A program made the position numbers and the translations under genes. From Mediterraneibacter catenae (GTDB taxonomy: Bacteria > Bacillota > Clostridia > Lachnospirales > Lachnospiraceae), in assembly GCF_008691045.1 (NCBI RefSeq), contig NZ_VMSO01000001.1:1-64000 (forward strand): a stretch of 64,000 bases of DNA, written 5' to 3'. A model generated the notes under the pieces. It was not told where the DNA came from and made no database searches. It saw only the letters and a program-made list of their open reading frames with translations. Below are positions 1 to 64,000 of this stretch, in pieces (position 1 is the stretch's first letter; each line of letters opens with the position of its first letter).

Positions 1-83
1 CGTGGATGCGTGAATTGTCTGTGCTGTATCAATCTGTTTTGTGCTGTTTTTTAATTATGAGCCTGTACGATAAATCCGGAAGT

Positions 84-1076
84 TTAACGCTCCTCGCGGA
101 AGTAGTTAAGACCGCAGCTCTTGGGCTGTGCATGCTCTCTGCTCTCCCGCATGCTTGTCACGACAAGCACAACGATCGTTGCCACATACGGCAGCATATC
201 GTAGATCTGTGCCGGAAGTCCCGGGATATTGACATACATACGCATGATAGTCAGTCCGCCAAAGATAAGCGCCACGAGCATACCGCGTGCCGGACTCCAT
301 GTGGCGAAGATAACGAGAGCCACTGCGAGCCAGCCGTAACCGCTGACACAGTCGTGAACCCACACGCCGGACGTCGTTACCATGCTCATGTACATACCGC
401 CGATGCCACAGATTCCTCCGCCGATTACGGTCGCCAGATACTTATAGAGCGTGATATTAATTCCGGCCGCATCTGCCGTCGCCGGATCTTCGCCCACTGC
501 CCGCATGTTCAATCCTACTCGCGATCTGCTGAAGAACCATGCCATGATAATCGCCAATATAATCGCAAAGTATACAAGCCAGTTATACCGGAACAGAAGC
601 GGTCCCAGCACCGGTATATCTGACAATACCGGTATATCCAGCCCGGAAAATGCTTTCTTCGTCACATCTGTGACCGCCACATACCCGCCAGCCTGCTGCC
701 CGATATATTCTCCGAAGAAGTTACCGAAGCCGGTGCCGAAGATCGTCAGTGTAAGTCCGGTCACGTTCTGGTTCGCGCGCAGCGTGATCGTAAGGAAACT
801 GTAGATCAAAGCTCCTCCTGCCCCCGCGATAAAGGCTGTAACCAGAGCAATCCCTGCCGAAAGGACTCCGTTTGGATTTCCGCCTCCTGCGATCACTGCC
901 TGTTCATAGTAATAAGAACCGGCAAGCCCGGTGATAGCGCCCATAAACATCATACCTTCCACACCAAGGTTTAAGTTTCCCGATTTCTCAGTCAGGATCT
1001 CTCCGAGCGCACCAAGCAGGAGCGGTGTGCCTGCAAGCACTGCCGCAATAAATAATCTGTTTAATATATCAACCAT
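84..1076 (-). CDS. Nucleoside-type ABC transporter permease (NupQ/BMP family)
   Basis: This 330-residue inner-membrane protein is a permease of the carbohydrate/purine-uptake 2 type (RbsC-like fold). It is hydrophobic nearly throughout, with about 8-10 membrane segments. It carries the family's conserved region around GEILTEKSGNLNLGVEGMM near the N-terminus, which matches YufQ/NupQ of the Bacillus guanosine transporter. The ATG is preceded by AAGGAGG at good spacing, and its first 8 nt overlap the end of the upstream permease gene, so the two are translationally coupled. It is the last gene of the bmp operon visible here; the operon may continue beyond position 1. The substrate, purine nucleosides, is inferred from family and gene order. 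Confidence 0.9.
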   Translation of the reverse strand: MVDILNRLFIAAVLAGTPLLLGALGEILTEKSGNLNLGVEGMMFMGAITGLAGSYYYEQAVIAGGGNPNGVLSAGIALVTAFIAGAGGALIYSFLTITLRANQNVTGLTLTIFGTGFGNFFGEYIGQQAGGYVAVTDVTKKAFSGLDIPVLSDIPVLGPLLFRYNWLVYFAIILAIIMAWFFSRSRVGLNMRAVGEDPATADAAGINITLYKYLATVIGGGICGIGGMYMSMVTTSGVWVHDCVSGYGWLAVALVIFATWSPARGMLVALIFGGLTIMRMYVNIPGLPAQIYDMLPYVATIVVLVVTSMRESREHAQPKSCGLNYFREER

Positions 1077-2166
1077 GATGTTCCTCCTTTCCTCTCGGAA
1101 TCAGCTTATAAGTGATGAAAAACTCACATCCGAGCATGAAGAACAGTATAATACCAATAAGAAGATCTGATGCCGATGCCGGAATCTTGAACTGTGTCTG
1201 GATCGCATTAGCTCCTCTCTCAAGCATTGCGATAAATACAGAGACAACCAGCATACCAAAAGGATTCATCTTGGCCAGCCATGCCACTGTAATAGCAGTA
1301 AACCCAACTCCTCCGGCCGTGCCTTCATTAATCGTGTAATCCGCCCCTGCAAACTGGAGCATTCCGACCAGACCGCAGAGCGCGCCAGAAAGGAACATGG
1401 TCCGTCTGAACACCCGGCCCACATTGATCCCTGCATACCGTGCCGTGTTGTTACTCTCTCCTACAACTGCGATTTCGTACCCCTGCTTTGTCTTATTAAA
1501 ATAAATATAAGACAGCACAACGAGAACCAGCGCCAGTATCCAGCCCCAGTGGACTCCCAGGACTTTTGTAAGACGTGCCCCGGGTACAAGCATATCTATT
1601 TTCGGGTAACTGCTGCCTTCTGCTTTCCACGGACCGTTCATCAGATATTTGATAAATGCAAGGGCTATATAATTGAGCATCAGGGTAAACAGCGTCTCAT
1701 TTGTTCCCCATTTTGCTTTACATACAGCCGGAAGAAGTCCGTAGATCCCACCTGCCACAATTGCTGCCAGCATCATGAGCAGCACCAGTGGAAGCTTTGG
1801 AAAGATGTGCGCTGTAAAGAGTCCGAATGCGCCGGCTGCCACAGCACCGGCAAGAATCTGCCCTTCGCCGCCGATGTTCCAGAATTTCATCTTAAAGGCA
1901 AAAGAGATACCGATTGCCGTGATCAGAAGAGGTACTGCATTCTTGATTGTCTCATGGATAACCGTACTGGATCCCCACGCGCCTTTTACCATCGAAACAT
2001 ACACAGAGAACGGATTATGTCCCAGCATAAGGATTACGATTCCTCCTGTCACAAGCGAAAGGACGAATGCAGCCGCACGGATTCCCCACGCTTTTTTCTG
2101 TGACATCGTATCTCTTTTGACCATCCTGATCAGAGGTTCTTTTACCTGTGTGCTGTGTGAACTCAT
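1069..2166 (-). CDS. Nucleoside-type ABC transporter permease (NupP/BMP family)
   Basis: This 365-residue permease is the partner of the downstream permease. A basic cytosolic N-terminus of about 25 residues precedes around 9-10 hydrophobic segments. The region near FWNIGGEGQILAGA corresponds to the conserved loop of RbsC/NupP-type permeases. The ATG overlaps the stop codon of the ATPase gene in an ATGA arrangement and is preceded by GAGGAGG. The two permeases would form a heterodimer in the membrane, powered by the double ATPase encoded upstream. Family assignment is firm. Substrate (guanosine and other nucleosides) is an inference from homology to NupOPQ. Confidence 0.9.
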   Translation of the reverse strand: MSSHSTQVKEPLIRMVKRDTMSQKKAWGIRAAAFVLSLVTGGIVILMLGHNPFSVYVSMVKGAWGSSTVIHETIKNAVPLLITAIGISFAFKMKFWNIGGEGQILAGAVAAGAFGLFTAHIFPKLPLVLLMMLAAIVAGGIYGLLPAVCKAKWGTNETLFTLMLNYIALAFIKYLMNGPWKAEGSSYPKIDMLVPGARLTKVLGVHWGWILALVLVVLSYIYFNKTKQGYEIAVVGESNNTARYAGINVGRVFRRTMFLSGALCGLVGMLQFAGADYTINEGTAGGVGFTAITVAWLAKMNPFGMLVVSVFIAMLERGANAIQTQFKIPASASDLLIGIILFFMLGCEFFITYKLIPRGKEEHHG

Positions 2167-3734
2167 GCTGTCACCTCCTCTTTCTTATCTTCTGCAGACG
2201 AGTGCCCGGTATGGATCATCATCAGGCCGATGTCCTCTTTTGTCACCTTACGCGGATCTACGATGCCGCTCACTTTACCGCCGCACATGACCATGATACG
2301 GTCGGAAAGCTGCATCAGAACATCCAGGTCTTCTCCGATAAAGATGACCGCGACGCCTTTTTTCTTCTGCTCGTTGAGCAGATCGTAAATCCGATAGGAA
2401 GAATTGATATCCAGGCCGCGCACCGGATAAGCTACAATCAGCACGGAGGGCTGACAGGCAATCTCTCTTCCGAGAAGTACTTTCTGGACATTGCCTCCAG
2501 AGAGCCTGCCAACAGGGGTATCTACTCCCGGAGTCACGATCTCAAGCTCTTCGATCAGTTTCTCCGCCAGTTCTCTTGGGGTCTTTCTATCGACAAACAG
2601 CCCTTTATTAGACTTATAGCTCCTAAGCATTACATTGTCTGTCATATCCATATCCGCCACAAGTCCCATGCCGAGTCTGTCCTCCGGCACGAACGCCATG
2701 GATATTCCTTTTTTTACAATCTCATCCGGCTTTAGTCCAAGGATACGTTCCTGGACAGGAATGCCATTGTGATCTCCCAGATACAGCACAGATCCGCCAA
2801 TCGACGGATATAACCCTGCTATAATCTCGCACAGTTCCTTCTGTCCGCTTCCTGCGATTCCGGCGACACCCAGTATTTCGCCGCCGTATGCATCAAAAGA
2901 CACATTGTCAAGGGCTTTCACCCCGTCGCCGTTCAAACAGGTCAGATCAATTACCTGGAGCCGCTTTTCCCCGCGTTCCACCTGCGGCCGTCCAATTTCA
3001 AGACTGATCGGACGGCCTACCATCATTTCAGTAAGCTGAGCCTGATCTGTCTTGTCCGTATCCACAACACCGATGTATTCTCCTTTTCGCAGAATCGCGA
3101 CACGGTCAGAAATAGCGAGCACCTCATTGAGTTTGTGGGTAATGATAATAATGGATTTACCGTCTTTTTTCATATTCCGCAGCACAGCGAAGAGGCGGTC
3201 CGTCTCCTGTGGCGTCAATACCGCCGTGGGCTCATCCAGAATCAGGATATCTGCTCCTTTATACAATACTTTCAGGATTTCCACTGTCTGTTTTTCCGAG
3301 ACAGACATATTATAGACTTTTTTTCCAGGATCGATCTCAAAACCATAACGTTTTGCAAGTTCCGCCACCTTTTTATTGATCTCTTTCCTGTTTACTGTCG
3401 CTTTTCCTTTCAGCCCCAGTACAATATTTTCCGCCGCCGTCAGCACATCTACCAGCTTGAAATGCTGGTGGATCATGCCGATTCCGAGAGCGAATGAATC
3501 TTTCGGGGACCGGATCGTGACTTCTTTTCCTTTCACATAGATTTCTCCGTGATCCGGAAAATAAATGCCGGACAGCATATTCATCAGCGTAGTCTTTCCA
3601 CTTCCATTTTCTCCGAGGAGAGCGAGGATCTCTCCTGTCTTCAGCTCCAGATTCACATCTTTGTTGGCGATAACTTTACCAAACGTCTTCGTCACATGAT
3701 GCATCTTCACTGCATACTCTGCTGTTCCTCCCAA
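2163..3734 (-). CDS. Nucleoside-type ABC transporter ATP-binding protein (two ATPase domains)
   Basis: This 523-residue cytosolic ATPase has two fused nucleotide-binding domains, as in RbsA/NupO. The first carries Walker A GENGSGKTT and Walker B ILILDEPTAVL with a degenerate signature (MSVSEKQ). The second has the usual weakened loop GIAGSGQKEL with a proper signature LSGGNVQK. The start is TTG, preceded by a purine-rich AAGGAAGGTGAGG. The residues after it (EYAVKM before the first beta strand) resemble the usual family start, so I prefer it to the ATG 30 nt later. It sits downstream of the lipoprotein gene, with a hairpin between, and overlaps the next permease by 4 nt. Confidence 0.92.
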   Translation of the reverse strand: MGGTAEYAVKMHHVTKTFGKVIANKDVNLELKTGEILALLGENGSGKTTLMNMLSGIYFPDHGEIYVKGKEVTIRSPKDSFALGIGMIHQHFKLVDVLTAAENIVLGLKGKATVNRKEINKKVAELAKRYGFEIDPGKKVYNMSVSEKQTVEILKVLYKGADILILDEPTAVLTPQETDRLFAVLRNMKKDGKSIIIITHKLNEVLAISDRVAILRKGEYIGVVDTDKTDQAQLTEMMVGRPISLEIGRPQVERGEKRLQVIDLTCLNGDGVKALDNVSFDAYGGEILGVAGIAGSGQKELCEIIAGLYPSIGGSVLYLGDHNGIPVQERILGLKPDEIVKKGISMAFVPEDRLGMGLVADMDMTDNVMLRSYKSNKGLFVDRKTPRELAEKLIEELEIVTPGVDTPVGRLSGGNVQKVLLGREIACQPSVLIVAYPVRGLDINSSYRIYDLLNEQKKKGVAVIFIGEDLDVLMQLSDRIMVMCGGKVSGIVDPRKVTKEDIGLMMIHTGHSSAEDKKEEVTA

Positions 3735-3822
3735 AACCTCACCTTCCTTCTTTTTTCTTGTATGTATTCTACACAGTTCTTCTTTTTGCCAGGTATCCTG
3801 AACCGCATATCAGAAGTACCGT

Positions 3823-3864
3823 GATACAAACAAAGCCGTCCTAAGACGGCTCTGTATTTGTATC
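3823..3864 (-). terminator. Hairpin between bmp lipoprotein gene and ABC genes
   Basis: A perfect 7-bp GC-rich stem (AGCCGTC / GACGGCT, loop TTAG) sits inside an outer inverted repeat GATACAAA / TTTGTATC. On the minus strand the inner stem is followed by TTTGTTTG. It lies about 30 nt after the lipoprotein stop codon and about 90 nt before the ATPase gene. It probably acts as a partial terminator or 3'-end stabiliser, giving more lipoprotein than transporter transcript. Confidence 0.7.
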
Positions 3865-3895
3865 TTCTTCAAATCTGTTAAAAATATTATTTCAA

Positions 3896-5068
3896 TTACT
3901 CAACAACATTGCATCCGTCTACAATGTACAGCCATGACGGAGCAGATGCCTCTTCCTGCTCATGATAGTATTCACCTTCAGCGACTTCATACTCTTCACC
4001 CTCCGGACTCACACCTTTGAGTGGTCCTTCAAACACATGAAGATCTCCGGATATCAGCTTTTCTTTAGCTGCATCGATAGCTTCCTGTGTTCCCTCTGCC
4101 GCAATATCCGTATTCAGAGGTGACAGATAAACTGCATCGTCTGCAAGACCTTTGCACCAGTCAACCGGAATTTCCTCGCCATTGATCACAGCCTGTACAG
4201 CTTCTGTCACATAGATACCCCAGTCAATACGCGGGGAAATCAATGAAGCATTCGGAGCTGCCTCAATCATGTCATTGTTGTAACCCACCTGCCATACACC
4301 GTTATCCTCTGCTGTAGTAGCCGGAGCCGTGGAATCAGAGTGCTGTGAGATCACGTCGCATCCGCGATCGATCAGAGCCTGTGCCACCTGGGATTCAACA
4401 GTCGGATCGTTCCAGGAATTTGTATACATAATATCCATTGTCACATCCGGATTTACGCTCTTCGCGCCCAGATAGAATGCCGTATATCCACTGATAACCT
4501 CTGCGAACGGGTATGCCGCGACATAGCCGAGCTTGTTCGACTCTGTCTTCATGCCTGCAGCGATACCTGCCAGATAACGTCCCTCATAGATGGATGCGAA
4601 ATAGTTATGGAAGTTATCCAAACCAGAATCAGCTGCCTGATATCCCGTCGCATGGCAGAACTCCACATCCGGATATTCTGCTGCAACTTCCTTCACATAA
4701 TCCTCGAATCCAAAACTTGTCGCGAAGATGATGTTACATCCTGCATCCACAAGCTCTCTGAGCGCTGTATCACACTCAGCATCCTCAGGTACATTGTATT
4801 TATTGATGATCTGGTCATCACTTAAACCAAGAGTCTCCTGCATCTCCTGTGTTCCCAGATCCTGATTGTATGTGTAACCCATATCACTGGGATCTGATAT
4901 GTGCACAAATCCTACTTTAATCTCATCTGCCGGAATCCCTTCAGATGATGTAGAAGAGGAACTGTCCTCCTCATTTCCGCCGGTTTCTGCTGCCGGAGCT
5001 CCGCACCCCGCAATCAGGGTGACTGCCATAGCCGCACACAATAATACACTGATGATCTTCTTTTTCAT
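3896..5068 (-). CDS. BMP-family substrate-binding lipoprotein
   Basis: This is a 390-residue extracellular substrate-binding lipoprotein of the basic membrane protein (BmpA/NupN/PnrA) family. It delivers purine nucleosides to the permease-ATPase genes downstream. The N-terminus has a lysine-rich start, a hydrophobic stretch and lipobox LIAGC, followed by a Ser/Glu-rich linker and the periplasmic-binding domain beginning around KVGFVHISDPSDMGY. The ATG at 5068 is chosen because AGGAGG lies 8 nt upstream and the signal peptide begins there. An in-frame upstream extension would add 17 charged residues before the signal peptide. A strong promoter lies about 120 nt upstream and a hairpin follows the gene. 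Confidence 0.93.
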   Translation of the reverse strand: MKKKIISVLLCAAMAVTLIAGCGAPAAETGGNEEDSSSSTSSEGIPADEIKVGFVHISDPSDMGYTYNQDLGTQEMQETLGLSDDQIINKYNVPEDAECDTALRELVDAGCNIIFATSFGFEDYVKEVAAEYPDVEFCHATGYQAADSGLDNFHNYFASIYEGRYLAGIAAGMKTESNKLGYVAAYPFAEVISGYTAFYLGAKSVNPDVTMDIMYTNSWNDPTVESQVAQALIDRGCDVISQHSDSTAPATTAEDNGVWQVGYNNDMIEAAPNASLISPRIDWGIYVTEAVQAVINGEEIPVDWCKGLADDAVYLSPLNTDIAAEGTQEAIDAAKEKLISGDLHVFEGPLKGVSPEGEEYEVAEGEYYHEQEEASAPSWLYIVDGCNVVE

Positions 5069-5138
5069 ACTTGTCCTCCTTTTTTTCCTGCCGTTCCGGC
5101 CGGCTTGTCGCCGGAACAATGCCAGTCTGTTAAAAAAT

Positions 5139-5179
5139 GCTATCCTTTTTAAGAAAATGTGTTCTTTTTTCAGGATAGC
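5139..5179 (-). other. Inverted repeat in the bmp operon leader
   Basis: GCTATCCT and AGGATAGC form an 8-bp stem in the untranslated leader between the promoter and the lipoprotein start, with an inner AAGAA/TTCTT pairing. It could be an operator or an mRNA hairpin. It does not resemble a purine riboswitch. Confidence 0.45.
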
Positions 5180-5188
5180 TACGCTTTC

Positions 5189-5217
5189 ATTCTACCCTCT
5201 GACGAACTAGAAGTCAA
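5189..5217 (-). promoter_or_regulatory. Promoter of the bmp (nucleoside ABC) operon
   Basis: On the minus strand, TTGACT is followed by a 17-nt spacer and TAGAAT, a near-consensus sigma-A promoter. It lies about 120 nt upstream of the lipoprotein start. Confidence 0.75.
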
Positions 5218-5278
5218 TAATCCATGAACAAACTGTTAAAAATCTATAAAACTGCAGTCAGGTTTGAACAGCAGCAAA

Positions 5279-5311
5279 CTGCCCGGCAACTTTTAGAAAG
5301 TCACCGGGCAG
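5279..5311 (-). terminator. Terminator of the csoR-copA operon
   Basis: The stem CTGCCCGG...CCGGGCAG with an inner ACTTT/AAAGT pairing lies just past the copA stop codon. On the minus strand it is followed by TTTGCTGCTGTT. The U-tract is imperfect, but position and stem stability fit an intrinsic terminator. Confidence 0.7.
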
Positions 5312-5342
5312 CCGAAAAATTATCAGGCGGAATAAGAACTCC

Positions 5343-5552
5343 TTATTCGATTCCCAACACTTTGTAATCCTGATCTTCCACCGTCTTTTTGAGCACATCA
5401 TCCGCAATCTCCGCATTCAGCGTAACTATCGCTGTTCCTGCCTCGTGGCTTACTTCCGCTGCATCCACTTCCGGAAGCGCCTCCAGGACTTTCTTCACTC
5501 TCGCCTCGCAGTGCCCGCACATCATACCCTCGATCTTCATTGTCTTTGTCAT
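5343..5552 (-). CDS. Possible internal-start CopZ copper chaperone (nested in copA)
   Basis: Within the copA frame, an ATG at 5552 is preceded by AGGAGG with an 8-nt spacer (positions 5561-5566), an optimal ribosome site. Translation from it would give a free 69-residue CopZ-type chaperone with the single metal site MxCxxC (MCGHC). Copper chaperone and pump would then come from one gene, analogous in outcome to the frameshift-made CopZ of E. coli copA. The site and domain boundary are seen directly; use of the start is inference. The SD codons also encode the KKEE linker, so a fortuitous match is possible. Confidence 0.6.
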
Positions 5553-7880
5553 TGTTGTTTCCTCCTTCTTTCTCTTGACTTTTATTTTCTTATCTCTGCT
5601 GGCGTCATACATTTTAAACCAGTTGAGCCTAAGTGCATTGCTCACCACACAAAAACTGGAGAGACTCATTGCTGCCGCTCCGAACATAGGATTCAGCTGC
5701 CATCCAAATACTGGTATCCATACACCTGCTGCCAGTGGAATACCGATCACGTTATAGAAAAATGCCCAGAACAGATTCTGATGGATATTCCTCAGCGTTG
5801 CACGGCTCATCCGAATTGCCGCAGGCACATCGCTCAACCGGCTCTTCATGAGCACTACATCAGCGGCGTCGATCGCTATATCAGTACCTGCGCCGATGGC
5901 AATGCCCATATCCGCCCTTGTAAGTGCCGGAGCATCATTGATACCGTCGCCAACCATGGCGACTTTCCCTTTTCGTTTCAGTGATCGGATCACACTCTCC
6001 TTGCCTTCCGGCAGGACGCCGGCGATCACTTCGTCTACACCGGCCTGGGCCCCTATAGCCTTTGCCGTACGCTCATTGTCACCCGTGAGCATAACAACAT
6101 GGATTCCCATATTCTGCAATTCCTTTACAGCCTGCGGGCTGTCTTCCTTGATCACATCTGCAACCGCAATAATGCCGGCAAGCTTTCCATTTCTGCTGAA
6201 GAACAGCGGTGTCTTTCCCTGTTCTGCAAGCTCTTCTGCCTTTTGTCTGGTCTCACCGGAGATCTCTGCATTCCGGATAATAAACTTGAGATTTCCTCCG
6301 CAGACTGTCTCTCCGCCGATGTTTCCTGACAGGCCGTTCCCCGCAACCGCCCGGAAGTCCTCGGCCTCCGTTTTATTGTCCACGCCTTTTTCCTCCGCCT
6401 TTGCAAGGATAGCTCGTGCCAGCGGATGCTCACTTTTCTTCTCCAAAGTATATGCCAGGCTCAAAAGTTCTTCCTCAGTCACTCCCTCAGCCGGGATCAT
6501 ATCCGTCACTTTCGGTTCGCCGCTTGTGATCGTTCCGGTCTTATCCAGCGCAACGATCTGTGTCTTGCCCGTCTCTTCCAGCGAGACGGCTGTCTTGAAC
6601 ATAATACCGTTTTTCGCTCCCATACCGTTTCCGACCATGATCGCCACAGGGGTTGCAAGCCCGAGTGCACACGGGCAGCTGATAACAAGCACGGAGATTC
6701 CTCTCGCAAGCGCAAATCCGACCGTCTGTCCCGCGATCAGCCATACGATGATCGTTATCAGGGCGATAGCGATCACTGCCGGAACAAAGACGCCGGATAC
6801 CCTGTCAGCCACCTTTGCGATCGGCGCTTTCGTCGCCGCAGCATCGCTTACCATCTGGATAATCTGGGAGAGAGTCGTATCTTCCCCGACACGTGTCGCC
6901 TCGCAGCGCAGAAAACCGGACTGGTTGAGAGTGGCTGCCGAGACAGCGTCGCCTTTCTTTTTATCCACCGGAATACTCTCTCCTGTCAATGCGGATTCGT
7001 TCACCGCACTGTTTCCCTCGACCACGATCCCGTCCACCGGGATATTCTCCCCCGGTCTTACAACAAAGATATCACCTTTTCTCACCTGATCGATGGGTAC
7101 TTCTTCTTCCACACCATTTCTCATTACTATGGCTGTCTTCGGCGCAAGCTTCATCAGACTCTTCAGGGCGTCTGTCGTCCTTCCTTTGGATCTTGCCTCG
7201 AGCATCTTTCCGACCGTGATCAGCGTCAGGATCATGGCCGCTGACTCGAAATAAAACTCATGCATAAAGGACATCACCCCTGCAGTATCCCCCCGCAGCT
7301 GCGCATCTGTCATGGCAAAGAGTGCGTAAAGACTGTATCCATAAGAAGCTCCCGCACCGAGAGCAACCAGGGTATCCATGTTGGGCGCCCTGTGGATCAG
7401 GCCTCTAAAGCCGCTGATAAAGAACTTCTGGTTGATCACCATGACTGCCGTAGTCAGCAGGAGCTGTATCAGCCCTATCGCCACATGATTTTCTTCAAGG
7501 AAAGACGGCACCGGCCAGTTCCACATCATGTGCCCCATGGAGAAATACATCAGCGGGATCAGGAAACACAAAGATGCGATCAGTCTCCGCTTCATCTTCG
7601 GCGTTTCCTTATCTTTTAAAGAGTCCTCTGCCTCTGCCATGGACATTCCGGCGCTTCCGGTCTTCCCGACGCCGTGAGCTGCTCCTTTTTCCGATGCCCC
7701 GTATCCCGCCTCCTCTACGGCTGCTATAATATCAGCCGGCGAGGCGCTTCCTTCGACTCCCATAGAGTTCGTCAGAAGGCTTACGGAACAGGATGTAACG
7801 CCCGGAACTTTCGAGACAGCTTTCTCGACACGGGCACTGCACGCAGCACAGCTCATCCCCGTCACATTGTATTGTTCCAT
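5343..7880 (-). CDS. copA: Copper-exporting P1B-type ATPase CopA with C-terminal CopZ-like domain
   Basis: This 845-residue membrane pump exports Cu(I) by ATP hydrolysis. It has an N-terminal heavy-metal-associated domain ([13 protein letters not shown], cysteines 11 and 14), eight expected membrane segments, an actuator loop TGES, the metal-site CPC in [11 protein letters not shown], the phosphorylation motif DKTGT, the SEHPLA histidine, GDGINDAP, and the C-terminal MSLSS metal-site motif. Unusually, a Lys/Arg/Glu-rich linker then leads to a second complete HMA domain (residues about 777-845, [11 protein letters not shown]), which looks like a fused CopZ chaperone. The ATG at 7880 has AGGAGG upstream. 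It lies 64 nt after csoR, and CsoR derepression by copper is expected. Confidence 0.96.
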
Positions 7881-7944
7881 ACCTAATCCTCCTTTACTCC
7901 GCTGCTGTTCACATCTGACCTCCGCCCGCATGCGAACAGCGGCT

Positions 7945-8259
7945 TTATTTCATCAGTTTCTGCAGGACAAGAACAAGTTCATCTATCGTCTCTTCTTTGC
8001 CCTCGCGTATATCCTCCGCCACACAGGAACGGATATGCTCCGCCAGAAGCACTTTGTTAAAGCTGTTGAGAGCCGCGTTGACCGCCGATACCTGGATCAG
8101 GATATCCGGACAGTACACGTCGTTCTCCACCATTTTTTTGATTCCTCTGACCTGCCCCTCAATACGGCTTAAGCGGTTGAGCATATCTCGCCTCTCCTTC
8201 TCGGAGCGTTCCTTCGTTTTATATTTGCACGCAGGACAGACTTTATTCGTTTCTCCCAT
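7945..8259 (-). CDS. csoR: CsoR-family copper-sensing repressor
   Basis: This 104-residue all-helical DNA-binding repressor of the CsoR/RcnR (DUF156) family has the Cu(I)-binding triad: Cys50 (VYCPDIL), His75 and Cys79 (AEHIRSC). That pattern marks a copper rather than nickel or formaldehyde sensor. An additional N-terminal CxxC (CPAC, residues 8-11) is present. The start at 8259 is chosen over an upstream in-frame ATG because AAGGAG precedes it and the extra residues are not family-like. It is the first gene of the csoR-copA operon and represses its own promoter, which contains two matching palindromes. Confidence 0.93.
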
Positions 8260-8343
8260 ATAAACTCTTCTCCTTCCTGTCATTTTTTCAGTTTTGCATC
8301 ATGCGGCCTGCAAAATCAGGTTCACTTCTGCTATAAAATCAAA

Positions 8344-8356
8344 ACCCCTGAGGGGT
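8344..8356. promoter_or_regulatory. CsoR operator, proximal
   Basis: ACCCCTGAGGGGT is a perfect G/C palindrome resembling known CsoR operators. It lies downstream of the -10 box, where a bound repressor would block elongation or help looping with the second site. Confidence 0.75.
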
Positions 8357-8373
8357 ATCTCTCTTACAAGGAG

Positions 8374-8402
8374 AGTATATACCCTTCAGGGGTATTATGC
8401 AA
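8374..8402 (-). promoter_or_regulatory. csoR-copA promoter
   Basis: On the minus strand, TTGCAT is followed by a 17-nt spacer and TATACT. The spacer consists almost entirely of the CsoR palindrome, so repressor and RNA polymerase would compete directly for the site. Confidence 0.8.
8379..8395. promoter_or_regulatory. CsoR operator, between -35 and -10
   Basis: ATACCC-N5-GGGTAT is a near-perfect palindrome lying almost exactly in the promoter spacer (one base reaches into the -10 box). It is centred about 37 bp from the second GC palindrome at 8344-8356. Confidence 0.8.
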
Positions 8403-8419
8403 GCATAAATTAAAACTTT

Positions 8420-8767
8420 TTACAAATTTTCTTCCCATTCTTTCTCGCGGAAGCCTACCAGTACCTTATCCCCGCTGACCAGAATCGGACGCTTTACAAG
8501 CATCCCGTCCGTAGAAAGCAGGCTGAGCTGCTCTTCTTCGCTCATTTTCGGAAGTTTATCTTTTAACTTCATTTCTTTGTAAAGGTTTCCACTTGTATTG
8601 AAGAATTTTTTCAACGGCAGAGAGCTCTTTGTCCACCACTCTCTCAGCTCATCCGCAGTCGGATTCTCAGTCTTGATATCTCTGAGCTCATATTCCATTC
8701 CCTTTTCTTCAAGCCATTTCTTTGCTTTCATACATGTGCTGCATTTCGGATAACATACAAATAACAT
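8420..8767 (-). CDS. ArsC/Spx-family thioredoxin-fold protein
   Basis: This 115-residue cytosolic protein has a thioredoxin fold of the ArsC/Spx/YffB group. The redox motif CSTC sits near the N-terminus (YPKCSTCMKAKKWL), followed by the family's conserved RDIK and the C-terminal RPILV segment (VKRPILVSGDKVLVGF). The resolving-Cys layout fits Spx/YusI-like proteins rather than a proven arsenate reductase. No other arsenic genes are nearby. The ATG is preceded by AGAAGGG. It is transcribed divergently from the flavodiiron gene, so a role in thiol or oxidative stress is plausible but unproven. Confidence 0.85.
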   Translation of the reverse strand: MLFVCYPKCSTCMKAKKWLEEKGMEYELRDIKTENPTADELREWWTKSSLPLKKFFNTSGNLYKEMKLKDKLPKMSEEEQLSLLSTDGMLVKRPILVSGDKVLVGFREKEWEENL

Positions 8768-8893
8768 CTTATCTCGCCCTTCTTTCTATTATATATGCGG
8801 TTACTTTTCTGCCCCGCTTCCATCCGTCCGCTCTGTACGGACAGGACTGTATTCCCATCATAACAGCTCTTTGTATGAAAATAAATATGCGTA

Positions 8894-8921
8894 TTGCTAA
8901 TTTTAGCTTTTATGGTAGAAT
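8894..8921 (+). promoter_or_regulatory. Promoter of the flavodiiron gene
   Basis: TTGCTA, a 16-nt spacer and TAGAAT, about 70 nt upstream of the start codon, which has its own AAGGAGGA site. Confidence 0.6.
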
Positions 8922-8988
8922 AGAGTCGTTGATATTTGTTTATTCATTCACAATCTTATGATCACACTTTATAAGGAGGAATTTTTTC

Positions 8989-10191
8989 ATGCACTGTTTC
9001 AGAAAAGTAACAGACGACCTGTACTGGGTGGGAGGTAATGACCGGCGCATCGAACTTTTTGAAAATATTTTCCCACTCTCTGACGGAGTCTCATACAATT
9101 CTTATCTTCTCCTTGATGAGAAGACTGTACTTATTGATTCTGCAGATTATGCCGTTGGACGGCAGTTCCTGGAAAATGTCAAGGCTGCATTAGACGGCAG
9201 ATCTCTGGATTACCTTATCGTAAACCATATGGAGCCGGACCACTGCGCTATGATCGATGAGCTTGTGCTGCGCTATCCGGACATGCAGATCATCGGAAAT
9301 GCCAAAACATTCCCCATGATCAGCCAGTTCTTTGACTTTGATCTGGAAGGAAAGAAAGTCATCGTCAAAGAGGGAGATACATTCTCCACAGGGAAGCACA
9401 CACTTCATTTCGTCATGGCTCCGATGGTACACTGGCCGGAAGTTATGATGACATATGACGAGACGGACAAAATCCTGTTCTGTGCCGACGCTTTCGGAAC
9501 ATTTAAAGCCCTGAACGGCAATATCTTCAACGACGAAGTAGATTTTGACAGAGACTGGCTTGATGAGGCCCGCCGTTACTATACAAATATCGTCGGAAAA
9601 TACGGTATGCAGGTACAGAGCGTACTGAAGAAAGCCGCAGGCCTCGACATCCAGATGCTCTGTCCTCTCCATGGCCCCATCTGGAGAACGGACCTCGACT
9701 ATATCATCGGCAAGTATGACAAATGGAGCAGATATGAACCGGAAGAAAAAGGGGTTATGATCGCGTACGCATCCATGTATGGCAATACGGAGAATATGGC
9801 GGAGATCCTGGCAAACCTCCTTGCGGAAGAAGGCGTCAAGAATATCTGCATGCACAACATCTCCAAAACACATGTGTCCGAGCTGATCGCAGACAGCTTC
9901 AAGTACAGCCATATCGTACTGGCGGCTCCTACGTACAACAACGGTATCTATCCGCTGATGGATAACTATCTTGAGGATATGAAAGCCCTCGCCCTTAAGA
10001 ACCGCACGATCGCAGTTCTCGGAAACGGAAGCTGGGCACCGCAGAGCACGAAACTGATCAGCACAAAGATCAGCGAGATGAAAGATATGTCTCTGATGGT
10101 GGCAAATGTCACGATCAAATCTTCCGTAAAAGATGAACAGATGGAAGAATTAAAATCTCTTGCAAGACAAATCGCAGAAGAAGTGTTATAA
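8989..10191 (+). CDS. Flavodiiron protein (FprA-type A-type flavoprotein)
   Basis: This 400-residue cytosolic flavodiiron protein reduces O2 to water and/or NO to N2O, protecting an anaerobe. The N-terminal metallo-beta-lactamase domain keeps the diiron ligands: His80-x-Glu82-x-Asp84-His85 (HMEPDH), His148, Asp167 and His228. The C-terminal flavodoxin domain starts about residue 255 with the FMN phosphate loop ASMYGNTENMA. There is no rubredoxin or reductase fusion, so it needs an external electron donor. AAGGAGGA precedes the ATG. A short kinase-like gene follows 41 nt downstream, probably co-transcribed. Confidence 0.95.
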   Translation: MHCFRKVTDDLYWVGGNDRRIELFENIFPLSDGVSYNSYLLLDEKTVLIDSADYAVGRQFLENVKAALDGRSLDYLIVNHMEPDHCAMIDELVLRYPDMQIIGNAKTFPMISQFFDFDLEGKKVIVKEGDTFSTGKHTLHFVMAPMVHWPEVMMTYDETDKILFCADAFGTFKALNGNIFNDEVDFDRDWLDEARRYYTNIVGKYGMQVQSVLKKAAGLDIQMLCPLHGPIWRTDLDYIIGKYDKWSRYEPEEKGVMIAYASMYGNTENMAEILANLLAEEGVKNICMHNISKTHVSELIADSFKYSHIVLAAPTYNNGIYPLMDNYLEDMKALALKNRTIAVLGNGSWAPQSTKLISTKISEMKDMSLMVANVTIKSSVKDEQMEELKSLARQIAEEVL

Positions 10192-10232
10192 TAACAGGTA
10201 TCTCATTTTTTGAATACAAAGGAGGAGTTCTT

Positions 10233-10718
10233 ATGAAATTAGTAATCACCATGAGCCGCCGTTTCGGAACCGGTGCAAGTATCATCGCAAAAGAACTTTC
10301 CGAACAGCTTAATATTCCCGTATATGACAAGGCATATATCGAGCAGAAGCTCCATGACCACATGTATGAGAGCGAAGCGGAGGCTATACGCAAACTTGCT
10401 GAAAAGCCCTGTATCATCCTTGGGCGCTGCGCTTCCGATATCCTGAAAGACCGTTTAAATGTCCTCAATATCTTTGTATGCGCGGACAAAGAAGACCGTA
10501 TCCGCAGGATTATGGACAAGGAAAACTTAAGCTATGACGAAGCAAAGGAAAAAGTGGAGACAACTGATGAAGAAAGAGCTTCCTATTATTATGAACACAC
10601 CGGAAAGACATGGGGAGATGTGAATGATTACCACATGATCCTTGACACCTCTGAGCTTGGGGTGGAAAACTGTGCCGATATCCTGATGCACTATTTTGAG
10701 AAATGTGAGTATATCTGA
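10233..10718 (+). CDS. Cytidylate kinase-like family protein (short)
   Basis: This 161-residue protein belongs to the cytidylate-kinase-like P-loop group (AAA_26). The N-terminus MSRRFGTGAS matches the family's glycine-rich loop, followed by the IPVYDK strand and ILGRCASDIL. It is shorter than the usual ~200 residues because the middle lid-like region is reduced. Real CMP kinase activity is doubtful, and family members of this type have no settled substrate. AAAGGAGGAG lies upstream of the ATG. The gene follows the flavodiiron gene and ends before a strong hairpin terminator. Confidence 0.8.
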   Translation: MKLVITMSRRFGTGASIIAKELSEQLNIPVYDKAYIEQKLHDHMYESEAEAIRKLAEKPCIILGRCASDILKDRLNVLNIFVCADKEDRIRRIMDKENLSYDEAKEKVETTDEERASYYYEHTGKTWGDVNDYHMILDTSELGVENCADILMHYFEKCEYI

Positions 10719-10773
10719 TCCCGGATCAGGATATTTACATCTGCCAGATTATCACATCGGAAAATTTAAACCC

Positions 10774-10807
10774 AAAAGCCAGCGATCCTGTTTGACCGCT
10801 GGCTTTT
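10774..10807. terminator. Bidirectional terminator
   Basis: An 11-bp stem AAAAGCCAGCG / CGCTGGCTTTT is followed by GCATTTTTC on the plus strand. It lies between two convergent genes and can stop both. Confidence 0.85.
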
Positions 10808-10850
10808 GCATTTTTCTATATTTTTCTGTTCTTATCCGCTTAGTGCCTGT

Positions 10851-11996
10851 TTATTCCGATGCACTGTCCCCTGAATTAGTGTCATCTGCAGTGCTGCTGT
10901 CTGATGAGGTGTCTTCTGACGTATCGCTGCCGGTATCAGCGCTGCCCTCCTCTGATGACTCTTCTGTCTCTGATGTGATGATCGTCACTCCCGTATCTTC
11001 AAAGTCAACTTTATCCCAGGCTTTCTCGTCGACCTCAATCTCTGTACTGTCACGCCACTCTTCCAGAAGTGAATCGTACTGGTCCTGCCGGCGCTGCTCC
11101 ACGATTGTTTCTTTTTCCTGATCTGTCGCTTCCCGGTCAAGAAGGCTGGTGAGCTGTCCTACGTAGATACCGCTGTCTGTCTCAATGACATCTGTCACTT
11201 CGCCCTCAGTCTCAAATGCATCAACCGCGGCGATCAGATCCTCATTCGGTGTTGTACTCTCTGAGTCAAATGTAAGATCAGAAGCTGTCTGTCCGAGTTC
11301 CTCAGCAACCGTTGCGAAATCCTCGCCGCCTTTCACTCTGTCCACGAGTGACTGGGCGTCTGTCTTCAGGCTCTCTTTCTCTTCATCGGTAAGCTCTGTA
11401 GAATTACCGGAGTCATCCGTAGTTGTATATGAGAAAAAGACATATTGCATTGCTTTCTGTGCCGCTTCTTCGTCAGATACTTCCTCGTCCACGCCCTCCC
11501 TCATCTTACTGTCCATCTTTGTCTGTATCGTGGCAAGTCTGAGGAATTCTTCTACATCCTTGCGATAACCGGATACTGTTTCTTTCGCTTCATCCGTATT
11601 ATCTTCATCGAACTGTTTCGCTGCTTCAGAAATAGCATCCTCTTCCTCTTCTGTCAGCGACACGTCATATTCTTCCGCATGCTGGGCGATAAGATACATA
11701 TTCTGCAGGCTCTCCATCAGTCCGTCCTTGACTGACTCTTCGTATGTCTGATCCTCACCTGCTTCCTGTGTCCACATCGCATCACCAGTCGTGCCAAGCA
11801 TCGATGCATAATAAGTCTCATACTGTCCCTGCGTCATCCTTGCATAAAAATTGGCAAGTCCGAGTGTGATATCGTCTTCCCCCACTGTGGCAACAACTGA
11901 ATCTGTATTGATCGAGCCGCTGCATCCTGTAACAGTCATGGCAGCCAGAGCGCCTGCGGCAGTCAGAACTGCGGCCTTTTTTCCGAATCGCATCAT
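10851..11996 (-). CDS. PrsA-like peptidyl-prolyl isomerase lipoprotein
   Basis: This is a 381-residue extracellular lipoprotein of the SurA_N/PrsA foldase type. The signal peptide ends in the lipobox TVTGC. A helical chaperone-like N-terminal domain follows, then a weak parvulin (PPIC) region around residues 220-310 (GGEDFATVAEELGQ, with the SGIYVGQL strand), and an acidic Ser/Thr/Asp tail. It probably assists folding of secreted proteins. Two adjacent ATGs at 11996 and 11993 follow GAGGAGG; I take the first. It lies downstream of mfd and pth on the same strand. Isomerase activity is uncertain because the parvulin domain is divergent. Confidence 0.8.
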   Translation of the reverse strand: MMRFGKKAAVLTAAGALAAMTVTGCSGSINTDSVVATVGEDDITLGLANFYARMTQGQYETYYASMLGTTGDAMWTQEAGEDQTYEESVKDGLMESLQNMYLIAQHAEEYDVSLTEEEEDAISEAAKQFDEDNTDEAKETVSGYRKDVEEFLRLATIQTKMDSKMREGVDEEVSDEEAAQKAMQYVFFSYTTTDDSGNSTELTDEEKESLKTDAQSLVDRVKGGEDFATVAEELGQTASDLTFDSESTTPNEDLIAAVDAFETEGEVTDVIETDSGIYVGQLTSLLDREATDQEKETIVEQRRQDQYDSLLEEWRDSTEIEVDEKAWDKVDFEDTGVTIITSETEESSEEGSADTGSDTSEDTSSDSSTADDTNSGDSASE

Positions 11997-12107
11997 AAGT
12001 ATCCTCCTCTTTTCCGGGCATATAAAATATGGCATGTATACAATGCCCGCATACTGATACATTATAACGTGTTTTGAGGGAAGTAACAAGTAGGATTCAC
12101 AAATATG

Positions 12108-15100
12108 TCACGAAATCGCCAGCCCTTTTATGTCATCCAGCACCCTGCGCACCGTATCAAGCACGCTCTCCCCTGTATCTTTTCCGCTCTTGCCCAGTTT
12201 CCGGTAAAGGAAATACGGTGGCTCCTCTGTCCGGAACACAAGATCTTTTCCATAGCCCTGCAGCATTGCCGGAATCCTCTGCGGATCAATCTTTGCCTTC
12301 TCATACATAGTAAACCGGATATCTCCGCCTTTCTGCTCTACCGCCGTCACATAAGCCGAATGCGCAAGTCCTTTCAGAGATGCGATATGCAGGAGCTGCT
12401 GAACCTTCTTCGGAATGTCTCCGAAACGGTCGATCAGCTCTTCTGTCATATCATCCATCTCTTCCTCGTTCTCGATCGCGGCAATCCTCTTGTAGATATC
12501 CAGCTTCTGATACTCATTTTTAATATAAGACTCCGGAATATATGCGTCAATATTAAGATCGATGGTCGTCGTAAAGCTCTCTTCTTCTCCGCCGCCTTTA
12601 AGCTGGAGGACTGCTTCATTTAACATTTTGCAGTACATGTCATATCCCACAGCTTCCATATGACCGCTCTGGGCTTCCCCGAGCAGGTTTCCTGCGCCTC
12701 TGATCTCCAGGTCGCGCATGGCGATCTTAATACCTGATCCCAGATCTGTGAATTCCCGGATCGCAGACAGACGTTTTTCTGCCACTTCTTTTAAAAGCTT
12801 ATCCCGCCGATAGAGAAGGAATGCGTAGGCCATACGGTTAGAACGACCCACGCGCCCCCGCAGCTGATAGAGCTGGGACAAGCCGAAACGGTCCGCATCC
12901 TGAATGATCATCGTATTGGCATTAGGTATGTCCAGCCCGGTCTCTATGATCGTTGTCGAAACAAGTACGTCAATATCCCCGTTGATGAAGTCATACATAA
13001 TGTCTTCCAGCTCCCTCTCCCTCATCTGCCCGTGGGCAAAGGAGATATTCGCTGTCGGGATAAGCTGCTGAAGATGGCCGGCCACATCCGCAATATCATT
13101 TACTCTGTTATACACATAATATACCTGTCCGCCCCGGGAGAGTTCTCTCTCTATCGCCTCTCTCACCATCTCGTCATTGTATTCCATGACATAAGTCTGG
13201 ATCGGCATCCGGTCCTGTGGAGCTTCCTCCAGCACACTCATATCACGGATTCCTATCAGACTCATATGAAGAGTTCTCGGAATCGGCGTAGCCGTTAGTG
13301 TAAGAACATCTATATTCTCCCTCAGTTTTTTGATCTTCTCTTTATGGGTCACTCCGAACCGCTGCTCCTCGTCGATGATCAGAAGCCCGAGATCTTTAAA
13401 TCCTATGTCTTTTGAGAGGACACGGTGTGTTCCTATCACAATGTCCACCAGTCCTTTCTTAAGATCTTCCACTGTCTTTTTCTGTTGATAAGATGACCGG
13501 AAACGGCACAGAAGGTCGATCCGCACAGGGAAATCTTTTAACCTCTGCACAAATGTATTATAGTGCTGCTGTGCAAGAATCGTAGTTGGCACGAGATAGA
13601 CAACCTGCTTCCCTTCCTGGACAGCTTTGAACGCCGCGCGGATCGCGATCTCTGTCTTTCCGTATCCCACATCTCCGCAGATCAGACGGTCCATGATCTT
13701 TGTGCTTTCCATATCATGCTTTGTATCCTCGATAGCCTGGATCTGATCTTCCGTCTCCTCAAATGGAAACATCTCTTCAAATTCTTTCTGCCACACAGTA
13801 TCCGGTCCGTAGACAAATCCTTCTGACTGCTGTCTTGCCGCATAAAGTTCTACCAGATCTTTTGCTACAGCCTGGACTGCTTTTTTTACCTGACTCTTGG
13901 TCCTGCCCCACTGGATCGTCCCCAGTTTGTTGAGCTTCGGCTTTTTTGCATCCGCACCTGCATATTTCTGGATAAGGTCCATCTGAGCCACAGGAATATA
14001 GAGTACTCCGCTGTCAGCATAGGAGATCTTCATATAATCCTTGACCACTTTGTCCACTTCAATCTTCTCGATTCCATTGTAGACACCTATCCCGTGATTT
14101 TCATGGACGACATAGTCCCCCGGCTTCAATTCGGCAAAATCCTGAATCTTCTGGCCCTCGTATTTTTTGCGGCGTTTTTTCTTTTTCTTCCTGCCGAAGA
14201 TGTCAGATTCTGAAATGACCATGAATTTCAGCATAGGATACTCATAGCCTTCCGCCACATACCCGCAGGAGACCATGATTTCACCGGGATTCACTTCACG
14301 ATCCATATCCTCGCTGTAAAAACTGCTCAGGTCGTAATCCCGCAGATCCTCTGCAAGACGCTTAGCCCTCGTCCTTGAGCCGGACAAGAGCACCACCCTG
14401 TATCCGCTGCGTTTCAGACGTTTTAGATCACGGGTGAGCAGTTCGAAACTGTTATTGTACGGATTCACGCCCTTTGTCTGAATGCTGTACGTCTTCCGCA
14501 CCCGGAAGAGACCGCATTTTGATTCCAATGTCGTCATCGCGATCCCGGTATAGAGATTCATGGAATTTATGATATCTTTTGTCTGATACACAGTCAGTTC
14601 CTGAGCCCCGCCATCTTCCGGATCAGACTCTTGTCTTTTCTCCCTGCTGCGGAAATATTCCTCTTCCACACTCTCTGCTGTTTCCTGTAGACGCTGCGGC
14701 TCATCCAGCAGAAGTATGCTCTTTTCTTCCGGAAAATACTCCAGAAAAGAGACTGTCTCCATCCCGTCTTCCCAGTTCTCTGATGCGGGATAAATCGTAA
14801 CTGTTTCCAGATTTTCCACAGAGCGCTGACTCTCCACGTCAAAGCTTCGAAGAGAATCAATCTCATCTCCCCACAGTTCGATCCTGACCGGAAGCTCTTC
14901 CGTAAGCGGGAACACATCCATGATGCCGCCCCTCACGGCAAACTGTCCGGGCCCCTCGATCTGGCTCTCCCTCTCATATCCCATATCTGTCAGTCTCTTC
15001 TCTAATTCCGTGAGATCGATCACGTCCCCTCCCGTCAGGCTGATCCTCTGTTCTTTGAGTTTTTCCGGCCGGGCCAGTCCGTCGAGGAATGCATCCATGG

Positions 15101-15461
15101 TCGTGATCACCGTGACGTCTTTCCCCTCTTCTTTTTCGATCAGGGCGCGCAGGACTCCCATGCGCTGATCCGTGAGCAGCTTTCCTTTGATATCAGCATG
15201 GTAAAAAAGCAGATCTCTCGCCGGATACAGATACACATCCTCCGTAAAAACACGATACTCTTCGTACGCTTTTTTTGCCTTTTCTTCACTGGAAAAAGCG
15301 ATGATCCTATATTCAAAGCCATCGCCCAGAGCATACATCAGATGCGTCTTCTGCGAACCGACGCCCCCTGCGATCTGTATGATCCCGTTTTCTTTTTTCC
15401 TGTCCTTTATGATTTCCTGATAGTCTGCCAGCTCGGCAAGCGGCGCAAGTAAAGCCTGCAT
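12108..15461 (-). CDS. mfd: Transcription-repair coupling factor
   Basis: This 1117-residue DNA translocase recognises stalled RNA polymerase, pushes it off and recruits UvrA. Visible parts are the N-terminal UvrB-like module (residues 1-350), the RNA-polymerase-interacting domain (DYVVHENHGIGVYNG), RecG-like motor motifs (Walker A GDVGYGKTE, DEEQ in LIIDEEQRFGV, TATPIPRT, QLRGRVGRS) and the TRCF C-terminal domain. Length is normal for the family. The ATG follows AAGGGGAAGG. It sits between pth and the PrsA-like gene, an order common in Firmicutes. Confidence 0.98.
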   Translation of the reverse strand: MQALLAPLAELADYQEIIKDRKKENGIIQIAGGVGSQKTHLMYALGDGFEYRIIAFSSEEKAKKAYEEYRVFTEDVYLYPARDLLFYHADIKGKLLTDQRMGVLRALIEKEEGKDVTVITTMDAFLDGLARPEKLKEQRISLTGGDVIDLTELEKRLTDMGYERESQIEGPGQFAVRGGIMDVFPLTEELPVRIELWGDEIDSLRSFDVESQRSVENLETVTIYPASENWEDGMETVSFLEYFPEEKSILLLDEPQRLQETAESVEEEYFRSREKRQESDPEDGGAQELTVYQTKDIINSMNLYTGIAMTTLESKCGLFRVRKTYSIQTKGVNPYNNSFELLTRDLKRLKRSGYRVVLLSGSRTRAKRLAEDLRDYDLSSFYSEDMDREVNPGEIMVSCGYVAEGYEYPMLKFMVISESDIFGRKKKKKRRKKYEGQKIQDFAELKPGDYVVHENHGIGVYNGIEKIEVDKVVKDYMKISYADSGVLYIPVAQMDLIQKYAGADAKKPKLNKLGTIQWGRTKSQVKKAVQAVAKDLVELYAARQQSEGFVYGPDTVWQKEFEEMFPFEETEDQIQAIEDTKHDMESTKIMDRLICGDVGYGKTEIAIRAAFKAVQEGKQVVYLVPTTILAQQHYNTFVQRLKDFPVRIDLLCRFRSSYQQKKTVEDLKKGLVDIVIGTHRVLSKDIGFKDLGLLIIDEEQRFGVTHKEKIKKLRENIDVLTLTATPIPRTLHMSLIGIRDMSVLEEAPQDRMPIQTYVMEYNDEMVREAIERELSRGGQVYYVYNRVNDIADVAGHLQQLIPTANISFAHGQMRERELEDIMYDFINGDIDVLVSTTIIETGLDIPNANTMIIQDADRFGLSQLYQLRGRVGRSNRMAYAFLLYRRDKLLKEVAEKRLSAIREFTDLGSGIKIAMRDLEIRGAGNLLGEAQSGHMEAVGYDMYCKMLNEAVLQLKGGGEEESFTTTIDLNIDAYIPESYIKNEYQKLDIYKRIAAIENEEEMDDMTEELIDRFGDIPKKVQQLLHIASLKGLAHSAYVTAVEQKGGDIRFTMYEKAKIDPQRIPAMLQGYGKDLVFRTEEPPYFLYRKLGKSGKDTGESVLDTVRRVLDDIKGLAIS

Positions 15462-15508
15462 GATCCTTCCCCTTTTTTCTGCAAAACTTCCCGGTCTTCC
15501 GCCCGGAG

Positions 15509-16090
15509 TTATTTCTCTTCTTTCTTTTTGCGGTTAAATTCACTCATCGCATCTCCGATCCGTCCGGAGATGATCATGCCGACGGCGCTCACCGCATTGT
15601 CATATCCTTCATCCATCAGTTCCCGTTCTGCTTTCGAAAAATGTCCCAGCACATAATCGGCGAGATCGTATCGGGATGGCTTTTCTCCCACTCCTACCCG
15701 TATCCGCGGAAATACCTGTGTTCCGAGGCAGGCTATAATATTCTTGATGCCGTTATGTCCGCCGGCGCTCCCCTTCTCGCGGATGCGGAGCTGTCCTACT
15801 CCCAGATTGATGTCGTCATAGATGACGATCAATTCATGTTCCTCAGCGATCTTATAATAATCCACAAGGCTCCGGATGCTCTCCCCGCTCAAATTCATAT
15901 ACGTCTGGGGCTTTGCCAGGATCACCTTCTGACCTTCGATGATTCCTTTTCCCACAAAGGCTCTGTGTTTTCTGGCATCCACCGATATATTGTATTTGTC
16001 TGCAAGTCTGTCTATTACATCAAATCCTACATTATGTCTCGTACCCTCATACTGTTTGTCCGGGTTTCCAAGTCCTGCTATGATAAACAT
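15509..16090 (-). CDS. pth: Peptidyl-tRNA hydrolase
   Basis: This 193-residue enzyme cleaves peptidyl-tRNA released from stalled ribosomes. It shows the family signature GLGNPDKQYEGTRHNVGF (catalytic His in RHNVG), LAKPQTYMNLSG and the SAGGHNGIKNI segment. The start at 16090 is chosen because GGAGG lies 9 nt upstream and the protein begins directly with the first beta strand. An in-frame extension of 40 residues upstream is not family-like. It is upstream of mfd with a 47-nt gap, so the two are probably one transcript. Confidence 0.97.
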   Translation of the reverse strand: MFIIAGLGNPDKQYEGTRHNVGFDVIDRLADKYNISVDARKHRAFVGKGIIEGQKVILAKPQTYMNLSGESIRSLVDYYKIAEEHELIVIYDDINLGVGQLRIREKGSAGGHNGIKNIIACLGTQVFPRIRVGVGEKPSRYDLADYVLGHFSKAERELMDEGYDNAVSAVGMIISGRIGDAMSEFNRKKKEEK

Positions 16091-16305
16091 GTCTTTCAAC
16101 CTCCATGTCCTGTATGCATTCTGTCTGTCCGGCAGCATCCTTCCCCTTTGCCGCAGCACCGGCCGGATCTGCCGCATAGCTATTTTACAGTATCCGTTCC
16201 TCTTTGTCACGCAAAAGCCGTGAATATTTTCCCATTTTCAGTCATACACTTAATAAAAAGCGGACCGCCGTACACCGGCAGCCAATTTAATCGGGAGGTA
16301 ACTCT

Positions 16306-16740
16306 ATGGGTTCCAGAACTAAAATCGTTGTCCTGCACATGAAAGAGATCATCTACACCGCTATCTTCGCGGCACTGGCGGTTGTACTGATCGTCCTTCT
16401 TGTCATCATGTTCCGGCCGGATGAAAAAACAGATCAGGCCGACACCGGAAACCGGTACACACCCGGCATCTATACCTCAGCACTTACATTGAACAATACA
16501 AATCTTGAGGTAGAGGTATCGGTAGACGAATCCCGGATCAATTCCATCCGTTTTTCGAACCTTGATGAGACAGTGACGACCATGTTTCCTCTCATCCAGC
16601 CTGCCATAGAGGACATTGCCGAACAGATCTACGAGACGCAGTCGCTCGACGATATCACTCTGCCGGATGACACACCGTACACATCACAGATCATACTGGA
16701 TGCGATCCGTGAAGCCGTTGAAAAAGCCGCAGTCGAATAA
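16306..16740 (+). CDS. Membrane-anchored FMN_bind-like protein
   Basis: This 144-residue protein has a single N-terminal membrane helix (residues about 14-36) and an extracytoplasmic domain. The domain follows the layout of FMN_bind proteins: GIYTSALT strand, LEVEVSVDESRINSIRF, and a C-terminal YTSQIILDAIREAV helix. In true flavinylated proteins the last segment reads SGAT[YS]TS; here it is DDTPYTS, so the flavin-accepting SGAT motif is lost. It may be a non-flavinylated relative. GGGAGGTAACTC precedes the ATG. It is transcribed alone, divergently from pth. Domain call is my pattern reading. Confidence 0.6.
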   Translation: MGSRTKIVVLHMKEIIYTAIFAALAVVLIVLLVIMFRPDEKTDQADTGNRYTPGIYTSALTLNNTNLEVEVSVDESRINSIRFSNLDETVTTMFPLIQPAIEDIAEQIYETQSLDDITLPDDTPYTSQIILDAIREAVEKAAVE

Positions 16741-16751
16741 AACTGCGGCTT
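16724..16751. terminator. Hairpin at the end of the FMN_bind-like gene
   Basis: The 10-bp stem AAGCCGCAGT / ACTGCGGCTT has the stop codon in its loop. It lies between two convergent genes. The U-tract is weak on both sides. Confidence 0.6.
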
Positions 16752-16760
16752 ATCTCTATA

Positions 16761-17024
16761 CTACCCTTCTACGATCAGATATTTTCCGTCGGGAAGCGGA
16801 AATACCTCGGATGCTTCCTCCAGCTCATCTGGTCCGAGTCCGTCCACATCCACGCCCTCTTCTTCGAAATACTCCCTTACTTCTTTAAGAGAATCGACAA
16901 CGACTGCCATGCAGTCCTCAAGAAATGCCTCAGCCTCTTCCAGATTCTCTGCCACCGGTTCGTCGAATAATTTGCCCTGATCTCTCAGGAAAGTCTCTAA
17001 ACATGCTTCGCTGTACTCGCTCAT
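16761..17024 (-). CDS. Small acidic protein of unknown function
   Basis: This 87-residue, strongly acidic cytosolic protein is rich in Glu/Asp (for example EEAEAFLEDCMAVVV and EEEGVDVDGLGPDELEEA) and predicted largely helical, ending in a short beta-like DGKYLIVEG. I do not recognise a family. Its ATG overlaps the stop of the HAD phosphatase gene in an ATGA arrangement, so it is translationally coupled to that gene, and codon usage looks native. Coupling suggests a partner or accessory role for the phosphatase, but nothing in the sequence shows a function. Confidence 0.75.
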   Translation of the reverse strand: MSEYSEACLETFLRDQGKLFDEPVAENLEEAEAFLEDCMAVVVDSLKEVREYFEEEGVDVDGLGPDELEEASEVFPLPDGKYLIVEG

Positions 17025-17692
17025 ATTTTTTCACCCTTTTCTCTTACGATCTTCAATATTTCATCTGTTGTATCCACGATAAAACGCGGTTTTGCCGCCT
17101 CAAGTACACTGCGGGAGCGGAATCCCCAGGATACAAGTACTGTGTCCATACCGGCTGCATTTCCTGTTGCTCCATCCACTTCGGAGTCCCCGATATACAG
17201 TGTCTCTGCGGACTCGACTCCAAACTCATCGGCGATATAAAGCAGTGCGGCCGGATCCGGCTTTCGCGGAATACCGTCTTTCTGCCCCTGAATATGGTCA
17301 AACACATTCGCCCCGAAGATTTCCTCTACTACGTGTACCGCCTGCCGGTCCGGTTTATTTGAGAGAACACCAAGCTTCATCCCCTGCTTTTTCATGTCCT
17401 CTAACATCTCTGTGATCCCGGGATAGGGCGCCACGTGATATGTGCAATATTTGTCAAATATGCGCTGGTAGGCAGCGAATGCTTCCTCAAAGCGCGTCAG
17501 GTTCTCGTCCCCCGCTGCCCTCAGTGTCTTTTCTATCAGCACTTTTGCTCCGTTTCCTACGAATTCCCTGCACTGTCCGGAAGTAATTTCCGGCAGCCCC
17601 AGCTCTTTCATCGTCTCGTTTACCGAATAAGTGAGCGATTCCAGAGTATCTGTCAGTGTTCCGTCCAGATCAAAAACACAGGCTTTATACAT
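17021..17692 (-). CDS. HAD-superfamily phosphatase (phosphoglycolate-phosphatase-like)
   Basis: This 223-residue cytosolic hydrolase has all HAD motifs: nucleophile loop DLDGTLTDT at the N-terminus, motif II threonine/serine in LGVLSNKPD, motif III lysine around GIPRKPDP, and motif IV YIGDSEVDG. The helical cap inserted after motif I is of the Gph/beta-phosphoglucomutase type. Substrate cannot be read from sequence; phosphoglycolate is the usual annotation. A moderate GAGG site precedes the ATG. It is followed by the 4-nt-overlapping small acidic gene and preceded by sigG on the same strand. Confidence 0.9.
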   Translation of the reverse strand: MYKACVFDLDGTLTDTLESLTYSVNETMKELGLPEITSGQCREFVGNGAKVLIEKTLRAAGDENLTRFEEAFAAYQRIFDKYCTYHVAPYPGITEMLEDMKKQGMKLGVLSNKPDRQAVHVVEEIFGANVFDHIQGQKDGIPRKPDPAALLYIADEFGVESAETLYIGDSEVDGATGNAAGMDTVLVSWGFRSRSVLEAAKPRFIVDTTDEILKIVREKGEKI

Positions 17693-17741
17693 GATTTTCT
17701 ACCGTCCTCTCATACTGTCTTATCTTCTTGTATTCTTATAT

Positions 17742-18524
17742 TCATTCCCCGAGCAGATATCTGCGCATAGTCTTGAGGGCATTTTTCTCCAGGCGGCTCA
17801 CCTGAGCCTGGGAGATATTGATTTGTTCTGCCACTTCCATCTGCGTTTTTCCCTCAAAGAACCGAAGTGTGATAATATAACGTTCCCGCTCATTTAACCG
17901 CTCCATGGCCGCCTCCAGGGAAAGTTCTTCCACCCAGTTTTCTTCTTTGTTCTTCTTGTCGCTGACCTGATCCATAACATAAAGAGTATCTCCGCCGTCA
18001 CTGTACACCGGCTCCTGCAGGCTCATCGGACTCTGGATAGCATCCAGAGCAAATACAACATCTTCTTTTGATATTCCTATCTCATCCGCGATCTCCTGCA
18101 CGGTCGGTTCTTTCATATGACGGCGGATATACCCTTCTTTTGCATAGATTGCTTTATATGCCGTATCACGCAGCGAACGGCTCACCCGGATCGGACTGTT
18201 GTCCCTGAGATACCGGCGGATTTCTCCGATGATCATAGGGACCGCATAAGTTGAAAACTTTACCATCCTCGACGGATCAAAATGATCCACCGCTTTCATA
18301 AGTCCCACGCAGCCGATCTGAAACAGATCATCTGCATTCTCACTGCTGCCCTCAAAGCGTTTGATCACACTTAAGACAAGTCTTAAGTTCCCTTTAATGT
18401 ACGTTTCCCTGGCCTCTTCATCCCCGGCTTTGATCCGTTCAAAAAGTTCTGCCTTCTCCTCCTCCTTCAGAAGCGGAAGTTTTGATGTGTTCACTCCGCA
18501 CAGTTCAACCTTATTCACCATCAT
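17742..18524 (-). CDS. sigG: Forespore sigma factor SigG
   Basis: This 260-residue sporulation sigma factor directs late forespore transcription. The N-terminus NKVELCGVNTSKLP is the characteristic sigma-G anti-sigma-binding region, and region 2 contains DDLFQIGCVGLMKA and KFSTYAVPMIIGEIRRYL. Region 4 holds the helix-turn-helix (TQMEVAEQINISQAQVSRLE). Of two adjacent ATGs, the one at 18524 has the better spacing (9 nt) from AGGAGG. It stands apart from the spoIIG genes that precede sigG in Bacillus, so its regulation is likely through its own promoter. Presence argues that the organism can form spores. Confidence 0.96.
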   Translation of the reverse strand: MMVNKVELCGVNTSKLPLLKEEEKAELFERIKAGDEEARETYIKGNLRLVLSVIKRFEGSSENADDLFQIGCVGLMKAVDHFDPSRMVKFSTYAVPMIIGEIRRYLRDNSPIRVSRSLRDTAYKAIYAKEGYIRRHMKEPTVQEIADEIGISKEDVVFALDAIQSPMSLQEPVYSDGGDTLYVMDQVSDKKNKEENWVEELSLEAAMERLNERERYIITLRFFEGKTQMEVAEQINISQAQVSRLEKNALKTMRRYLLGE

Positions 18525-18627
18525 AGCAGCAATCCTCCTAAGCAATTTCTACTTAGAATGATTCTCACCTGGCGGATAAGATATTCCGGAAGTCAGAAAA
18601 TTTTATAAACTTTTAGTCCTTGACAAA

Positions 18628-20238
18628 TCAGTCGTCTATATCCCACTTGTCTGACAGATTGTTAATCTGCGTTTCAAATTTCGCTTTGTCTTTGTTGGAT
18701 AATCCCTCGTTTTTGTAGATAACGTCAAGCAGCCGTTTTCCCGCCGCAACCAGACGCTCAAAGGCAGTATCAGCCCTGCGCTGTGCCGGCTTCTTCGCTT
18801 TCACCGGTATCCTGACGCCTTCGTTTATGATCTCGTTCGTCAGGAGGTCAACTTCACAGCAAGGGTACGGCGCCCATGTACTGTAACCGAACTCCTTGTT
18901 GACAGTGTCTGCGAACTTCTCAGTTACTGTATCCTCGCCATGTACGACAAACACCCTCTCCACCGGCGTTCGGAATGCACCCACCCATTTCAGAAGACCG
19001 TTCATGTCGGCATGGCCGCTGACTCCGTGCAGGCTTTCAATCCGCGCATGCACCTCGATCGGTTCCCCGAAAAGCTTTACATTCTTCTCTCCTTCCAAAA
19101 GTCTGCGCCCGAGTGTTCCGTTTGCCTGATATCCTACAAACAGGATCGTACACTCCGGTCTCCAGAGGTTGTGCTTAAGGTGGTGGCGGATACGTCCCGC
19201 ATCACACATACCTGATGCCGATATGATAACTTTCGGCTTTTCGATAAAGTTGATCATCCTGGAATCGTCACTCGTAGTCGATGTATGCAGCCCCGGGAAC
19301 ACAAGGGGATTGATCCCCGAATTGACAAGCTGCATTGCCTCCTCGTCAAAGCACTCCCTCATATTGAGAGTAAACACTTTTGTTGCCTCGATCGCAAGCG
19401 GACTGTCCAGATAAACATCAAAATCCGGATATTCCGGCAGCAGATTATTCTCCTTGATCTCCCGGATAAAATAAAGCATCTCCTGAGTCCTGCCGACAGC
19501 AAAGGACGGAATTACGACATTTCCGCCCCGGTCAAATGTCTCCTTGATGATCCTTGTGAATTCACCGATATAATCCGGCTTCTCTGCCGTGTGGATACGG
19601 TCGCCGTATGTAGACTCCACAACCACATAATCGGCTGCCGCAGTGTATGTGGGATCTTTGATGATCGGCTGATCCAGATTGCCCACATCCCCGGAAAATA
19701 CGATCTTCTTCGTCACATCCCCTTCAGTGGCCCACACTTCGATACTGGCCGACCCCAGCAGATGTCCTACATCAGTAAAGCGAATATCAATACCATCACA
19801 GATTGAAATACGCTCCCCATACTCGCACGGAACAAGAAGTTCTATCGCATCCAGGGCATCCTGCATCACATACACCGGCTCATACTCCGGTTTACCGGCT
19901 CTTTTTCCTTTCCGATTGCGCCATTCCGCCTCGAATTCCTGGATATGTGCACTGTCACGCAGCATGATATTGCACAGGTCCACTGTCGCAAATGTAGCAA
20001 AAATCTGCCCTTTAAAGCCGTTTTTTGCAAGTTTCGGAAGCATCCCGGAGTGATCGATATGAGCGTGAGTCAGGAACACATAGTCAATGTCTGATTCGGG
20101 GATCGGAAGTCCCGGATTCTCGTACAGATCCGGTCCCTGCTCCATACCGCAGTCGATCAGGATATTCTTTCCCGCCGCCTGAAGAAAATGACAGCTTCCC
20201 GTTACCTCATGGGCTGCTCCTACAAATGTCAGTTTCAT
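18628..20238 (-). CDS. Beta-CASP metallo-beta-lactamase RNA hydrolase-like protein
   Basis: This 536-residue cytosolic metallohydrolase of the MBL/beta-CASP family is related to CPSF-73/YsgA-type RNA nucleases. Metal ligands sit in THAHIDHSG (HxHxDH), with later conserved motifs including GHLLGSASIEVW, the SGDVGN aspartate, SASGMCDAGRIRHHL and HGVSGHAD. A C-terminal extension of about 70 charged residues follows the core. Its likely role is RNA processing or turnover; no substrate is identifiable. It is upstream of sigG on the same strand, with a gap of about 100 nt. Confidence 0.9.
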   Translation of the reverse strand: MKLTFVGAAHEVTGSCHFLQAAGKNILIDCGMEQGPDLYENPGLPIPESDIDYVFLTHAHIDHSGMLPKLAKNGFKGQIFATFATVDLCNIMLRDSAHIQEFEAEWRNRKGKRAGKPEYEPVYVMQDALDAIELLVPCEYGERISICDGIDIRFTDVGHLLGSASIEVWATEGDVTKKIVFSGDVGNLDQPIIKDPTYTAAADYVVVESTYGDRIHTAEKPDYIGEFTRIIKETFDRGGNVVIPSFAVGRTQEMLYFIREIKENNLLPEYPDFDVYLDSPLAIEATKVFTLNMRECFDEEAMQLVNSGINPLVFPGLHTSTTSDDSRMINFIEKPKVIISASGMCDAGRIRHHLKHNLWRPECTILFVGYQANGTLGRRLLEGEKNVKLFGEPIEVHARIESLHGVSGHADMNGLLKWVGAFRTPVERVFVVHGEDTVTEKFADTVNKEFGYSTWAPYPCCEVDLLTNEIINEGVRIPVKAKKPAQRRADTAFERLVAAGKRLLDVIYKNEGLSNKDKAKFETQINNLSDKWDIDD

Positions 20239-20274
20239 AGTCTCACCAGCCTTTTTTGCTTTTTTTCTATTGTA

Positions 20275-20919
20275 TCATACTGTCTTCCACTTTTTTACTT
20301 TCTCTTTGTAAAAGATTAACCCTTCTTTCACGATCTGTGCTTTTGAGCCATTTATCTCTACCACGGTAATCGAACAGTTCGGCGGGACCTCGTCTCTCCA
20401 GAAATGTTCCACTGACAGATTGCCCCGTATCCGGTTCAAAAGCGAAGTCATCGCCGCGCCATGTGTCGATACCAGGATGCTCTTGCCCGCAAGATCTTCC
20501 CTCCTCATCAGAGATTCAAGAAATCCCCCTGTTCTCTCATAGAGCTGCGGGATCGTCTCTGCGTCATCCGGAGGTATATAATTGCCAGTATCACAAAAGA
20601 AACGGTTGAATGCCTCGCTTTCCGGATCACAATGATCACCCCCGCAGTATACTCCTTCGTATCTTCCGAAGCTGATCTCCTGAAGCCGGGCCTCGTCATA
20701 AAGCGGAACATCTCTCCCTTTCAGTATGATCTGTGCCGTCTCCTTTGCCCTCAGCAGCGGGCTGGTCATTCCGATATCGATCTGTATGTCTTTCATGCCT
20801 TCCGCTGTCTCTTCTGCGAGACGGCGTCCGTAATCGTTGAGCGGGATATCCGTCCTCCCCTGTACTCTATGACTTTTATTCCAGTCCGTTTCTCCGTGAC
20901 GGACAATGTATAATAACAT
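20275..20919 (-). CDS. Histidine phosphatase family protein
   Basis: This 214-residue phosphoglycerate-mutase-like phosphatase has the catalytic loop IVRHGETDWN at its very N-terminus and a second histidine in LVSTHGAAM. Mid-protein acid residues (FGRYEGVY) match the broad-specificity phosphatase/CobC-type group. The start at 20919 is set by GGAGGAAC 5-10 nt upstream and by the position of the RHGET strand. Substrate is unknown. It is expressed from a promoter that overlaps, back to back, that of luxS. Confidence 0.88.
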   Translation of the reverse strand: MLLYIVRHGETDWNKSHRVQGRTDIPLNDYGRRLAEETAEGMKDIQIDIGMTSPLLRAKETAQIILKGRDVPLYDEARLQEISFGRYEGVYCGGDHCDPESEAFNRFFCDTGNYIPPDDAETIPQLYERTGGFLESLMRREDLAGKSILVSTHGAAMTSLLNRIRGNLSVEHFWRDEVPPNCSITVVEINGSKAQIVKEGLIFYKEKVKKWKTV

Positions 20920-20958
20920 GAATGTTCCTCCTATTCCGACGGGTGGACCGTAATTCCA

Positions 20959-20986
20959 CTCTAGTATACCTACTCTAGTATACCTG
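20959..20986. repeat. 14-bp tandem duplication carrying -10 boxes
   Basis: ACTCTAGTATACCT occurs twice in direct succession. Each copy holds TATACT on the minus strand. Only the copy further from the gene has a fitting -35 (TTGCCG, 17 nt away). Confidence 0.8.
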
Positions 20987-21005
20987 CTCTGCAGGCACAC
21001 GGCAA
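20977..21005 (-). promoter_or_regulatory. Promoter of the histidine phosphatase gene
   Basis: TTGCCG, a 17-nt spacer and TATACT on the minus strand. It lies back to back with the luxS promoter, whose -35 starts 4 nt away. Confidence 0.55.
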
Positions 21006-21008
21006 GCC

Positions 21009-21037
21009 TTGTATTTTACCGCCTGAAAAGCTATAAT
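21009..21037 (+). promoter_or_regulatory. luxS promoter
   Basis: TTGTAT, a 17-nt spacer and TATAAT, with the start codon about 38 nt after the -10 box. Confidence 0.7.
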
Positions 21038-21074
21038 AGACAGGACAGATCACAGAGAAAGGAAGCAGATCATT

Positions 21075-21554
21075 ATGAAAAAAATCGCAAGTTTTACCAT
21101 TGACCATATTCGCCTGAAACCGGGCATCTATGTCTCCAGAAAGGATAATGTGAACGGTTCTGTCATTACTACATTTGATATCCGCATGACAAGTCCAAAC
21201 GATGAACCTGTCATGAATACCGCAGAAGTCCATACGATTGAACATCTGGGCGCTACTTTTTTGAGAAATCACAAAACTTATCAGAATCAGGTAATCTATT
21301 TCGGACCCATGGGCTGCCGGACAGGATTCTACCTTCTTCTCGCAGGAGATTATACATCCCGCGACATCGTCCCCCTGATGAAAGAAATGTTCTCGTTCAT
21401 CGCTTCTTTTGAGGGTAATGTTCCGGGAGCATCCGCCAAAGACTGCGGCAACTATCTGGATATGAATCTCCCGATGGCAAAATATCTCGCCCGCAGATTT
21501 CTTGCGGAAGTACTCACAGACATACATGATTCCCAGCTTTATTATCCTGAATAA
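21075..21554 (+). CDS. luxS: S-ribosylhomocysteine lyase LuxS
   Basis: This 159-residue cytosolic metalloenzyme splits S-ribosylhomocysteine into homocysteine and DPD, the precursor of autoinducer-2, in the activated methyl cycle. Metal ligands His53 and His57 (HTIEH, with catalytic Glu56) and Cys124 (AKDCGNYLDM) are all present, as is the active-site Cys81 in GPMGCRTG. AAAGGAAG precedes the ATG. No pfs/mtnN or other methyl-cycle gene is adjacent, so it stands alone with its own promoter. Its last 13 nt overlap the 3' end of the opposing DUF5662 gene. Confidence 0.98.
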   Translation: MKKIASFTIDHIRLKPGIYVSRKDNVNGSVITTFDIRMTSPNDEPVMNTAEVHTIEHLGATFLRNHKTYQNQVIYFGPMGCRTGFYLLLAGDYTSRDIVPLMKEMFSFIASFEGNVPGASAKDCGNYLDMNLPMAKYLARRFLAEVLTDIHDSQLYYPE

Positions 21555-22141
21555 GTTCCGGACTTATGCCTTTTTATCACAGGCGCACATATGTAATGTC
21601 TTCCTGTGCGCCTTCTTAAAACATATTTCTTTATATACCGGTACGTTTTTTCTTCTCCCTGTCCTGCCAGCATGTGAAGCAGCTTCTCCAGCAACGCCCT
21701 CGTCTCCGGGTGCATCATGTCTCCCGCCTTTCCGCTCAGATAATACTCGAGCGGATCGCTGTCTTTATACTGCCCGCCTTTATAAACTTTACTGGCCGCT
21801 ATCCGGTCAAGAAACATCTCTACCACATATCTGACCGGCATTTTCATTCCTGCCAGCATTTTTTCCCCATCCAGACTATAGTCAATCCAGTATTCATAGT
21901 GGTGTTTATTTCTCCCTTTATGATGGAGCCAGGCCGACGAGTATCCTTTGTCTTCACGCTCCGCATTGTTCGGGCTTCTTGTTCCCTGATAATATTTACA
22001 CCCCACACGGAATTCTGTGGGGCTGTATTTTGAGAGATCATGGAGCAGTCCCTGCCTGTACAGACCTACCCGGAAACATTCTTTCATAACAAGAATCTTA
22101 TGCTTTGTGATTGTATTAAAATGTGCCAGTGCTTTTTTCAT
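21542..22141 (-). CDS. DUF5662 family protein
   Basis: This 199-residue cytosolic basic protein appears to belong to DUF5662, a family often mislabelled as catalase. It has histidine/aspartate clusters reminiscent of HD-type metal sites: LLHDLSKYS near residue 33 and WLHHKGRNKHHYEYW near residue 71, then DRIAASKVYKG. It could be a small metal-dependent phosphohydrolase, but no activity is established to my knowledge. The ATG overlaps the stop of the pseudo-GH13 gene (ATGA), with AGGAG upstream, so it is the third cistron of that operon. The C-terminal tail is Arg/Lys-rich. Confidence 0.75.
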   Translation of the reverse strand: MKKALAHFNTITKHKILVMKECFRVGLYRQGLLHDLSKYSPTEFRVGCKYYQGTRSPNNAEREDKGYSSAWLHHKGRNKHHYEYWIDYSLDGEKMLAGMKMPVRYVVEMFLDRIAASKVYKGGQYKDSDPLEYYLSGKAGDMMHPETRALLEKLLHMLAGQGEEKTYRYIKKYVLRRRTGRHYICAPVIKRHKSGTYSG

Positions 22142-23916
22142 TGTTTCTCCTGTCCGCCGTCCTTTGCTGATGCTTTCTTTGTCCGGGCCGGTGTCTTTTT
22201 CGGCTTTCCGGGCTGTTTCTCGCTCACCAGCACAGTAATACTGCGTTCTTTCAGCGTTATTTTCTTCTGGTCATCCACAGGGACCAAAACAGCCTCAACT
22301 CCATTTTCCGTAGCTGCCGCCGAACTCCATCTCTTATTCTTTCCCGGTGAAGGCAGCGCATAATTATGTGGAAGCCAATGCATATTATAAGCTACAAAGC
22401 ACTCGGTATCGCCCAGATCTTCTCCGGCATACAGCACTCCGAGCTGTCTGCTGTACACTTCTGCATTTACCTGCCATGCATTCTCTCCATGGTAAGATAC
22501 ATCCGGCATGCCGCACGCTGTACGGTCAAGCCCTTTAAGTTCTTCCGCGCGGTGCAGGCATGGATGTTTTTTACGGAAAGCAATCAGATTTTTTACATAG
22601 GTAAAGAGTGTATTATCTGTCTTAAGCCTGCTCCAGTCCACCCATCCGATTTCATTATCCTGACAATATACATTATTATTCCCTTTCTGGCTGTTGTAAA
22701 ATTCATCTCCTGCCAGGATACAGGGTGTTCCCTGTGCCAGGAGCAAAAGCATAAACGCATTTCTGACCTGATTTTTTCTCAGTGTCATGACCGCACGCTT
22801 ACGGCTCGGCCCTTCTGCCCCGCAGTTCCAGCTATAATTATAATCCGGTCCATCCGTATTATTTTCTCCGTTGGCATCATTGTGTTTGCAGTCATAAGAA
22901 ACCAGATCCCACAGTGTAAATCCTGTCTGTGCAGTGATATAATTGCATTTTCCATCCGATGCCGAATGATGGGACAATGCCCACATCACATCGTTTATCA
23001 TATTCTCGTCGCCTTTAAGAAAACGACGCATAATGTTCTGGAATGCATCATCTTTACGCATCAGTTTAATATCTTTGAGCAGCGGGTCAGAATTCAGCAT
23101 TTCCCACGGTACGCTGTACGGATTAACGACAAATCCGTCCACATGATACTCAAGCATATAGAACCGCAGACATTCGAGTGCAGTCTGCGCCGGGACTTCC
23201 TGCGTAAATGGCATCTCCAGCACCACTTCAATGCCCGCCCGATGACACTCTTTTACCATATCTTTCAGCTCATGTACCGCAGAACCGCCTGCCGAGTAAG
23301 CCTCTTTCGGCGCAAAATAATACGCCGGTCCGTATCCCCAGTAATTGATCTTTGTCTTTGTACATTCCTCAAACTCATAAACAGGCATGCACTGGATCTG
23401 ATTGATCCCCAGATCTTTGAGATATGGAATTTTTTCTATAATCCCTTTGTAGGTTCCCTTATGGGCTGCTTTGGAGGAACTGTGTTTTGTAAAACCTCTC
23501 ACATGCAGACTGTACGCGATAACTTCGTTCCATGGCAGATGAAGCCTCCTGTCATTTTCCCAGTCATATTCGGGAGAGACAAGTTTCCCCCGCATCTCGT
23601 GTTCCTGTAGATTTCTCTTCTTCCCAAAAAACTTCTTCCCGGCAATCTCTCTTACATAAGGGTCCAGGCATACACGTCCGTCTATGCGGAAATTATACTC
23701 ATATTTTCCGGCATCTATGTTTTCGACTGCCAGAAACCGGACTTCTCCGATCCCCTCTTCCTGCGGCATATCAAACGTACATTCCGGACGTGTCTTTCCC
23801 TCTTTGTAGAGTAAAAGCTCACATTTTTTTCCCGTGGGGACCTGCACCGCAAAATTCACTGTAGTTCCCTTTACAACCGTACCGAAGGGCTGCGGTCTTC
23901 CTGTTATTTTTTTCAT
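22138..23916 (-). CDS. GlgX/isoamylase-like GH13 protein lacking catalytic residues
   Basis: This 592-residue cytosolic protein has the domain order of glycogen debranching enzymes: CBM48-like beta sandwich (residues 8-95), (beta/alpha)8 GH13 barrel, C-terminal beta domain, and a Lys/Ala-rich tail. The catalytic GH13 residues are replaced. The nucleophile position in VDGFVVNPYS is Asn265 instead of Asp. The region-I motif usually ending in NH reads VVLEMPFT. The barrel is shortened where the acid/base Glu should be. Region IV reads YITAQTGFT instead of the usual ...AHDGFT. Substrate-cleft features such as LVSYDCKHNDANGEN persist. It is therefore probably a glycan-binding or regulatory pseudoenzyme. 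Co-operonic with a binding lipoprotein and DUF5662. Confidence 0.85.
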   Translation of the reverse strand: MKKITGRPQPFGTVVKGTTVNFAVQVPTGKKCELLLYKEGKTRPECTFDMPQEEGIGEVRFLAVENIDAGKYEYNFRIDGRVCLDPYVREIAGKKFFGKKRNLQEHEMRGKLVSPEYDWENDRRLHLPWNEVIAYSLHVRGFTKHSSSKAAHKGTYKGIIEKIPYLKDLGINQIQCMPVYEFEECTKTKINYWGYGPAYYFAPKEAYSAGGSAVHELKDMVKECHRAGIEVVLEMPFTQEVPAQTALECLRFYMLEYHVDGFVVNPYSVPWEMLNSDPLLKDIKLMRKDDAFQNIMRRFLKGDENMINDVMWALSHHSASDGKCNYITAQTGFTLWDLVSYDCKHNDANGENNTDGPDYNYSWNCGAEGPSRKRAVMTLRKNQVRNAFMLLLLAQGTPCILAGDEFYNSQKGNNNVYCQDNEIGWVDWSRLKTDNTLFTYVKNLIAFRKKHPCLHRAEELKGLDRTACGMPDVSYHGENAWQVNAEVYSRQLGVLYAGEDLGDTECFVAYNMHWLPHNYALPSPGKNKRWSSAAATENGVEAVLVPVDDQKKITLKERSITVLVSEKQPGKPKKTPARTKKASAKDGGQEKQ

Positions 23917-23930
23917 ATTCCGTTCCTTTC

Positions 23931-24917
23931 TCACTGCCAGCCGTCTGTTCCATACATGTCTACGTTATCTTTATTGATAAAGAACGTCTCAACATAAGTC
24001 TCAGGTTCATAGACACCATTTTCCAATATTGCCGCTGCAGTTTTTGCGGCTATCTTTCCTATATTGATCGGAGATTTTGCCCCGATTCCCGTCATAGGGT
24101 CTGCGACTTCCGCCAGAGCGCTTTTTATTGCCGGTGACCCGCCCACACTGTATACAAGAATATTGTTTTTGCTCTCTTCTTTAAGCGCGGACAGCACCTG
24201 CTCCGCCATCTGATCATCGCCGCACATGATCGCATCAATCTGAGTCTCGCCTGAAAGTATAGCTGACAGCTGATCCGGTATCGTACTGTAAGCATCGCCC
24301 GAATCAATCCGTTCTACTTCAAACCCTTGATCAGCGATTGCCTCTTCGAATCCGGTGATGCGCTCATTAACCGCCGCAGAATCCGGATGTTCGACGATCA
24401 CCAGTGATCCGCCGTCCGGCTTTCTGCTGATCAGGTCTTCACCACACAGCCTTCCCGCATTATAATCGTCAGATCCGACAAATGCCTCTGTCAGGCTCGT
24501 CTCCTGCACTCGTACATCCAGGTTTACGACCGGTATATCTGCTTCGTCAAGAGCCTGCAAAGCGGGTGTAATCGCATCGGAATCCACAGGGCAGAGAAAT
24601 ACAGCTTCTACTCCCTCATTGATCAGTTCCTTTATCTGATCTATCTGCACATCTGCATCGCCTCCTGCATCCCGCACGAGCATGCGGCTTTTCTCTTCTT
24701 CAACGGTTGTTCCGACGGATTCTTTCAGCGCCTCATAAAACGGATCCGCCATATCAGAACAGCTGAATCCGTACACATGTCCGCCCGTTTCTTCCTCTTG
24801 TTCAGGTTCTTCGACCACGGCATTATCCTCAGGAGTTCCTACGTTTTGTTTGCATCCTGAAATAAAAAGTACTGAAAATAAAGTCGCCAGGACAAGCAGT
24901 ATAGTCTTTTTTCTCAT
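23931..24917 (-). CDS. Orphan sugar-type substrate-binding lipoprotein
   Basis: This 328-residue extracellular lipoprotein (lipobox FISGC) has a ribose/galactose-type periplasmic binding fold (Peripla_BP_4): GFSCSDMADPFYEAL as first strand-helix, then VEAVFLCPVDSDAI, FVGSDDYNAGRL and IMCGDDQMAEQVL. An acidic Glu-rich linker follows the lipid-anchored cysteine. No permease or ATPase gene is nearby, so it may serve a distant transporter or a sensor. GGAGG is 8 nt before the ATG. It is the first gene of the operon with the pseudo-GH13 protein (14-nt gap), under a near-consensus promoter. Confidence 0.88.
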   Translation of the reverse strand: MRKKTILLVLATLFSVLFISGCKQNVGTPEDNAVVEEPEQEEETGGHVYGFSCSDMADPFYEALKESVGTTVEEEKSRMLVRDAGGDADVQIDQIKELINEGVEAVFLCPVDSDAITPALQALDEADIPVVNLDVRVQETSLTEAFVGSDDYNAGRLCGEDLISRKPDGGSLVIVEHPDSAAVNERITGFEEAIADQGFEVERIDSGDAYSTIPDQLSAILSGETQIDAIMCGDDQMAEQVLSALKEESKNNILVYSVGGSPAIKSALAEVADPMTGIGAKSPINIGKIAAKTAAAILENGVYEPETYVETFFINKDNVDMYGTDGWQ

Positions 24918-24962
24918 TACGTATTCCTCCTGATCCTGCATTTTAACGCATTCTACTCTTTC

Positions 24963-24990
24963 ATTCTACCGTGTTTCGGGGGAATGTCAA
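24963..24990 (-). promoter_or_regulatory. Promoter of the binding lipoprotein / pseudo-GH13 operon
   Basis: TTGACA, a 16-nt spacer and TAGAAT on the minus strand, about 45 nt before the start codon. Confidence 0.7.
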
Positions 24991-25001
24991 TAGATTGCAG
25001 C

Positions 25002-25030
25002 TTGCTTTTTCCGGCGTGATCTGATACCAT
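25002..25030 (+). promoter_or_regulatory. Promoter of the DUF1292 gene
   Basis: TTGCTT, a 17-nt spacer and TACCAT, about 48 nt upstream of the start codon, divergent from the lipoprotein promoter. Confidence 0.5.
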
Positions 25031-25078
25031 CAGAGTACATTAAAGCTGTATATGCAGCACGTCAAAGGAGAAAATCTT

Positions 25079-25384
25079 ATGAACGAAAATGAATCACTCA
25101 CTGTAACACTGACCCTGGAGAACGATGAAGAACTGGAATGCGATGTCCTGACTATCTTTGAGACCGACGGACGGCAGTACATCGCCCTGCTCCCTCTGAA
25201 TGACGAGGGAGACAGCGATGACGGACAGATCTACCTCTACCGCCTGACAGACAATGGAGAAGGTGAAGAACCAGGTCTGGAAAATATTCTGGATGACGAT
25301 GAATTCGAACGGGTTTCCGAGGCATTCAACGACTGGATGGAAGCGCAGGATTTCGGGGATATCGATCTGGATGACATGGAGTAG
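25079..25384 (+). CDS. DUF1292 family protein
   Basis: This 101-residue acidic cytosolic protein matches the DUF1292 pattern: beta strands LTLENDEELECDVLTIFE, then a strand IALLPLN followed by IYLYRL, and an acidic helical C-terminus (VSEAFNDWMEA). Function is unknown; in other Firmicutes relatives accompany yrrK/alaS-type genes, which is not the case here. The start at 25079 is set by AAAGGAG 8 nt upstream. The gene ends 4 nt before the opposing helicase gene, so the two converge almost without a gap and no terminator is visible between them. Confidence 0.85.
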   Translation: MNENESLTVTLTLENDEELECDVLTIFETDGRQYIALLPLNDEGDSDDGQIYLYRLTDNGEGEEPGLENILDDDEFERVSEAFNDWMEAQDFGDIDLDDME

Positions 25385-25388
25385 ACAT

Positions 25389-27221
25389 TTAGCTGTCTTC
25401 TAACAGTTCATCTACAAAACGGGAAGGATCTGATGCTTTCCCGTTTTTTGTTTTTACATAACAGACCGTAAGCTGTTCTCTTGCCCTCGTCATACCCACG
25501 TAAAAAAGCCTTCTCTCTTCCTCGGTCTGCTGGTCGGTCTTCGCTTTTTTATAAGGGATCTGGCCTTCATTTACTTCGATGAGCCAGACTGTGTCAAACT
25601 CCAGCCCTTTGGCCGCATGCAGAGTCATAAGCCGCACGCCTTCCTGCTCCATGCTTTTCTGCCGCTCTTTGACGCGAAGTGTTTCCGTGTATTCTTCGAT
25701 ATGCCGGAACCACTCTTCTATCGTCGTATATGGCCTTGCCGATTCTTCCAGCTCAGCCAGAATTTCATTCAGATCCTGGCGCTCCACATTATGGGTATAC
25801 GCGTAGTCCTTTATAAAATCATCATAGCCGATCCGCTTGCGGATATACTGGATTCCCGCATAGGGCGCCATCTTTGCAAGCATTTTTACATCCCATTCAA
25901 ACTGATCAATGCGGTCGAGCATCCAGTCTTTGTCGCAGTAAAACTTCCTGATCTCCTCAAAAGATACCTCCGCCCCTGCGAGACTGTCCCGACCGATATA
26001 CCGCTTCGGCCGGTTCATCACCTGCAGAAAATCCCTCCGCTCTCTCTTGCCCAGTGCAAGCCTGAAATATGCCAGGATATCCTTTGCTGCAAAGTGATTA
26101 TAGATATTAGGGAGATGTTCTTTCATCTGGAACGGGATATGGCGCTCAATGAGCTCCTCCACAAGGGGACGCGCATCCGTATGGATACGGAAAAGGACTG
26201 CCATGTCTTCCGCCGCGGCTCCCGACTCCATCTGCTTTTCGATCGCATCCGCCACATATCCTGCCTCTTCCACAGGATCTTTTAATTCCTGGACGTGCAG
26301 GCATTTCCCGCTGTCTTTCACTGCGTTCAGTTCTTTCTGAAACCGTCTCTTATTATGACTGATCACTTTCAGGGAATTTTTCACAATATTGCCTGTTGAC
26401 CTGTAATTTGTGCCAAGCACGATCTGCTCTGCATCAGGGTAATCTTCCCGGAACTGAAACATAAGCTCGGAATCTGCTCCGCGGAACCCGTAGATAGCCT
26501 GATCGTCGTCCCCCACGACGTAAAGATTGTTCTCCGGCACTGCAAGCATCCGGATCACATCATACTGTACACGGTTTATGTCCTGGAATTCATCTACCAG
26601 GATAAACTTAAACTTCTTCTGCCACAACGCAAGTATATCCGGTCTGGATGCAAACAGTTCATAGCACACGACAAGCATATCATCAAAATCGATTTTTCTG
26701 AGAGATTTCCGCTTTTCCTCATATGCCCTGTATATTTCCCTGAATGCATCGGCATTCACTTTCGCAGATACAAACTCGTCAGGGGAGAGCCTGTTGTTCT
26801 TGATCTTTCCGATTTCCTCCGCAATATCTCTGAGGAAATCCTCCTCGTCAAATATTTCCAGCTCTTGTCCGGATATAACTGATTTGAGGATCTGATACTT
26901 CTCTTCTTCCGACAGTATATTCTGACTCCCGATCTTGTAAGCCCACTTCAGTATCCCATAATAAATCCCGTGAAAGGTGCCGGCCGTCACGGGAATATTT
27001 CTCCTGCCTATCAGGGTCCGGAGTCTTGTTTTCATCTCAGCGGCCGCATACCGGGTAAATGTAACGACCAGGATTTCTTCCGGTCTCACACCGCACTCTT
27101 CGATCAGGTAACGGATCCTGTTTACGATCGTGAGCGTTTTACCCGAACCGGGCCCTGCCAGTACCTGACAGGGCCCGGTTCCGTGAATGACCGCCTTCTG
27201 CTGCATTTCATTAAATTTCAT
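25389..27221 (-). CDS. UvrD/PcrA-like superfamily 1 DNA helicase
   Basis: This 610-residue 3'-5' DNA helicase has motifs in order: Q-motif FNEMQQKAV, Walker A AGPGSGKT, Walker B VDEFQDIN, motif [16 protein letters not shown], motif IV TNYRST, motif [14 protein letters not shown] and motif [13 protein letters not shown]. It is shorter than PcrA/UvrD (about 720) because the C-terminal tail that binds RNA polymerase is missing. A role in repair or clearing of DNA-bound proteins is likely. Its first 11 nt overlap the end of gltX, so it is translationally coupled downstream of it. Confidence 0.93.
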
Positions 27222-28674
27222 GTAATTTCTCGATTCCTCTTCGGATCCTTCTAAGCGACTCTTCCTTTCCGAACACTTCCATAAGTTCGGTCGCGCCGCC
27301 CGGTGTGCTCTGCTTTCCGGAGACAGCCGTGCGCAGAGGCCACATCACATATCCGATCTTATATCCTTTCTCTTCTGCAAATCCCTTGAGCATCTCAAAC
27401 AGAGCGTCATTGCTGTAGTCTTCCTGTGCTTCCAGACGCGGGAGGACTTCCTCCAGAAGAGCCAGCCCTTTCTCAGGATCTGTCTTCATCTTTTTATGTC
27501 TGTAGAGCTCGCAGTCATAGTCCGGCAGCTCCCCGATAAAGTCGATCTGTTCATTAATGTCCGGAAAGATCTCAATCCTTGTCTTGACGAGCGCCGCGAT
27601 CTTCTTCAGATCATAATCCTCTGTGACTGTCTTTCTGATATATGGCTCCGCCATCTCATAAAACTTGTCGAAGTCCATCGCCTTTAAATATTCACCGTTC
27701 ATCCATTTCAGCTTAGTAGTGTCAAATACAGCTGGGGACTTGCTCATATGACGGTAGTCAAATTCCTTTACCAGCTCCTCAAGAGAAAATATCTCGCGAT
27801 TGTCTGACGGACACCAGCCAAGAAGCGCCACATAGTTGACTACAGCATCTGACACAAATCCCTGATCGATCAGATCTTCATAAGAAGAATGACCGCTGCG
27901 CTTGCTCAGCTTCTTATGATTCTCATCCGTAATCAGCGGACAGTGCACGTACACCGGCACTTCCCAGCCGAACGCCTCATAAAGGCGATTGTACTTCGGC
28001 GCTGATGCAAGATATTCATTTCCTCTGACCACATGAGTGATCCCCATAAGATGGTCGTCTACTACATTTGCAAAATTATACGTCGGAAATCCGTCTGATT
28101 TGATGAGGATCATATCATCCAGCTCAGCATTCGGCACTGTAATATCGCCGTATATCTCGTCATGGAATGTAGTCTCTCCCTCATTCGGGACATTCAGACG
28201 GATTACCCACGGTTTTCCTGCCGCCAGATTCGCCTCGACCTCCTCACGGCTCAAACCCAGACAGTGCTTGTCATACACGACAATATCTGTTCCGTCCTCT
28301 GATACAGATGTTTTCAGAGACTCGAGACGCTCTTTGTCACAGAAACAGTAGTATGCATCTCCCTGCTCCACAAGCTGTTTTGCATACTTCAGGTATAGTC
28401 CCGACGCCTGACGCTCGCTCTGGATATACGGACCGTATCCGCCATCCTTATCCGGTCCCTCATCATGGATGAGACCTGTTTTTGCCAGTGTTCTGTATAT
28501 AATATCCGTGGCGCCTTCCACATAACGCTCCTGATCCGTGTCCTCCACACGAAGGATAAAATCTCCCCCCTCATGTTTTGCGATCAGATACGCATAAAGC
28601 GCCGTCCTTAAGTTTCCCACATGCATCCTGCCTGTCGGGCTGGGTGCGAATCTTGTTCTTACTCGGTTACTCAT
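27211..28674 (-). CDS. gltX: Glutamyl-tRNA synthetase
   Basis: This 487-residue class I aminoacyl-tRNA synthetase charges tRNA with glutamate. It has the HIGH-type motif in [17 protein letters not shown] and the KMSKS-type motif [10 protein letters not shown] cysteine pair in the zinc region (YYCFCDKE) is also present. It may be non-discriminating, feeding tRNA-Gln amidation; that cannot be told from this window. GGAGAGAAG precedes the ATG. Upstream is the sirtuin-like gene (15-nt gap) and downstream the helicase (overlap), so a three-gene transcript is likely. Confidence 0.97.
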
Positions 28675-28689
28675 TTCTTCTCTCCAATT

Positions 28690-29442
28690 TCAGTCGTTAT
28701 TTTGCTTTTCATATTCAGATACCATGCCGGCAAGGAATTCATCGCTTCTTCCGTGGATAACGATATCCGCCCTCTGATCCGAATAGTGTTCATGCTCTGT
28801 CACAAGGATCAGATTCGGTCCGCTGTAATACTGCAGGAGCTGGCTGCACAGCGGCGTAGTCAGGTTTGCGCCGAGCACAAGCAGTGTATCTGCTTTCTCG
28901 ACCTCCTCTGCCGCTCTTGTCATGACAGCATTGTTGATCATCTCCCCGAACAGACATACCTGGGGACGGATCGCCGTCATGCACTTCTCACAGAGGGGCA
29001 CGCCTTTCGCCGCTTTCATATACTCGGCAGAATACTTTCTTCCGCATGCAGGACACACATTTTCAAAAACGGTTCCTTTCATATTCAGGACATTCCTGCA
29101 TCCCGCCCTGTCTTCCAGTCCCGCGATACGCCGGGTAATGATCGAATCAACCAGCCCGTAATCCTGCAGTGACTTAAGTGCATGAAACCCTTTTCCAGGC
29201 GGAACTTCCGTTGCCTTCAGGATGAATTCTTTATAAAAGCGGAAGAACACCTCTTTTCTGGCCGAATAGAATGCACTGCTGAATATTTCTTCAAAAGAAT
29301 ATCCGTATTTTTCTTCTATTTCATAGGATTCTCTGCCATCGCGCAAAAGCGGATACCCGCTCTCGACCATCAGTCCGGCTCCACTTAAGACCACAGTATA
29401 TCTGCTGTCTTCTAAAATCTGAAGCATATTTTTATCTTTCAT
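28690..29442 (-). CDS. Sirtuin-like protein lacking catalytic residues
   Basis: This 250-residue protein has the sirtuin Rossmann fold and zinc ribbon but not the active site. The NAD loop reads SGAGLMVESGYPLLR, where sirtuins have GAG.S..SGIPDFR. The TQNID motif is TRRIA (residues 103-107), losing the catalytic Asn and Asp. The catalytic His of the HG motif is Lys122 (NMKG). The four zinc cysteines (130, 133, 151, 154) and a FGE loop (LFGEMI) remain. NAD-dependent deacylation is therefore unlikely; binding of a nucleotide or protein partner is possible. GGGAGGG precedes the ATG. It lies immediately upstream of gltX. Confidence 0.85.
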   Translation of the reverse strand: MKDKNMLQILEDSRYTVVLSGAGLMVESGYPLLRDGRESYEIEEKYGYSFEEIFSSAFYSARKEVFFRFYKEFILKATEVPPGKGFHALKSLQDYGLVDSIITRRIAGLEDRAGCRNVLNMKGTVFENVCPACGRKYSAEYMKAAKGVPLCEKCMTAIRPQVCLFGEMINNAVMTRAAEEVEKADTLLVLGANLTTPLCSQLLQYYSGPNLILVTEHEHYSDQRADIVIHGRSDEFLAGMVSEYEKQNND

Positions 29443-29538
29443 AAAGATCCCTCCCTTCTGCTGCTGTTCTTATCAGCAGATCATGTTTCTGTAATATATC
29501 AAATATTATAAAACAATTCGGAGGATTCTTCAACAATC

Positions 29539-30552
29539 CTATGGCGTTTCCCTTTCCAGCAGAGTGATATTATCCGGCACTCCCGTTCTGTCTGCAAGGG
29601 CACATGACGTTGCATCGAGCACCTCGATCTGTGCGTACTCAAATGCCCCGGGAGCAAATCTTACAACCTGGGAAGGAACTTTATAATTTCCGGTCCTGCC
29701 TGCAGGAAATGCAAGGATACATGTTCCTCCTTCCGAAAACAGCACCCCTTCATCTGTATAATAATCACCGGCTGCTTCCGTCTCGAACCACTCAACATTG
29801 GAAAGTCCTGCGAAAGCACCTTCTTCGATATAAGAAATATTGGAAGGAATAAAGATTTCTCGCACAGACGGAAGCCCGGAACGGAACGTTCCCGCCGCTA
29901 TTCCGGAACATCCTTCCGCGGGCAGCTCCATATATCCGTCGTCCTCGACCAGATCCGGATCGGAAATCCCGCAGATAATGCCGGATTCATTAACCAGAAA
30001 TCCATCGACTACGACTTCTCCCGGCACTGCAGGCGGAGTTTCCGGAGGAACTGCCGGCGCCGCAGGCTCTTGTGCATCCTCTGCTGCTGTATCCTCTGTT
30101 ATCCCTGAAGTTATATCATCTGCATTATCGGACGGGATGACTGCCTGCGGATTTTTCTCACCCGGCTGTTCCGCTGCTTGCGGGTCTTGTATAATCGGTT
30201 CCGGGGCAGTTGCTGTTTCAGAGATTTTCGGCAGTACTTCTTCCTGAACATCCTCCATTGCATCCGGAATCAGTATTGCAGTCATATCCTCTGTATTCAG
30301 AGCTGACAGCGCGGAAATCACCTGTCCTGACTCTATTGTCCGGGCAATATACGGATCAACAGTCTGCCCGGCAGCATCCGCCGACAGGACGGCTTCAGTT
30401 CCACTCGCCCTATCCGTCTCTCGTAGCGTCTCGCCAAAGCTCGCACTCGTAGTCACTGCACATAACAGCAATAATACCAGAAGTGTTTTCATGATCCTGG
30501 AAAATCCCGTTACAGAAATACGCTCTGCATAAAATACTTCACACCATTCCAT
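29539..30552 (-). CDS. Secreted BspA-type leucine-rich-repeat protein
   Basis: This 337-residue exported protein has a signal peptide with a long n-region (hydrophobic core LLVLLLLCAV, residues about 24-33). A Pro/Ala/Glu/Thr-rich linker runs from about residue 40 to 175. The C-terminal domain of BspA-type repeats (LRR_5) includes IFIPSNISYIEEGAFAGLS and FAPGAFEYAQIEVLD. No sortase motif or membrane anchor is seen at the C-terminus, so it may be released or held by the linker. A second ATG 60 nt downstream would give a more usual signal peptide but lacks good spacing. Host or surface interaction is typical of the family but not shown. Confidence 0.75.
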   Translation of the reverse strand: MEWCEVFYAERISVTGFSRIMKTLLVLLLLCAVTTSASFGETLRETDRASGTEAVLSADAAGQTVDPYIARTIESGQVISALSALNTEDMTAILIPDAMEDVQEEVLPKISETATAPEPIIQDPQAAEQPGEKNPQAVIPSDNADDITSGITEDTAAEDAQEPAAPAVPPETPPAVPGEVVVDGFLVNESGIICGISDPDLVEDDGYMELPAEGCSGIAAGTFRSGLPSVREIFIPSNISYIEEGAFAGLSNVEWFETEAAGDYYTDEGVLFSEGGTCILAFPAGRTGNYKVPSQVVRFAPGAFEYAQIEVLDATSCALADRTGVPDNITLLERETP

Positions 30553-30635
30553 TTTTATCCCTGTCCTTTCTTCACCACAATGGCACTATGGAAAATATTT
30601 CCATTAAGTTTTCCAGAAGATAAGATACCAGAGGA

Positions 30636-30669
30636 AAAGGAATGCCGCAATCCTTAGCAACATTCCTTT
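30636..30669 (-). terminator. Terminator of purF-purB
   Basis: The stem AAAGGAATG / CATTCCTTT lies about 15 nt after the purB stop codon on the minus strand. A short T-run (TTTTCC) follows. Confidence 0.6.
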
Positions 30670-30682
30670 GCGTTTTTCTCAA

Positions 30683-32116
30683 TCAGACATTAATCTCTGC
30701 CGTCATTCCCAGCACATCTTTGTTATTTTGAAGAAGTGGATTGATCACATTGTTAAGATATGCTTCCACCTGCTCTTTTGCTCTTCCTACATATTTTGAC
30801 GGATCCATTGTTTTCTGCAGATCTTCCAGGCTCAGATTAAATGCCGGATCTGCCGCGATCAGTTCGAGCAGATTGTTGTCAAGTCCTTTTTCCTTCACAT
30901 TTCTGCCTGCTTCCATGGACAGCTCCCTGATCCGCTCATGCAGTTCCTGCCTGTCTCCGCCCGCTTTTACTGCATCCATCATGATATTCTCAGTCGCCAT
31001 GAACGGCAGCTCGGACATAAGACGCTTCTCGATTACTTTTGGATATACCACGAGTCCGTCCACCACATTCAGACAGAGATCCAGAATACCATCGATCGCC
31101 AGGAATCCTTCCGGAACACTTAATCGCTTGTTGGCAGAGTCGTCCAGTGTCCTTTCAAACCACTGCGTAGCTGATGTAATCGCCGGATTCAGCGCATCGA
31201 TCATCACATAGCGGGACAGGGAAGCAATACGCTCACTTCTCATCGGGTTTCTCTTATACGCCATAGCAGAAGAACCAATCTGTGTCTTCTCAAACGGCTC
31301 CTCAATCTCTTTCAGGTGCTGCAGAAGTCTGATGTCATTGGAGAACTTATGCGCACTTGCCGCAATTCCTGCGAGGACATTTAATACTCTTGTATCAACT
31401 TTTCTCGAATAAGTCTGTCCTGATACCGGATAACAGGCCTTGAACCCCATCTTTTCGGCGATCATCGGATCGATCTTATCAATTGTTCCCTGATCCCCGT
31501 CAAACAGCTCAAGGAAACTTGCCTGGGTTCCTGTCGTCCCTTTAGAACCGAGCAGTTTCAGGCTTCCAAGAACGTAATCCAGATCTTCCAGATCCATCTC
31601 AAACTCCTGCATCCACAGCGTCGCACGCTTGCCTACCGTTGTCGGCTGGGCCGGCTGGAAATGCGTGAATGCAAGGGTCGGCTGGGCTTTCTGTGCGTCT
31701 GCGAACTTTGCAAGTTCCGCGATCACATTGATCAGTTTCTTTCTTACCAGTTTTAAAGCCTCTGACATGATAATAATATCCGTGTTGTCTCCCACGTAGC
31801 AGGATGTAGCTCCGAGATGGATGATTCCCTTTGCCTTCGGACACTGTACGCCATATGCATAAACATGTGACATAACATCGTGGCGCACAACTTTTTCTCT
31901 CTCTTTTGCCACATCATAGTTAATGTCGTCTGCATGGCTTTTCAGTTCCTCGATCTGTTCGTCTGTGATGTTAAGTCCCAGCTCTTTCTCAGTCTCAGCC
32001 AGAGCGATCCAGAGTCTTCTCCATGTACGGAACTTCTTGTCCGGAGAGAAGATGTACTGCATCTCCTTACTTGCATAACGTTCGGAAAGCGGGCTTACAT
32101 AGCGGTCATTTGACAT
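30683..32116 (-). CDS. purB: Adenylosuccinate lyase
   Basis: This 477-residue cytosolic lyase of the fumarase/aspartase superfamily acts twice in purine synthesis (SAICAR to AICAR, adenylosuccinate to AMP). It carries the signature loop SSAMAYKRNPMRSE, the THFQPAQPTTVGKRA histidine region and LGATSCYVGDN. Length and C-terminus match the longer clostridial/eukaryote-like PurB group rather than the 430-residue Bacillus form. AAGGAGATC precedes the ATG. It lies 65 nt downstream of purF on the same strand, so the two purine genes are probably co-expressed. Confidence 0.96.
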   Translation of the reverse strand: MSNDRYVSPLSERYASKEMQYIFSPDKKFRTWRRLWIALAETEKELGLNITDEQIEELKSHADDINYDVAKEREKVVRHDVMSHVYAYGVQCPKAKGIIHLGATSCYVGDNTDIIIMSEALKLVRKKLINVIAELAKFADAQKAQPTLAFTHFQPAQPTTVGKRATLWMQEFEMDLEDLDYVLGSLKLLGSKGTTGTQASFLELFDGDQGTIDKIDPMIAEKMGFKACYPVSGQTYSRKVDTRVLNVLAGIAASAHKFSNDIRLLQHLKEIEEPFEKTQIGSSAMAYKRNPMRSERIASLSRYVMIDALNPAITSATQWFERTLDDSANKRLSVPEGFLAIDGILDLCLNVVDGLVVYPKVIEKRLMSELPFMATENIMMDAVKAGGDRQELHERIRELSMEAGRNVKEKGLDNNLLELIAADPAFNLSLEDLQKTMDPSKYVGRAKEQVEAYLNNVINPLLQNNKDVLGMTAEINV

Positions 32117-32181
32117 AATTATGATCTCCTTTTTATATATTTAATATTTATATGATACCAAGGTTCAAAAGCTCATGCGTT

Positions 32182-33609
32182 TCACTCAAATGCATGGCTG
32201 ATATCTTCCCCCGGAACTTCCATCGGATAATTGCCTGTAAAACATGCATCACAGTAGTTTAAATCTCCCACCATCTCCTTAAGCTTGCCGATCTCCATAT
32301 ATCCGAGCGAGTCCGCCCCGATCATCCGGCGGATCTGCTCCGGCGTATGGGAATGAGCGATCAGCTGATCATCTGACGGAACATCTGTTCCGAAATAGCA
32401 CGGATATAAAAACGGCGGGGAACTGATTCTCACATGTACTTCTGTCGCTCCTGCATTTTTCAGCATTTTTATAATATTGGCGCATGTCGTACCGCGTACG
32501 ATAGAGTCATCCACCATAACAATCCTTTTTCCCCTGACAACTTCGGGAATCACATTCAGTTTGATCTTGACACTGGATTCCCGGTCGCTCTGCTTTGGCT
32601 TGATAAACGTCCTGCCCACGTAGCTGTTTTTATGAAATGCCATTCCATACGGAATGCCCGAATACTCTGAATATCCCTTTGCTGCTACCAGCCCCGAATC
32701 CGGCACCCCGACCACAAGGTCCGCTTCTACCGGATACGACTCTGCCAGTGCCTTTCCCGCAAGGATCCTGGAATGGTATACTTCCACCCCATCAATCCTG
32801 CTGTCTGTACGGGCAAAATAAATATACTCAAAAATACATCTTGCATGTTTTTCCTCCGGAACAGCCATACTCATATCCGAAGCGATTCCTTCGCGAGTGA
32901 TCGTCACGATTTCTCCCGGCTGTACGTCCCTGACAAACTCTGCGTCCACCGCCGTAATCGCGCAGCTCTCGGAAGCAAGAAAATACGTATTATCCCTCTT
33001 TCCGATACACAGCGGCTTCAATCCGAATGGATCTCTTGCCCCTATCATTTTCCTCGGACTGTTGACAACAAGGGCATACGCACCTCTGATCTTTTTCATG
33101 GCGTTCTTTACCGCTTCTTCTGCAGTCCTTGTATTCAGCCTCTCTCTGGCAATGTGATATGCGATCACCTCAGAGTCGATCGTTGTCTGGAAAATAGCTC
33201 CCGTATATTCCAGCTCTTTCCTGAGCTCAATCGCATTGACAAGATTACCATTATGGGCGATTGCCAGCGTCCCTTTTACATAATTGATCACGAGAGGCTG
33301 TGCATTTTCCACTCTGGTGCCTCCGGCAGTAGAATAACGAACATGGCCCACTCCGAGATTCCCCTTCAGCTCCTGGAGAGTCTCTTCATTAAATACATCG
33401 TTTACATGTCCGAGCCCTTTTCTTGAAAGGACCTTTCTCTGTCCGTTCGTATCGGTCACTGCGATTCCGCAGCTCTCCTGTCCTCTGTGCTGCAATGCAA
33501 ACAGCCCGTAGTAAATCGACGGCGCAACATCGTGTCCGTCCATATCATAAGCTCCGAAGACTCCGCATTCCTCGCCGAGTCCGGTAGACATTCTGCTAAA
33601 TTCTGTCAT
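32182..33609 (-). CDS. purF: Amidophosphoribosyltransferase
   Basis: This 475-residue enzyme commits PRPP to purine synthesis using glutamine. The N-terminal Ntn glutaminase domain begins after a short propeptide: the nucleophile is Cys15 in EECGVFGAYD, requiring cleavage of 14 residues. The PRPP-binding loop IVMVDDSIVRGTT is in the C-terminal phosphoribosyltransferase domain. Late cysteines (YPCYFGTD, NYCDACFTG) fit the iron-sulfur form of Bacillus type. The ATG at 33609 is chosen for the propeptide length and a GGAG upstream. It has its own near-consensus promoter. Confidence 0.97.
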   Translation of the reverse strand: MTEFSRMSTGLGEECGVFGAYDMDGHDVAPSIYYGLFALQHRGQESCGIAVTDTNGQRKVLSRKGLGHVNDVFNEETLQELKGNLGVGHVRYSTAGGTRVENAQPLVINYVKGTLAIAHNGNLVNAIELRKELEYTGAIFQTTIDSEVIAYHIARERLNTRTAEEAVKNAMKKIRGAYALVVNSPRKMIGARDPFGLKPLCIGKRDNTYFLASESCAITAVDAEFVRDVQPGEIVTITREGIASDMSMAVPEEKHARCIFEYIYFARTDSRIDGVEVYHSRILAGKALAESYPVEADLVVGVPDSGLVAAKGYSEYSGIPYGMAFHKNSYVGRTFIKPKQSDRESSVKIKLNVIPEVVRGKRIVMVDDSIVRGTTCANIIKMLKNAGATEVHVRISSPPFLYPCYFGTDVPSDDQLIAHSHTPEQIRRMIGADSLGYMEIGKLKEMVGDLNYCDACFTGNYPMEVPGEDISHAFE

Positions 33610-33689
33610 TAAAATCCGCTCCTTACTGATCCTTACAAGCAATACGCTACATGTCAATCCGCAGAAAGGGTTGTCAGTCTGCAAACTCG

Positions 33690-33718
33690 ATTATAATATA
33701 AGGCAGGCGGAAAATCAA
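33690..33718 (-). promoter_or_regulatory. purF-purB promoter
   Basis: TTGATT, a 17-nt spacer and TATAAT on the minus strand. The -35 and spacer overlap the terminator hairpin of the preceding amino-acid transporter operon. Confidence 0.75.
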
Positions 33719-33732
33719 CATTCCCGCCTGCC
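33702..33732 (-). terminator. Terminator of the amino-acid ABC operon
   Basis: A perfect 9-bp stem GGCAGGCGG / CCGCCTGCC, followed on the minus strand by TTATATTATAAT. Confidence 0.75.
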
Positions 33733-33835
33733 CTGTATCTGTCCCTGTCATTATTTTATCGAGATTCCTTTTATAAGATTCATTAATAAATCAACTGTAT
33801 TTTATCAATTTTGCATATAATTTATCTGCCGCATA

Positions 33836-34621
33836 TCAGCCGTTTGTGTAACGTGACAAAAATTGCTTTGTACGCTCTTCTTTCGGATTTTCAAACACTT
33901 CCTCCGGTGTCCCGCACTCAAGGATGCATCCGTCATCCATAAAAATCACCTGGCTTGAGACATCTCTCGCAAATGCCATCTCATGAGTAACAATAATCAT
34001 CGTCGTCTCCTGATCCGCCAGGCCTTTAATTACTTTGAGCACTTCTCCCGTAAGCTCCGGGTCAAGCGCGGACGTAGGTTCGTCAAAGCAGAGGATGTCC
34101 GGCTTCAGGGCCAGAGCCCTCGCTATTGCCACACGCTGACACTGTCCTCCCGAAAGCTGATGAGGATAATTATTAATTCTGTCGGAAAGCCCCATCTGAT
34201 CCAGAAGCATCCTTGCCTCATGTTCAATCTGTTCGTGTATCTCTTTCTTTCTCGCTTTATAGTCCGGCTTTTCCTTCTCCAGAAGCTCTTTGGCAAGCAT
34301 CACGTTCTGGAGAGCTGTATACTGCGGAAAGAGGTTAAACGACTGGAATACCAGTCCGAAATGCAGCCTCTTCCTGCGAATCTCGCTTTCCTGTCTTGTC
34401 TGCGGATTTGAGGCATCAAACAGTGTCTCGCCATTAACGCAGATCACTCCGCCGTCCGGCTGCTCCAGAAAGTTAAGGCAGCGCAGCAGGGTTGTTTTTC
34501 CGCTTCCTGAAGAACCGATCATTGAGAGAACTTTTCCCTTTTCCAGCGTGAAGCTGATGTCTTTTAACACTTCTGTATTTCCAAAACTTTTACTTATATG
34601 CTGTACTTCCAAAATCGCCAT
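33836..34621 (-). CDS. Polar amino-acid ABC transporter ATP-binding protein
   Basis: This 261-residue cytosolic ATPase is of the GlnQ/HisP type. It has Walker [10 protein letters not shown], the Q-loop [11 protein letters not shown], signature [15 protein letters not shown], Walker [16 protein letters not shown] and the switch histidine in IVTHEMAFA. It powers import by the adjacent permease. An insertion of about 20 charged residues (around [15 protein letters not shown]) lies between Q-loop and signature, as seen in clostridial relatives. ATG follows AGGAGG. It is the last gene of the binding protein, permease, ATPase operon (12-nt gap), ending in a hairpin. Confidence 0.95.
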
Positions 34622-34633
34622 ATCAACTGCCTC

Positions 34634-35317
34634 CTATCTGAAATATTCCAGTTTTCTTTCCAGACGTCCCAGAAGGACCGTCAGGATGCCGTTAAAGATC
34701 AGATAGTATACTGCCGTAAAGAACAGCGGCCAGATCACGCCCGCTATTCCCATATTACCTTTCATAAAGGACTGTCCCGCCCAGATAACCTCCTGAAGCG
34801 CAATGATACGAGAGAGTGACGTATCTTTCACCAGGGTGATAATCTCGTTAGACATAGGCGGTACAATTCTCTTGATCATCTGAAGCAGCTTGACCTTAAA
34901 GAATATCTGACTCTTCGTCATGCCGAGCACAAGGCCCGCCTCTTCCTGTCCCTTAGGCACTCCCTGGATTCCTCCTCGGTAGATTTCCGAAAAGTAGCAG
35001 GAATAATTGAAAATAAACGCAACAGAAGCCGCGAGAAACCTTCCGCTCTCACCGCCGCCCCATATATTGTTGTCTCCTACCAGACCGGGCATGAAATAAA
35101 TGATCAAAAGCTGGATCATCAGCGGTGTCCCTCTGATGATCCATACAATGATCTTTGTAAAGTAACTCAATGGTTTAAAGCGGGACATCGATCCGAAAGA
35201 GATAATCAGCCCCAGAGGGATCGCACCGAGAAGCGTCACAAAAAACAGCTTCAGAGTCTGCAGAAAACCTCCATTTAACGCCTCAACCACAATTGGAAAC
35301 TGTTCTGAAAATGTCAT
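34634..35317 (-). CDS. Polar amino-acid ABC transporter permease
   Basis: This 227-residue membrane protein has about 5 hydrophobic segments and the HisMQ-type permease layout. The conserved cytoplasmic EAA-like loop appears as GGIQGVPKGQEEAGLVLGM, and an early motif WIIRGTPLMIQLLI is the family hallmark. It forms the translocation channel for the substrate delivered by the upstream lipoprotein. CGGAG precedes the ATG. It lies between the binding-protein and ATPase genes with short gaps (30 and 12 nt). Substrate specificity cannot be told from the permease. Confidence 0.94.
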   Translation of the reverse strand: MTFSEQFPIVVEALNGGFLQTLKLFFVTLLGAIPLGLIISFGSMSRFKPLSYFTKIIVWIIRGTPLMIQLLIIYFMPGLVGDNNIWGGGESGRFLAASVAFIFNYSCYFSEIYRGGIQGVPKGQEEAGLVLGMTKSQIFFKVKLLQMIKRIVPPMSNEIITLVKDTSLSRIIALQEVIWAGQSFMKGNMGIAGVIWPLFFTAVYYLIFNGILTVLLGRLERKLEYFR

Positions 35318-35347
35318 AACATAACTCCGTCCGTATTATAGTCTTCT

Positions 35348-36154
35348 TTACTCTTCAATCAGCGCAGCCTGCACCCCGTATGTTTCCGCCAGAGACTGAA
35401 TGCTTCCGTCTTCATAGCAGGATGCAAAGAAATCGTTCAGTTCGTCTGTCAGATCTGATCCTTTTCTGAAACCTACGCCGTACTCTTCATTGTTTAAGTG
35501 CACTGTATATGTAAGATCGGCATAACTTGTTCCGTCACCGATCATCGCCGCTGCCATAAGCAGATCGATCACGGCCGCATCCGATGTGCCTGCCGCTACC
35601 TCCATAAGCGCGTCCGCCTGTGCCGTCACCGGTGTGACATTCAGTTCTCTTGCCTCAAGCTCTTCTTCCCCTGCGCTTCCCGCTTCAGCGGCAAAGTTCA
35701 GATCTGCAAGACTTTCCTCATCCTGATACTGATCTGCCACTTCTTTTGGAACTACAACAACCTGCGCATTATTAAGATATGCATCCGTGCACTCCATGGA
35801 ACTGGTAACTTCCGGAGTCAGCGTCATGCCGTTCCACACGCAGTCGATGGTCTTTCCGTCGAGCTCCATGATCTTGTTATCCCAGTCAATCTCGACAAAC
35901 TCAGCCTCCACCCCGAGACTCTCTGCGAATTTTCTGGCAAGATCTGCGTCAAATCCGACCCACTCGCCGCTTTCATCCTTATAATCCATTGGCTCAAAAT
36001 TTGTGATGCCAACTACAAGAGTTCCCTTGTCCTGAACATAGGCCTTGTCGCTCTCGCTTTCACCGCCGTTGTCGCTATTTCCGGATCCGCAGCCCGCCAG
36101 AAGTGAAACCGCCATAACCGCACAAAGTAATACACTCAATACTCTTTTTTTCAT
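35348..36154 (-). CDS. Polar amino-acid substrate-binding lipoprotein
   Basis: This 268-residue extracellular lipoprotein has lipobox LLAGC and a Ser/Gly/Glu linker, then a type II binding fold (SBP_bac_3): GTLVVGITNFEPMDY, GFDADLARKFAESLG, and a C-terminal YGVGFRKGSDLTDELN. It captures a polar amino acid, perhaps glutamine, cystine or glutamate. The start at 36154 is set by CGGAGG upstream and by the signal peptide. It is the first gene of the operon, under a near-consensus promoter that overlaps the terminator of the DUF5717 operon. Confidence 0.94.
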   Translation of the reverse strand: MKKRVLSVLLCAVMAVSLLAGCGSGNSDNGGESESDKAYVQDKGTLVVGITNFEPMDYKDESGEWVGFDADLARKFAESLGVEAEFVEIDWDNKIMELDGKTIDCVWNGMTLTPEVTSSMECTDAYLNNAQVVVVPKEVADQYQDEESLADLNFAAEAGSAGEEELEARELNVTPVTAQADALMEVAAGTSDAAVIDLLMAAAMIGDGTSYADLTYTVHLNNEEYGVGFRKGSDLTDELNDFFASCYEDGSIQSLAETYGVQAALIEE

Positions 36155-36237
36155 AATTACCTCCGTCACCGGACATTTCCGGTTTTACTTTTTTTCTCTA
36201 CCAATGAGTCACTGTACCACGGTAAAGTTACCGTTGT

Positions 36238-36266
36238 ATTCTATCATAATGATATCCCCCTGTCAA
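36238..36266 (-). promoter_or_regulatory. Promoter of the amino-acid ABC operon
   Basis: TTGACA, a 17-nt spacer and TAGAAT on the minus strand, about 85 nt before the start codon. The -35 sits inside the hairpin of the upstream operon's terminator. Confidence 0.8.
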
Positions 36267-36287
36267 ATGTTACTTTGTCAGGGGGAT
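36254..36287 (-). terminator. Terminator of the DUF5717-DUF5716-TPR operon
   Basis: A perfect 9-bp stem ATCCCCCTG / CAGGGGGAT, about 10 nt after the TPR gene's stop codon. The U-tract is poor (ATCATTATG). Confidence 0.6.
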
Positions 36288-36296
36288 AATGTCTGC

Positions 36297-37064
36297 TTAT
36301 GAATGATTTCTTCTATGCTGCCGTTTCCACTTCTCGATGAGCTCCGGATCCGTCTCTTCCGGCATATTCTTCCGTATCTCATCAATCTCGCGGCGCATCT
36401 GCGCGTTAATCTCCATGTACTCATCCTGCTTTGTAATGAGTATATGATATTCTTCGAGCGACATATATTTATACGATGCGTAAAGATACGGCTTGATCAG
36501 GGCTTTGTCCTGGCATATCTGATATGCTCTGTCATACATACGGGCCGACTCCTGATAAAGGAAAAGGCGCCCATATGCAGCCCCCAGACCGGCATATATC
36601 CTTCCATAAAACTTATCGTCCACAGTCTCGTCTTTTTCCTGGTTGAGGATTGCCTGATAGACAAGAATTGCCTCCTCGACCTCCCCGCTCTCCAACAGGT
36701 TATCGCCTTTGTATTTCTGCCGCTCAATATCTTTTTGATTCTTCAGATGCTCAAGCACATTCTGAATCCGGATCATCTCCGGCTCGCGGTAAATTCTCGA
36801 CGCTTTCAGGATAGTCAGTACAAATTTTTCTACTGATCCGTGCAGACGGAGCACATCTTTCAAATCCGATGCAAGCCTCTCCATACCAAGTTCTTCTTCA
36901 AGCCAGTTACACAGCTGCTGATTCATAATTGTATAATCGATCAGATAAAGATTATTACACAGATAGTAACAGAGCTCTTCGATCGTAAATATACGGCAGT
37001 GTATCCTTGTAATTTCATAAGGATGTACAGCATGTCTGTCATGACAAAGAATTAAATTTCCCAT
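36297..37064 (-). CDS. TPR-type protein of the DUF5716/DUF5717 operon
   Basis: This 255-residue, mostly helical cytosolic protein is of unknown function. The N-terminal helical domain (residues about 15-90, containing TIEELCYYLCNNLYLID) looks like a protein-interaction module. Residues about 110-190 fit at least two TPR-like helix pairs (GEVEEAILVYQAILNQ, AYGRLFLYQESARMYDRAY). The tail is highly charged. Of two adjacent ATGs the second (37064) is better spaced from AGGAGG. The gene overlaps the end of the Hsp70-like gene by 26 nt, so it is translationally coupled. As third cistron it is probably an adaptor of the Hsp70-like protein. Confidence 0.75.
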   Translation of the reverse strand: MGNLILCHDRHAVHPYEITRIHCRIFTIEELCYYLCNNLYLIDYTIMNQQLCNWLEEELGMERLASDLKDVLRLHGSVEKFVLTILKASRIYREPEMIRIQNVLEHLKNQKDIERQKYKGDNLLESGEVEEAILVYQAILNQEKDETVDDKFYGRIYAGLGAAYGRLFLYQESARMYDRAYQICQDKALIKPYLYASYKYMSLEEYHILITKQDEYMEINAQMRREIDEIRKNMPEETDPELIEKWKRQHRRNHS

Positions 37065-38322
37065 CATTGCCTCCTAAATGTATCGTCTTCTCAGCATGAA
37101 AATCCGTTGCCGGGAAGAAATCGCCGAATCCTGCATCCCTCACACTGATCCTGCACGTCTTATTATCCAGAAAAGTTGTCTCAAGCTGCAGGCGCACAGA
37201 ATATTCCGGCCGTTTCGGGAGCTGAGCAAGAGAAATTGATTCTGTCCTTACATTTCCCTGGATCAGCGATTCAATATGAAATTCAATCTCCTCCATATCC
37301 TCGCAGAGCACTTCCCACTGATTGTTGGATTCGTACCAGTGCGCTCCCCAGGATACGATCGGATACCACATTTCCTGACCATCCACTCTCATATTTACCG
37401 TAATCTGATCCGTCAGTTTATCCTCCGAGAGATAAACAGGATTCTCAATATGCATGAAAAGCTTACGATACGCAGTATAACATGCACCCTTACTGTACAG
37501 ATTGTTTCCGATAAACGCACGCCGCCCGTTACACAGAACACGCAGGGCTTTCGGATACCAGTTATTCTCAAATCCTTCTCCCGTCAGAAAGACAGAAGAT
37601 ACAATTCGCTTGTCAAACACGCTCTCAATAAATTTACAGAACATGGCATCCGCCTCTTTAGCCTTATCTTCGTTAAGAACCGGATAGACCATTGCCAGCT
37701 CTTTCATATGCGCGCTGGCCACTTCGTCGACAGTGACAAATGTAGTCTTGCCCCCGCCAAGTCCGGGCTTCAGCCTGCGGAGCATATAAGCTCTGATCTC
37801 ATTACGGTCGCAGCAGAACAAAGCAGCATCATACTGCCACAGTTCCTTTGGCTGATAAAACAGATAGTTGCAGAAACTCTCTTTATAATCCTGTATAAAA
37901 ATGTGCCTCTTGTCAATATTCATGCGGACGGCGATCTCCCGCAGCATCTGTGCCAGTTCTTCCGACAGCGACGGCACCGTGAAGACAATGCCCTCTATCA
38001 CCGGAAACGGCTGCAGTGACATCTGAATAAACTGTGAGAGCAGCCAGGACGCATCGTACGTCTCCTCGCCGAACTCTATTTTGTCGCCGGCAAGACTTTT
38101 ACTCAGAAGCCGTGTGACTGTAAATCCTTCTTTAATACTGACAAGACGCTTTGCCTCTTTGCCGTATGCCCATGTATCTCTGAGTTTTCCTATGATCAGG
38201 GGAATCTGGTAATTATCGGAATCCACTTCCAGTGTATCCGGCTCCATATCCTCATCATTATAAAAACTGATCTGACATGTCTTTTCATTTATCTCATATC
38301 CTATGATACTGCCTTGTCCCAT
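37039..38322 (-). CDS. DUF5716 protein with Hsp70/actin-like fold
   Basis: This 427-residue cytosolic protein follows the strand-loop order of DnaK/actin-fold ATPases. There is an N-terminal phosphate-1 strand IIGYEINEKTCQISFY (residues 6-21), then an IPLIIGK...YGKEAKRL segment as in DnaK, an FTVPSLSEELAQMLREIA block (114-131) with IFIQDYKESFCNYLFY (141-156) in place of the DnaK EPTAAALAYG strand, and an adenosine-like motif SVFLTGEGFE (243-252) with GNNLYSKGA. The aspartate and the glycine/threonines of the usual DLGTT loop are replaced (YEINEKT), so ATP hydrolysis is uncertain. I recall this family as DUF5716. The ATG at 38322 follows AAGGAGG, which overlaps the preceding gene's stop. An upstream TTG reads through the ribosome site and is rejected. 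Confidence 0.75.
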   Translation of the reverse strand: MGQGSIIGYEINEKTCQISFYNDEDMEPDTLEVDSDNYQIPLIIGKLRDTWAYGKEAKRLVSIKEGFTVTRLLSKSLAGDKIEFGEETYDASWLLSQFIQMSLQPFPVIEGIVFTVPSLSEELAQMLREIAVRMNIDKRHIFIQDYKESFCNYLFYQPKELWQYDAALFCCDRNEIRAYMLRRLKPGLGGGKTTFVTVDEVASAHMKELAMVYPVLNEDKAKEADAMFCKFIESVFDKRIVSSVFLTGEGFENNWYPKALRVLCNGRRAFIGNNLYSKGACYTAYRKLFMHIENPVYLSEDKLTDQITVNMRVDGQEMWYPIVSWGAHWYESNNQWEVLCEDMEEIEFHIESLIQGNVRTESISLAQLPKRPEYSVRLQLETTFLDNKTCRISVRDAGFGDFFPATDFHAEKTIHLGGNDGKFNSLS

Positions 38323-38338
38323 ACAAAAGACAACCTCC

Positions 38339-41300
38339 TTACTCCTGTGCAAACATATGGGCAGCTACTGCATCTTCCAGCGCATATGCCATCATCTTCC
38401 GCTTTCTTTCCTTCTCGTTTTTTTCCATCAGAATATCATTCAGGCGTCCGTATCTGCCCTGTTCGCCGGGCCTGCTCTCACGTGAACATGTCTCCTTGTC
38501 GCTGCGGTAAGAGTTCCCGTCTATTGTTTCTTTGAAGTAATATTTCAATTTTTCATTTGAAAAAAGCACAAACTTTTTCACATAAAGATTCTCATACATA
38601 GGAGTCAGCACTTCTGTTGAATAGTCAGCCTGCTCTTTCCCGGCTTTCTGGAGCTGGTAATAAAGCATGACCCTGCTGCCCTTCTGTCCTTTATATTCAA
38701 TCAGCGTCTTATCCCACAGCTGAAGCTCGATCAGCCAGTCCTTCTCGTAGGAAAGGAAGAACGGGAAATATATCTGTTTTCCACAGAGTTCCTGCAGAAA
38801 TTTCTTTAACGTCTTTCTTGTCTGTGTATTATATTCCCTCCGGGAATAGTACTTCAGCACGGCTATCTTACATATATCACTCGTCTCTTCACCTTTTTCG
38901 TACTCGCGGCAGATAATATCTATCACGCTCCTGCCGATCTTGCGTTCCTCCACAACGTATTCTCTTGAAACATATGTGAGATACGCTTGCTGGAGCCTGA
39001 AGTAAGCCCCCTCCGCATAATATTGTTCAAAAATAGGAGCTTCCTGAAAAAGTTCTTCTGAAAATAGCATCTGAGTAAGTATTCTTTCCGCCAGTTTATG
39101 AGTAGGTATCTCATAATCTCTCGCTTCACGCCAAAGCAGCTTCATGTCAGGAGTAGCACCGCAGTAATAATCTGCAAGATAGGTCAGTATTACCTTATCA
39201 AACTGCTGCTTTTTAAACAGCTCAAAGCAGACATAAGTAAGAAAATCATCATTCTCATAATTATTCTCACGAATCGTCCTGCTGCACAGACTGAAAATCT
39301 CTTCTTCCGCGTAATTTTCAAGTCCGTTTTCGTGCACGATCTCCAGTGTCAGTTCCTGTTTCTGCAGCTCCTCACGGTTCCTTCGGAGTCCGTTGAGATA
39401 TTTCCTGCACATATCCATATACCGGAGTTCATAGAAAAGCCTCTTGCTTTCGTAAGGGATAGAATCCGTATAATGCCTGCCGTCTTTTGACTCCCATACA
39501 AGCCTGTCCGTCTTAGAGTAGAGGAACACTCTGGCACCTTTTTCTGTATATGGTGCTTTCTGCGTGATCGTTCCGTCATCGGCAATAACATGGACGTATT
39601 TCATGTTCCGGACTTTCGTGGTGATCCAGTATGCATGACATACATCGTACAGTGCTTTCACACGTTCGGAATTCATGGACGATTCTAGCACAAACCTTTT
39701 ATATATGATCCTGAGCTGTTCATTTATGTTGCGACGGTCTAACTGATTCCAGGCAAAAGCCTCCATTTCATCACGATAGTGTGCGTATATCTCGCTGGAC
39801 TCATCCTCGTATGTAATAAGATTGGAATAAAGGAAAGCACACTTGTGATAATCCAGATTATTCCCGTGCATAAAATACAGATATACGGATCTGGGCAGCG
39901 GTTTATGGAACTGTTCCGGCCGCACGGTCGCCATATAATACTCGTAGAGCTGTGCAATCTTAAGCTCATTCTCCACTGCTTTTTCATACCATTTGAAATA
40001 GCAGCTCTCTACACAGTTTCCCTTGATCAGAAGCGTACAGATCGCCGTCAGGATCATAGACTCGTTGTACATCTCGTATGCCTGGACAAGGACATCATAC
40101 AAATGCCGGTCAAAGACTTTCATTTGACTGGCAAGATTTGCAGTATACAGAGCAAGCTCCCTCGTCATAAGCTTATATTTGACCGCGAAAAGGAGCACCT
40201 GTACTTCAAACATACCGAGCTTCTTCAGAGAAGAGCTCTTGTCCCTGAAACAGCGGAAAGCCTGGAGATAAAACCAGATGCTGTGGGACTTATCCTCATA
40301 AAACTGCTTTTCCAGCGCCCTCAGCCTCTCGCTATATATCTTATATTCTGAATCTACCTCCACCAGCATACACAGGATTTTCCAGCTGTCCGGATGCTTC
40401 ATAAAAGATCTTGAAAGCTCCTCAGCGACCTTGCGCTGTCCGATGGTATCATTTGACAGAAGTGTAGTCAGGTATAGATAATAAGAACTGAGTTCCACAT
40501 CCTTTCCAATCGCAAAACGGTTATAATTATATGACTCCAGAATCCACTTTGCCTCATCCGTCTTTCCTCCGATCAGACAGATATGAGCATGAGCAAGAAG
40601 ATAATGCTCATTGCTGTCATCTTTTTCACGAAGATGGCTTATCCTGCGTACCGCTTCATCAACCCAGTCAGCAAGCTGCATCTTCCCTGCTTCATATTTC
40701 AGATAGCTTTTTATGATTCCGGCAAACTCCCGGTCATTCGCTCTCCTGTCTTCATCTCTGACAATATCCTTCTCAACTACAACCTCATAGATCAGAGTCT
40801 CATACGGCGACTCCAGAATGATCCTTCCGAAATTACTTCCTTTGTGAAGTTTCTCAGTATCAAGGAAATACTCAAGACGATATGAATTTCCTATAAACTC
40901 TTCCGTAGTAATACGTGTATGCTCCACATAAAGAAAGTCGCCTTCCGTCTTGACGTCGATCTCAAGGTATCCCCATGTATTCTTCTTGATCGCAAATGTC
41001 TCTTTACGCGGTTCCGTCAAAGAAATAAATGCTCTGCTTTCTTCTTCCAGCGTCAGGAATATCTTTTCCTTCTGCTTGCACCCTACAAGAAATTCTTCCA
41101 GTGCCTGCTGGTCCAGCTCCCAGCGTCGCATATTATCATAAAGGGCCTGTATTCTTTTATCTTCATATTTCAGGATCTCATAGAAATCTCTTGAACGGAA
41201 CAGTTTGACCGCTTCAGCGGCGTCCTGGAATGTAAGCTTTTTAAAATCATCCAGACTCTGGACCTTGCCGTAACTTGTCATGACGTACGGCTTCTCTATG

Positions 41301-41632
41301 ATCGCCGTAAACGCAATGTCGAATTCTCCTCCGTTGCAGACGATCGTAAACTTGCCGTGTTCCACGTGCCCGGGCACCAGACCTGTCCCGTCATATGTAT
41401 AATAGATATTGACCGGATTGGAATCAAATCCCTGCTCATCGCAGTGGACACGATAAGAAGAGGGATATACGAGTCCCCGGATCGTACCTTCCCCCTGATT
41501 CTGGAGCGAGAAACTCCCTCTGAATTTTTCTCCCTCTCCAACCCGCATTATAATACGTGTTTCCGGGAAGATGATCTCCGGCTGCGGGATATGAAAATCT
41601 CCTTTGGCAAATCGTTTGATCTTATTCTTCAA
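38339..41632 (-). CDS. Giant DUF5717 protein (beta-sandwich plus helical solenoid)
   Basis: This 1097-residue cytosolic protein has no signal peptide or membrane segment. Residues about 14-115 form an Ig/ASH-like beta sandwich (EIIFPETRIIMRVGEGE, then GSFSLQNQGEG). A second beta sandwich lies at about 210-290. From about 300 to the end it is a long alpha-helical solenoid resembling TPR/HAT arrays, rich in Tyr, Leu, Arg and Glu. I recall the family as DUF5717. Start is TTG with AGGTGA upstream. It heads a three-gene operon with the Hsp70-like DUF5716 and a TPR protein. A scaffold or client-binding partner of the Hsp70-like protein is the best guess; no function is established. Confidence 0.75.
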   Translation of the reverse strand: MKNKIKRFAKGDFHIPQPEIIFPETRIIMRVGEGEKFRGSFSLQNQGEGTIRGLVYPSSYRVHCDEQGFDSNPVNIYYTYDGTGLVPGHVEHGKFTIVCNGGEFDIAFTAIIEKPYVMTSYGKVQSLDDFKKLTFQDAAEAVKLFRSRDFYEILKYEDKRIQALYDNMRRWELDQQALEEFLVGCKQKEKIFLTLEEESRAFISLTEPRKETFAIKKNTWGYLEIDVKTEGDFLYVEHTRITTEEFIGNSYRLEYFLDTEKLHKGSNFGRIILESPYETLIYEVVVEKDIVRDEDRRANDREFAGIIKSYLKYEAGKMQLADWVDEAVRRISHLREKDDSNEHYLLAHAHICLIGGKTDEAKWILESYNYNRFAIGKDVELSSYYLYLTTLLSNDTIGQRKVAEELSRSFMKHPDSWKILCMLVEVDSEYKIYSERLRALEKQFYEDKSHSIWFYLQAFRCFRDKSSSLKKLGMFEVQVLLFAVKYKLMTRELALYTANLASQMKVFDRHLYDVLVQAYEMYNESMILTAICTLLIKGNCVESCYFKWYEKAVENELKIAQLYEYYMATVRPEQFHKPLPRSVYLYFMHGNNLDYHKCAFLYSNLITYEDESSEIYAHYRDEMEAFAWNQLDRRNINEQLRIIYKRFVLESSMNSERVKALYDVCHAYWITTKVRNMKYVHVIADDGTITQKAPYTEKGARVFLYSKTDRLVWESKDGRHYTDSIPYESKRLFYELRYMDMCRKYLNGLRRNREELQKQELTLEIVHENGLENYAEEEIFSLCSRTIRENNYENDDFLTYVCFELFKKQQFDKVILTYLADYYCGATPDMKLLWREARDYEIPTHKLAERILTQMLFSEELFQEAPIFEQYYAEGAYFRLQQAYLTYVSREYVVEERKIGRSVIDIICREYEKGEETSDICKIAVLKYYSRREYNTQTRKTLKKFLQELCGKQIYFPFFLSYEKDWLIELQLWDKTLIEYKGQKGSRVMLYYQLQKAGKEQADYSTEVLTPMYENLYVKKFVLFSNEKLKYYFKETIDGNSYRSDKETCSRESRPGEQGRYGRLNDILMEKNEKERKRKMMAYALEDAVAAHMFAQE

Positions 41633-41662
41633 AATCAGTCACCTACTCACAATTCTTCTTCT

Positions 41663-41674
41663 GCCCAAAGGGCA
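41663..41674. other. Small palindrome in the DUF5717 leader
   Basis: TGCCC-TT-GGGCA type inverted repeat (with a TTT centre on the minus strand) between promoter and start codon. It could be an operator or a small mRNA hairpin; position is the only support. Confidence 0.35.
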
Positions 41675-41691
41675 AAAATACGCTACTATGA

Positions 41692-41721
41692 ATTATAGCA
41701 TTGTTGTATAGTAACATGCAA
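41692..41721 (-). promoter_or_regulatory. Promoter of the DUF5717-DUF5716-TPR operon
   Basis: TTGCAT, an 18-nt spacer and a perfect TATAAT on the minus strand, about 60 nt before the TTG start codon. Confidence 0.7.
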
Positions 41722-41762
41722 TGGCGGATTCAAAGAAATTGTGTCAAATTGTATACATGTAT

Positions 41763-42206
41763 TCATTCAAAATCTTTTATCATCTGAACATAGTCAAGGA
41801 CCTCATATCCCAGTCTTTCATATAAGGATATGGCGCGTGTGTTGTCCGCTTCCACTTCGAGCCTCAGACGCGCAATCTCTCCTTTGTTCTTTTCTTCCAG
41901 ATAAGCAAAGAACTCTCTGCCCAGTCCTCTGGAACGGAATGCTTCCCTTATATACAGTTCCTCGATCCACAGCACCTGTCCTCCCGCTTCCTGAGAAAAT
42001 GTCCTCGCAGTCAGGCCATAGCCCGCAGTCTTCCCCTCGTATTCCAGCAGGTATATCTCCGCGTATGTTCCTGATTTCAGTGCCTCTTCCGCCGTCTTCT
42101 CAAAATGTGCACGCGGAATCGGATGGAGCACAGCATCCGAATGATAGAATTCTTCCGCCATCTCAATATACAAATCCCTGTCGCTTTCAGTCATTTTCCG
42201 TATCAT
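41763..42206 (-). CDS. GNAT-family N-acetyltransferase
   Basis: This 147-residue acyl-CoA-dependent acetyltransferase has a complete GNAT fold: N-terminal IRKMTESDRDLYIEMA, the WIEELYIREAFRSRGLGRE acetyl-CoA loop (RSRGLG), and a C-terminal EADNTRAISLYERLGY. The acceptor cannot be named; small amines or protein N-termini are usual. AGGAGG lies upstream of the ATG. It is a single gene ahead of the DUF5717 operon on the same strand. The ~40-nt gap before the DUF5717 promoter contains no clear terminator. Confidence 0.92.
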   Translation of the reverse strand: MIRKMTESDRDLYIEMAEEFYHSDAVLHPIPRAHFEKTAEEALKSGTYAEIYLLEYEGKTAGYGLTARTFSQEAGGQVLWIEELYIREAFRSRGLGREFFAYLEEKNKGEIARLRLEVEADNTRAISLYERLGYEVLDYVQMIKDFE

Positions 42207-42370
42207 GATCTTGTCCTCCTGTCGCAGATATGGTCTTATATTATCCTATTTCAATCCGCTTATCAACAAATCCAAAGATTTTCTAAAGATTCTGTATATG
42301 AATTCACCGCCGAGAGCGGCGATATAGAACTGGAAACAGCAGAGTAATAATTGCCGGATCAATACATAAG

Positions 42371-42406
42371 AGAAGAGACTGTAAATCTGGTGCTACAGTC
42401 TCTTCT
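42371..42406. terminator. Terminator after the homoserine-pathway genes
   Basis: A perfect 13-bp stem AGAAGAGACTGTA / TACAGTCTCTTCT with a 10-nt loop, just past the phosphoglycerate-mutase-like gene's stop. The U-rich tail is moderate on the minus strand and good on the plus strand. Confidence 0.75.
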
Positions 42407-42422
42407 TTTTGTATCCTGTATT

Positions 42423-43655
42423 CTATTTTTCAAGCAGGCGATCGATCAGCGTATATCCTTTTTCCACAAACATCCCTGTCTCCTGTCCGCTCTTCTCACT
42501 ATAACTGTCTTTTCCCTGTACAGGCCGTGTGCTGTCATAGATCATGTACGGCACGGGATCGGCTGTATGAGTACGCACACGCACCGGTGTCGGATGATCC
42601 GGCATGATGAGCATCCGGTAATCAACGCCGGCTTTATCAAGCGCCGCCGTCACCGGACCGACCACCTGATCATCAATATACTCGATCGCGCTGATCTTGT
42701 CTTCGGCGCTTCCTTGATGTCCCATCTCATCGGGGGCCTCTATATGTACATAAACGAAATCATATCCGTCTTCTGTCAGGGCTTTTACTGCCGCCTCGCC
42801 TTTGCCGCGATAATTTGTATGCAGGCCGCCGTTGGCGCCTTCTACGATGATATTGTGCATCTCCGCCCCCACTGCAATACCTTTCAGCAGATCGACAGCA
42901 GAGATCATCGCGCCTTTTACTCCGTTCTTCTTTTCGAAGGAAGAAAGTGCCGGCCGTGTTCCGGCTCCCCAGAACCAGGCGGAATTTGCCGGGTTCTTTC
43001 CTTCTTTACGCCGCTTCACATTGATCGGATGATCCTTTAAAATATCGTAACTTCTCACCATCATATCACGGAGTACCGGATCAGACGGCAGATATTCTCC
43101 AATCCTTCTGGTCAGGATGTCATGGGGCGCAGTCAACTCTGAGACTTTTCCGTTATTCTGGATCAGCAGATGACGGTAGCTTGTTCCTGCGTAAAAGGTA
43201 TAGCCCTCTGAATAGCAGGGACGTTCGCCTGCTGAGCCTCGTGCGAATTCGTCTTTCAGCGCCTGAATGAGGACAGCAGCATCTTCTGTACTGATCTCTC
43301 CGGAGCTGTGATCCAGTATTGTGCGCTCCTCATATTGCTCTTCTTCCTCGGACAAGGTAACAAGATTGCATCGGAACGACACATCATGTTCACCCATCTC
43401 TGCTCCAATGCTTAATGCCTCCAGGGGAGAACGTCCGGAATAATATTTCTCCGGGTCATACCCGATTACAGACAGATTCGCCGTATCACTGCCCGGGGCC
43501 ATTCCCTCCGGCACTGTGCGTACCATCCCGATTTCCGCACATTTTGCAAGACGGTCCATATTCGGAGTACGGGCAGCCTCCAGCGGTGTTTTCCCACCCA
43601 GCTTTTCAAGCGGCTCATCAGCCATCCCGTCACATAGGATCACAATGTATTTCAT
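42423..43655 (-). CDS. Phosphoglycerate-mutase-like protein, probable homoserine kinase
   Basis: This 410-residue alkaline-phosphatase-superfamily enzyme is related to archaeal-type cofactor-independent phosphoglycerate mutase (ApgM). Metal ligands are visible: Asp9 in LCDGMADEPL, Ser56/Asp57 in APGSDTANLS, HIEAPDEMGHQG, and PDHPTPVRVRTHT. A subgroup of this family was proposed as an alternative homoserine kinase in genomes lacking ThrB (as in the model I recall as TIGR02535). It sits 29 nt downstream of homoserine dehydrogenase, which fits that role better than glycolysis. Mutase activity cannot be excluded. AGGAGG precedes the ATG. Confidence 0.88.
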   Translation of the reverse strand: MKYIVILCDGMADEPLEKLGGKTPLEAARTPNMDRLAKCAEIGMVRTVPEGMAPGSDTANLSVIGYDPEKYYSGRSPLEALSIGAEMGEHDVSFRCNLVTLSEEEEQYEERTILDHSSGEISTEDAAVLIQALKDEFARGSAGERPCYSEGYTFYAGTSYRHLLIQNNGKVSELTAPHDILTRRIGEYLPSDPVLRDMMVRSYDILKDHPINVKRRKEGKNPANSAWFWGAGTRPALSSFEKKNGVKGAMISAVDLLKGIAVGAEMHNIIVEGANGGLHTNYRGKGEAAVKALTEDGYDFVYVHIEAPDEMGHQGSAEDKISAIEYIDDQVVGPVTAALDKAGVDYRMLIMPDHPTPVRVRTHTADPVPYMIYDSTRPVQGKDSYSEKSGQETGMFVEKGYTLIDRLLEK

Positions 43656-43684
43656 CTTTTCCTCCTGTCATCTGCCTGTCATAC

Positions 43685-44902
43685 TTAGTCTTCAATGCGG
43701 ATCATGTGAAGGATACCTTCGATCTGAGACGATTTTTTCCGATATTCACCCTCGCTCATCACTTCCGTCACAATACCAAACTCTCCATCCAGATCATCGG
43801 CATTGACTATCCGCACCGGCCCGAACACCTTTTCCACCTCATCTCGCCGCTCATCTGTATTTCCTTCGATGCGGACGAAGAATCTTTTCTCGGTATCTTC
43901 GATCGGAAGAAGGGTCAGTTTCTCATTTTTCCACATAGTCATGATATTTCTATGGAGATGTTTCGCCTCATCCACCACATCGGCCACGACCGCGCTGGCT
44001 GTCGGAAGCTTTCCTGCGCCACTGCCATAGAACATAGCATCGCCAAGCATATTGCCGTGCACGAACACTGCATTAAATACATCATCCACACTGTAGAGCG
44101 GATGCTCCTTATTCAAAAGCATCGGTGCCACAATGGCATGAACGTGGTCATCATGACGTTTACTTGATGCGATCAGTTTGATCGTCATGCCCAGTTTCTT
44201 TGCATAGAGCATGTCTTTCTTTGTAATCTTCGTTATGCCTTCTGTATAGATATCTTCAAAGTCTACCTGCTGACCTGAAATCAGAGAAGAGAGTATTGCT
44301 ATCTTGCGACACGCATCATATCCTTCCACATCCGCTTCCGGATTGCGCTCTGCGTAGCCGTTGTCCTGAGCTTCTTTTAACACCTCATCATAATCGGCGC
44401 CCTCATAGAACATCTTGCTGAGCATGTAGTTGGTCGTTCCGTTCAGAATTCCCGTGATTACCTCGATCTTATCTGCAGTCAGACATGAATTCAATGCACG
44501 GATGATAGGAATACCGCCCCCGACGCTCGCCTCAAAGAGGAAATTCAGCTCTCTGTCACGCGCAATAGACAGAAGTTCCGCGCCGTGCTTTGCGACGAGC
44601 GCTTTGTTGGATGTGACAACGCTCTTTCCCGCCTCAAGGCAGCGTTTTACAAAAGTATATGCCGGTTCAATACCTCCCATCACTTCTACTACAATGCGGA
44701 TCTCCGGATCATTAATGATCACATCCACATCGTGAACGATCTTATCCTGTATCGGATCTCCGGGAAAATCACGAATATCCAGCACATATTTGATATTAAT
44801 CTCATCAGCTGCACGCTGGTTGATGATATCGCTGTTTGTATTGATCACTTCAACTACACCGGAACCTACGGTGCCGTATCCCATTACTGCTATATTTACC
44901 AT
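43685..44902 (-). CDS. hom: Homoserine dehydrogenase
   Basis: This 405-residue NAD(P)-dependent enzyme converts aspartate semialdehyde to homoserine, the branch point to threonine and methionine. The N-terminal Rossmann loop is VMGYGTVGSGVVE, with the catalytic-domain signature GILNGTTNYML and EADVEGYDACRK in the dimerisation/catalytic domain. The C-terminal ~80 residues form an ACT domain (FFVRIEGNTDE), implying allosteric inhibition, typically by threonine. AAGGAG precedes the ATG. It is the first gene of a pair with the probable homoserine kinase. Confidence 0.97.
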   Translation of the reverse strand: MVNIAVMGYGTVGSGVVEVINTNSDIINQRAADEINIKYVLDIRDFPGDPIQDKIVHDVDVIINDPEIRIVVEVMGGIEPAYTFVKRCLEAGKSVVTSNKALVAKHGAELLSIARDRELNFLFEASVGGGIPIIRALNSCLTADKIEVITGILNGTTNYMLSKMFYEGADYDEVLKEAQDNGYAERNPEADVEGYDACRKIAILSSLISGQQVDFEDIYTEGITKITKKDMLYAKKLGMTIKLIASSKRHDDHVHAIVAPMLLNKEHPLYSVDDVFNAVFVHGNMLGDAMFYGSGAGKLPTASAVVADVVDEAKHLHRNIMTMWKNEKLTLLPIEDTEKRFFVRIEGNTDERRDEVEKVFGPVRIVNADDLDGEFGIVTEVMSEGEYRKKSSQIEGILHMIRIED

Positions 44903-44955
44903 CGTTTTCTCCTTCTCTGTACTCTTTCGTTTTGCTACCTGTATACCGGCGGATT

Positions 44956-46075
44956 CTACGCTTCATCCGACTGACCTGTGCCGGCACTCAAATATGCATT
45001 GATAAACGGATCGATATTACCATCCATCACGCCGTTTACATTGCTGACCTCCGTATTTGTCCTGTGATCCTTCACAAGGGTATACGGCTGCATGACATAA
45101 GAGCGGATCTGATTTCCGAAGTTAATATCCCGGACTTCTCCTCTGATGTCTGACATCTTTTCCGCCTGCTCCTGCTGCTTCATCAGATACAGCTTCGATT
45201 TGAGCATCTGCATCGCCTTGTCTTTATTCATATGCTGTGAACGCTCATTCTGACACTGCACGACGATTCCTGTAGGCAGATGCGTGATCCGGACAGCTGA
45301 TGATGTTTTATTGATATGCTGTCCACCGGCGCCGCTGGAACGGTAAGTATCTATCTTCAGGTCGTCATCATTGATCTCTATATCGATATCCTCTTCGATA
45401 TCAGGGATCACATCGCAGGAAGCAAAAGATGTCTGCCGCTTTCCCGCCGCATTAAACGGAGAGATACGCACCAGGCGGTGCACTCCTTTTTCTGAGCGGA
45501 GATACCCGTAGGCATTCTCGCCTTTTACCTCGAAAGTGACACCTTTGATACCGGCCACATCACCCTCCAGATAGTCCAATTCCTCAACGTCGTATCCCTT
45601 TTTCTCTGCCCATCTCGTATACATGCGGTACAACATGCCCGCCCAGTCACAGGACTCAGTGCCGCCTGCTCCTGCATGGAGCGTCACAATGGCATTGTCT
45701 TTGTCATACGGTCCTGTCAGCAGAGTGCCGATCCGGAGTTCCTCAAAAGTCGCCTCAAATGCTTCAAGTTCTTCTTCAATCTCGCTAGATGTTTCCTCAT
45801 CGCCTTCTTCTTCACTCATCTCTATCAACAGTTTCATATCCTCATAATTTGAGAATAGCTGCTCTATCTGTTTAACAGAATCCTGAAGCCCTTTCAGCTC
45901 TTTCATCACCTGCTGGGATGTCTCCGGGTCATCCCAGAACCCGGGCTCCTCCAGCCTTTTCTGTAATTCTTCTATACGCAGTTTCTTTGACGCTAAGTCA
46001 AAGTGAATCCCTCAAATCTTTCAGCGGTTCCTCATATGCAGTCAGTCTTGACTTTAATTCATCTAACAAAACCAC
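44956..46075 (-). CDS. prfB: Peptide chain release factor 2 (programmed +1 frameshift)
   Basis: This release factor of about 372 residues reads UGA and UAA. It is encoded in two frames: a 25-codon first part from GTG at 46075 (GAGGTG upstream) runs into an in-frame TGA at 45998-46000, and a +1 slip joins the main frame. The main part has the codon-recognition and catalytic loops, including the GGQ tripeptide in SSGAGGQHINKTSS, and the domain 1 segment EEPGFWDDPE just after the slip. Low RF2 favours the slip, so the gene is autoregulated. It lies between secA and hom on the same strand. Confidence 0.96.
45997..46003 (-). promoter_or_regulatory. prfB frameshift site
   Basis: CTTTGAC, the canonical RF2 slip site: a Leu CTT codon followed by the in-frame TGA and C. 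An SD-like purine stretch AGGGA lies a few nt upstream. Confidence 0.93.
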
Positions 46076-46135
46076 CTTATTCACCTCTTTCTTTTTCTGA
46101 AATTTATGTTATAACAAAATTCTGCAACTTTGTTC

Positions 46136-46161
46136 AGCCCGGCTTTCACTCCTGCCGGGCT
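46136..46161 (-). terminator. Hairpin between secA and prfB
   Basis: An 8-bp GC-rich stem AGCCCGGC / GCCGGGCT just past the secA stop codon. No U-tract follows on the minus strand, so it may be a 3'-end hairpin rather than a full terminator. Confidence 0.55.
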
Positions 46162-46171
46162 GCTCTCAGTC

Positions 46172-48760
46172 TCAGCCTACTTTCTTACGGCCGCAGCACT
46201 GTTTGTATTTCTTTCCGCTTCCGCACGGGCATGGATCATTCGGGTAAATTTTCTTCTCTTCACGTTTCTTGGGAGCACGGACCGAAGTGTCGTCTTTATT
46301 TGTACCGGTCACCTTTGCCACTTCTTCACGTTCAACTTTCTGCTCTACACGAATATTAAACAGTGTACGGATCGTTGTCTCGGCGATCATATTTGTCATC
46401 TCGCCAAACATATTGTAACCTGTCATCTTATACTCGACAAGCGGATCTCTCTGCCCATATGCCTGCAGCCCGATCCCCTGACGAAGCTGATCCATATCAT
46501 CAATATGATCCATCCATCTGGCATCAATGACTTTCAGAAGAACAACCCTCTCAATTTCACGGATCTGTTCCGCCTCCGGAAACTCTGCTTCTTTTGCTTC
46601 ATAAGCTTTAACAGCGCGCTCTTTTAAGAGATGCTTGAACTCTTTCTGGCGCATCTTCCGATACTCGGCAGCATTCGGGAGCTCCATCTGCGGGATCACA
46701 TTATGGAGATTCACGTCAAGTCCTTTGACATCCCAGTCCTCAGCATCCGCTTCCGGCGATGCAAAGCGATCAGTGATATTCTCCACATATTCTGTGATCA
46801 TATTGTAGATGGTATCCCTCATGCTCTCGCCGTCGAGAACTCTCCGCCTCTCGGCATAGATGATTTCTCTCTGCTCATTCATGACCTGATCATATTCCAG
46901 CAGGTTCTTACGGATACCAAAGTTATTGATCTCCAGTTTTTTCTGTGCGGACTCTATCGCATTAGAAAGCATCTTATGTTCTATCTGCTCGCCTTCCTCA
47001 ACTCCGAGTGCGTTGAACACACCCATCAGACGTTCGGAACCGAACAGGCGGAGGAGATCATCCTCCAGAGAAATATAGAAACGGGATTCACCCGGATCTC
47101 CCTGTCGTCCGCTTCGTCCGCGGAGCTGATTATCGATACGTCTCGACTCGTGGCGCTCCGTACCGATGATCTTCAGTCCTCCGGCTTCCCTCGCATCATC
47201 ATCCAGCTTGATATCTGTACCACGGCCCGCCATGTTGGTAGCAATGGTCACCGCTCCGTGTACACCTGCATCAGCTACGATTTCCGCTTCCTGCTCATGA
47301 TACTTGGCATTGAGCACGTTATGCTTGATTCCCTCTCTCTTGAGCATTCCGCTCAGGAGCTCAGACACTTCGATCGTGATCGTACCGACGAGCACCGGCT
47401 GTCCTTTGGCATGTGCCCGCTTTACTTCCTCTACTACTGCTTTATATTTTTCTTTCTTTGTCTTATATACAGCATCTTCAAGGTCGACACGCTGTACCGG
47501 TTTATTCGTCGGGATCTCGACAACGTCCATTCCATAGATATCCCGGAACTCTTTCTCCTCAGTGAGCGCTGTACCGGTCATACCACTCTTCTTGTCAAAT
47601 TTATTAAACAGGTTCTGGAAAGTGATCGTAGCCAGAGTCTTGCTCTCCCGGCGGACTTTCACATGTTCCTTTGCCTCAATTGCCTGATGGAGACCGTCTG
47701 AATAGCGGCGTCCCGGCATGATACGTCCGGTAAACTCATCCACGATCATGACTTCTCCCTCTGACGTCACGACATAATCCTGATCTTTGAACATCAGGTT
47801 GTGCGCGCGGAGTGCCAGAATGATATTGTGCTGGATCTCCAGATTTTCCGGATCTGCCAGATTCTCTATATGGAAGAATTTTTCAACCTTTTTTACACCG
47901 TCTTCTGTCAGGTTGACCGTTTTTTCTTTTTCATTGACAATAAAGTCACCGGTTTCTTCAATCTCCTCGCCCATAATGGCGTTCATTTTGGAAAATTCAC
48001 CGCTCGCTTCACCACGTTCCAGCTGGCGGGCAAGGATATCACAGGCCTCGTACAGCTTCGTAGACTTCCCGCTTTGTCCGGAAATGATCAAAGGAGTTCT
48101 TGCCTCGTCGATCAGCACAGAATCCACCTCGTCGATTATCGCAAAATGAAGTCCTCTCTGAACGAGCTGCTCTTTGTAAATAACCATGTTATCACGTAGA
48201 TAATCAAAACCCAGCTCATTATTTGTAACATAAGTAATATCACAGTCATAGGCTTCCCGACGCTCTTTACTGTCCATTCCGTTTAACACAACTCCGACAG
48301 TCAGGCCAAGGAATTCATGCACTTTTCCCATCCACTCGGCATCACGTTTTGCAAGGTAATCATTGACTGTGACAATATTGACACCTTTTCCTTCCAGTGC
48401 ATTCAGATAAGCAGGAAGTGTAGACACTAGCGTCTTTCCTTCTCCGGTCTTCATCTCGGCAATACGTCCCTGATGCAGGATAATACCTCCAATGAGCTGA
48501 ACCCGGTAATGACGCATTCCCAATGTCCTAAACGCTGCCTCCCGTACGACCGCATATGCTTCCGGAAGAATATCATCCAGGGTTTCTCCGTCGTTCAGCC
48601 GCTCTTTAAACTCTCTTGTTTTGCCCTTTAGCTCTTCATCCGAGAGTGCTTTCATATCAGGCTCCAAAGCTTCGATCCGATCAACAACAGGGTAGATCCT
48701 CTTCAGTTCGTTCTCGCTGTGAGTGCCGAAAATCTTCTCTATAATACCCATATTACCCAA
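46172..48760 (-). CDS. secA: Preprotein translocase ATPase SecA
   Basis: This 862-residue motor drives proteins through SecYEG. It has the N-terminal helicase-type ATPase (MKTGEGKT Walker [18 protein letters not shown] box), preprotein cross-linking domain, second ATPase half ([23 protein letters not shown]) and a helical scaffold. The C-terminal zinc-binding SEC-C motif ([14 protein letters not shown]) binds SecB or membrane. Start is either TTG at 48760, close to AAGGAG, or ATG at 48751, with longer spacing; I report the first. Near-consensus promoter upstream. It precedes prfB, a common Firmicutes order. Confidence 0.97.
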
Positions 48761-48817
48761 TTAACTCCTTATACATAATCTTGCATCGCCATGTAGCCCG
48801 ATGCACTTACGTTTCCC

Positions 48818-48846
48818 ATTTTAGCACTAACTTATAGGTAATTCAA
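48818..48846 (-). promoter_or_regulatory. secA promoter
   Basis: TTGAAT, a 17-nt spacer and TAAAAT on the minus strand, about 60 nt before the start. The -35 touches the hairpin that ends the hisA gene. Confidence 0.65.
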
Positions 48847-48863
48847 CAACTTCATAAGTTGTT
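48845..48863 (-). terminator. Hairpin after hisA
   Basis: AACAACTT / AAGTTGTT stem with a 3-nt loop, immediately after the hisA stop codon. AT-rich and without a good U-tract; a weak terminator. Confidence 0.5.
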
Positions 48864-48868
48864 AACAT

Positions 48869-49639
48869 TTACTGAAATCTTTTCACTGTCTCATATGGCA
48901 GATTTCCTCCGAACAGATCCAGTGCGCTTCCGATAGTAAAATCTATGTTTCCTCCACTCAGTCTCCTAAATTTATCCAAGTCTTCCAATGAACTGATGCC
49001 CCCGGCATATGTAACAGGTATTCCGCTCCACGCTCCCAGCATATGCACGAGTTCTTCCTCCATGCCGGAACGCCTCCCTTCTACGTCCACTCCATGAATC
49101 AGGAACTCATCACAGCATGAGGACAGTTCTGTGAGAACTTCTTCTGTCAGTCTCATATCGGTAAACTCCTGCCACCTGTCGGTTACTACATAGTAACCGT
49201 CTCCCTTTTTTCTGCAGCTCAGATCAAGGACAATATGTTCTTTCCCTACGGCAGACAACAGCCTCTCCAGATTATCTCTGTAAAATGTTCCGCTTTTGAA
49301 TACATACGAAGTCACGATCACATGGCTTGCCCCTGCATCCAGAAAATTCTTTGCATTTTCCGCAGTAATGCCGCCTCCGATCTGCATCCCTCCCGGATAC
49401 GCTTTAAGGGCGCCGTACGCCTGCCTTTTCGTCTCCTCGTAATACTTTGAGCCCGCAGGATTCAGAAGGATGATGTGTCCTCCCTTTAGTCTGTCTTTTC
49501 TGTACAATTCTGCATAAAACGCCGCGTCCAACTCTGATGCATAATTCGTATTAGCGCGGTCCCCTTCGTCTCTTAGGCTTCCCCCGACTATCTGTTTCAC
49601 TTTCCCATTATGTATATCTATGCATGGTCTGAATTTCAT
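48869..49639 (-). CDS. hisA: Eukaryotic-type HisA (ProFAR isomerase)
   Basis: This 256-residue (beta/alpha)8 isomerase acts in histidine synthesis, converting ProFAR to PRFAR. The sequence is of the fungal/plant His6 type rather than the usual bacterial HisA: CIDIHNGKVKQIVGGSL, the VIVTSYVFK segment, VLDLSCRKK, EFLIHGVDVEG and GSALDLFGGNL all resemble yeast HIS6 as I remember it. The first catalytic Asp is in CIDIHNG. It is not in a his operon here. The ATG at 49639 is chosen because the barrel starts directly after it, though no strong SD is visible. An in-frame GTG upstream lacks any SD. Confidence 0.9.
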   Translation of the reverse strand: MKFRPCIDIHNGKVKQIVGGSLRDEGDRANTNYASELDAAFYAELYRKDRLKGGHIILLNPAGSKYYEETKRQAYGALKAYPGGMQIGGGITAENAKNFLDAGASHVIVTSYVFKSGTFYRDNLERLLSAVGKEHIVLDLSCRKKGDGYYVVTDRWQEFTDMRLTEEVLTELSSCCDEFLIHGVDVEGRRSGMEEELVHMLGAWSGIPVTYAGGISSLEDLDKFRRLSGGNIDFTIGSALDLFGGNLPYETVKRFQ

Positions 49640-49665
49640 TTTGTTCCGTCTCTCTTTCACTGACA

Positions 49666-49698
49666 CTGCCGCAGAAAGAGTTTTTCTTCCTGCGGCAG
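49666..49698. terminator. Long hairpin between the Asp-rich lipoprotein gene and hisA
   Basis: CTGCCGCA / TGCGGCAG with further pairing inward gives about 14 bp including one G-U. It follows the lipoprotein gene on the minus strand. There is no U-tract, so it is terminator-like only. Confidence 0.5.
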
Positions 49699-49733
49699 CC
49701 CTGATATTGCTCTAAATTAATTTTCTGACAGGT

Positions 49734-50075
49734 TCATCGGCTGTCCCGGGTGTCATTCTGTGCCCTGTTATCCTCGGTCAGATCATCTGTAGCTTTATCT
49801 ATACCATCCGTTACATCGTCTGTCACATCATCTATACCGTCTGTCACGTCATCTACGGCATTATCCAGAATACCATCTCCTTCTGTTGCATCATTCATCG
49901 TTCTGTCGTCCGAATTTGTGGTACTGTCGCTGTCATTATTATTTTTCTCAGCATCTGTATCTGTAGTCGACTGATCAGCACCATTGTCAACATTATCCCG
50001 GCTGCCGCATGCCGTCGTCCCCAGAAGTACAAATGTACATATCATAAGCAGCAGAAGTTTTTTCATTTTTTTCAT
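49734..50075 (-). CDS. Small Asp/Thr-rich lipoprotein with short repeats
   Basis: This 113-residue exported lipoprotein has a signal peptide LLLLMICTFVLLGTTAC (lipobox GTTAC). The mature chain is almost wholly Asp, Asn, Thr and Ser, with an imperfect repeat of the form DDVTDGID (about four copies, residues 75-105). It is highly acidic and probably unstructured or cation-binding. I know of no function. GGGAG lies 9 nt before the ATG at 50075. It stands alone between the sigma-factor gene and hisA, with a hairpin after it. Confidence 0.7.
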   Translation of the reverse strand: MKKMKKLLLLMICTFVLLGTTACGSRDNVDNGADQSTTDTDAEKNNNDSDSTTNSDDRTMNDATEGDGILDNAVDDVTDGIDDVTDDVTDGIDKATDDLTEDNRAQNDTRDSR

Positions 50076-50164
50076 AAAAACAGTCTCCCTTTCCATAAAT
50101 ATTGTTGTACTTTTACTATCTGCACATTTTCAATATTTATACATATAAAGGGTGCTTTTTTAAA

Positions 50165-50998
50165 TCATTTTGCATTTTTACGAAGTTTTTCCATTGCTCT
50201 CGCTTCAATCTGACGCACACGCTCTCTGGTAACACCGAGCATGTCCCCGATTTCTTCCAGAGTATGGGTGCGTCCGTCCTCCAGTCCGTATCTCAAACGA
50301 ATAACCTGTCGTTCTCTGTCGCCCAGCTTTTCCAATAGCTCCTTCACTTCTTCCTGCCGGGCCAGGATGTTCATTGCTTCCTCCGGCGTAGGCTCAGATC
50401 TGTCTTCGACCATATCTCCCAAGCTGTTTTCTCCATCATCCCCGACCGGTGTTTCCAGCGATACGGGGCTCTGCAGATAGTTAATGATAGCTTTTACCTC
50501 TTCCTCCGTCTTATTTCCCAGCTTCTCCGCAATTTCTTTCGGAGTTGCATCACGTCCCAGCGACTGCTGCAGCTCTCTTGCAGTCTTCTGAACACGTTTC
50601 ATATTTTCCGCCACATGTACCGGGACCCTGATTTCACGTGACTGCTGGTCTATCGCTCTCTGCATAGCTTCCTTGATCCACCAGGCTGCATAAGTAGAGA
50701 AACGGTTCTCTTTCGTATAATCGTATTTCTCTGCCGCTCTCATAAGCCCCATATTTCCTTCCTGGATCAGATCCATGAGCGGAATGCCTCTGCCTGTATA
50801 ATGTTTTGCCAGAGAAACAACCAGCCTTAGATTTCCTTCCGACAGTTTTCTCCTCGCTTCTTCATCGCCCTGTGCACTCTTCTCGCCAAGCCTTTTTTCA
50901 TCCTCCTCGCTAAGGAGAGGGATCTGCCCAATCTCGCTTAAGTAAATCTGAAGAGGCTCAGACATTTCCTGAGTAAGATTCTGCTGTTCTTTTTCCAT
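50165..50998 (-). CDS. SigA-like group 2 sigma-70 factor (short)
   Basis: This 277-residue RNA polymerase sigma factor has regions 1.2 to 4 and lacks region 1.1 and the non-conserved region. Region 2 has [20 protein letters not shown] and [17 protein letters not shown], region 3 follows, and region 4 carries the [20 protein letters not shown]. The RpoD-like -10 and -35 recognition residues are present, so it probably reads near-consensus promoters as a second primary-like factor. Start at 50998 is chosen because AAAAGGTG lies 9 nt upstream. An ATG at 51043 without an SD is within a hairpin. It is downstream of fbp. Confidence 0.88.
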
Positions 50999-51029
50999 CA
51001 CTTTCTGCACCTTTTCTATAGTTTTTCGT

Positions 51030-51070
51030 AACAGTTCAGCCATCTGATGTATGGCGCGGGCTGAACTGTT
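51030..51070. repeat. 12-bp inverted repeat between fbp and the sigma gene
   Basis: AACAGTTCAGCC / GGCTGAACTGTT, perfect over 12 bp with a 17-nt loop. It begins at the fbp stop codon and contains an in-frame ATG of the sigma gene in its 3' arm region. A-rich, not U-rich, sequence follows on the minus strand, so it is not a classic terminator. Confidence 0.75.
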
Positions 51071-53021
51071 ACAGTTTCTCGATAATCTCGCCGTTTCTAT
51101 ATGCTGAAAGAAGCTGCTCAAGATCTCTGATCTGCTCCTTGAGTTCTCTGCCGTTGTCTGTATCACCTACAAGAATCCGGTCATGGACTCTCTGGACAAC
51201 GGTAAGCTCAGAATGAATATCATTCTCTTTCTCAATTGCCGCTTCTGTTGATTCAAACGGTTCATGAGCAACAAGCAACAGTCCGTAAGAATTAAAAATA
51301 AGCGTATATCCGGCTATCCCCGTCTCTTTCTGATATGCTTTGGAAAATCCGCCGTCAATGACCATTACCTTACCGCCGCATTTGATAGGATTTTCACCGT
51401 CTTTTCTCTTGACCGGCACATGTCCGTTCACGATATGACCGTAAGAAGGATCCAATCCGAACTCTTTCATGATATTGTCGATCACTTTTTCATTTTCTAT
51501 GTAAGAGTAATACGGATTCTTTTTCTCAATATGAGTCTCCTTTTCCGCAATAAAATAACGCTCAAACGTAGCCATCTTGTTTTTTCCGAACAGCGGTGAA
51601 TCCGGATGGAGCCATATATACCACATGATATCTTTACCATCCTCACGTTCCTTTTTATCGAGGGCAAAAAAGCCCTTTCTGACATAAGCGTCAAGCATAT
51701 CGTAAAGCGCCTTCCCGCGGTATTTCTTTCCGTAAACTTCTGTCTCTTTCAGACTTCCGTCTTCATCCAGCGGCACACATCCGTGATAGAGCAGATTGTC
51801 ATTATAGACTTTATAGAGACCGCCTTTGGCAAGCAGGAACCGCATATGGCGCTGAAGCTTCTCACAGTTGATAAACGCTTTTTCCAGCCGCTCCATGATC
51901 TCTTCTTCCTCTTCCGTCAGCGCGTACGGATCCTTCGGATCCACGGTCGGGAAATTCGTATCCAGAAGCTGATACTCCTTTCCGCCCAGTACGATTGTTC
52001 CCTTTTCGTAGTCAATCTTGTCCAGAAGCGCCCTGTCCTCAAGATGGAATGACTTTTGTCTCGATATAATCTGACCTTCCACCTTAAACTGCAGGATTGA
52101 AATTGCTTTATGAATACGAAGGTTCATCTGCATTTCCTCAGAATCCGGACGATCCGGAACCTTCAGTTTAAAGCAGGTACACGGATCATCCTTGTATACC
52201 TTGAGTGCAAATGTAGCCAGCGGGAGCAGGTTAATGCCATATCCTTCTTCCAGAATATCCAGATTGCCGTAACGGGCACAGATCCGGATCGCATTTGTGA
52301 TGCACCCTCTCTGTCCTGCCGCCGCTCCCATCCATAGGACATCATGATTTCCCCACTGGATATCCAGCGAATGATATGTCATGAGTTTGTCCATGATAAT
52401 ATGCGGTCCGGGACCTCTGTCATAAATGTCGCCTACAATGTGGAGGTGATCCACAACCAGTCTCTGGATCAGTTCAGAAATTGCCACAATGAAATCTTCT
52501 GCTCTTCCGATTCTTATGATCGTAGAGATGATCTCATTATAGTAGGACTCCTTATCGCTCACTTCTGCTTTTTCCGTGATCAATTCCTCAATAACATATG
52601 CAAAATCCTTTGGAAGTGCCTTTCTTACCTTTGATCGGGTATACTTGCTTGCTGCCCGCTTACTCACTTCGATGAGCAGATAGAGGTGGACACGATACCA
52701 GTCGTCCATGTTGGTCTCTGTCTTCTTGATCATATCCATCCTCTGCTTCGGGTAGTAAATCAGCGTAGCCAGTGACCGTTTGTCCCGGATACTCATAGTG
52801 TTGCCAAACACATCATCAATCTTGCGTCGTACAGAACCGGAACCGTTTTTAAGCACATGCGAAAATGCCTCATACTCTCCGTGAACATCCGTCAGAAAAT
52901 GTTCCGTTCCTTTCGGCAGGTTCAGTATCGACTGCAGATTAATGATCTCTGTAGACGCTGCCGCGATCGTCGGATACAGGTCGGACAGTCGCTCCAGATA
53001 CCTGGCTTCAAGATTTTTCAT
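51069..53021 (-). CDS. fbp: Fructose-1,6-bisphosphatase class III
   Basis: This 650-residue gluconeogenic phosphatase is of the Firmicutes type (FBPase_2), unrelated in fold to the classical enzyme. It has calcineurin-like metal motifs: [10 protein letters not shown] near the N-terminus, [21 protein letters not shown] and later VNGHVPVK. Length matches the family. It is usually activated by phosphoenolpyruvate and inhibited by AMP. GGGAGG precedes the ATG. It is downstream of dapB (22-nt gap) and upstream of the short sigma factor, on the same strand and probably in one transcript. Confidence 0.97.
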
Positions 53022-53043
53022 TTCTTCCTCCCGTTTTTCTCTT

Positions 53044-53802
53044 TTATAATCCGACTACATCTCCCATATCATACATACCTGCTGCCTTTCCTGCGAGAAA
53101 TTTTCCCGCCTCTACAGCGCCTTTTGCAAATACACTTCTGGAATAGGCTGTATGAGTGAATTCAATTACTTCATCTGTCCCTGCAAAAATCACCTCATGG
53201 TTACCCACGATTGTTCCGCCGCGTACAGCTGAAATTCCAATCTCCTTTTTCTCCCGCTTCTGACGCACCTGGCTCCTGTCATATACATAGTGATACTCAT
53301 TATCCAGTTCATCGTTGATGGAATCAGCAAGTGCAAGAGCTGTTCCGCTGGGAGCGTCAAGTTTCTGATTATGGTGGCGCTCTACGATCTCAATATCGTA
53401 TCCTGCAGGAGCGAGTACTTTCGCCGCATCTTTCAAAAGCTTCAGGAGCAGATTAATCCCAAGCGACATATTGGCCGATTTCAGGATTGCAACCTCTTTC
53501 GAAGCTTCTTCCACTTTCTTAAGCTGTTCCTCGGAAAGGCCTGTCGTACAGAGAACAAGCGGAAGCTTCTTCGCTACACAGTAGTCAAGCAGGCCGTCGA
53601 CTGCCTTCGCTGTTGAGAAGTCGATAACCACATCCACGTCCACATCGCACTTTTCAATCGCGTCAAATACCGGATATTCATTCGGTACCTCTGTGTAAGC
53701 ATCTACTCCGGCGGCAATCGCTGCACTTTCTTCACCCTTTACGATCTCAGTGATCATTCTTCCCATTTTACCGTTGCATCCATGCATCAAAAACTTTACC
53801 AT
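53044..53802 (-). CDS. dapB: 4-hydroxy-tetrahydrodipicolinate reductase
   Basis: This 252-residue enzyme acts in lysine/diaminopimelate synthesis. It reduces HTPA with NAD(P)H. The Rossmann loop [11 protein letters not shown] is at the N-terminus, followed by DFSTAKAV, the [16 protein letters not shown] signature with catalytic His and Lys, and a C-terminal [15 protein letters not shown]. Starting at 53802 gives a 9-nt spacing to GGGAGG; the ATG at 53811 directly abuts the SD and is rejected. It heads the dapB-fbp-sigma gene set. dapA and other lysine genes are not here. Confidence 0.97.
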
Positions 53803-53889
53803 TTTATCCATCCTCCCGTGTTTTATGAATTATACTTAGGCTGTAACCACCGTATCCTCAGGTGATTTTGTCTTTCTTCGCATATAAAT

Positions 53890-53933
53890 AAGGATACCAT
53901 ATCTGAGAGTTAATCTCAATATATGATATCCTT
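53890..53933 (-). terminator. Terminator after the SSB-like gene
   Basis: A long imperfect stem (AAGGATA...TGAGA / TCTCA...TATCCTT) with ATTTATAT following on the minus strand. It lies about 20 nt after the SSB-like gene's stop and upstream of dapB. Confidence 0.7.
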
Positions 53934-53952
53934 TTAACAATGACTCTGTTAC

Positions 53953-54582
53953 TTACTCTTCTATGCACTCCAGCTTGCTCACGGAGACTTCATATGCTGT
54001 CCTCGTTTCCGTCTCTGTCTCAGAGAGTTTCTTTACATATTCCCTGCTCTGGATGCGTCCCAGTATCCGGACATGCTCACCCACTTCAAAACCCGACGCA
54101 TATCTCGCGTTCCTGCCCCAGCAGATGCACGGGATGTAATCTGACTTTCCATACGGCCTGTTGACTGCCAGCAGCAGGTCCGCGATTTCCCTTCCGAGCG
54201 GCGTCTTCCGGTACACCGGACGTTTACACATATATCCTTCAAGCAGGATGTGATTTGTCCTTGCTCCGTCCGGCTCTTCTTCCACAAACTCAATCTCCCG
54301 TGCAAATACGGACAGCACAAGCCGATTTCTCTGCTCTTCATGGCGATTGTAAGAGCGGAACTGCCCTGTCACCATGATGCACCGGTTCCTGTAATCCTCC
54401 GTCACATCGATCAGCCGCTCCGACACCATGACCGGAATCCTGTCATTTGAACTGCTCAGTCTCCTGACAAGGATGTCTACCATGTAGAACCCCTCGCCGA
54501 ATACCTCGTGGCTGTATGTAAACTCCGACACCACTGTTCCTATGACTGTTACCTGATTGTTCTCAATGATCTTATCTGACAT
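53953..54582 (-). CDS. SSB-like protein with two OB folds
   Basis: This 209-residue cytosolic protein has two tandem OB-fold domains. The first (residues about 8-100) includes NQVTVIGTVVSEF and CIMVTGQFRSYNRH. The second (about 110-205) matches SSB/PriB more clearly, with LLLAVNRPYGKSDYIPC, CICWGRNARYA, and HVRILGRIQSREY. Ordinary bacterial SSB has one OB fold and an acidic tail ending DDDIPF; this has neither. It probably binds single-stranded DNA as an accessory SSB. GGGAG precedes the ATG. It stands alone, divergent from typA. Confidence 0.75.
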   Translation of the reverse strand: MSDKIIENNQVTVIGTVVSEFTYSHEVFGEGFYMVDILVRRLSSSNDRIPVMVSERLIDVTEDYRNRCIMVTGQFRSYNRHEEQRNRLVLSVFAREIEFVEEEPDGARTNHILLEGYMCKRPVYRKTPLGREIADLLLAVNRPYGKSDYIPCICWGRNARYASGFEVGEHVRILGRIQSREYVKKLSETETETRTAYEVSVSKLECIEE

Positions 54583-54744
54583 AATCTGTAGTTCTCCCTT
54601 CCTCTTCCTGGTATTTTTGAGTCACTACTAAATTTATGAAATAATATCATTATTTAGAACTTTCAGTGACAAAAATCATTCGACACATTTCTCATCACCT
54701 ATTCTTGTCAATATAAACACTGAACTTTTTCAACTCCTGAGCAC

Positions 54745-54772
54745 TTGTCAAATATATATTTTGTGATAGAAT
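54745..54772 (+). promoter_or_regulatory. typA promoter
   Basis: TTGTCA, a 16-nt AT-rich spacer and TAGAAT, about 60 nt upstream of the start codon. Confidence 0.7.
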
Positions 54773-54831
54773 AAGGAAGTTGCAGCTATATGAACTATGA
54801 TTATATTTATAAGGAAAGAGTGTAGATATTT

Positions 54832-56661
54832 ATGAAAACAAAACGTGAAGATGTAAGAAATATTGCCATTATAGCTCATGTCGATCACGGCAAGACGACT
54901 CTGGTCGACGAGCTGTTAAAACAGAGCGGCGTATTCCGCGAGAATCAGGAAGTTGCGGAGCGTGTCATGGATTCCAACGACATCGAACGGGAAAGAGGCA
55001 TCACGATCCTCTCCAAGAATACTGCTGTCCACTACAATGGCGTAAAGATCAACATCATCGACACCCCCGGCCATGCTGACTTCGGCGGCGAAGTGGAACG
55101 TGTCCTCAAGATGGTAAACGGCGTAATCCTCGTGGTGGACGCCTTTGAGGGAGCTATGCCACAGACAAAATTCGTGCTCAGAAAAGCGCTGGATTTGAAT
55201 CTTCCGGTCATCGTATGCATCAATAAGATTGACCGTCCTGAAGCCCGCCCGGAAGAGGTGATCGATGAGGTGCTCGAACTCTTTATCGATCTCGGCGCTT
55301 CCGATGATCAGCTTGAATGCCCGTTCGTCTATGCCTCTGCCAAAGCAGGTGTAGCCGTACTTGATCTTACCGACGAAGAACGTGATATGAAGCCTCTCTT
55401 CGAGACGATTCTGGACTACATCCCTGCTCCCGAAGGTGATCCGGATGCCCCGACACAGGTGCTCATCAGCACGATCGATTACAATGAATATGTAGGACGT
55501 ATCGGTATCGGCAAAGTAGACAACGGAACCATTGCTGTGAATCAGGATATGGTGCTTGTAAACCACCACGATCCTGACAAGCAGGAGAAAGTAAAGATCA
55601 GCCGTCTGTATGAATTTGACGGTCTGAATAAAGTAGAGGTAAAAGAAGCGACTATCGGTTCTATCGTAGCCATCTCCGGTATCTCCGATATCTCTATCGG
55701 AGACACGCTCTGTTCTCCTGAGAAGCCGGAAGCGATCCCGTTCCAGAAAATCTCGGAGCCTACGATCGCAATGCAGTTTATTGTAAATGACAGTCCATTT
55801 GCCGGGCAGGAAGGCAAATACGTAACCTCCCGCCACTTAAGAGACCGCCTCTTCCGTGAGCTTAACACGGATGTCAGCCTGCGTGTGGAAGAAATGGAAA
55901 ACACAGACAGCTTTAAGGTATCCGGACGCGGGGAACTGCATCTGTCCGTACTCATCGAAAACATGCGCAGAGAGGGATACGAATTCGCCGTAAGTAAAGC
56001 TGAAGTCCTCTACCATACAGACGAAAACGGCAAAAAGCTGGAACCAATGGAACTTGCTTACATCGATGTCCCGGATGAATTTACCGGCGTAGTGATCGAA
56101 AAGCTCGGGCAGAGAAAGGGGGAACTCCGGAACATGGGCACTACAGGCGGCGGTTATACACGTCTGGAGTTTTCTATTCCTTCAAGAGGTCTGATCGGCT
56201 ACCGCGGAGAGTTCCTGACTGATACGAAAGGAAATGGGATCCTGAATACAAGCTTTGACGGCTATGCACCGTACAAGGGAGATATCCAGTACCGCAAACA
56301 AGGCTCCCTTATCGCATTTGAAACCGGAGAATCCGTTACTTACGGATTGTACAGCGCTCAGGAGCGTGGTACACTGTTTATAGGTCCCGGCGAGAAAGTA
56401 TACGCCGGTATGGTCATCGGGCAGAACGGAAAAGCCGAGGATATCGAGCTCAACGTCTGCAAAACAAAGCATCTGACCAACACCCGTTCCTCCAGCGCAG
56501 ACGAAGCGCTCCGTCTGACACCGCCTCGTATCCTGAGCCTGGAGCAGGCGCTTGACTTTATCGATACAGACGAACTGCTTGAGGTAACTCCGAAATCACT
56601 GCGTATCCGTAAAAAGATCCTGGATTCCAGAATGAGAAAACGGAGTGCCATGAAGCAGTAA
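54832..56661 (+). CDS. typA: Ribosome-associated GTPase TypA/BipA
   Basis: This 609-residue translational GTPase of the EF-G type associates with ribosomes under stress. G motifs are AHVDHGKTTL (G1), RGITI (G2), DTPGHADFGGE (G3), NKIDRPEA (G4) and YASAKAG (G5), followed by beta-barrel domain II, domains III and V and the BipA-specific C-terminal domain (GPGEKVYAGMVIG...KHLTNTRSS). Length is normal. AAGGAAAG precedes the ATG and a promoter lies just upstream. The next gene, a PsiE-like membrane protein, starts about 50 nt downstream. Confidence 0.98.
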   Translation: MKTKREDVRNIAIIAHVDHGKTTLVDELLKQSGVFRENQEVAERVMDSNDIERERGITILSKNTAVHYNGVKINIIDTPGHADFGGEVERVLKMVNGVILVVDAFEGAMPQTKFVLRKALDLNLPVIVCINKIDRPEARPEEVIDEVLELFIDLGASDDQLECPFVYASAKAGVAVLDLTDEERDMKPLFETILDYIPAPEGDPDAPTQVLISTIDYNEYVGRIGIGKVDNGTIAVNQDMVLVNHHDPDKQEKVKISRLYEFDGLNKVEVKEATIGSIVAISGISDISIGDTLCSPEKPEAIPFQKISEPTIAMQFIVNDSPFAGQEGKYVTSRHLRDRLFRELNTDVSLRVEEMENTDSFKVSGRGELHLSVLIENMRREGYEFAVSKAEVLYHTDENGKKLEPMELAYIDVPDEFTGVVIEKLGQRKGELRNMGTTGGGYTRLEFSIPSRGLIGYRGEFLTDTKGNGILNTSFDGYAPYKGDIQYRKQGSLIAFETGESVTYGLYSAQERGTLFIGPGEKVYAGMVIGQNGKAEDIELNVCKTKHLTNTRSSSADEALRLTPPRILSLEQALDFIDTDELLEVTPKSLRIRKKILDSRMRKRSAMKQ

Positions 56662-56712
56662 AAGACAGCGCCGATTAACAATAAACATTTGTACGAAAAT
56701 GAGGAGATACTT

Positions 56713-57327
56713 ATGGAGAAATACGCACGTCTGTTTTTAAAACACCTGACAAAGATCATGGAGTTCATTATCGCCGTTCTGCTTGCCTGCGGCATCATTA
56801 TTATGATCGTCCAGCTCATCTTCTCCATAGGTGAGCTCCCGGATCTGAATACTTATCCGAATTACGACGATCTTCTCACCTCATGTTTCAACCTGATTAT
56901 CGGTGTTGAGCTGATCCGCATGCTGTATCTTCATACGCCGATCACGGTATTTGAGGTGCTGCTGTTCGCCATTGCCCGCCAGGTGATCATCGATCACTCA
57001 TCTCCGTTGAACAGTCTCATCGGAGTCATCGCAATCGCGATCCTGTTCGCTACAAGGAAGTTCCTGTTTGCTCCTTTTGACGAGACAGAAAAGACTGTTT
57101 TCCGTGCTTCTCAGAAAGTATGCCGGATTAACAGACTGTTCCATCTTGATATTCCTTACAGTGACAAAGATGACACCCTGCTTGATGTCCTTCTCCGGAA
57201 AATGGAGGAAGACGATACTGAGCCTGGATCCGGGGCATGCGTGTACTTTTCCGACTTCGGCCTGCGTATCGCTAAAGTGAGGGATGGAAAAATCACCCGC
57301 ATAGAAGTGATTCGTTCTATACATTAA
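56713..57327 (+). CDS. PsiE-like membrane protein with C-terminal cytosolic domain
   Basis: This 204-residue membrane protein has 3-4 hydrophobic segments (residues about 16-38, 55-72, 75-90, 97-112). They follow the layout of phosphate-starvation-inducible PsiE proteins (short helices with an LIIGVELIRML segment and IARQVIIDH). The C-terminal ~85 residues are soluble. They contain DKDDTLLDVLLRKMEEDD followed by a beta-like segment VYFSDFGLRIAKVRDGKI that recalls the regulatory domain of ion transporters. Function is unknown. GAGGAG precedes the ATG at 56713. It is likely co-transcribed with typA. Confidence 0.65.
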   Translation: MEKYARLFLKHLTKIMEFIIAVLLACGIIIMIVQLIFSIGELPDLNTYPNYDDLLTSCFNLIIGVELIRMLYLHTPITVFEVLLFAIARQVIIDHSSPLNSLIGVIAIAILFATRKFLFAPFDETEKTVFRASQKVCRINRLFHLDIPYSDKDDTLLDVLLRKMEEDDTEPGSGACVYFSDFGLRIAKVRDGKITRIEVIRSIH

Positions 57328-57414
57328 TCATCTTCCATGTTATAATATTTACATAATACATACACATATTTAACACATGTTTATGTAAAATATAAACAAA
57401 AGGAGTTGAACAGT

Positions 57415-57972
57415 ATGAATTTTATCATCAGCGGAAAAAACATTGAAGTAACACAGGGACTCAAAGACGCAATTGAACAGAAATTAGGCAAGCTTGAGAG
57501 GTACTTCACTCCTGAAACAGAAATCATTGTTACCTTAAGCGTAGAGAAAGGTCGCCAGAAGATTGAGGTGACGATCCCTGTCAAGGGAAACATCATCCGT
57601 TCAGAGCAGACAAGCAATGACATGTATGTATCTATCGATCTCGTAGAAGAGATCATCGAACGCCAGCTCCGCAAATATAAAAACAAGCTGGTTGCAAAGA
57701 ATCAGGGACATCCTACTTCAGCAGCACCGTCCGGCAGTATCCGGAAAGAATTCATAGAGTCTGAAGAAGAGTCTCCCGAGGACAACGAAATCCGTATCGT
57801 ACGTACGAAAAAGTTCGGCATTAAACCGATGTATCCTGAAGATGCATGTATTCAGATGGAACTTCTGGGACACAGCTTCTTTGTTTTCTCCAACGCAGAG
57901 ACCGAAGAGGTCAATGTAGTATACAAAAGAAAAGACGGATCTTTCGGTCTGATCGAGCCTGAATTCTCATAA
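57415..57972 (+). CDS. hpf: Long-form ribosome hibernation-promoting factor HPF
   Basis: This 185-residue protein dimerises and silences 70S ribosomes into 100S particles in stationary phase or stress. The N-terminal S30AE/YfiA domain (MNFIISGKNIEVTQGLKDA, ending near RQLRKYKNKL) is followed by a linker and the C-terminal dimerisation domain (VRTKKFGIKPMYPEDACIQ, ELLGHSFFVF, VVYKRKDGSFGLIEP). The ATG at 57415 has GGAG 9 nt upstream; an in-frame TTG 9 nt earlier lies in the ribosome site itself. A TATAAT-containing weak promoter occurs at about 57341. It ends before a strong terminator. Confidence 0.97.
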   Translation: MNFIISGKNIEVTQGLKDAIEQKLGKLERYFTPETEIIVTLSVEKGRQKIEVTIPVKGNIIRSEQTSNDMYVSIDLVEEIIERQLRKYKNKLVAKNQGHPTSAAPSGSIRKEFIESEEESPEDNEIRIVRTKKFGIKPMYPEDACIQMELLGHSFFVFSNAETEEVNVVYKRKDGSFGLIEPEFS

Positions 57973-57994
57973 CTTCTGATCACACGTTTTACCT

Positions 57995-58050
57995 CCGCCT
58001 GTGAAAACGGATTCCATGAGTCCCTCATGAAATACCGCTTTCACAGGCGG
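57995..58050. terminator. Bidirectional terminator after hpf
   Basis: A 16-bp stem (CCGCCTGTGAAAACGG / CCGCTTTCACAGGCGG, one mismatch) is followed by TTTTTATT on the plus strand. It sits between convergent hpf and yigZ. Confidence 0.88.
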
Positions 58051-58053
58051 TTT

Positions 58054-58707
58054 TTATTCATTCCAGATCTGGATGCCATTTTCTGTCTGCGCAAACCAGC
58101 AGTCACCTTTTTTCTCCATGACAGCCTGTCCGTTCGTCCCTTCCTGCACTTCTTTACTGAACGCCCTCTCTTCTTCCTCCGGAACAAGGACCGATATCAC
58201 CACCCGGTCCGTATAGACCGTATCCTGTATATACAAGCCCCGCTGAGCGATCAGATACTGTATCTTTCCCAGTCCGGCATAGTCTGTATGGATGTCCACT
58301 CTGAATCCGAAAATTCTGGTAATGATCACACTGTGGGAAAGCGCTTCGGCAGACGCGGCAGTATATGACCGCACAAGACCGCCTGTCCCCAGGAGTGTGC
58401 CTCCAAAATACCGGGTAACGGCAACCAAAACATTCGTGATCCCTTTGCCGCGGATCACTTCAAGGATCGGTTTTCCCGCTGTACCCGCCGGTTCCCCGTC
58501 GTCACTCATCCGCTCTGAAGCAGGATTCCTTCCGATTATATATGCCCAGCAGTGATGTCTTGCATCCCAGTATTTCTTCTTTATCTCCTCCAGATAAGCG
58601 AAAGCCTCCTCTTCAGAGGCCACCGGATAAACTTGCCCTATAAAACGTGATCTCTTTTCGATATACTCTCCTGTTCCGCCTCTGTATACAGTATCATATC
58701 TGTCCAT
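58054..58707 (-). CDS. YigZ/IMPACT family protein
   Basis: This 217-residue cytosolic protein is of the YigZ/IMPACT family. The N-terminal UPF0029 domain has IEKRSRFIGQVYPVASEEE, DARHHCWAYIIGR, RMSDDGEPAGTAGKPIL, and YFGGTLLGTGGLVRSY. The C-terminal YigZ domain (DUF1949) follows. IMPACT relatives regulate translation-related kinases in eukaryotes; the bacterial function is unsettled. It faces hpf, sharing a terminator with it, and is transcribed divergently from the PBP gene. Length is normal for the family. Confidence 0.94.
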   Translation of the reverse strand: MDRYDTVYRGGTGEYIEKRSRFIGQVYPVASEEEAFAYLEEIKKKYWDARHHCWAYIIGRNPASERMSDDGEPAGTAGKPILEVIRGKGITNVLVAVTRYFGGTLLGTGGLVRSYTAASAEALSHSVIITRIFGFRVDIHTDYAGLGKIQYLIAQRGLYIQDTVYTDRVVISVLVPEEEERAFSKEVQEGTNGQAVMEKKGDCWFAQTENGIQIWNE

Positions 58708-58799
58708 ACCAATTCTCCTTCCGGCGAAATCCGCACTCTGCAGATTAACGATATTATATTATCAAATAATTTAGAAAATATGAAGATTTTATTTTTAAC

Positions 58800-58828
58800 T
58801 TTATTTATATGCGTATATTTGATATAAT
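58800..58828 (+). promoter_or_regulatory. Promoter of the class A PBP gene
   Basis: TTTATT, a 17-nt spacer and perfect TATAAT, about 30 nt upstream of the GTG start. Confidence 0.6.
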
Positions 58829-58857
58829 CATGAGAGTTGAAAAGGAGGATGTTATTC

Positions 58858-61467
58858 GTGAATTACGGGAAAAAAAATCTTTCCAAAAGAAAGAAAGCTC
58901 TTTCTTCAAAAAAAAGAATGAAAAAGAAACGTGTAGGCGTACGGTTCTTTAAAGCTCTTATCATATGTATAATCCTTCTGGGTATCATATGCGTCGCCGG
59001 GGCGGCGGTTTTCGCCAAGAAGATTATAGACAACGCACCGGATGTCTCGGCAGAGGACATACTTCCGCAGGGATATACGACCAATATCACGGATGAAAGC
59101 GGGAACGTGATCGAGACTCTGAGCGACTCCGATTCAAACCGTGTATACAAGACATATGAGGAGATCACAGCCAATTCCGAATATCTTCCGCATGCATTTG
59201 TCGCCATTGAGGATGAACGTTTTTACGAACACAACGGAGTTGACCTTCAGGGCGTTATACGTGCCGGAATAGTGGGAATTACCAACGGCTTTAATTTTTC
59301 AGAGGGTGCCAGTACACTTACACAGCAGCTTATCAAAAACAATATCTTTCCTGATTTTGTCAACGAGAGCAGTTTTGAGAGAGTTGAACGTAAGCTCCAG
59401 GAGCAGTATCTGGCCCTGCAGTTTGAAAAAGAAATGAGCAAAGAACAGATTCTGGAAGCTTATATGAACACGATCAATCTGGGGCAGGGATGTCTCGGAG
59501 TAGAGACTGCGGCTCAGCGCTATTTTAACAAATCAGCCTCTGATCTGACGCTGTCCGAATGCGCGGTCATTGCAGCTATCACACAGAATCCGACTGCTTA
59601 TGACCCGGTGACAAACCCTGAAAAAAATGCGCAGCGCCGGCAAACCGTCCTCGATAATATGCTGGAGCAGGGGGATATCACCCAGGCTGAATATGATGAA
59701 GCTATAGCAGATAAGGTGTACGACCGCATTCTTGAGACCGCAGCCGTCACACAGGATACTACTCCTTACTCCTACTTCACTGACGCTCTGATCGAAGATG
59801 TTGTTCAGGATCTTATGGATGTAAAGGGCTATTCGGAGACACAGGCATACAATCTGCTCTATAGCGGCGGACTTACGATCACTTCCACGCAGGATACGTC
59901 GATCCAGGATATCTGCGATGAAGTAATCTCTAATGAAGACTATTATCCGGTCAAGGAGTACGGGCTTGATTTCGCTCTTACGATCCATCGTGCCGACGGA
60001 ACTGCCGAGAACTACAGCAGGGAAATGCTCGGTCAATATATACGGGAAACAACCGGGGACAGCAACCCTCTTGTCTTCTCTTCCGAGGAAGAGGCCAAGC
60101 AGGCGATCGAAGATTATAAGAGCACACTGAATATTAATACAGAAGCAGGTGATACAGTTGATGAGAATTACACTGTCACGCTGCAGCCTCAGGTATCTTT
60201 CGTCGTCATGGATCAGTACACCGGCGAAGTCAAAGCCATCGTAGGGGGCCGCGGCGAGAAATCAGGAAACCTCACGTTCAACCGCGCCACTGACGACCCT
60301 CAGCAGCCGGGTTCTGTATTCAAGATCCTTTCAACTTATGCGCCCGGCCTGAACGAGGGTAAGATTACTCTTGCAACGACGAAGGTAGACGAACCGTACA
60401 AATATGCAACCGGACAGAACGTGCCCAACTCCTACAGCGGTTACCGCGGAGCCATGTCCGTCCGCGATGCGATCAAGATATCATGTAATACGATTGCCGT
60501 AGAGACCTTCACTGATGACGTCGGACTGCGGACCGGATACGAATATCTGAAAGAGTTCGGATTTTCAACGCTCAGCGATTCCGATATTGCTCAGGCAACG
60601 GCGCTCGGAGGAATCACAAACGGTGTCTACAATCTCGAGCTGACTGCCGCATTCGCTTCTATTGCAAACAGCGGCACATATACGGAACCAGTCCTTTACA
60701 CACAGATCCTTGACCATGACGGCAATGTCCTGATCGACAATTCAACTCCGTCCACTCATGAGGTAATAAAGGACTCCACTGCTTATCTTCTGACCAGTGC
60801 CATGGAGGATGTAGTCAACAGTGGTACAGGTTACGGTGCCGGATTAAGCAATATGACAACAGCAGGTAAGACTGGTTCCACAGACGACTATGCGGACCGT
60901 TGGTTTGTCGGATTTACACCTTACTACACTGCCGGTATCTGGGGAGGTTATGATTCCAACAAATCCATGGCGAGCTACGGCTCCTGGCATCTTTCTATCT
61001 GGAATGCCATCATGGAGAGGATACACCAGAACCTTGAAGATAAAGACTTCGAGATGCCTTCTTCTGTTGTGCAAAGGACAATATGTACGGAAACCGGACT
61101 TCTGGCAGTAAGCAGTTGTCCATCCCGAACAGATTATTTCGATGCAGATACACTACCTACCGAGAGCTGCTCAGGGCATTACGTTGAACCTGAACCGGAA
61201 GAAGAGGAAGAAGACAGCGAGGAACAGGACTCAAATACCGATAATAATCAGGACAATACAACTGGCGATAATACCGGTGACAATAACACCGGCGGTGATA
61301 ATACCGGTGACAATAATACTGGGGGCAACACCGGCGGCGGCAATACTGACGGCGGCAACACTGGCGGCGGCAGTACCGGCGGCGGCGATTCCGGCGGTGG
61401 CAACACCGGCGGCGGTAACACCGGCGGCGGTAACACCGGCGGCGGCGGAACAGCACCGCAAGGATAA
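58858..61467 (+). CDS. Class A penicillin-binding protein (PBP1A-like)
   Basis: This 869-residue bifunctional wall synthase has a Lys/Arg-rich cytosolic N-terminus, one membrane helix (residues about 32-54), then a GT51 glycosyltransferase with EDERFYEHNGVD and GASTLTQQLIKN. The transpeptidase domain has the active-site Ser486 in PGSVFK, the SCN motif (KISCNTIAV) and KTGST. The tail of about 100 residues starts with acidic EPEPEEEEEDSEE and becomes a Gly/Asn/Thr/Asp repeat of the GGGNTGGG type ending TAPQG. GTG is chosen as start because AGGAGG lies 9 nt upstream; an in-frame TTG starts within the SD. Strong terminator follows. Confidence 0.95.
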   Translation: MNYGKKNLSKRKKALSSKKRMKKKRVGVRFFKALIICIILLGIICVAGAAVFAKKIIDNAPDVSAEDILPQGYTTNITDESGNVIETLSDSDSNRVYKTYEEITANSEYLPHAFVAIEDERFYEHNGVDLQGVIRAGIVGITNGFNFSEGASTLTQQLIKNNIFPDFVNESSFERVERKLQEQYLALQFEKEMSKEQILEAYMNTINLGQGCLGVETAAQRYFNKSASDLTLSECAVIAAITQNPTAYDPVTNPEKNAQRRQTVLDNMLEQGDITQAEYDEAIADKVYDRILETAAVTQDTTPYSYFTDALIEDVVQDLMDVKGYSETQAYNLLYSGGLTITSTQDTSIQDICDEVISNEDYYPVKEYGLDFALTIHRADGTAENYSREMLGQYIRETTGDSNPLVFSSEEEAKQAIEDYKSTLNINTEAGDTVDENYTVTLQPQVSFVVMDQYTGEVKAIVGGRGEKSGNLTFNRATDDPQQPGSVFKILSTYAPGLNEGKITLATTKVDEPYKYATGQNVPNSYSGYRGAMSVRDAIKISCNTIAVETFTDDVGLRTGYEYLKEFGFSTLSDSDIAQATALGGITNGVYNLELTAAFASIANSGTYTEPVLYTQILDHDGNVLIDNSTPSTHEVIKDSTAYLLTSAMEDVVNSGTGYGAGLSNMTTAGKTGSTDDYADRWFVGFTPYYTAGIWGGYDSNKSMASYGSWHLSIWNAIMERIHQNLEDKDFEMPSSVVQRTICTETGLLAVSSCPSRTDYFDADTLPTESCSGHYVEPEPEEEEEDSEEQDSNTDNNQDNTTGDNTGDNNTGGDNTGDNNTGGNTGGGNTDGGNTGGGSTGGGDSGGGNTGGGNTGGGNTGGGGTAPQG

Positions 61468-61484
61468 AAGAAAGATCATACCAT

Positions 61485-61532
61485 AAAGAACGGAACCCCT
61501 TCCTTTTATACCGTGAAGGGGTTCCGTTCTTT
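61485..61532. terminator. Bidirectional terminator after the PBP gene
   Basis: An 18-bp perfect stem AAAGAACGGAACCCCTTC / GAAGGGGTTCCGTTCTTT, with TTTGTTTATG following on the plus strand. It separates convergent genes. Confidence 0.9.
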
Positions 61533-61561
61533 GTTTATGTGACCGTCATGATCCTTTTATA

Positions 61562-62923
61562 TTAATCCATCTTATTATAGATTTCTTTATTAAGCACGCC
61601 CTCTTTAAAGTTTACGATAACGTTTGTAGCTGCATCACCGATAACGTTCAATGTGATAACCGCCATTCCCGGCAGATAGTTCATTGCAAGAACTAATGAA
61701 TAGCCGATCATGCACAGTTCTGAAGTCATTCCGAGTCCGGACATAACGACATATACCATTGTTGTTCCCGCTACAGGGATCGCCGGGCACCCCATTGCTG
61801 TACAAATTGAAAGGAATGCTGCCATAACCAGTGTTGACGGTGTGATATCGATTCCCGCCGCTGTAGCAATAAATGTGATCGCTATCATATGCATTGCTGT
61901 CGTACCGTTCATATTGATCGTCATACCTGTCGGGAGTACGAAACTGCTGATCTCTTCCGTACAGCCAAGTTCATTGATACATGTCTTTGTATTCAGCGGA
62001 AGTGTTGCTGCCGATGAGTTTGTTGCCGCCGCAAACAGACCGATCTTAAATGATTTCTTAAGGAACGGAATCGGATTCAGCCGTGTGGTAAGGAAAATAC
62101 CGATGGGATATATAGTAGATACAAGCACCAGACTAACAATGATGGTTGTTATCATCCATACAAGCGTCGGTCTGATATATTCCACACCGTAAACAGCAAG
62201 TGTCCTGCAGATCATACAGAAAATCGCAACAGGTCCCACTCTGTCGATAAGGAAATTCAGGAACATCTGAATAATATCATTGAGATTCTCAAGCACTTTC
62301 TTCAAAGGATCTGCCTTTTCGCCTAAGAATGTCATGCATAATCCCATTATGATCGCTACCACACACACTGCCAGAATCTCATTATTTGATGTAAATGCCG
62401 AAAACAGGTTTGACGGTACAGCCGTAATGACAGCTGTCAGCGGATTATATCCTTCCATCGTTACTGCTTCTGTCGCCATTTCACTTGGCAGGTTGACGTT
62501 AAACCATCCCATGCTTCTTACAAAGTAAGCTGCCGCCCCGGCAAGAGCTGCTGCTACAACATAAAAGCATATGTATGTAATAAATGTCTTGCCTGCGATC
62601 TTCCCCAGCCTCTCAGGATTAGCCAGACTGCACATCGCAAGGCTCAACGAGGTCAGTACCAGTGGTACGATCGCCATCTGTAGTCCTCTCATAAAAAGCT
62701 GCCCGATAATATAAAGGAGGCCAAGCCCTTCAAACCCGTCTGTTGCCGTGATATCCTGGAAGAATATCGCGTCTACAATATTCCAGACTCCTTCATTTCC
62801 GTTTCCATTGAGAAATTCTCTGAGGACAAGACACAGAAAACCGACTACAAAGCCGGCGATCACTGCGATGATCATCCTTTTGACAATTGAACCTCTCTTC
62901 TTTTCTTTCTTTTCGTTTGCCAT
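61562..62923 (-). CDS. Dicarboxylate/amino-acid:cation symporter (DAACS family)
   Basis: This 453-residue membrane symporter of the GltP/DctA/SstT group has about 8 membrane helices plus two re-entrant hairpins. The family's serine-rich hairpin appears as AAATNSSAATLPLNT, and the substrate/cation motif as NMNGTTAM. The second hairpin is near GCPAIPVAGTTMVYVV. It imports glutamate, aspartate, serine or dicarboxylates with Na+ or H+. The start at 62923 is set by GGAAGGTGG upstream and follows normal family length; an in-frame upstream extension of 38 residues is unlikely. Near-consensus promoter lies upstream. Confidence 0.93.
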   Translation of the reverse strand: MANEKKEKKRGSIVKRMIIAVIAGFVVGFLCLVLREFLNGNGNEGVWNIVDAIFFQDITATDGFEGLGLLYIIGQLFMRGLQMAIVPLVLTSLSLAMCSLANPERLGKIAGKTFITYICFYVVAAALAGAAAYFVRSMGWFNVNLPSEMATEAVTMEGYNPLTAVITAVPSNLFSAFTSNNEILAVCVVAIIMGLCMTFLGEKADPLKKVLENLNDIIQMFLNFLIDRVGPVAIFCMICRTLAVYGVEYIRPTLVWMITTIIVSLVLVSTIYPIGIFLTTRLNPIPFLKKSFKIGLFAAATNSSAATLPLNTKTCINELGCTEEISSFVLPTGMTINMNGTTAMHMIAITFIATAAGIDITPSTLVMAAFLSICTAMGCPAIPVAGTTMVYVVMSGLGMTSELCMIGYSLVLAMNYLPGMAVITLNVIGDAATNVIVNFKEGVLNKEIYNKMD

Positions 62924-63005
62924 AATTCCACCTTCCCCGTTTTTTGTTTTTAACTTGTATACCAATGACTTCTCATTGTGTATACTGCACGAATGCTTTA
63001 CATGT

Positions 63006-63034
63006 ATTTTACGATTGAGAAAGTTTAATGTCAA
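63006..63034 (-). promoter_or_regulatory. Promoter of the dicarboxylate/amino-acid symporter
   Basis: TTGACA, a 17-nt spacer and TAAAAT on the minus strand, about 80 nt upstream of the start codon. Confidence 0.75.
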
Positions 63035-63199
63035 CATTTTTTCTTTATTTCAAAGATTTTTCTATGTTTTAACCAATTTTTTTGATTTTTTTTGTTATAT
63101 ATTTTTTTGATTTATGCATTTTATTTTCGTTTCAAAGATATTTCCAAAAGCAAACAAAAAATTCCTCTTCATTTCTCTGCGGATGAGCCTTCATATACG

Positions 63200-63256
63200 G
63201 AAACAGGGGGCCGGATTCGGGTAAATATATCTCCTCGATTCCGGCACCCCTGTTTC
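63200..63256 (-). terminator. Hairpin after the DeoR-type gene
   Basis: GAAACAGGGG-GCCGGA pairs with TCCGGC-CCCCTGTTTC (one bulged base), about 16 bp. It lies about 50 nt after the gene's stop. The U-tract on the minus strand is weak (CCGTATATG). Confidence 0.6.
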
Positions 63257-63308
63257 AGTGCACATTCTGTCAATATTCAGTTTCCATCATTTTCCGGGAT
63301 AAAGCGGC

Positions 63309-64000
63309 TTAATATATAAGCTCTATACCATATTCGTTGCAGTAATCGACCCATTCGTCGTCTGGTTTTCTATCCGTAACAAGATAGTTCACACGTTTCA
63401 GATCAATCAGATTGACAAACGCCGACTGTCCGAACTTAGAATAATCTGCCAGAAGAGCCACTTCTTCCGCCTGGGCAAGCATAGCCTTTTTGATCTCCGC
63501 CTCGCTCTCATTGGAATCCAGGACGCCTTTTTCGATACTCAGGCCCTTGCAGCTGATCAGCGCAAGATCTACATTATACTTTTCAACATTGGTCTTTGCC
63601 AGCTGACCCTGAAGAGACAGAGCCTTTTTGTTAAATTCCCCGCCCGTGGAAATAATATTAAAGGGCGATTGCTGAAATTCCCGAAATACTTCTGTGGAAT
63701 TTGTCACGATCGTAATCTCCTGAGACTCTGGGATAATCTTCAATGCCTCTACCACTGTCGTGCTGGAATCTGCAATAATCGTGCTCTTTCCCTCTAGAAG
63801 TCTCGCTGTCTTCCTGGCAATTTCCTGTTTTTCTCTCAGATGTCTGCTCAACCTCCTGTAAAAATGGATGCCTTCTTTCTGGGCGCCCTCATTCCAGATA
63901 GCGCCGCCGTGTATCCTTGTCAGAATTCCTTCAGTCTCGAGCTTATCCAGATCTCTTCGAATAGTTTCTTCCGTCACCCGGCATATTCTGCTCAGATCAC
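63309..64000 (-). CDS. DeoR/GlpR-family transcriptional regulator (5' end outside window)
   Basis: This is a sugar-phosphate-responsive repressor, cut by the window edge so that about 20-25 N-terminal residues are missing. What remains of the helix-turn-helix reads VTEETIRRDLDKLE, followed by the DeoR linker GILTRIHGGAIW and the DeoRC sensor domain (IADSSTTVVEAL, VTNSTEVFREF, ISTGGEFNKKALSLQG, LLADYSKFGQSAFV). The frame stays open to the edge. It probably regulates an adjacent sugar operon outside the window. The downstream symporter has its own promoter. Confidence 0.93.
   Translation of the reverse strand, partial: DLSRICRVTEETIRRDLDKLETEGILTRIHGGAIWNEGAQKEGIHFYRRLSRHLREKQEIARKTARLLEGKSTIIADSSTTVVEALKIIPESQEITIVTNSTEVFREFQQSPFNIISTGGEFNKKALSLQGQLAKTNVEKYNVDLALISCKGLSIEKGVLDSNESEAEIKKAMLAQAEEVALLADYSKFGQSAFVNLIDLKRVNYLVTDRKPDDEWVDYCNEYGIELIY

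Follow-up and report, generated by a model that had tools for sequence, protein, structure and literature searches.

Three adjacent genes on the minus strand of a Mediterraneibacter catenae contig (NZ_VMSO01000001.1, positions 1 to 64,000; this 64,000-nucleotide stretch, analysed as a whole, is the window) raise the question of what kind of machinery they encode. The set, at 36297-41632, comprises genes for a DUF5717, a DUF5716 and a TPR protein (genes 1, 2 and 3), and a first-pass annotation had called it an undescribed operon. This holds for function as far as the open-access literature goes, where no functional study of DUF5717 or DUF5716 was found; however, genes 1 and 2 already belong to Pfam DUF families named without function, as full members of DUF5717 (PF18984 and PF18983; 715.6 and 342.3 bits against a cut-off of 25) and DUF5716 (PF18980; 346.3 bits against a cut-off of 34.7). 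All three genes were found in the sequence, with the annotated sizes (1097 and 427 residues for genes 1 and 2), 16-nt gap and 26-nt overlap. The features, in window coordinates, are as follows.

41692..41721, minus strand: possible promoter, TTGCAT, 18 nt, TATAAT with TG before the -10 (read from sequence; unproven)
38339..41632, minus strand: gene 1, DUF5717 protein, TTG start, 1097 aa
41285..41584, minus strand: first PapD/MSP/ASH-like sandwich of gene 1, residues 17-116 (fold search)
40760..41065, minus strand: second PapD/MSP/ASH-like sandwich of gene 1, residues 190-291 (fold search)
38323..38341, minus strand: TAA of gene 1 and, at once, GGAGG (Shine-Dalgarno sequence of gene 2), 16-nt gap (read from sequence)
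37039..38322, minus strand: gene 2, DUF5716, degenerate Hsp70 (pseudo-Hsp70), ATG start, 427 aa
37447..38322, minus strand: nucleotide-binding-domain-like part of gene 2, catalytic residues lost (profile and fold alignment; boundary approximate)
37075..37446, minus strand: substrate-binding-beta-like part of gene 2, no helical lid after it (profile and fold alignment; boundary approximate)
36297..37067, minus strand: gene 3, TPR-like partner, 256 aa
36254..36287, no strand assigned: inverted repeat ATCCCCCTGTCAAA...TTTGTCAGGGGGAT, one mismatch, directly past gene 3 (read from sequence)

That the three genes form one operon is supported. The ribosome site of gene 2 lies at the stop of gene 1, as had been annotated, with GGAGG abutting the TAA; the coding overlap between genes 2 and 3 becomes 29 nt when the stop is counted. 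The mechanical open reading frame of gene 2 begins further upstream, at a TTG. The TATAAT promoter proposed earlier fared less well: the -10 element (41692-41697) is good and preceded by TG, but the -35 element (TTGCAT, 41716-41721) is poor, a promoter scan of the region did not have the candidate among its sites, and the 12 promoter-like sites of the region are no excess over shuffles (11.0 +/- 3.0). The inverted repeat past gene 3 is a possible operon end; the scan made no terminator call there. A minus-strand promoter-like site (11/12) begins within the repeat, at 36266. Rfam (gathering scores) and tRNA scans across the window gave no matches.

The eight neighbours scanned in the window matched models for adenylosuccinate lyase, glutamine amidotransferase, three ABC-transporter parts, GNAT, phosphoglycerate mutase and homoserine dehydrogenase. 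The claim that no neighbouring gene explains the set is correct within the window, but not for relatives, many of which have a conserved membrane coiled-coil gene, absent here, directly after the operon, nor for sister families of the order, whose operons also encode three Hsp70s with intact catalytic residues and a GrpE-like protein.

The genes are conserved together in relatives. Among 150 Lachnospiraceae genomes, DUF5717 was found in 147, DUF5716 in 145 and gene 3 in 143. In a sample of 146 genomes from the order, 71 had DUF5716, 75 had DUF5717 and 70 had both, the overlap being counted by hand from two genome lists. The three-gene set is mostly single copy and, in the genomes sampled, confined to the order; one phylum-wide DUF5717 match outside the family (18.7 bits, below the cut-off) was put down to chance. 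Separated genes do occur: gene 3 in G382 and gene 1 in G337 are on another contig, neither at a contig edge, and genes 1 and 2 are on separate contigs in G307, G349 and G353.

A direct search with the Hsp70 HMM (PF00012) gave no match to gene 2 of the window at E values up to 1, so the distant homology was traced through sister proteins. The DUF5716 profile matched intact Hsp70s (probability 99.25, E 5e-20) and the pseudo-Hsp70 of the sister operons (E 4e-56), which itself matches PF00012 at 5.4e-11. The profile alignment of gene 2 to DnaK runs as far as residue 471. For fold matching, the model of a relative's natural fusion of genes 2 and 3 was used, to which gene 2 of the window is 27% identical; its matches to DnaK (Foldseek E 6.2e-17 with 7kru_A; VIA Z 21.9 over 385 residues with 7kru_B; residues 7-422 aligning with DnaK 2-504) bear out the annotated Hsp70 fold. 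The alpha-helical lid is absent, gene 2 stopping about 10 residues past the beta domain. As judged from the predicted structure, DUF5716 is a degenerate, lidless Hsp70 with a DnaK nucleotide-binding domain and a beta substrate domain. Two weak matches in a PDB sequence search were put down to chance, and viral contigs gave no match to gene 2 patterns.

Hsp70 and actin share a common fold, and a cytoskeleton-like role had also been suggested for the set. However, the 50 matches listed for each fold search were named as Hsp70-family chains or complexes containing one, with the exception of one ciliary central-pair chain in each. These exceptions are 7sqc_Z0 and 7n6g_6K, whose titles omit the subunit. 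The beta substrate domain is of the Hsp70 type, the profile match is to Hsp70, and the phosphate-loop residues are lost. The suggestion has no support among the matches listed, and we find it scarcely credible that gene 2 forms an actin-like polymeric scaffold.

Catalytic positions were read from a profile alignment, at 12% identity, for 77 gene 2 sequences: the window copy and 76 out of 80 loci (three fused proteins were left out, as was L122, whose gene 2 the ORF caller missed). K70, E171 and the GGG loop were each kept in 0/77, T199 in 6/77 and D201 in 1/77; the window copy kept none of 12 positions. Near misses were a K within two columns of K70 in 26 of the 77 sequences and an E within two columns of E171 in nine. 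The sister pseudo-Hsp70 kept K70 in 0/18, E171 in 1/18 and D201 in 0/18. The ATPase of gene 2 is probably inactive, and with its residues gone the protein would not be a working Hsp70; the earlier assignment stands for the fold but not for the activity. The beta domain (2.24 bits, versus 2.14-2.74 elsewhere in gene 2) is not better conserved, so conservation does not mark it as the functional part. Residues 272-280 were set aside as a conserved motif, their apparent invariance stemming partly from the pattern used to fetch the loci.

Hsp110 proteins retain a lid and act with ATP bound. Gene 2 might, like them, be an exchange or regulatory partner of the cellular DnaK, in place of the lost GrpE-like protein: Sse1 (2qxl_B, Z 21.0) and the Hsp110:Hsc70 complex (3c7n_A, Z 21.3) are among the best fold matches, and a GrpE-fused protein is among the lost neighbours. 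Because gene 2 lacks a lid and its ATP site is broken, we consider this quite improbable.

The dead Hsp70 could also be part of a complex linked to translation or RNA, binding ribosomes, nascent chains or RNA. A gene that from its sequence we take to be valS comes after the operon at 7 loci of the family and 3 of the sister families, although this adjacency is synteny and no more. Ssz1 structures score near the top of the fold matches (5mb9_B, Z 20.9; 4gni_B, Z 20.6), but adjacent rows are tied and rank among the Hsp70s is uninformative. Neither an RNA-binding domain nor a J protein was seen, and on balance we regard such a complex as unlikely. Part of one article (PMC10939069) describes Ssz1 as an Hsp70 homologue acting in a fixed complex without ATP hydrolysis. 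Gene 2 resembles it as a dead Hsp70-type protein and a close fold match; however, Ssz1 is a yeast protein with a J protein partner, whereas the bacterial protein here is partnered by gene 3, of TPR type, and by the giant scaffold of gene 1. The CoCoNuT protein CnuD, in the relevant section of PMC11090510, is likewise a degenerate Hsp70 (NBD/SBD) adjoining helical, HEAT-like repeats, for which RNA binding is proposed. No McrB-like GTPase or McrC gene was found among the eight window neighbours scanned, and, unlike CoCoNuT, the present set is near-universal in one family.

The sister families of the order have an eight-gene version of the operon, encoding two DUF5717 pieces, three intact Hsp70s (one of them VWA-fused), a GrpE-fused protein, the pseudo-Hsp70 and a TPR protein, in a gene order that recurs across families. 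The three intact Hsp70s kept all 14 listed residues in 17/17, 17/17 and 15/15 sequences (for the D protein, the count omits the truncated copy of L061). The counterpart of gene 1 is split into two open reading frames of about 400 and 900 aa in 13 of 18 loci, the Pfam assignment having been made on locus L062. Window DUF5716 groups with the sister pseudo-Hsp70: the 20 DUF5716 rows sampled cluster together (99), next to the pseudo-Hsp70 rows, which are not one clade in this quick tree with long branches. Uma2-type endonuclease-like genes lie within or near two sister operons.

Like DnaK-DnaJ-GrpE, the sister operon has Hsp70 and GrpE domains; it differs in having three intact Hsp70s and a dead one. 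No J-domain protein was found in the sister operon ORFs scanned, a surprising gap in an Hsp70 machine, nor was a DnaJ domain in the three proteins of the window. The operon of the window's family, in contrast, retains no intact Hsp70. The host genome has two DnaK-type Hsp70s and two weak matches (frames of about 365 aa), so no operon-type Hsp70 was found in it. In an 80-genome family sample, many genomes encode further Hsp70s in frames of roughly 560-610 aa, and none of 690 aa was among the matches listed.

GAP1-N2 GTPase neighbourhoods bring HSP70, GrpE and TPR or beta-rich proteins together, and some include a second Hsp70 without a peptide domain (passages in Kaur et al. 2020, PMC7159879). 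This comparable parts list would suit an Hsp70-based defence or conflict system, which we nevertheless judge very unlikely. The set is near-universal, mostly single copy and restricted to the order in the genomes sampled; in the scans, neither the eight neighbours in the window nor the eight genes of the L062 operon included a GTPase (TRAFAC or other), a nuclease or an effector gene. Four Hsp70 paralogues, a VWA fusion and the same order across families further distinguish the sister operon from those neighbourhoods. Of eight proteins run through PADLOC, six had no match: the three of the window, the product of the fourth gene, the GrpE-fused protein and the DUF5717_N piece. Weak PADLOC matches of two sister Hsp70s (4.8e-4 and 6.6e-4; PDC-M61B) were put down to the shared Hsp70 fold.

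Gene 3 had solely a sub-threshold TPR match in Pfam (TPR_12, 9.6e-4) and is homologous to the TPR gene of the sister operons (hhalign 99.9, 1.1e-33). DUF5716-TPR fusions account for eight proteins among 102 labelled tree rows. They sit at three positions, and well-supported branches force three changes, in a quick, long-branched tree in which the position of L043 depends on a long branch. Because they are fused at three tree positions, genes 2 and 3 are probably in contact. One natural fusion has a predicted fold with pLDDT 89.8 and pTM 0.77. The first mixed alignment of fused, gene 2 and gene 3 rows (n=111) was misaligned, and 48 rows chosen by script for register were kept (15/55 gene 2, 30/53 gene 3, 3/3 fused). 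For a two-domain protein with three fused alignment rows, this pTM is suggestive rather than proof of an interface between genes 2 and 3.

Gene 1 is, in its predicted model, composed of two PapD/MSP/ASH-type sandwiches, a helical solenoid and two further beta domains. The sandwiches and the long solenoid had been annotated before; the model adds the small beta domain at 667-731 and a third at 976-1050. Its pTM of 0.49 gives no reliable overall shape. The first sandwich matches FimC (7b0x_C; 92 residues, 1.8 A, Z 11.8) as well as MSP and HYDIN domains, and the second a domain of the GH115 enzyme 4zmh_B (Z 11.6), OCRL (3qis_A, Z 10.7) and the HYDIN PapD-like domain (2e6j, Z 10.6).

We favour, with modest confidence, the explanation that the three proteins of the operon form a cytosolic complex with a dead Hsp70 at its base, which acts as a client-specific, ATP-independent adaptor or holdase. 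Gene 2 would retain the nucleotide-binding domain as a scaffold, together with the substrate beta part, but neither the lid nor the ability to hydrolyse ATP. Gene 3 would be bound to it directly, and gene 1 would be the large scaffold, its two PapD/MSP/ASH-type domains and solenoid presenting peptide-binding surfaces. The client would be captured through the beta domain of gene 2 and the ASH-like domains of gene 1, and then held or handed to the ordinary cellular DnaK, perhaps in the way that non-hydrolysing Ssz1 aids Ssb in yeast. In many relatives, the membrane-hairpin coiled-coil fourth protein would anchor the complex at the membrane. The set would be a remnant, left after the family lost three intact Hsp70s and a GrpE-like exchange factor, and the older eight-gene machine would be the ancestral form, persisting in sister families.

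None of the literature matches listed describes DUF5716 as a dead Hsp70 that derives from a larger Hsp70 operon. Together with the eight-gene relative, this reading offers a testable mechanism for a near-universal set of a dominant gut family. We suggest, tentatively, that a multi-Hsp70 machine arose within one bacterial order (three live and one dead Hsp70, a coil fused to GrpE, a VWA arm, and a TPR and ASH-solenoid scaffold) and that the largest family of that order dropped all the ATPases, keeping the dead Hsp70 and scaffold as a nearly indispensable, family-defining ATP-independent chaperone or adaptor. If true, this would show in nature how a chaperone machine can shed its motor yet keep the frame, while the fuller form survives in sister families.

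The window's minus strand carries the three genes in a head-to-tail row, followed by an inverted repeat:

38339-41632, minus strand: gene 1, DUF5717 protein, 1097 aa
37039-38322, minus strand: gene 2, DUF5716 protein, 427 aa
36297-37067, minus strand: gene 3, TPR-like protein, 256 aa
36254-36287: inverted repeat, placed after gene 3 and before the ABC transporter genes; a promoter-like site overlaps it

The stop of gene 1 immediately precedes the ribosome site of gene 2, genes 2 and 3 overlap, and the three-gene operon reported in the first-pass annotation is real. The promoter proposed for it is plausible, but was absent from the list produced by the promoter scan; the inverted repeat is a possible terminator or operator. 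A GNAT gene is located upstream; downstream, an amino-acid-type ABC transporter is followed by genes resembling purF and purB. As had been noted from the sequence, none of these neighbors in the window explains the operon.

Conservation of the genes is family-wide. Among 150 genomes of the family (one per genus, the window's own among them), DUF5716 was found in 145, DUF5717 in 147, and gene 3 in 143; neither DUF occurred in any of 14 control genomes. The search scored G370 as lacking gene 3, yet the gene is present there (locus L054). All three genes were absent only from G327 and G389 (93% and 98% complete). G396 (99% complete) contained gene 1 alone, in part, at a contig edge; only gene 1 was found in G426 and G444 (68-69% complete), and only gene 2 in G318 (67% complete). 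Adjacency fails in G382, with gene 3 on another contig, and in G337, with gene 1 on another; G307, G349, and G353, with genes 1 and 2 on separate contigs, are candidate exceptions. A DUF5716 alignment scan of named records confirmed at least 588 places, of which 80 were kept. Most of them have titles that give a Lachnospiraceae genus, 'Lachnospiraceae bacterium', or Clostridia or bacteria without further placement; the outliers are two Eubacterium sp. and one Anaerolineaceae, the latter perhaps a mislabelled MAG. Gene 1 precedes gene 2 in 78 of the 80 loci, with a median spacing of about 20 nt. The DUF5716 members of L043, L069, L058, and L068 are highly divergent, with long branches.

Wider sampling recovered DUF5716 in 4/299 phylum genomes and DUF5717 in 9/245 class genomes, every one from the window's family, and DUF5717 in 5/299 phylum genomes (one sub-threshold). 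In the order sample of 146 genomes, DUF5716-like proteins were present in 71 and DUF5717-like proteins in 75, both in 70 (the overlap being a hand count of two lists); five genomes had DUF5717 without DUF5716 (G452, G491, G512, G571, G581), and one the reverse (G563). Within this sampling, these counts indicate that the system is confined to the order and missing from about half of its sampled genomes.

We compared 20 regions around the order-level matches, two from the window's family (L068, L069) and 18 sister loci from other families, these drawn from the 56 matching genomes outside the window's family. The clearest sister operon, L062, has all eight genes on one strand.

Gene order in sister operon L062 (Pfam)
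1: DUF5717_N piece, 400 aa
2: DUF5717 piece, 896 aa
3: Hsp70 A, 558 aa
4: protein with C-terminal GrpE domain (2.6e-11), 622 aa
5: B, matching DUF5716_C (2e-19) and HSP70 (5e-11), 528 aa
6: Hsp70 C, 547 aa
7: D, Hsp70 with VWA domain, 691 aa
8: TPR protein, 387 aa

By BLAST clustering and position, A and C were each assigned in 17 of the 18 sister loci, the GrpE-type protein and B in all 18, D in 16 (full length in 15), and a plausibly sized TPR protein in 14. Pfam annotation covered every protein of the operon only in L062, where it confirmed the VWA domain of D, and in L078 it covered the GrpE-type protein; no J domain was detected in the sister operon ORFs scanned. DUF5717 pieces occur in 17 of the 18, as two separate ORFs in 13; in G551 they are on a different contig. 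L061, L070, and L077 are broken or incomplete. The eight-gene operon, with four Hsp70 paralogues (one of them VWA-fused) and a GrpE-fused coil among its products, is seen in L059, L060, L062, L063, L065, L067, L073, L074, L076, and L078. Uma2-type endonuclease-like genes (PF05685) lie in or near two sister operons (L059:5643-6221 and L065:11507-12094). A gene that we take from its sequence to be valS is located downstream in seven family loci and three sister loci, an arrangement that suggests inheritance in place. The alignment of gene 3 with the TPR protein of the sister operons spans 195 columns (1.1e-33).

Aligned as a profile to intact Hsp70s, 77 DUF5716 sequences gave a probability of 99.25 (E 5e-20, 388 columns), and to B an E-value of 4e-56; against only the two DnaKs of the window's genome the match was weaker (91.7, 7.6e-7, 167 columns). 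All of these are pairwise E-values, not database-calibrated. All 14 checked residues are intact in every A (17/17), C (17/17), and D (15/15) sequence; B and DUF5716 have lost the catalytic residues.

Hsp70 catalytic positions retained in B and DUF5716
K70: B 0/18, DUF5716 0/77
E171: B 1/18, DUF5716 0/77
T199: B 0/18, DUF5716 6/77
D201: B 0/18, DUF5716 1/77
GGG: B 0/18, DUF5716 0/77

The window's gene 2 protein retains 0 of 12 catalytic positions, and judged by these losses gene 2 appears to be a dead Hsp70. The first phosphate loop aspartate (D8) is conserved in 72/77 DUF5716 sequences, so relatives may still bind nucleotide. A quick tree built from 89 rows gathers into one group (99) the 20 DUF5716 rows sampled; this group joins five pseudo-Hsp70 rows of the larger operon (97), the nearest being B of L061 (94). 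The remaining 13 B rows fall outside, and the long branches of this tree call for caution.

Genes 2 and 3 are naturally fused in eight proteins (L039-L043, L083, L084, L125). On a quick tree comprising 103 rows, 102 of them labelled and 8 fused, the fusion falls at three positions, with three changes forced by well-supported branches; the fusion was therefore gained more than once or lost repeatedly. The AlphaFold2 model of the L083 fusion (48 rows, 3 fused) has a pLDDT of 89.8 and a pTM of 0.77; we roughly estimate that a pTM nearer 0.6 would be expected if the halves were rigid and unrelated, so the value hints at a defined packing of the two. Its best solved match is DnaK in the stimulating state (7kru_B, Z 21.9, 385 residues, rmsd 6.2; model residues 7-422 against DnaK 2-504), with Hsp110 and Ssz1 ranking just after. 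The predicted architecture of gene 2 is a nucleotide domain and a beta substrate domain, without a lid. Of the Hsp70/actin fold first suggested, the Hsp70 fold thus stands through this relative's fusion, but without the catalytic residues.

The AlphaFold2 model of the window's gene 1 protein (56 rows; pLDDT 86.3, pTM 0.49) contains the two beta-sandwich modules and long helical solenoid previously described:

residues 26-113: beta-sandwich 1
residues 193-288: beta-sandwich 2
residues 294-665: solenoid
residues 667-731: small beta domain
residues 736-969: second solenoid stretch
residues 976-1050: beta domain, followed by C-terminal helices

Both sandwiches resemble PapD, MSP, and ASH-type domains (FimC, HYDIN, CEP192, OCRL) in a fold-list comparison that essentially covers residues up to 291; the matches include VAPB-FFAT and OCRL-F&H entries. 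Short peptide motifs are frequent ligands of MSP and ASH domains.

A fourth gene follows gene 3 immediately in 67 of 78 named loci (e.g., L044:12479-13702) and adjoins the TPR gene in sister loci L061, L064, and L074. Its product of about 395 aa has a coiled coil, judged by eye, and a hydrophobic double segment (two segments in 58 of 68 sequences); three members scanned had no Pfam match above the curated cut-off. It is probably a conserved coiled-coil membrane-hairpin family. Profile searches found it in 65/150 family genomes (one a weak partial match) and not in the window's genome.

Among the matches listed in the open-access literature, which leaves most subscription papers and all preprints outside, none gives a functional account of DUF5716 or DUF5717. 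The main text of a paper on DnaK duplication has no words beginning 'Lachno' or 'Clostridi' (PMC11019930). Kaur et al. describe HSP70-GrpE-TPR neighborhoods around GTPases (PMC7159879). CnuD of CoCoNuTs, for which RNA binding was proposed (PMC11090510), is a degenerate Hsp70, as is gene 2. Ssz1, reported not to hydrolyze ATP (PMC10939069), is the closest working parallel to the proposed complex. Many family genomes have additional Hsp70s elsewhere, with frames of about 560-610 aa among the matches listed; the second DnaK-type gene of the window's genome (G000:C1:205231-206967, L080) is a possible pseudo-Hsp70 partner.

The suggestion of an alternative chaperone survives in ancestry, which is Hsp70, but is altered in substance: our verdict is a motorless Hsp70 complex. 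The products of genes 1, 2, and 3 would form a stable three-protein complex that captures a specific client without ATP. The complex would then either retain this client or pass it to DnaK, and two DnaK-type proteins in the organism's own genome are available for such a hand-over.
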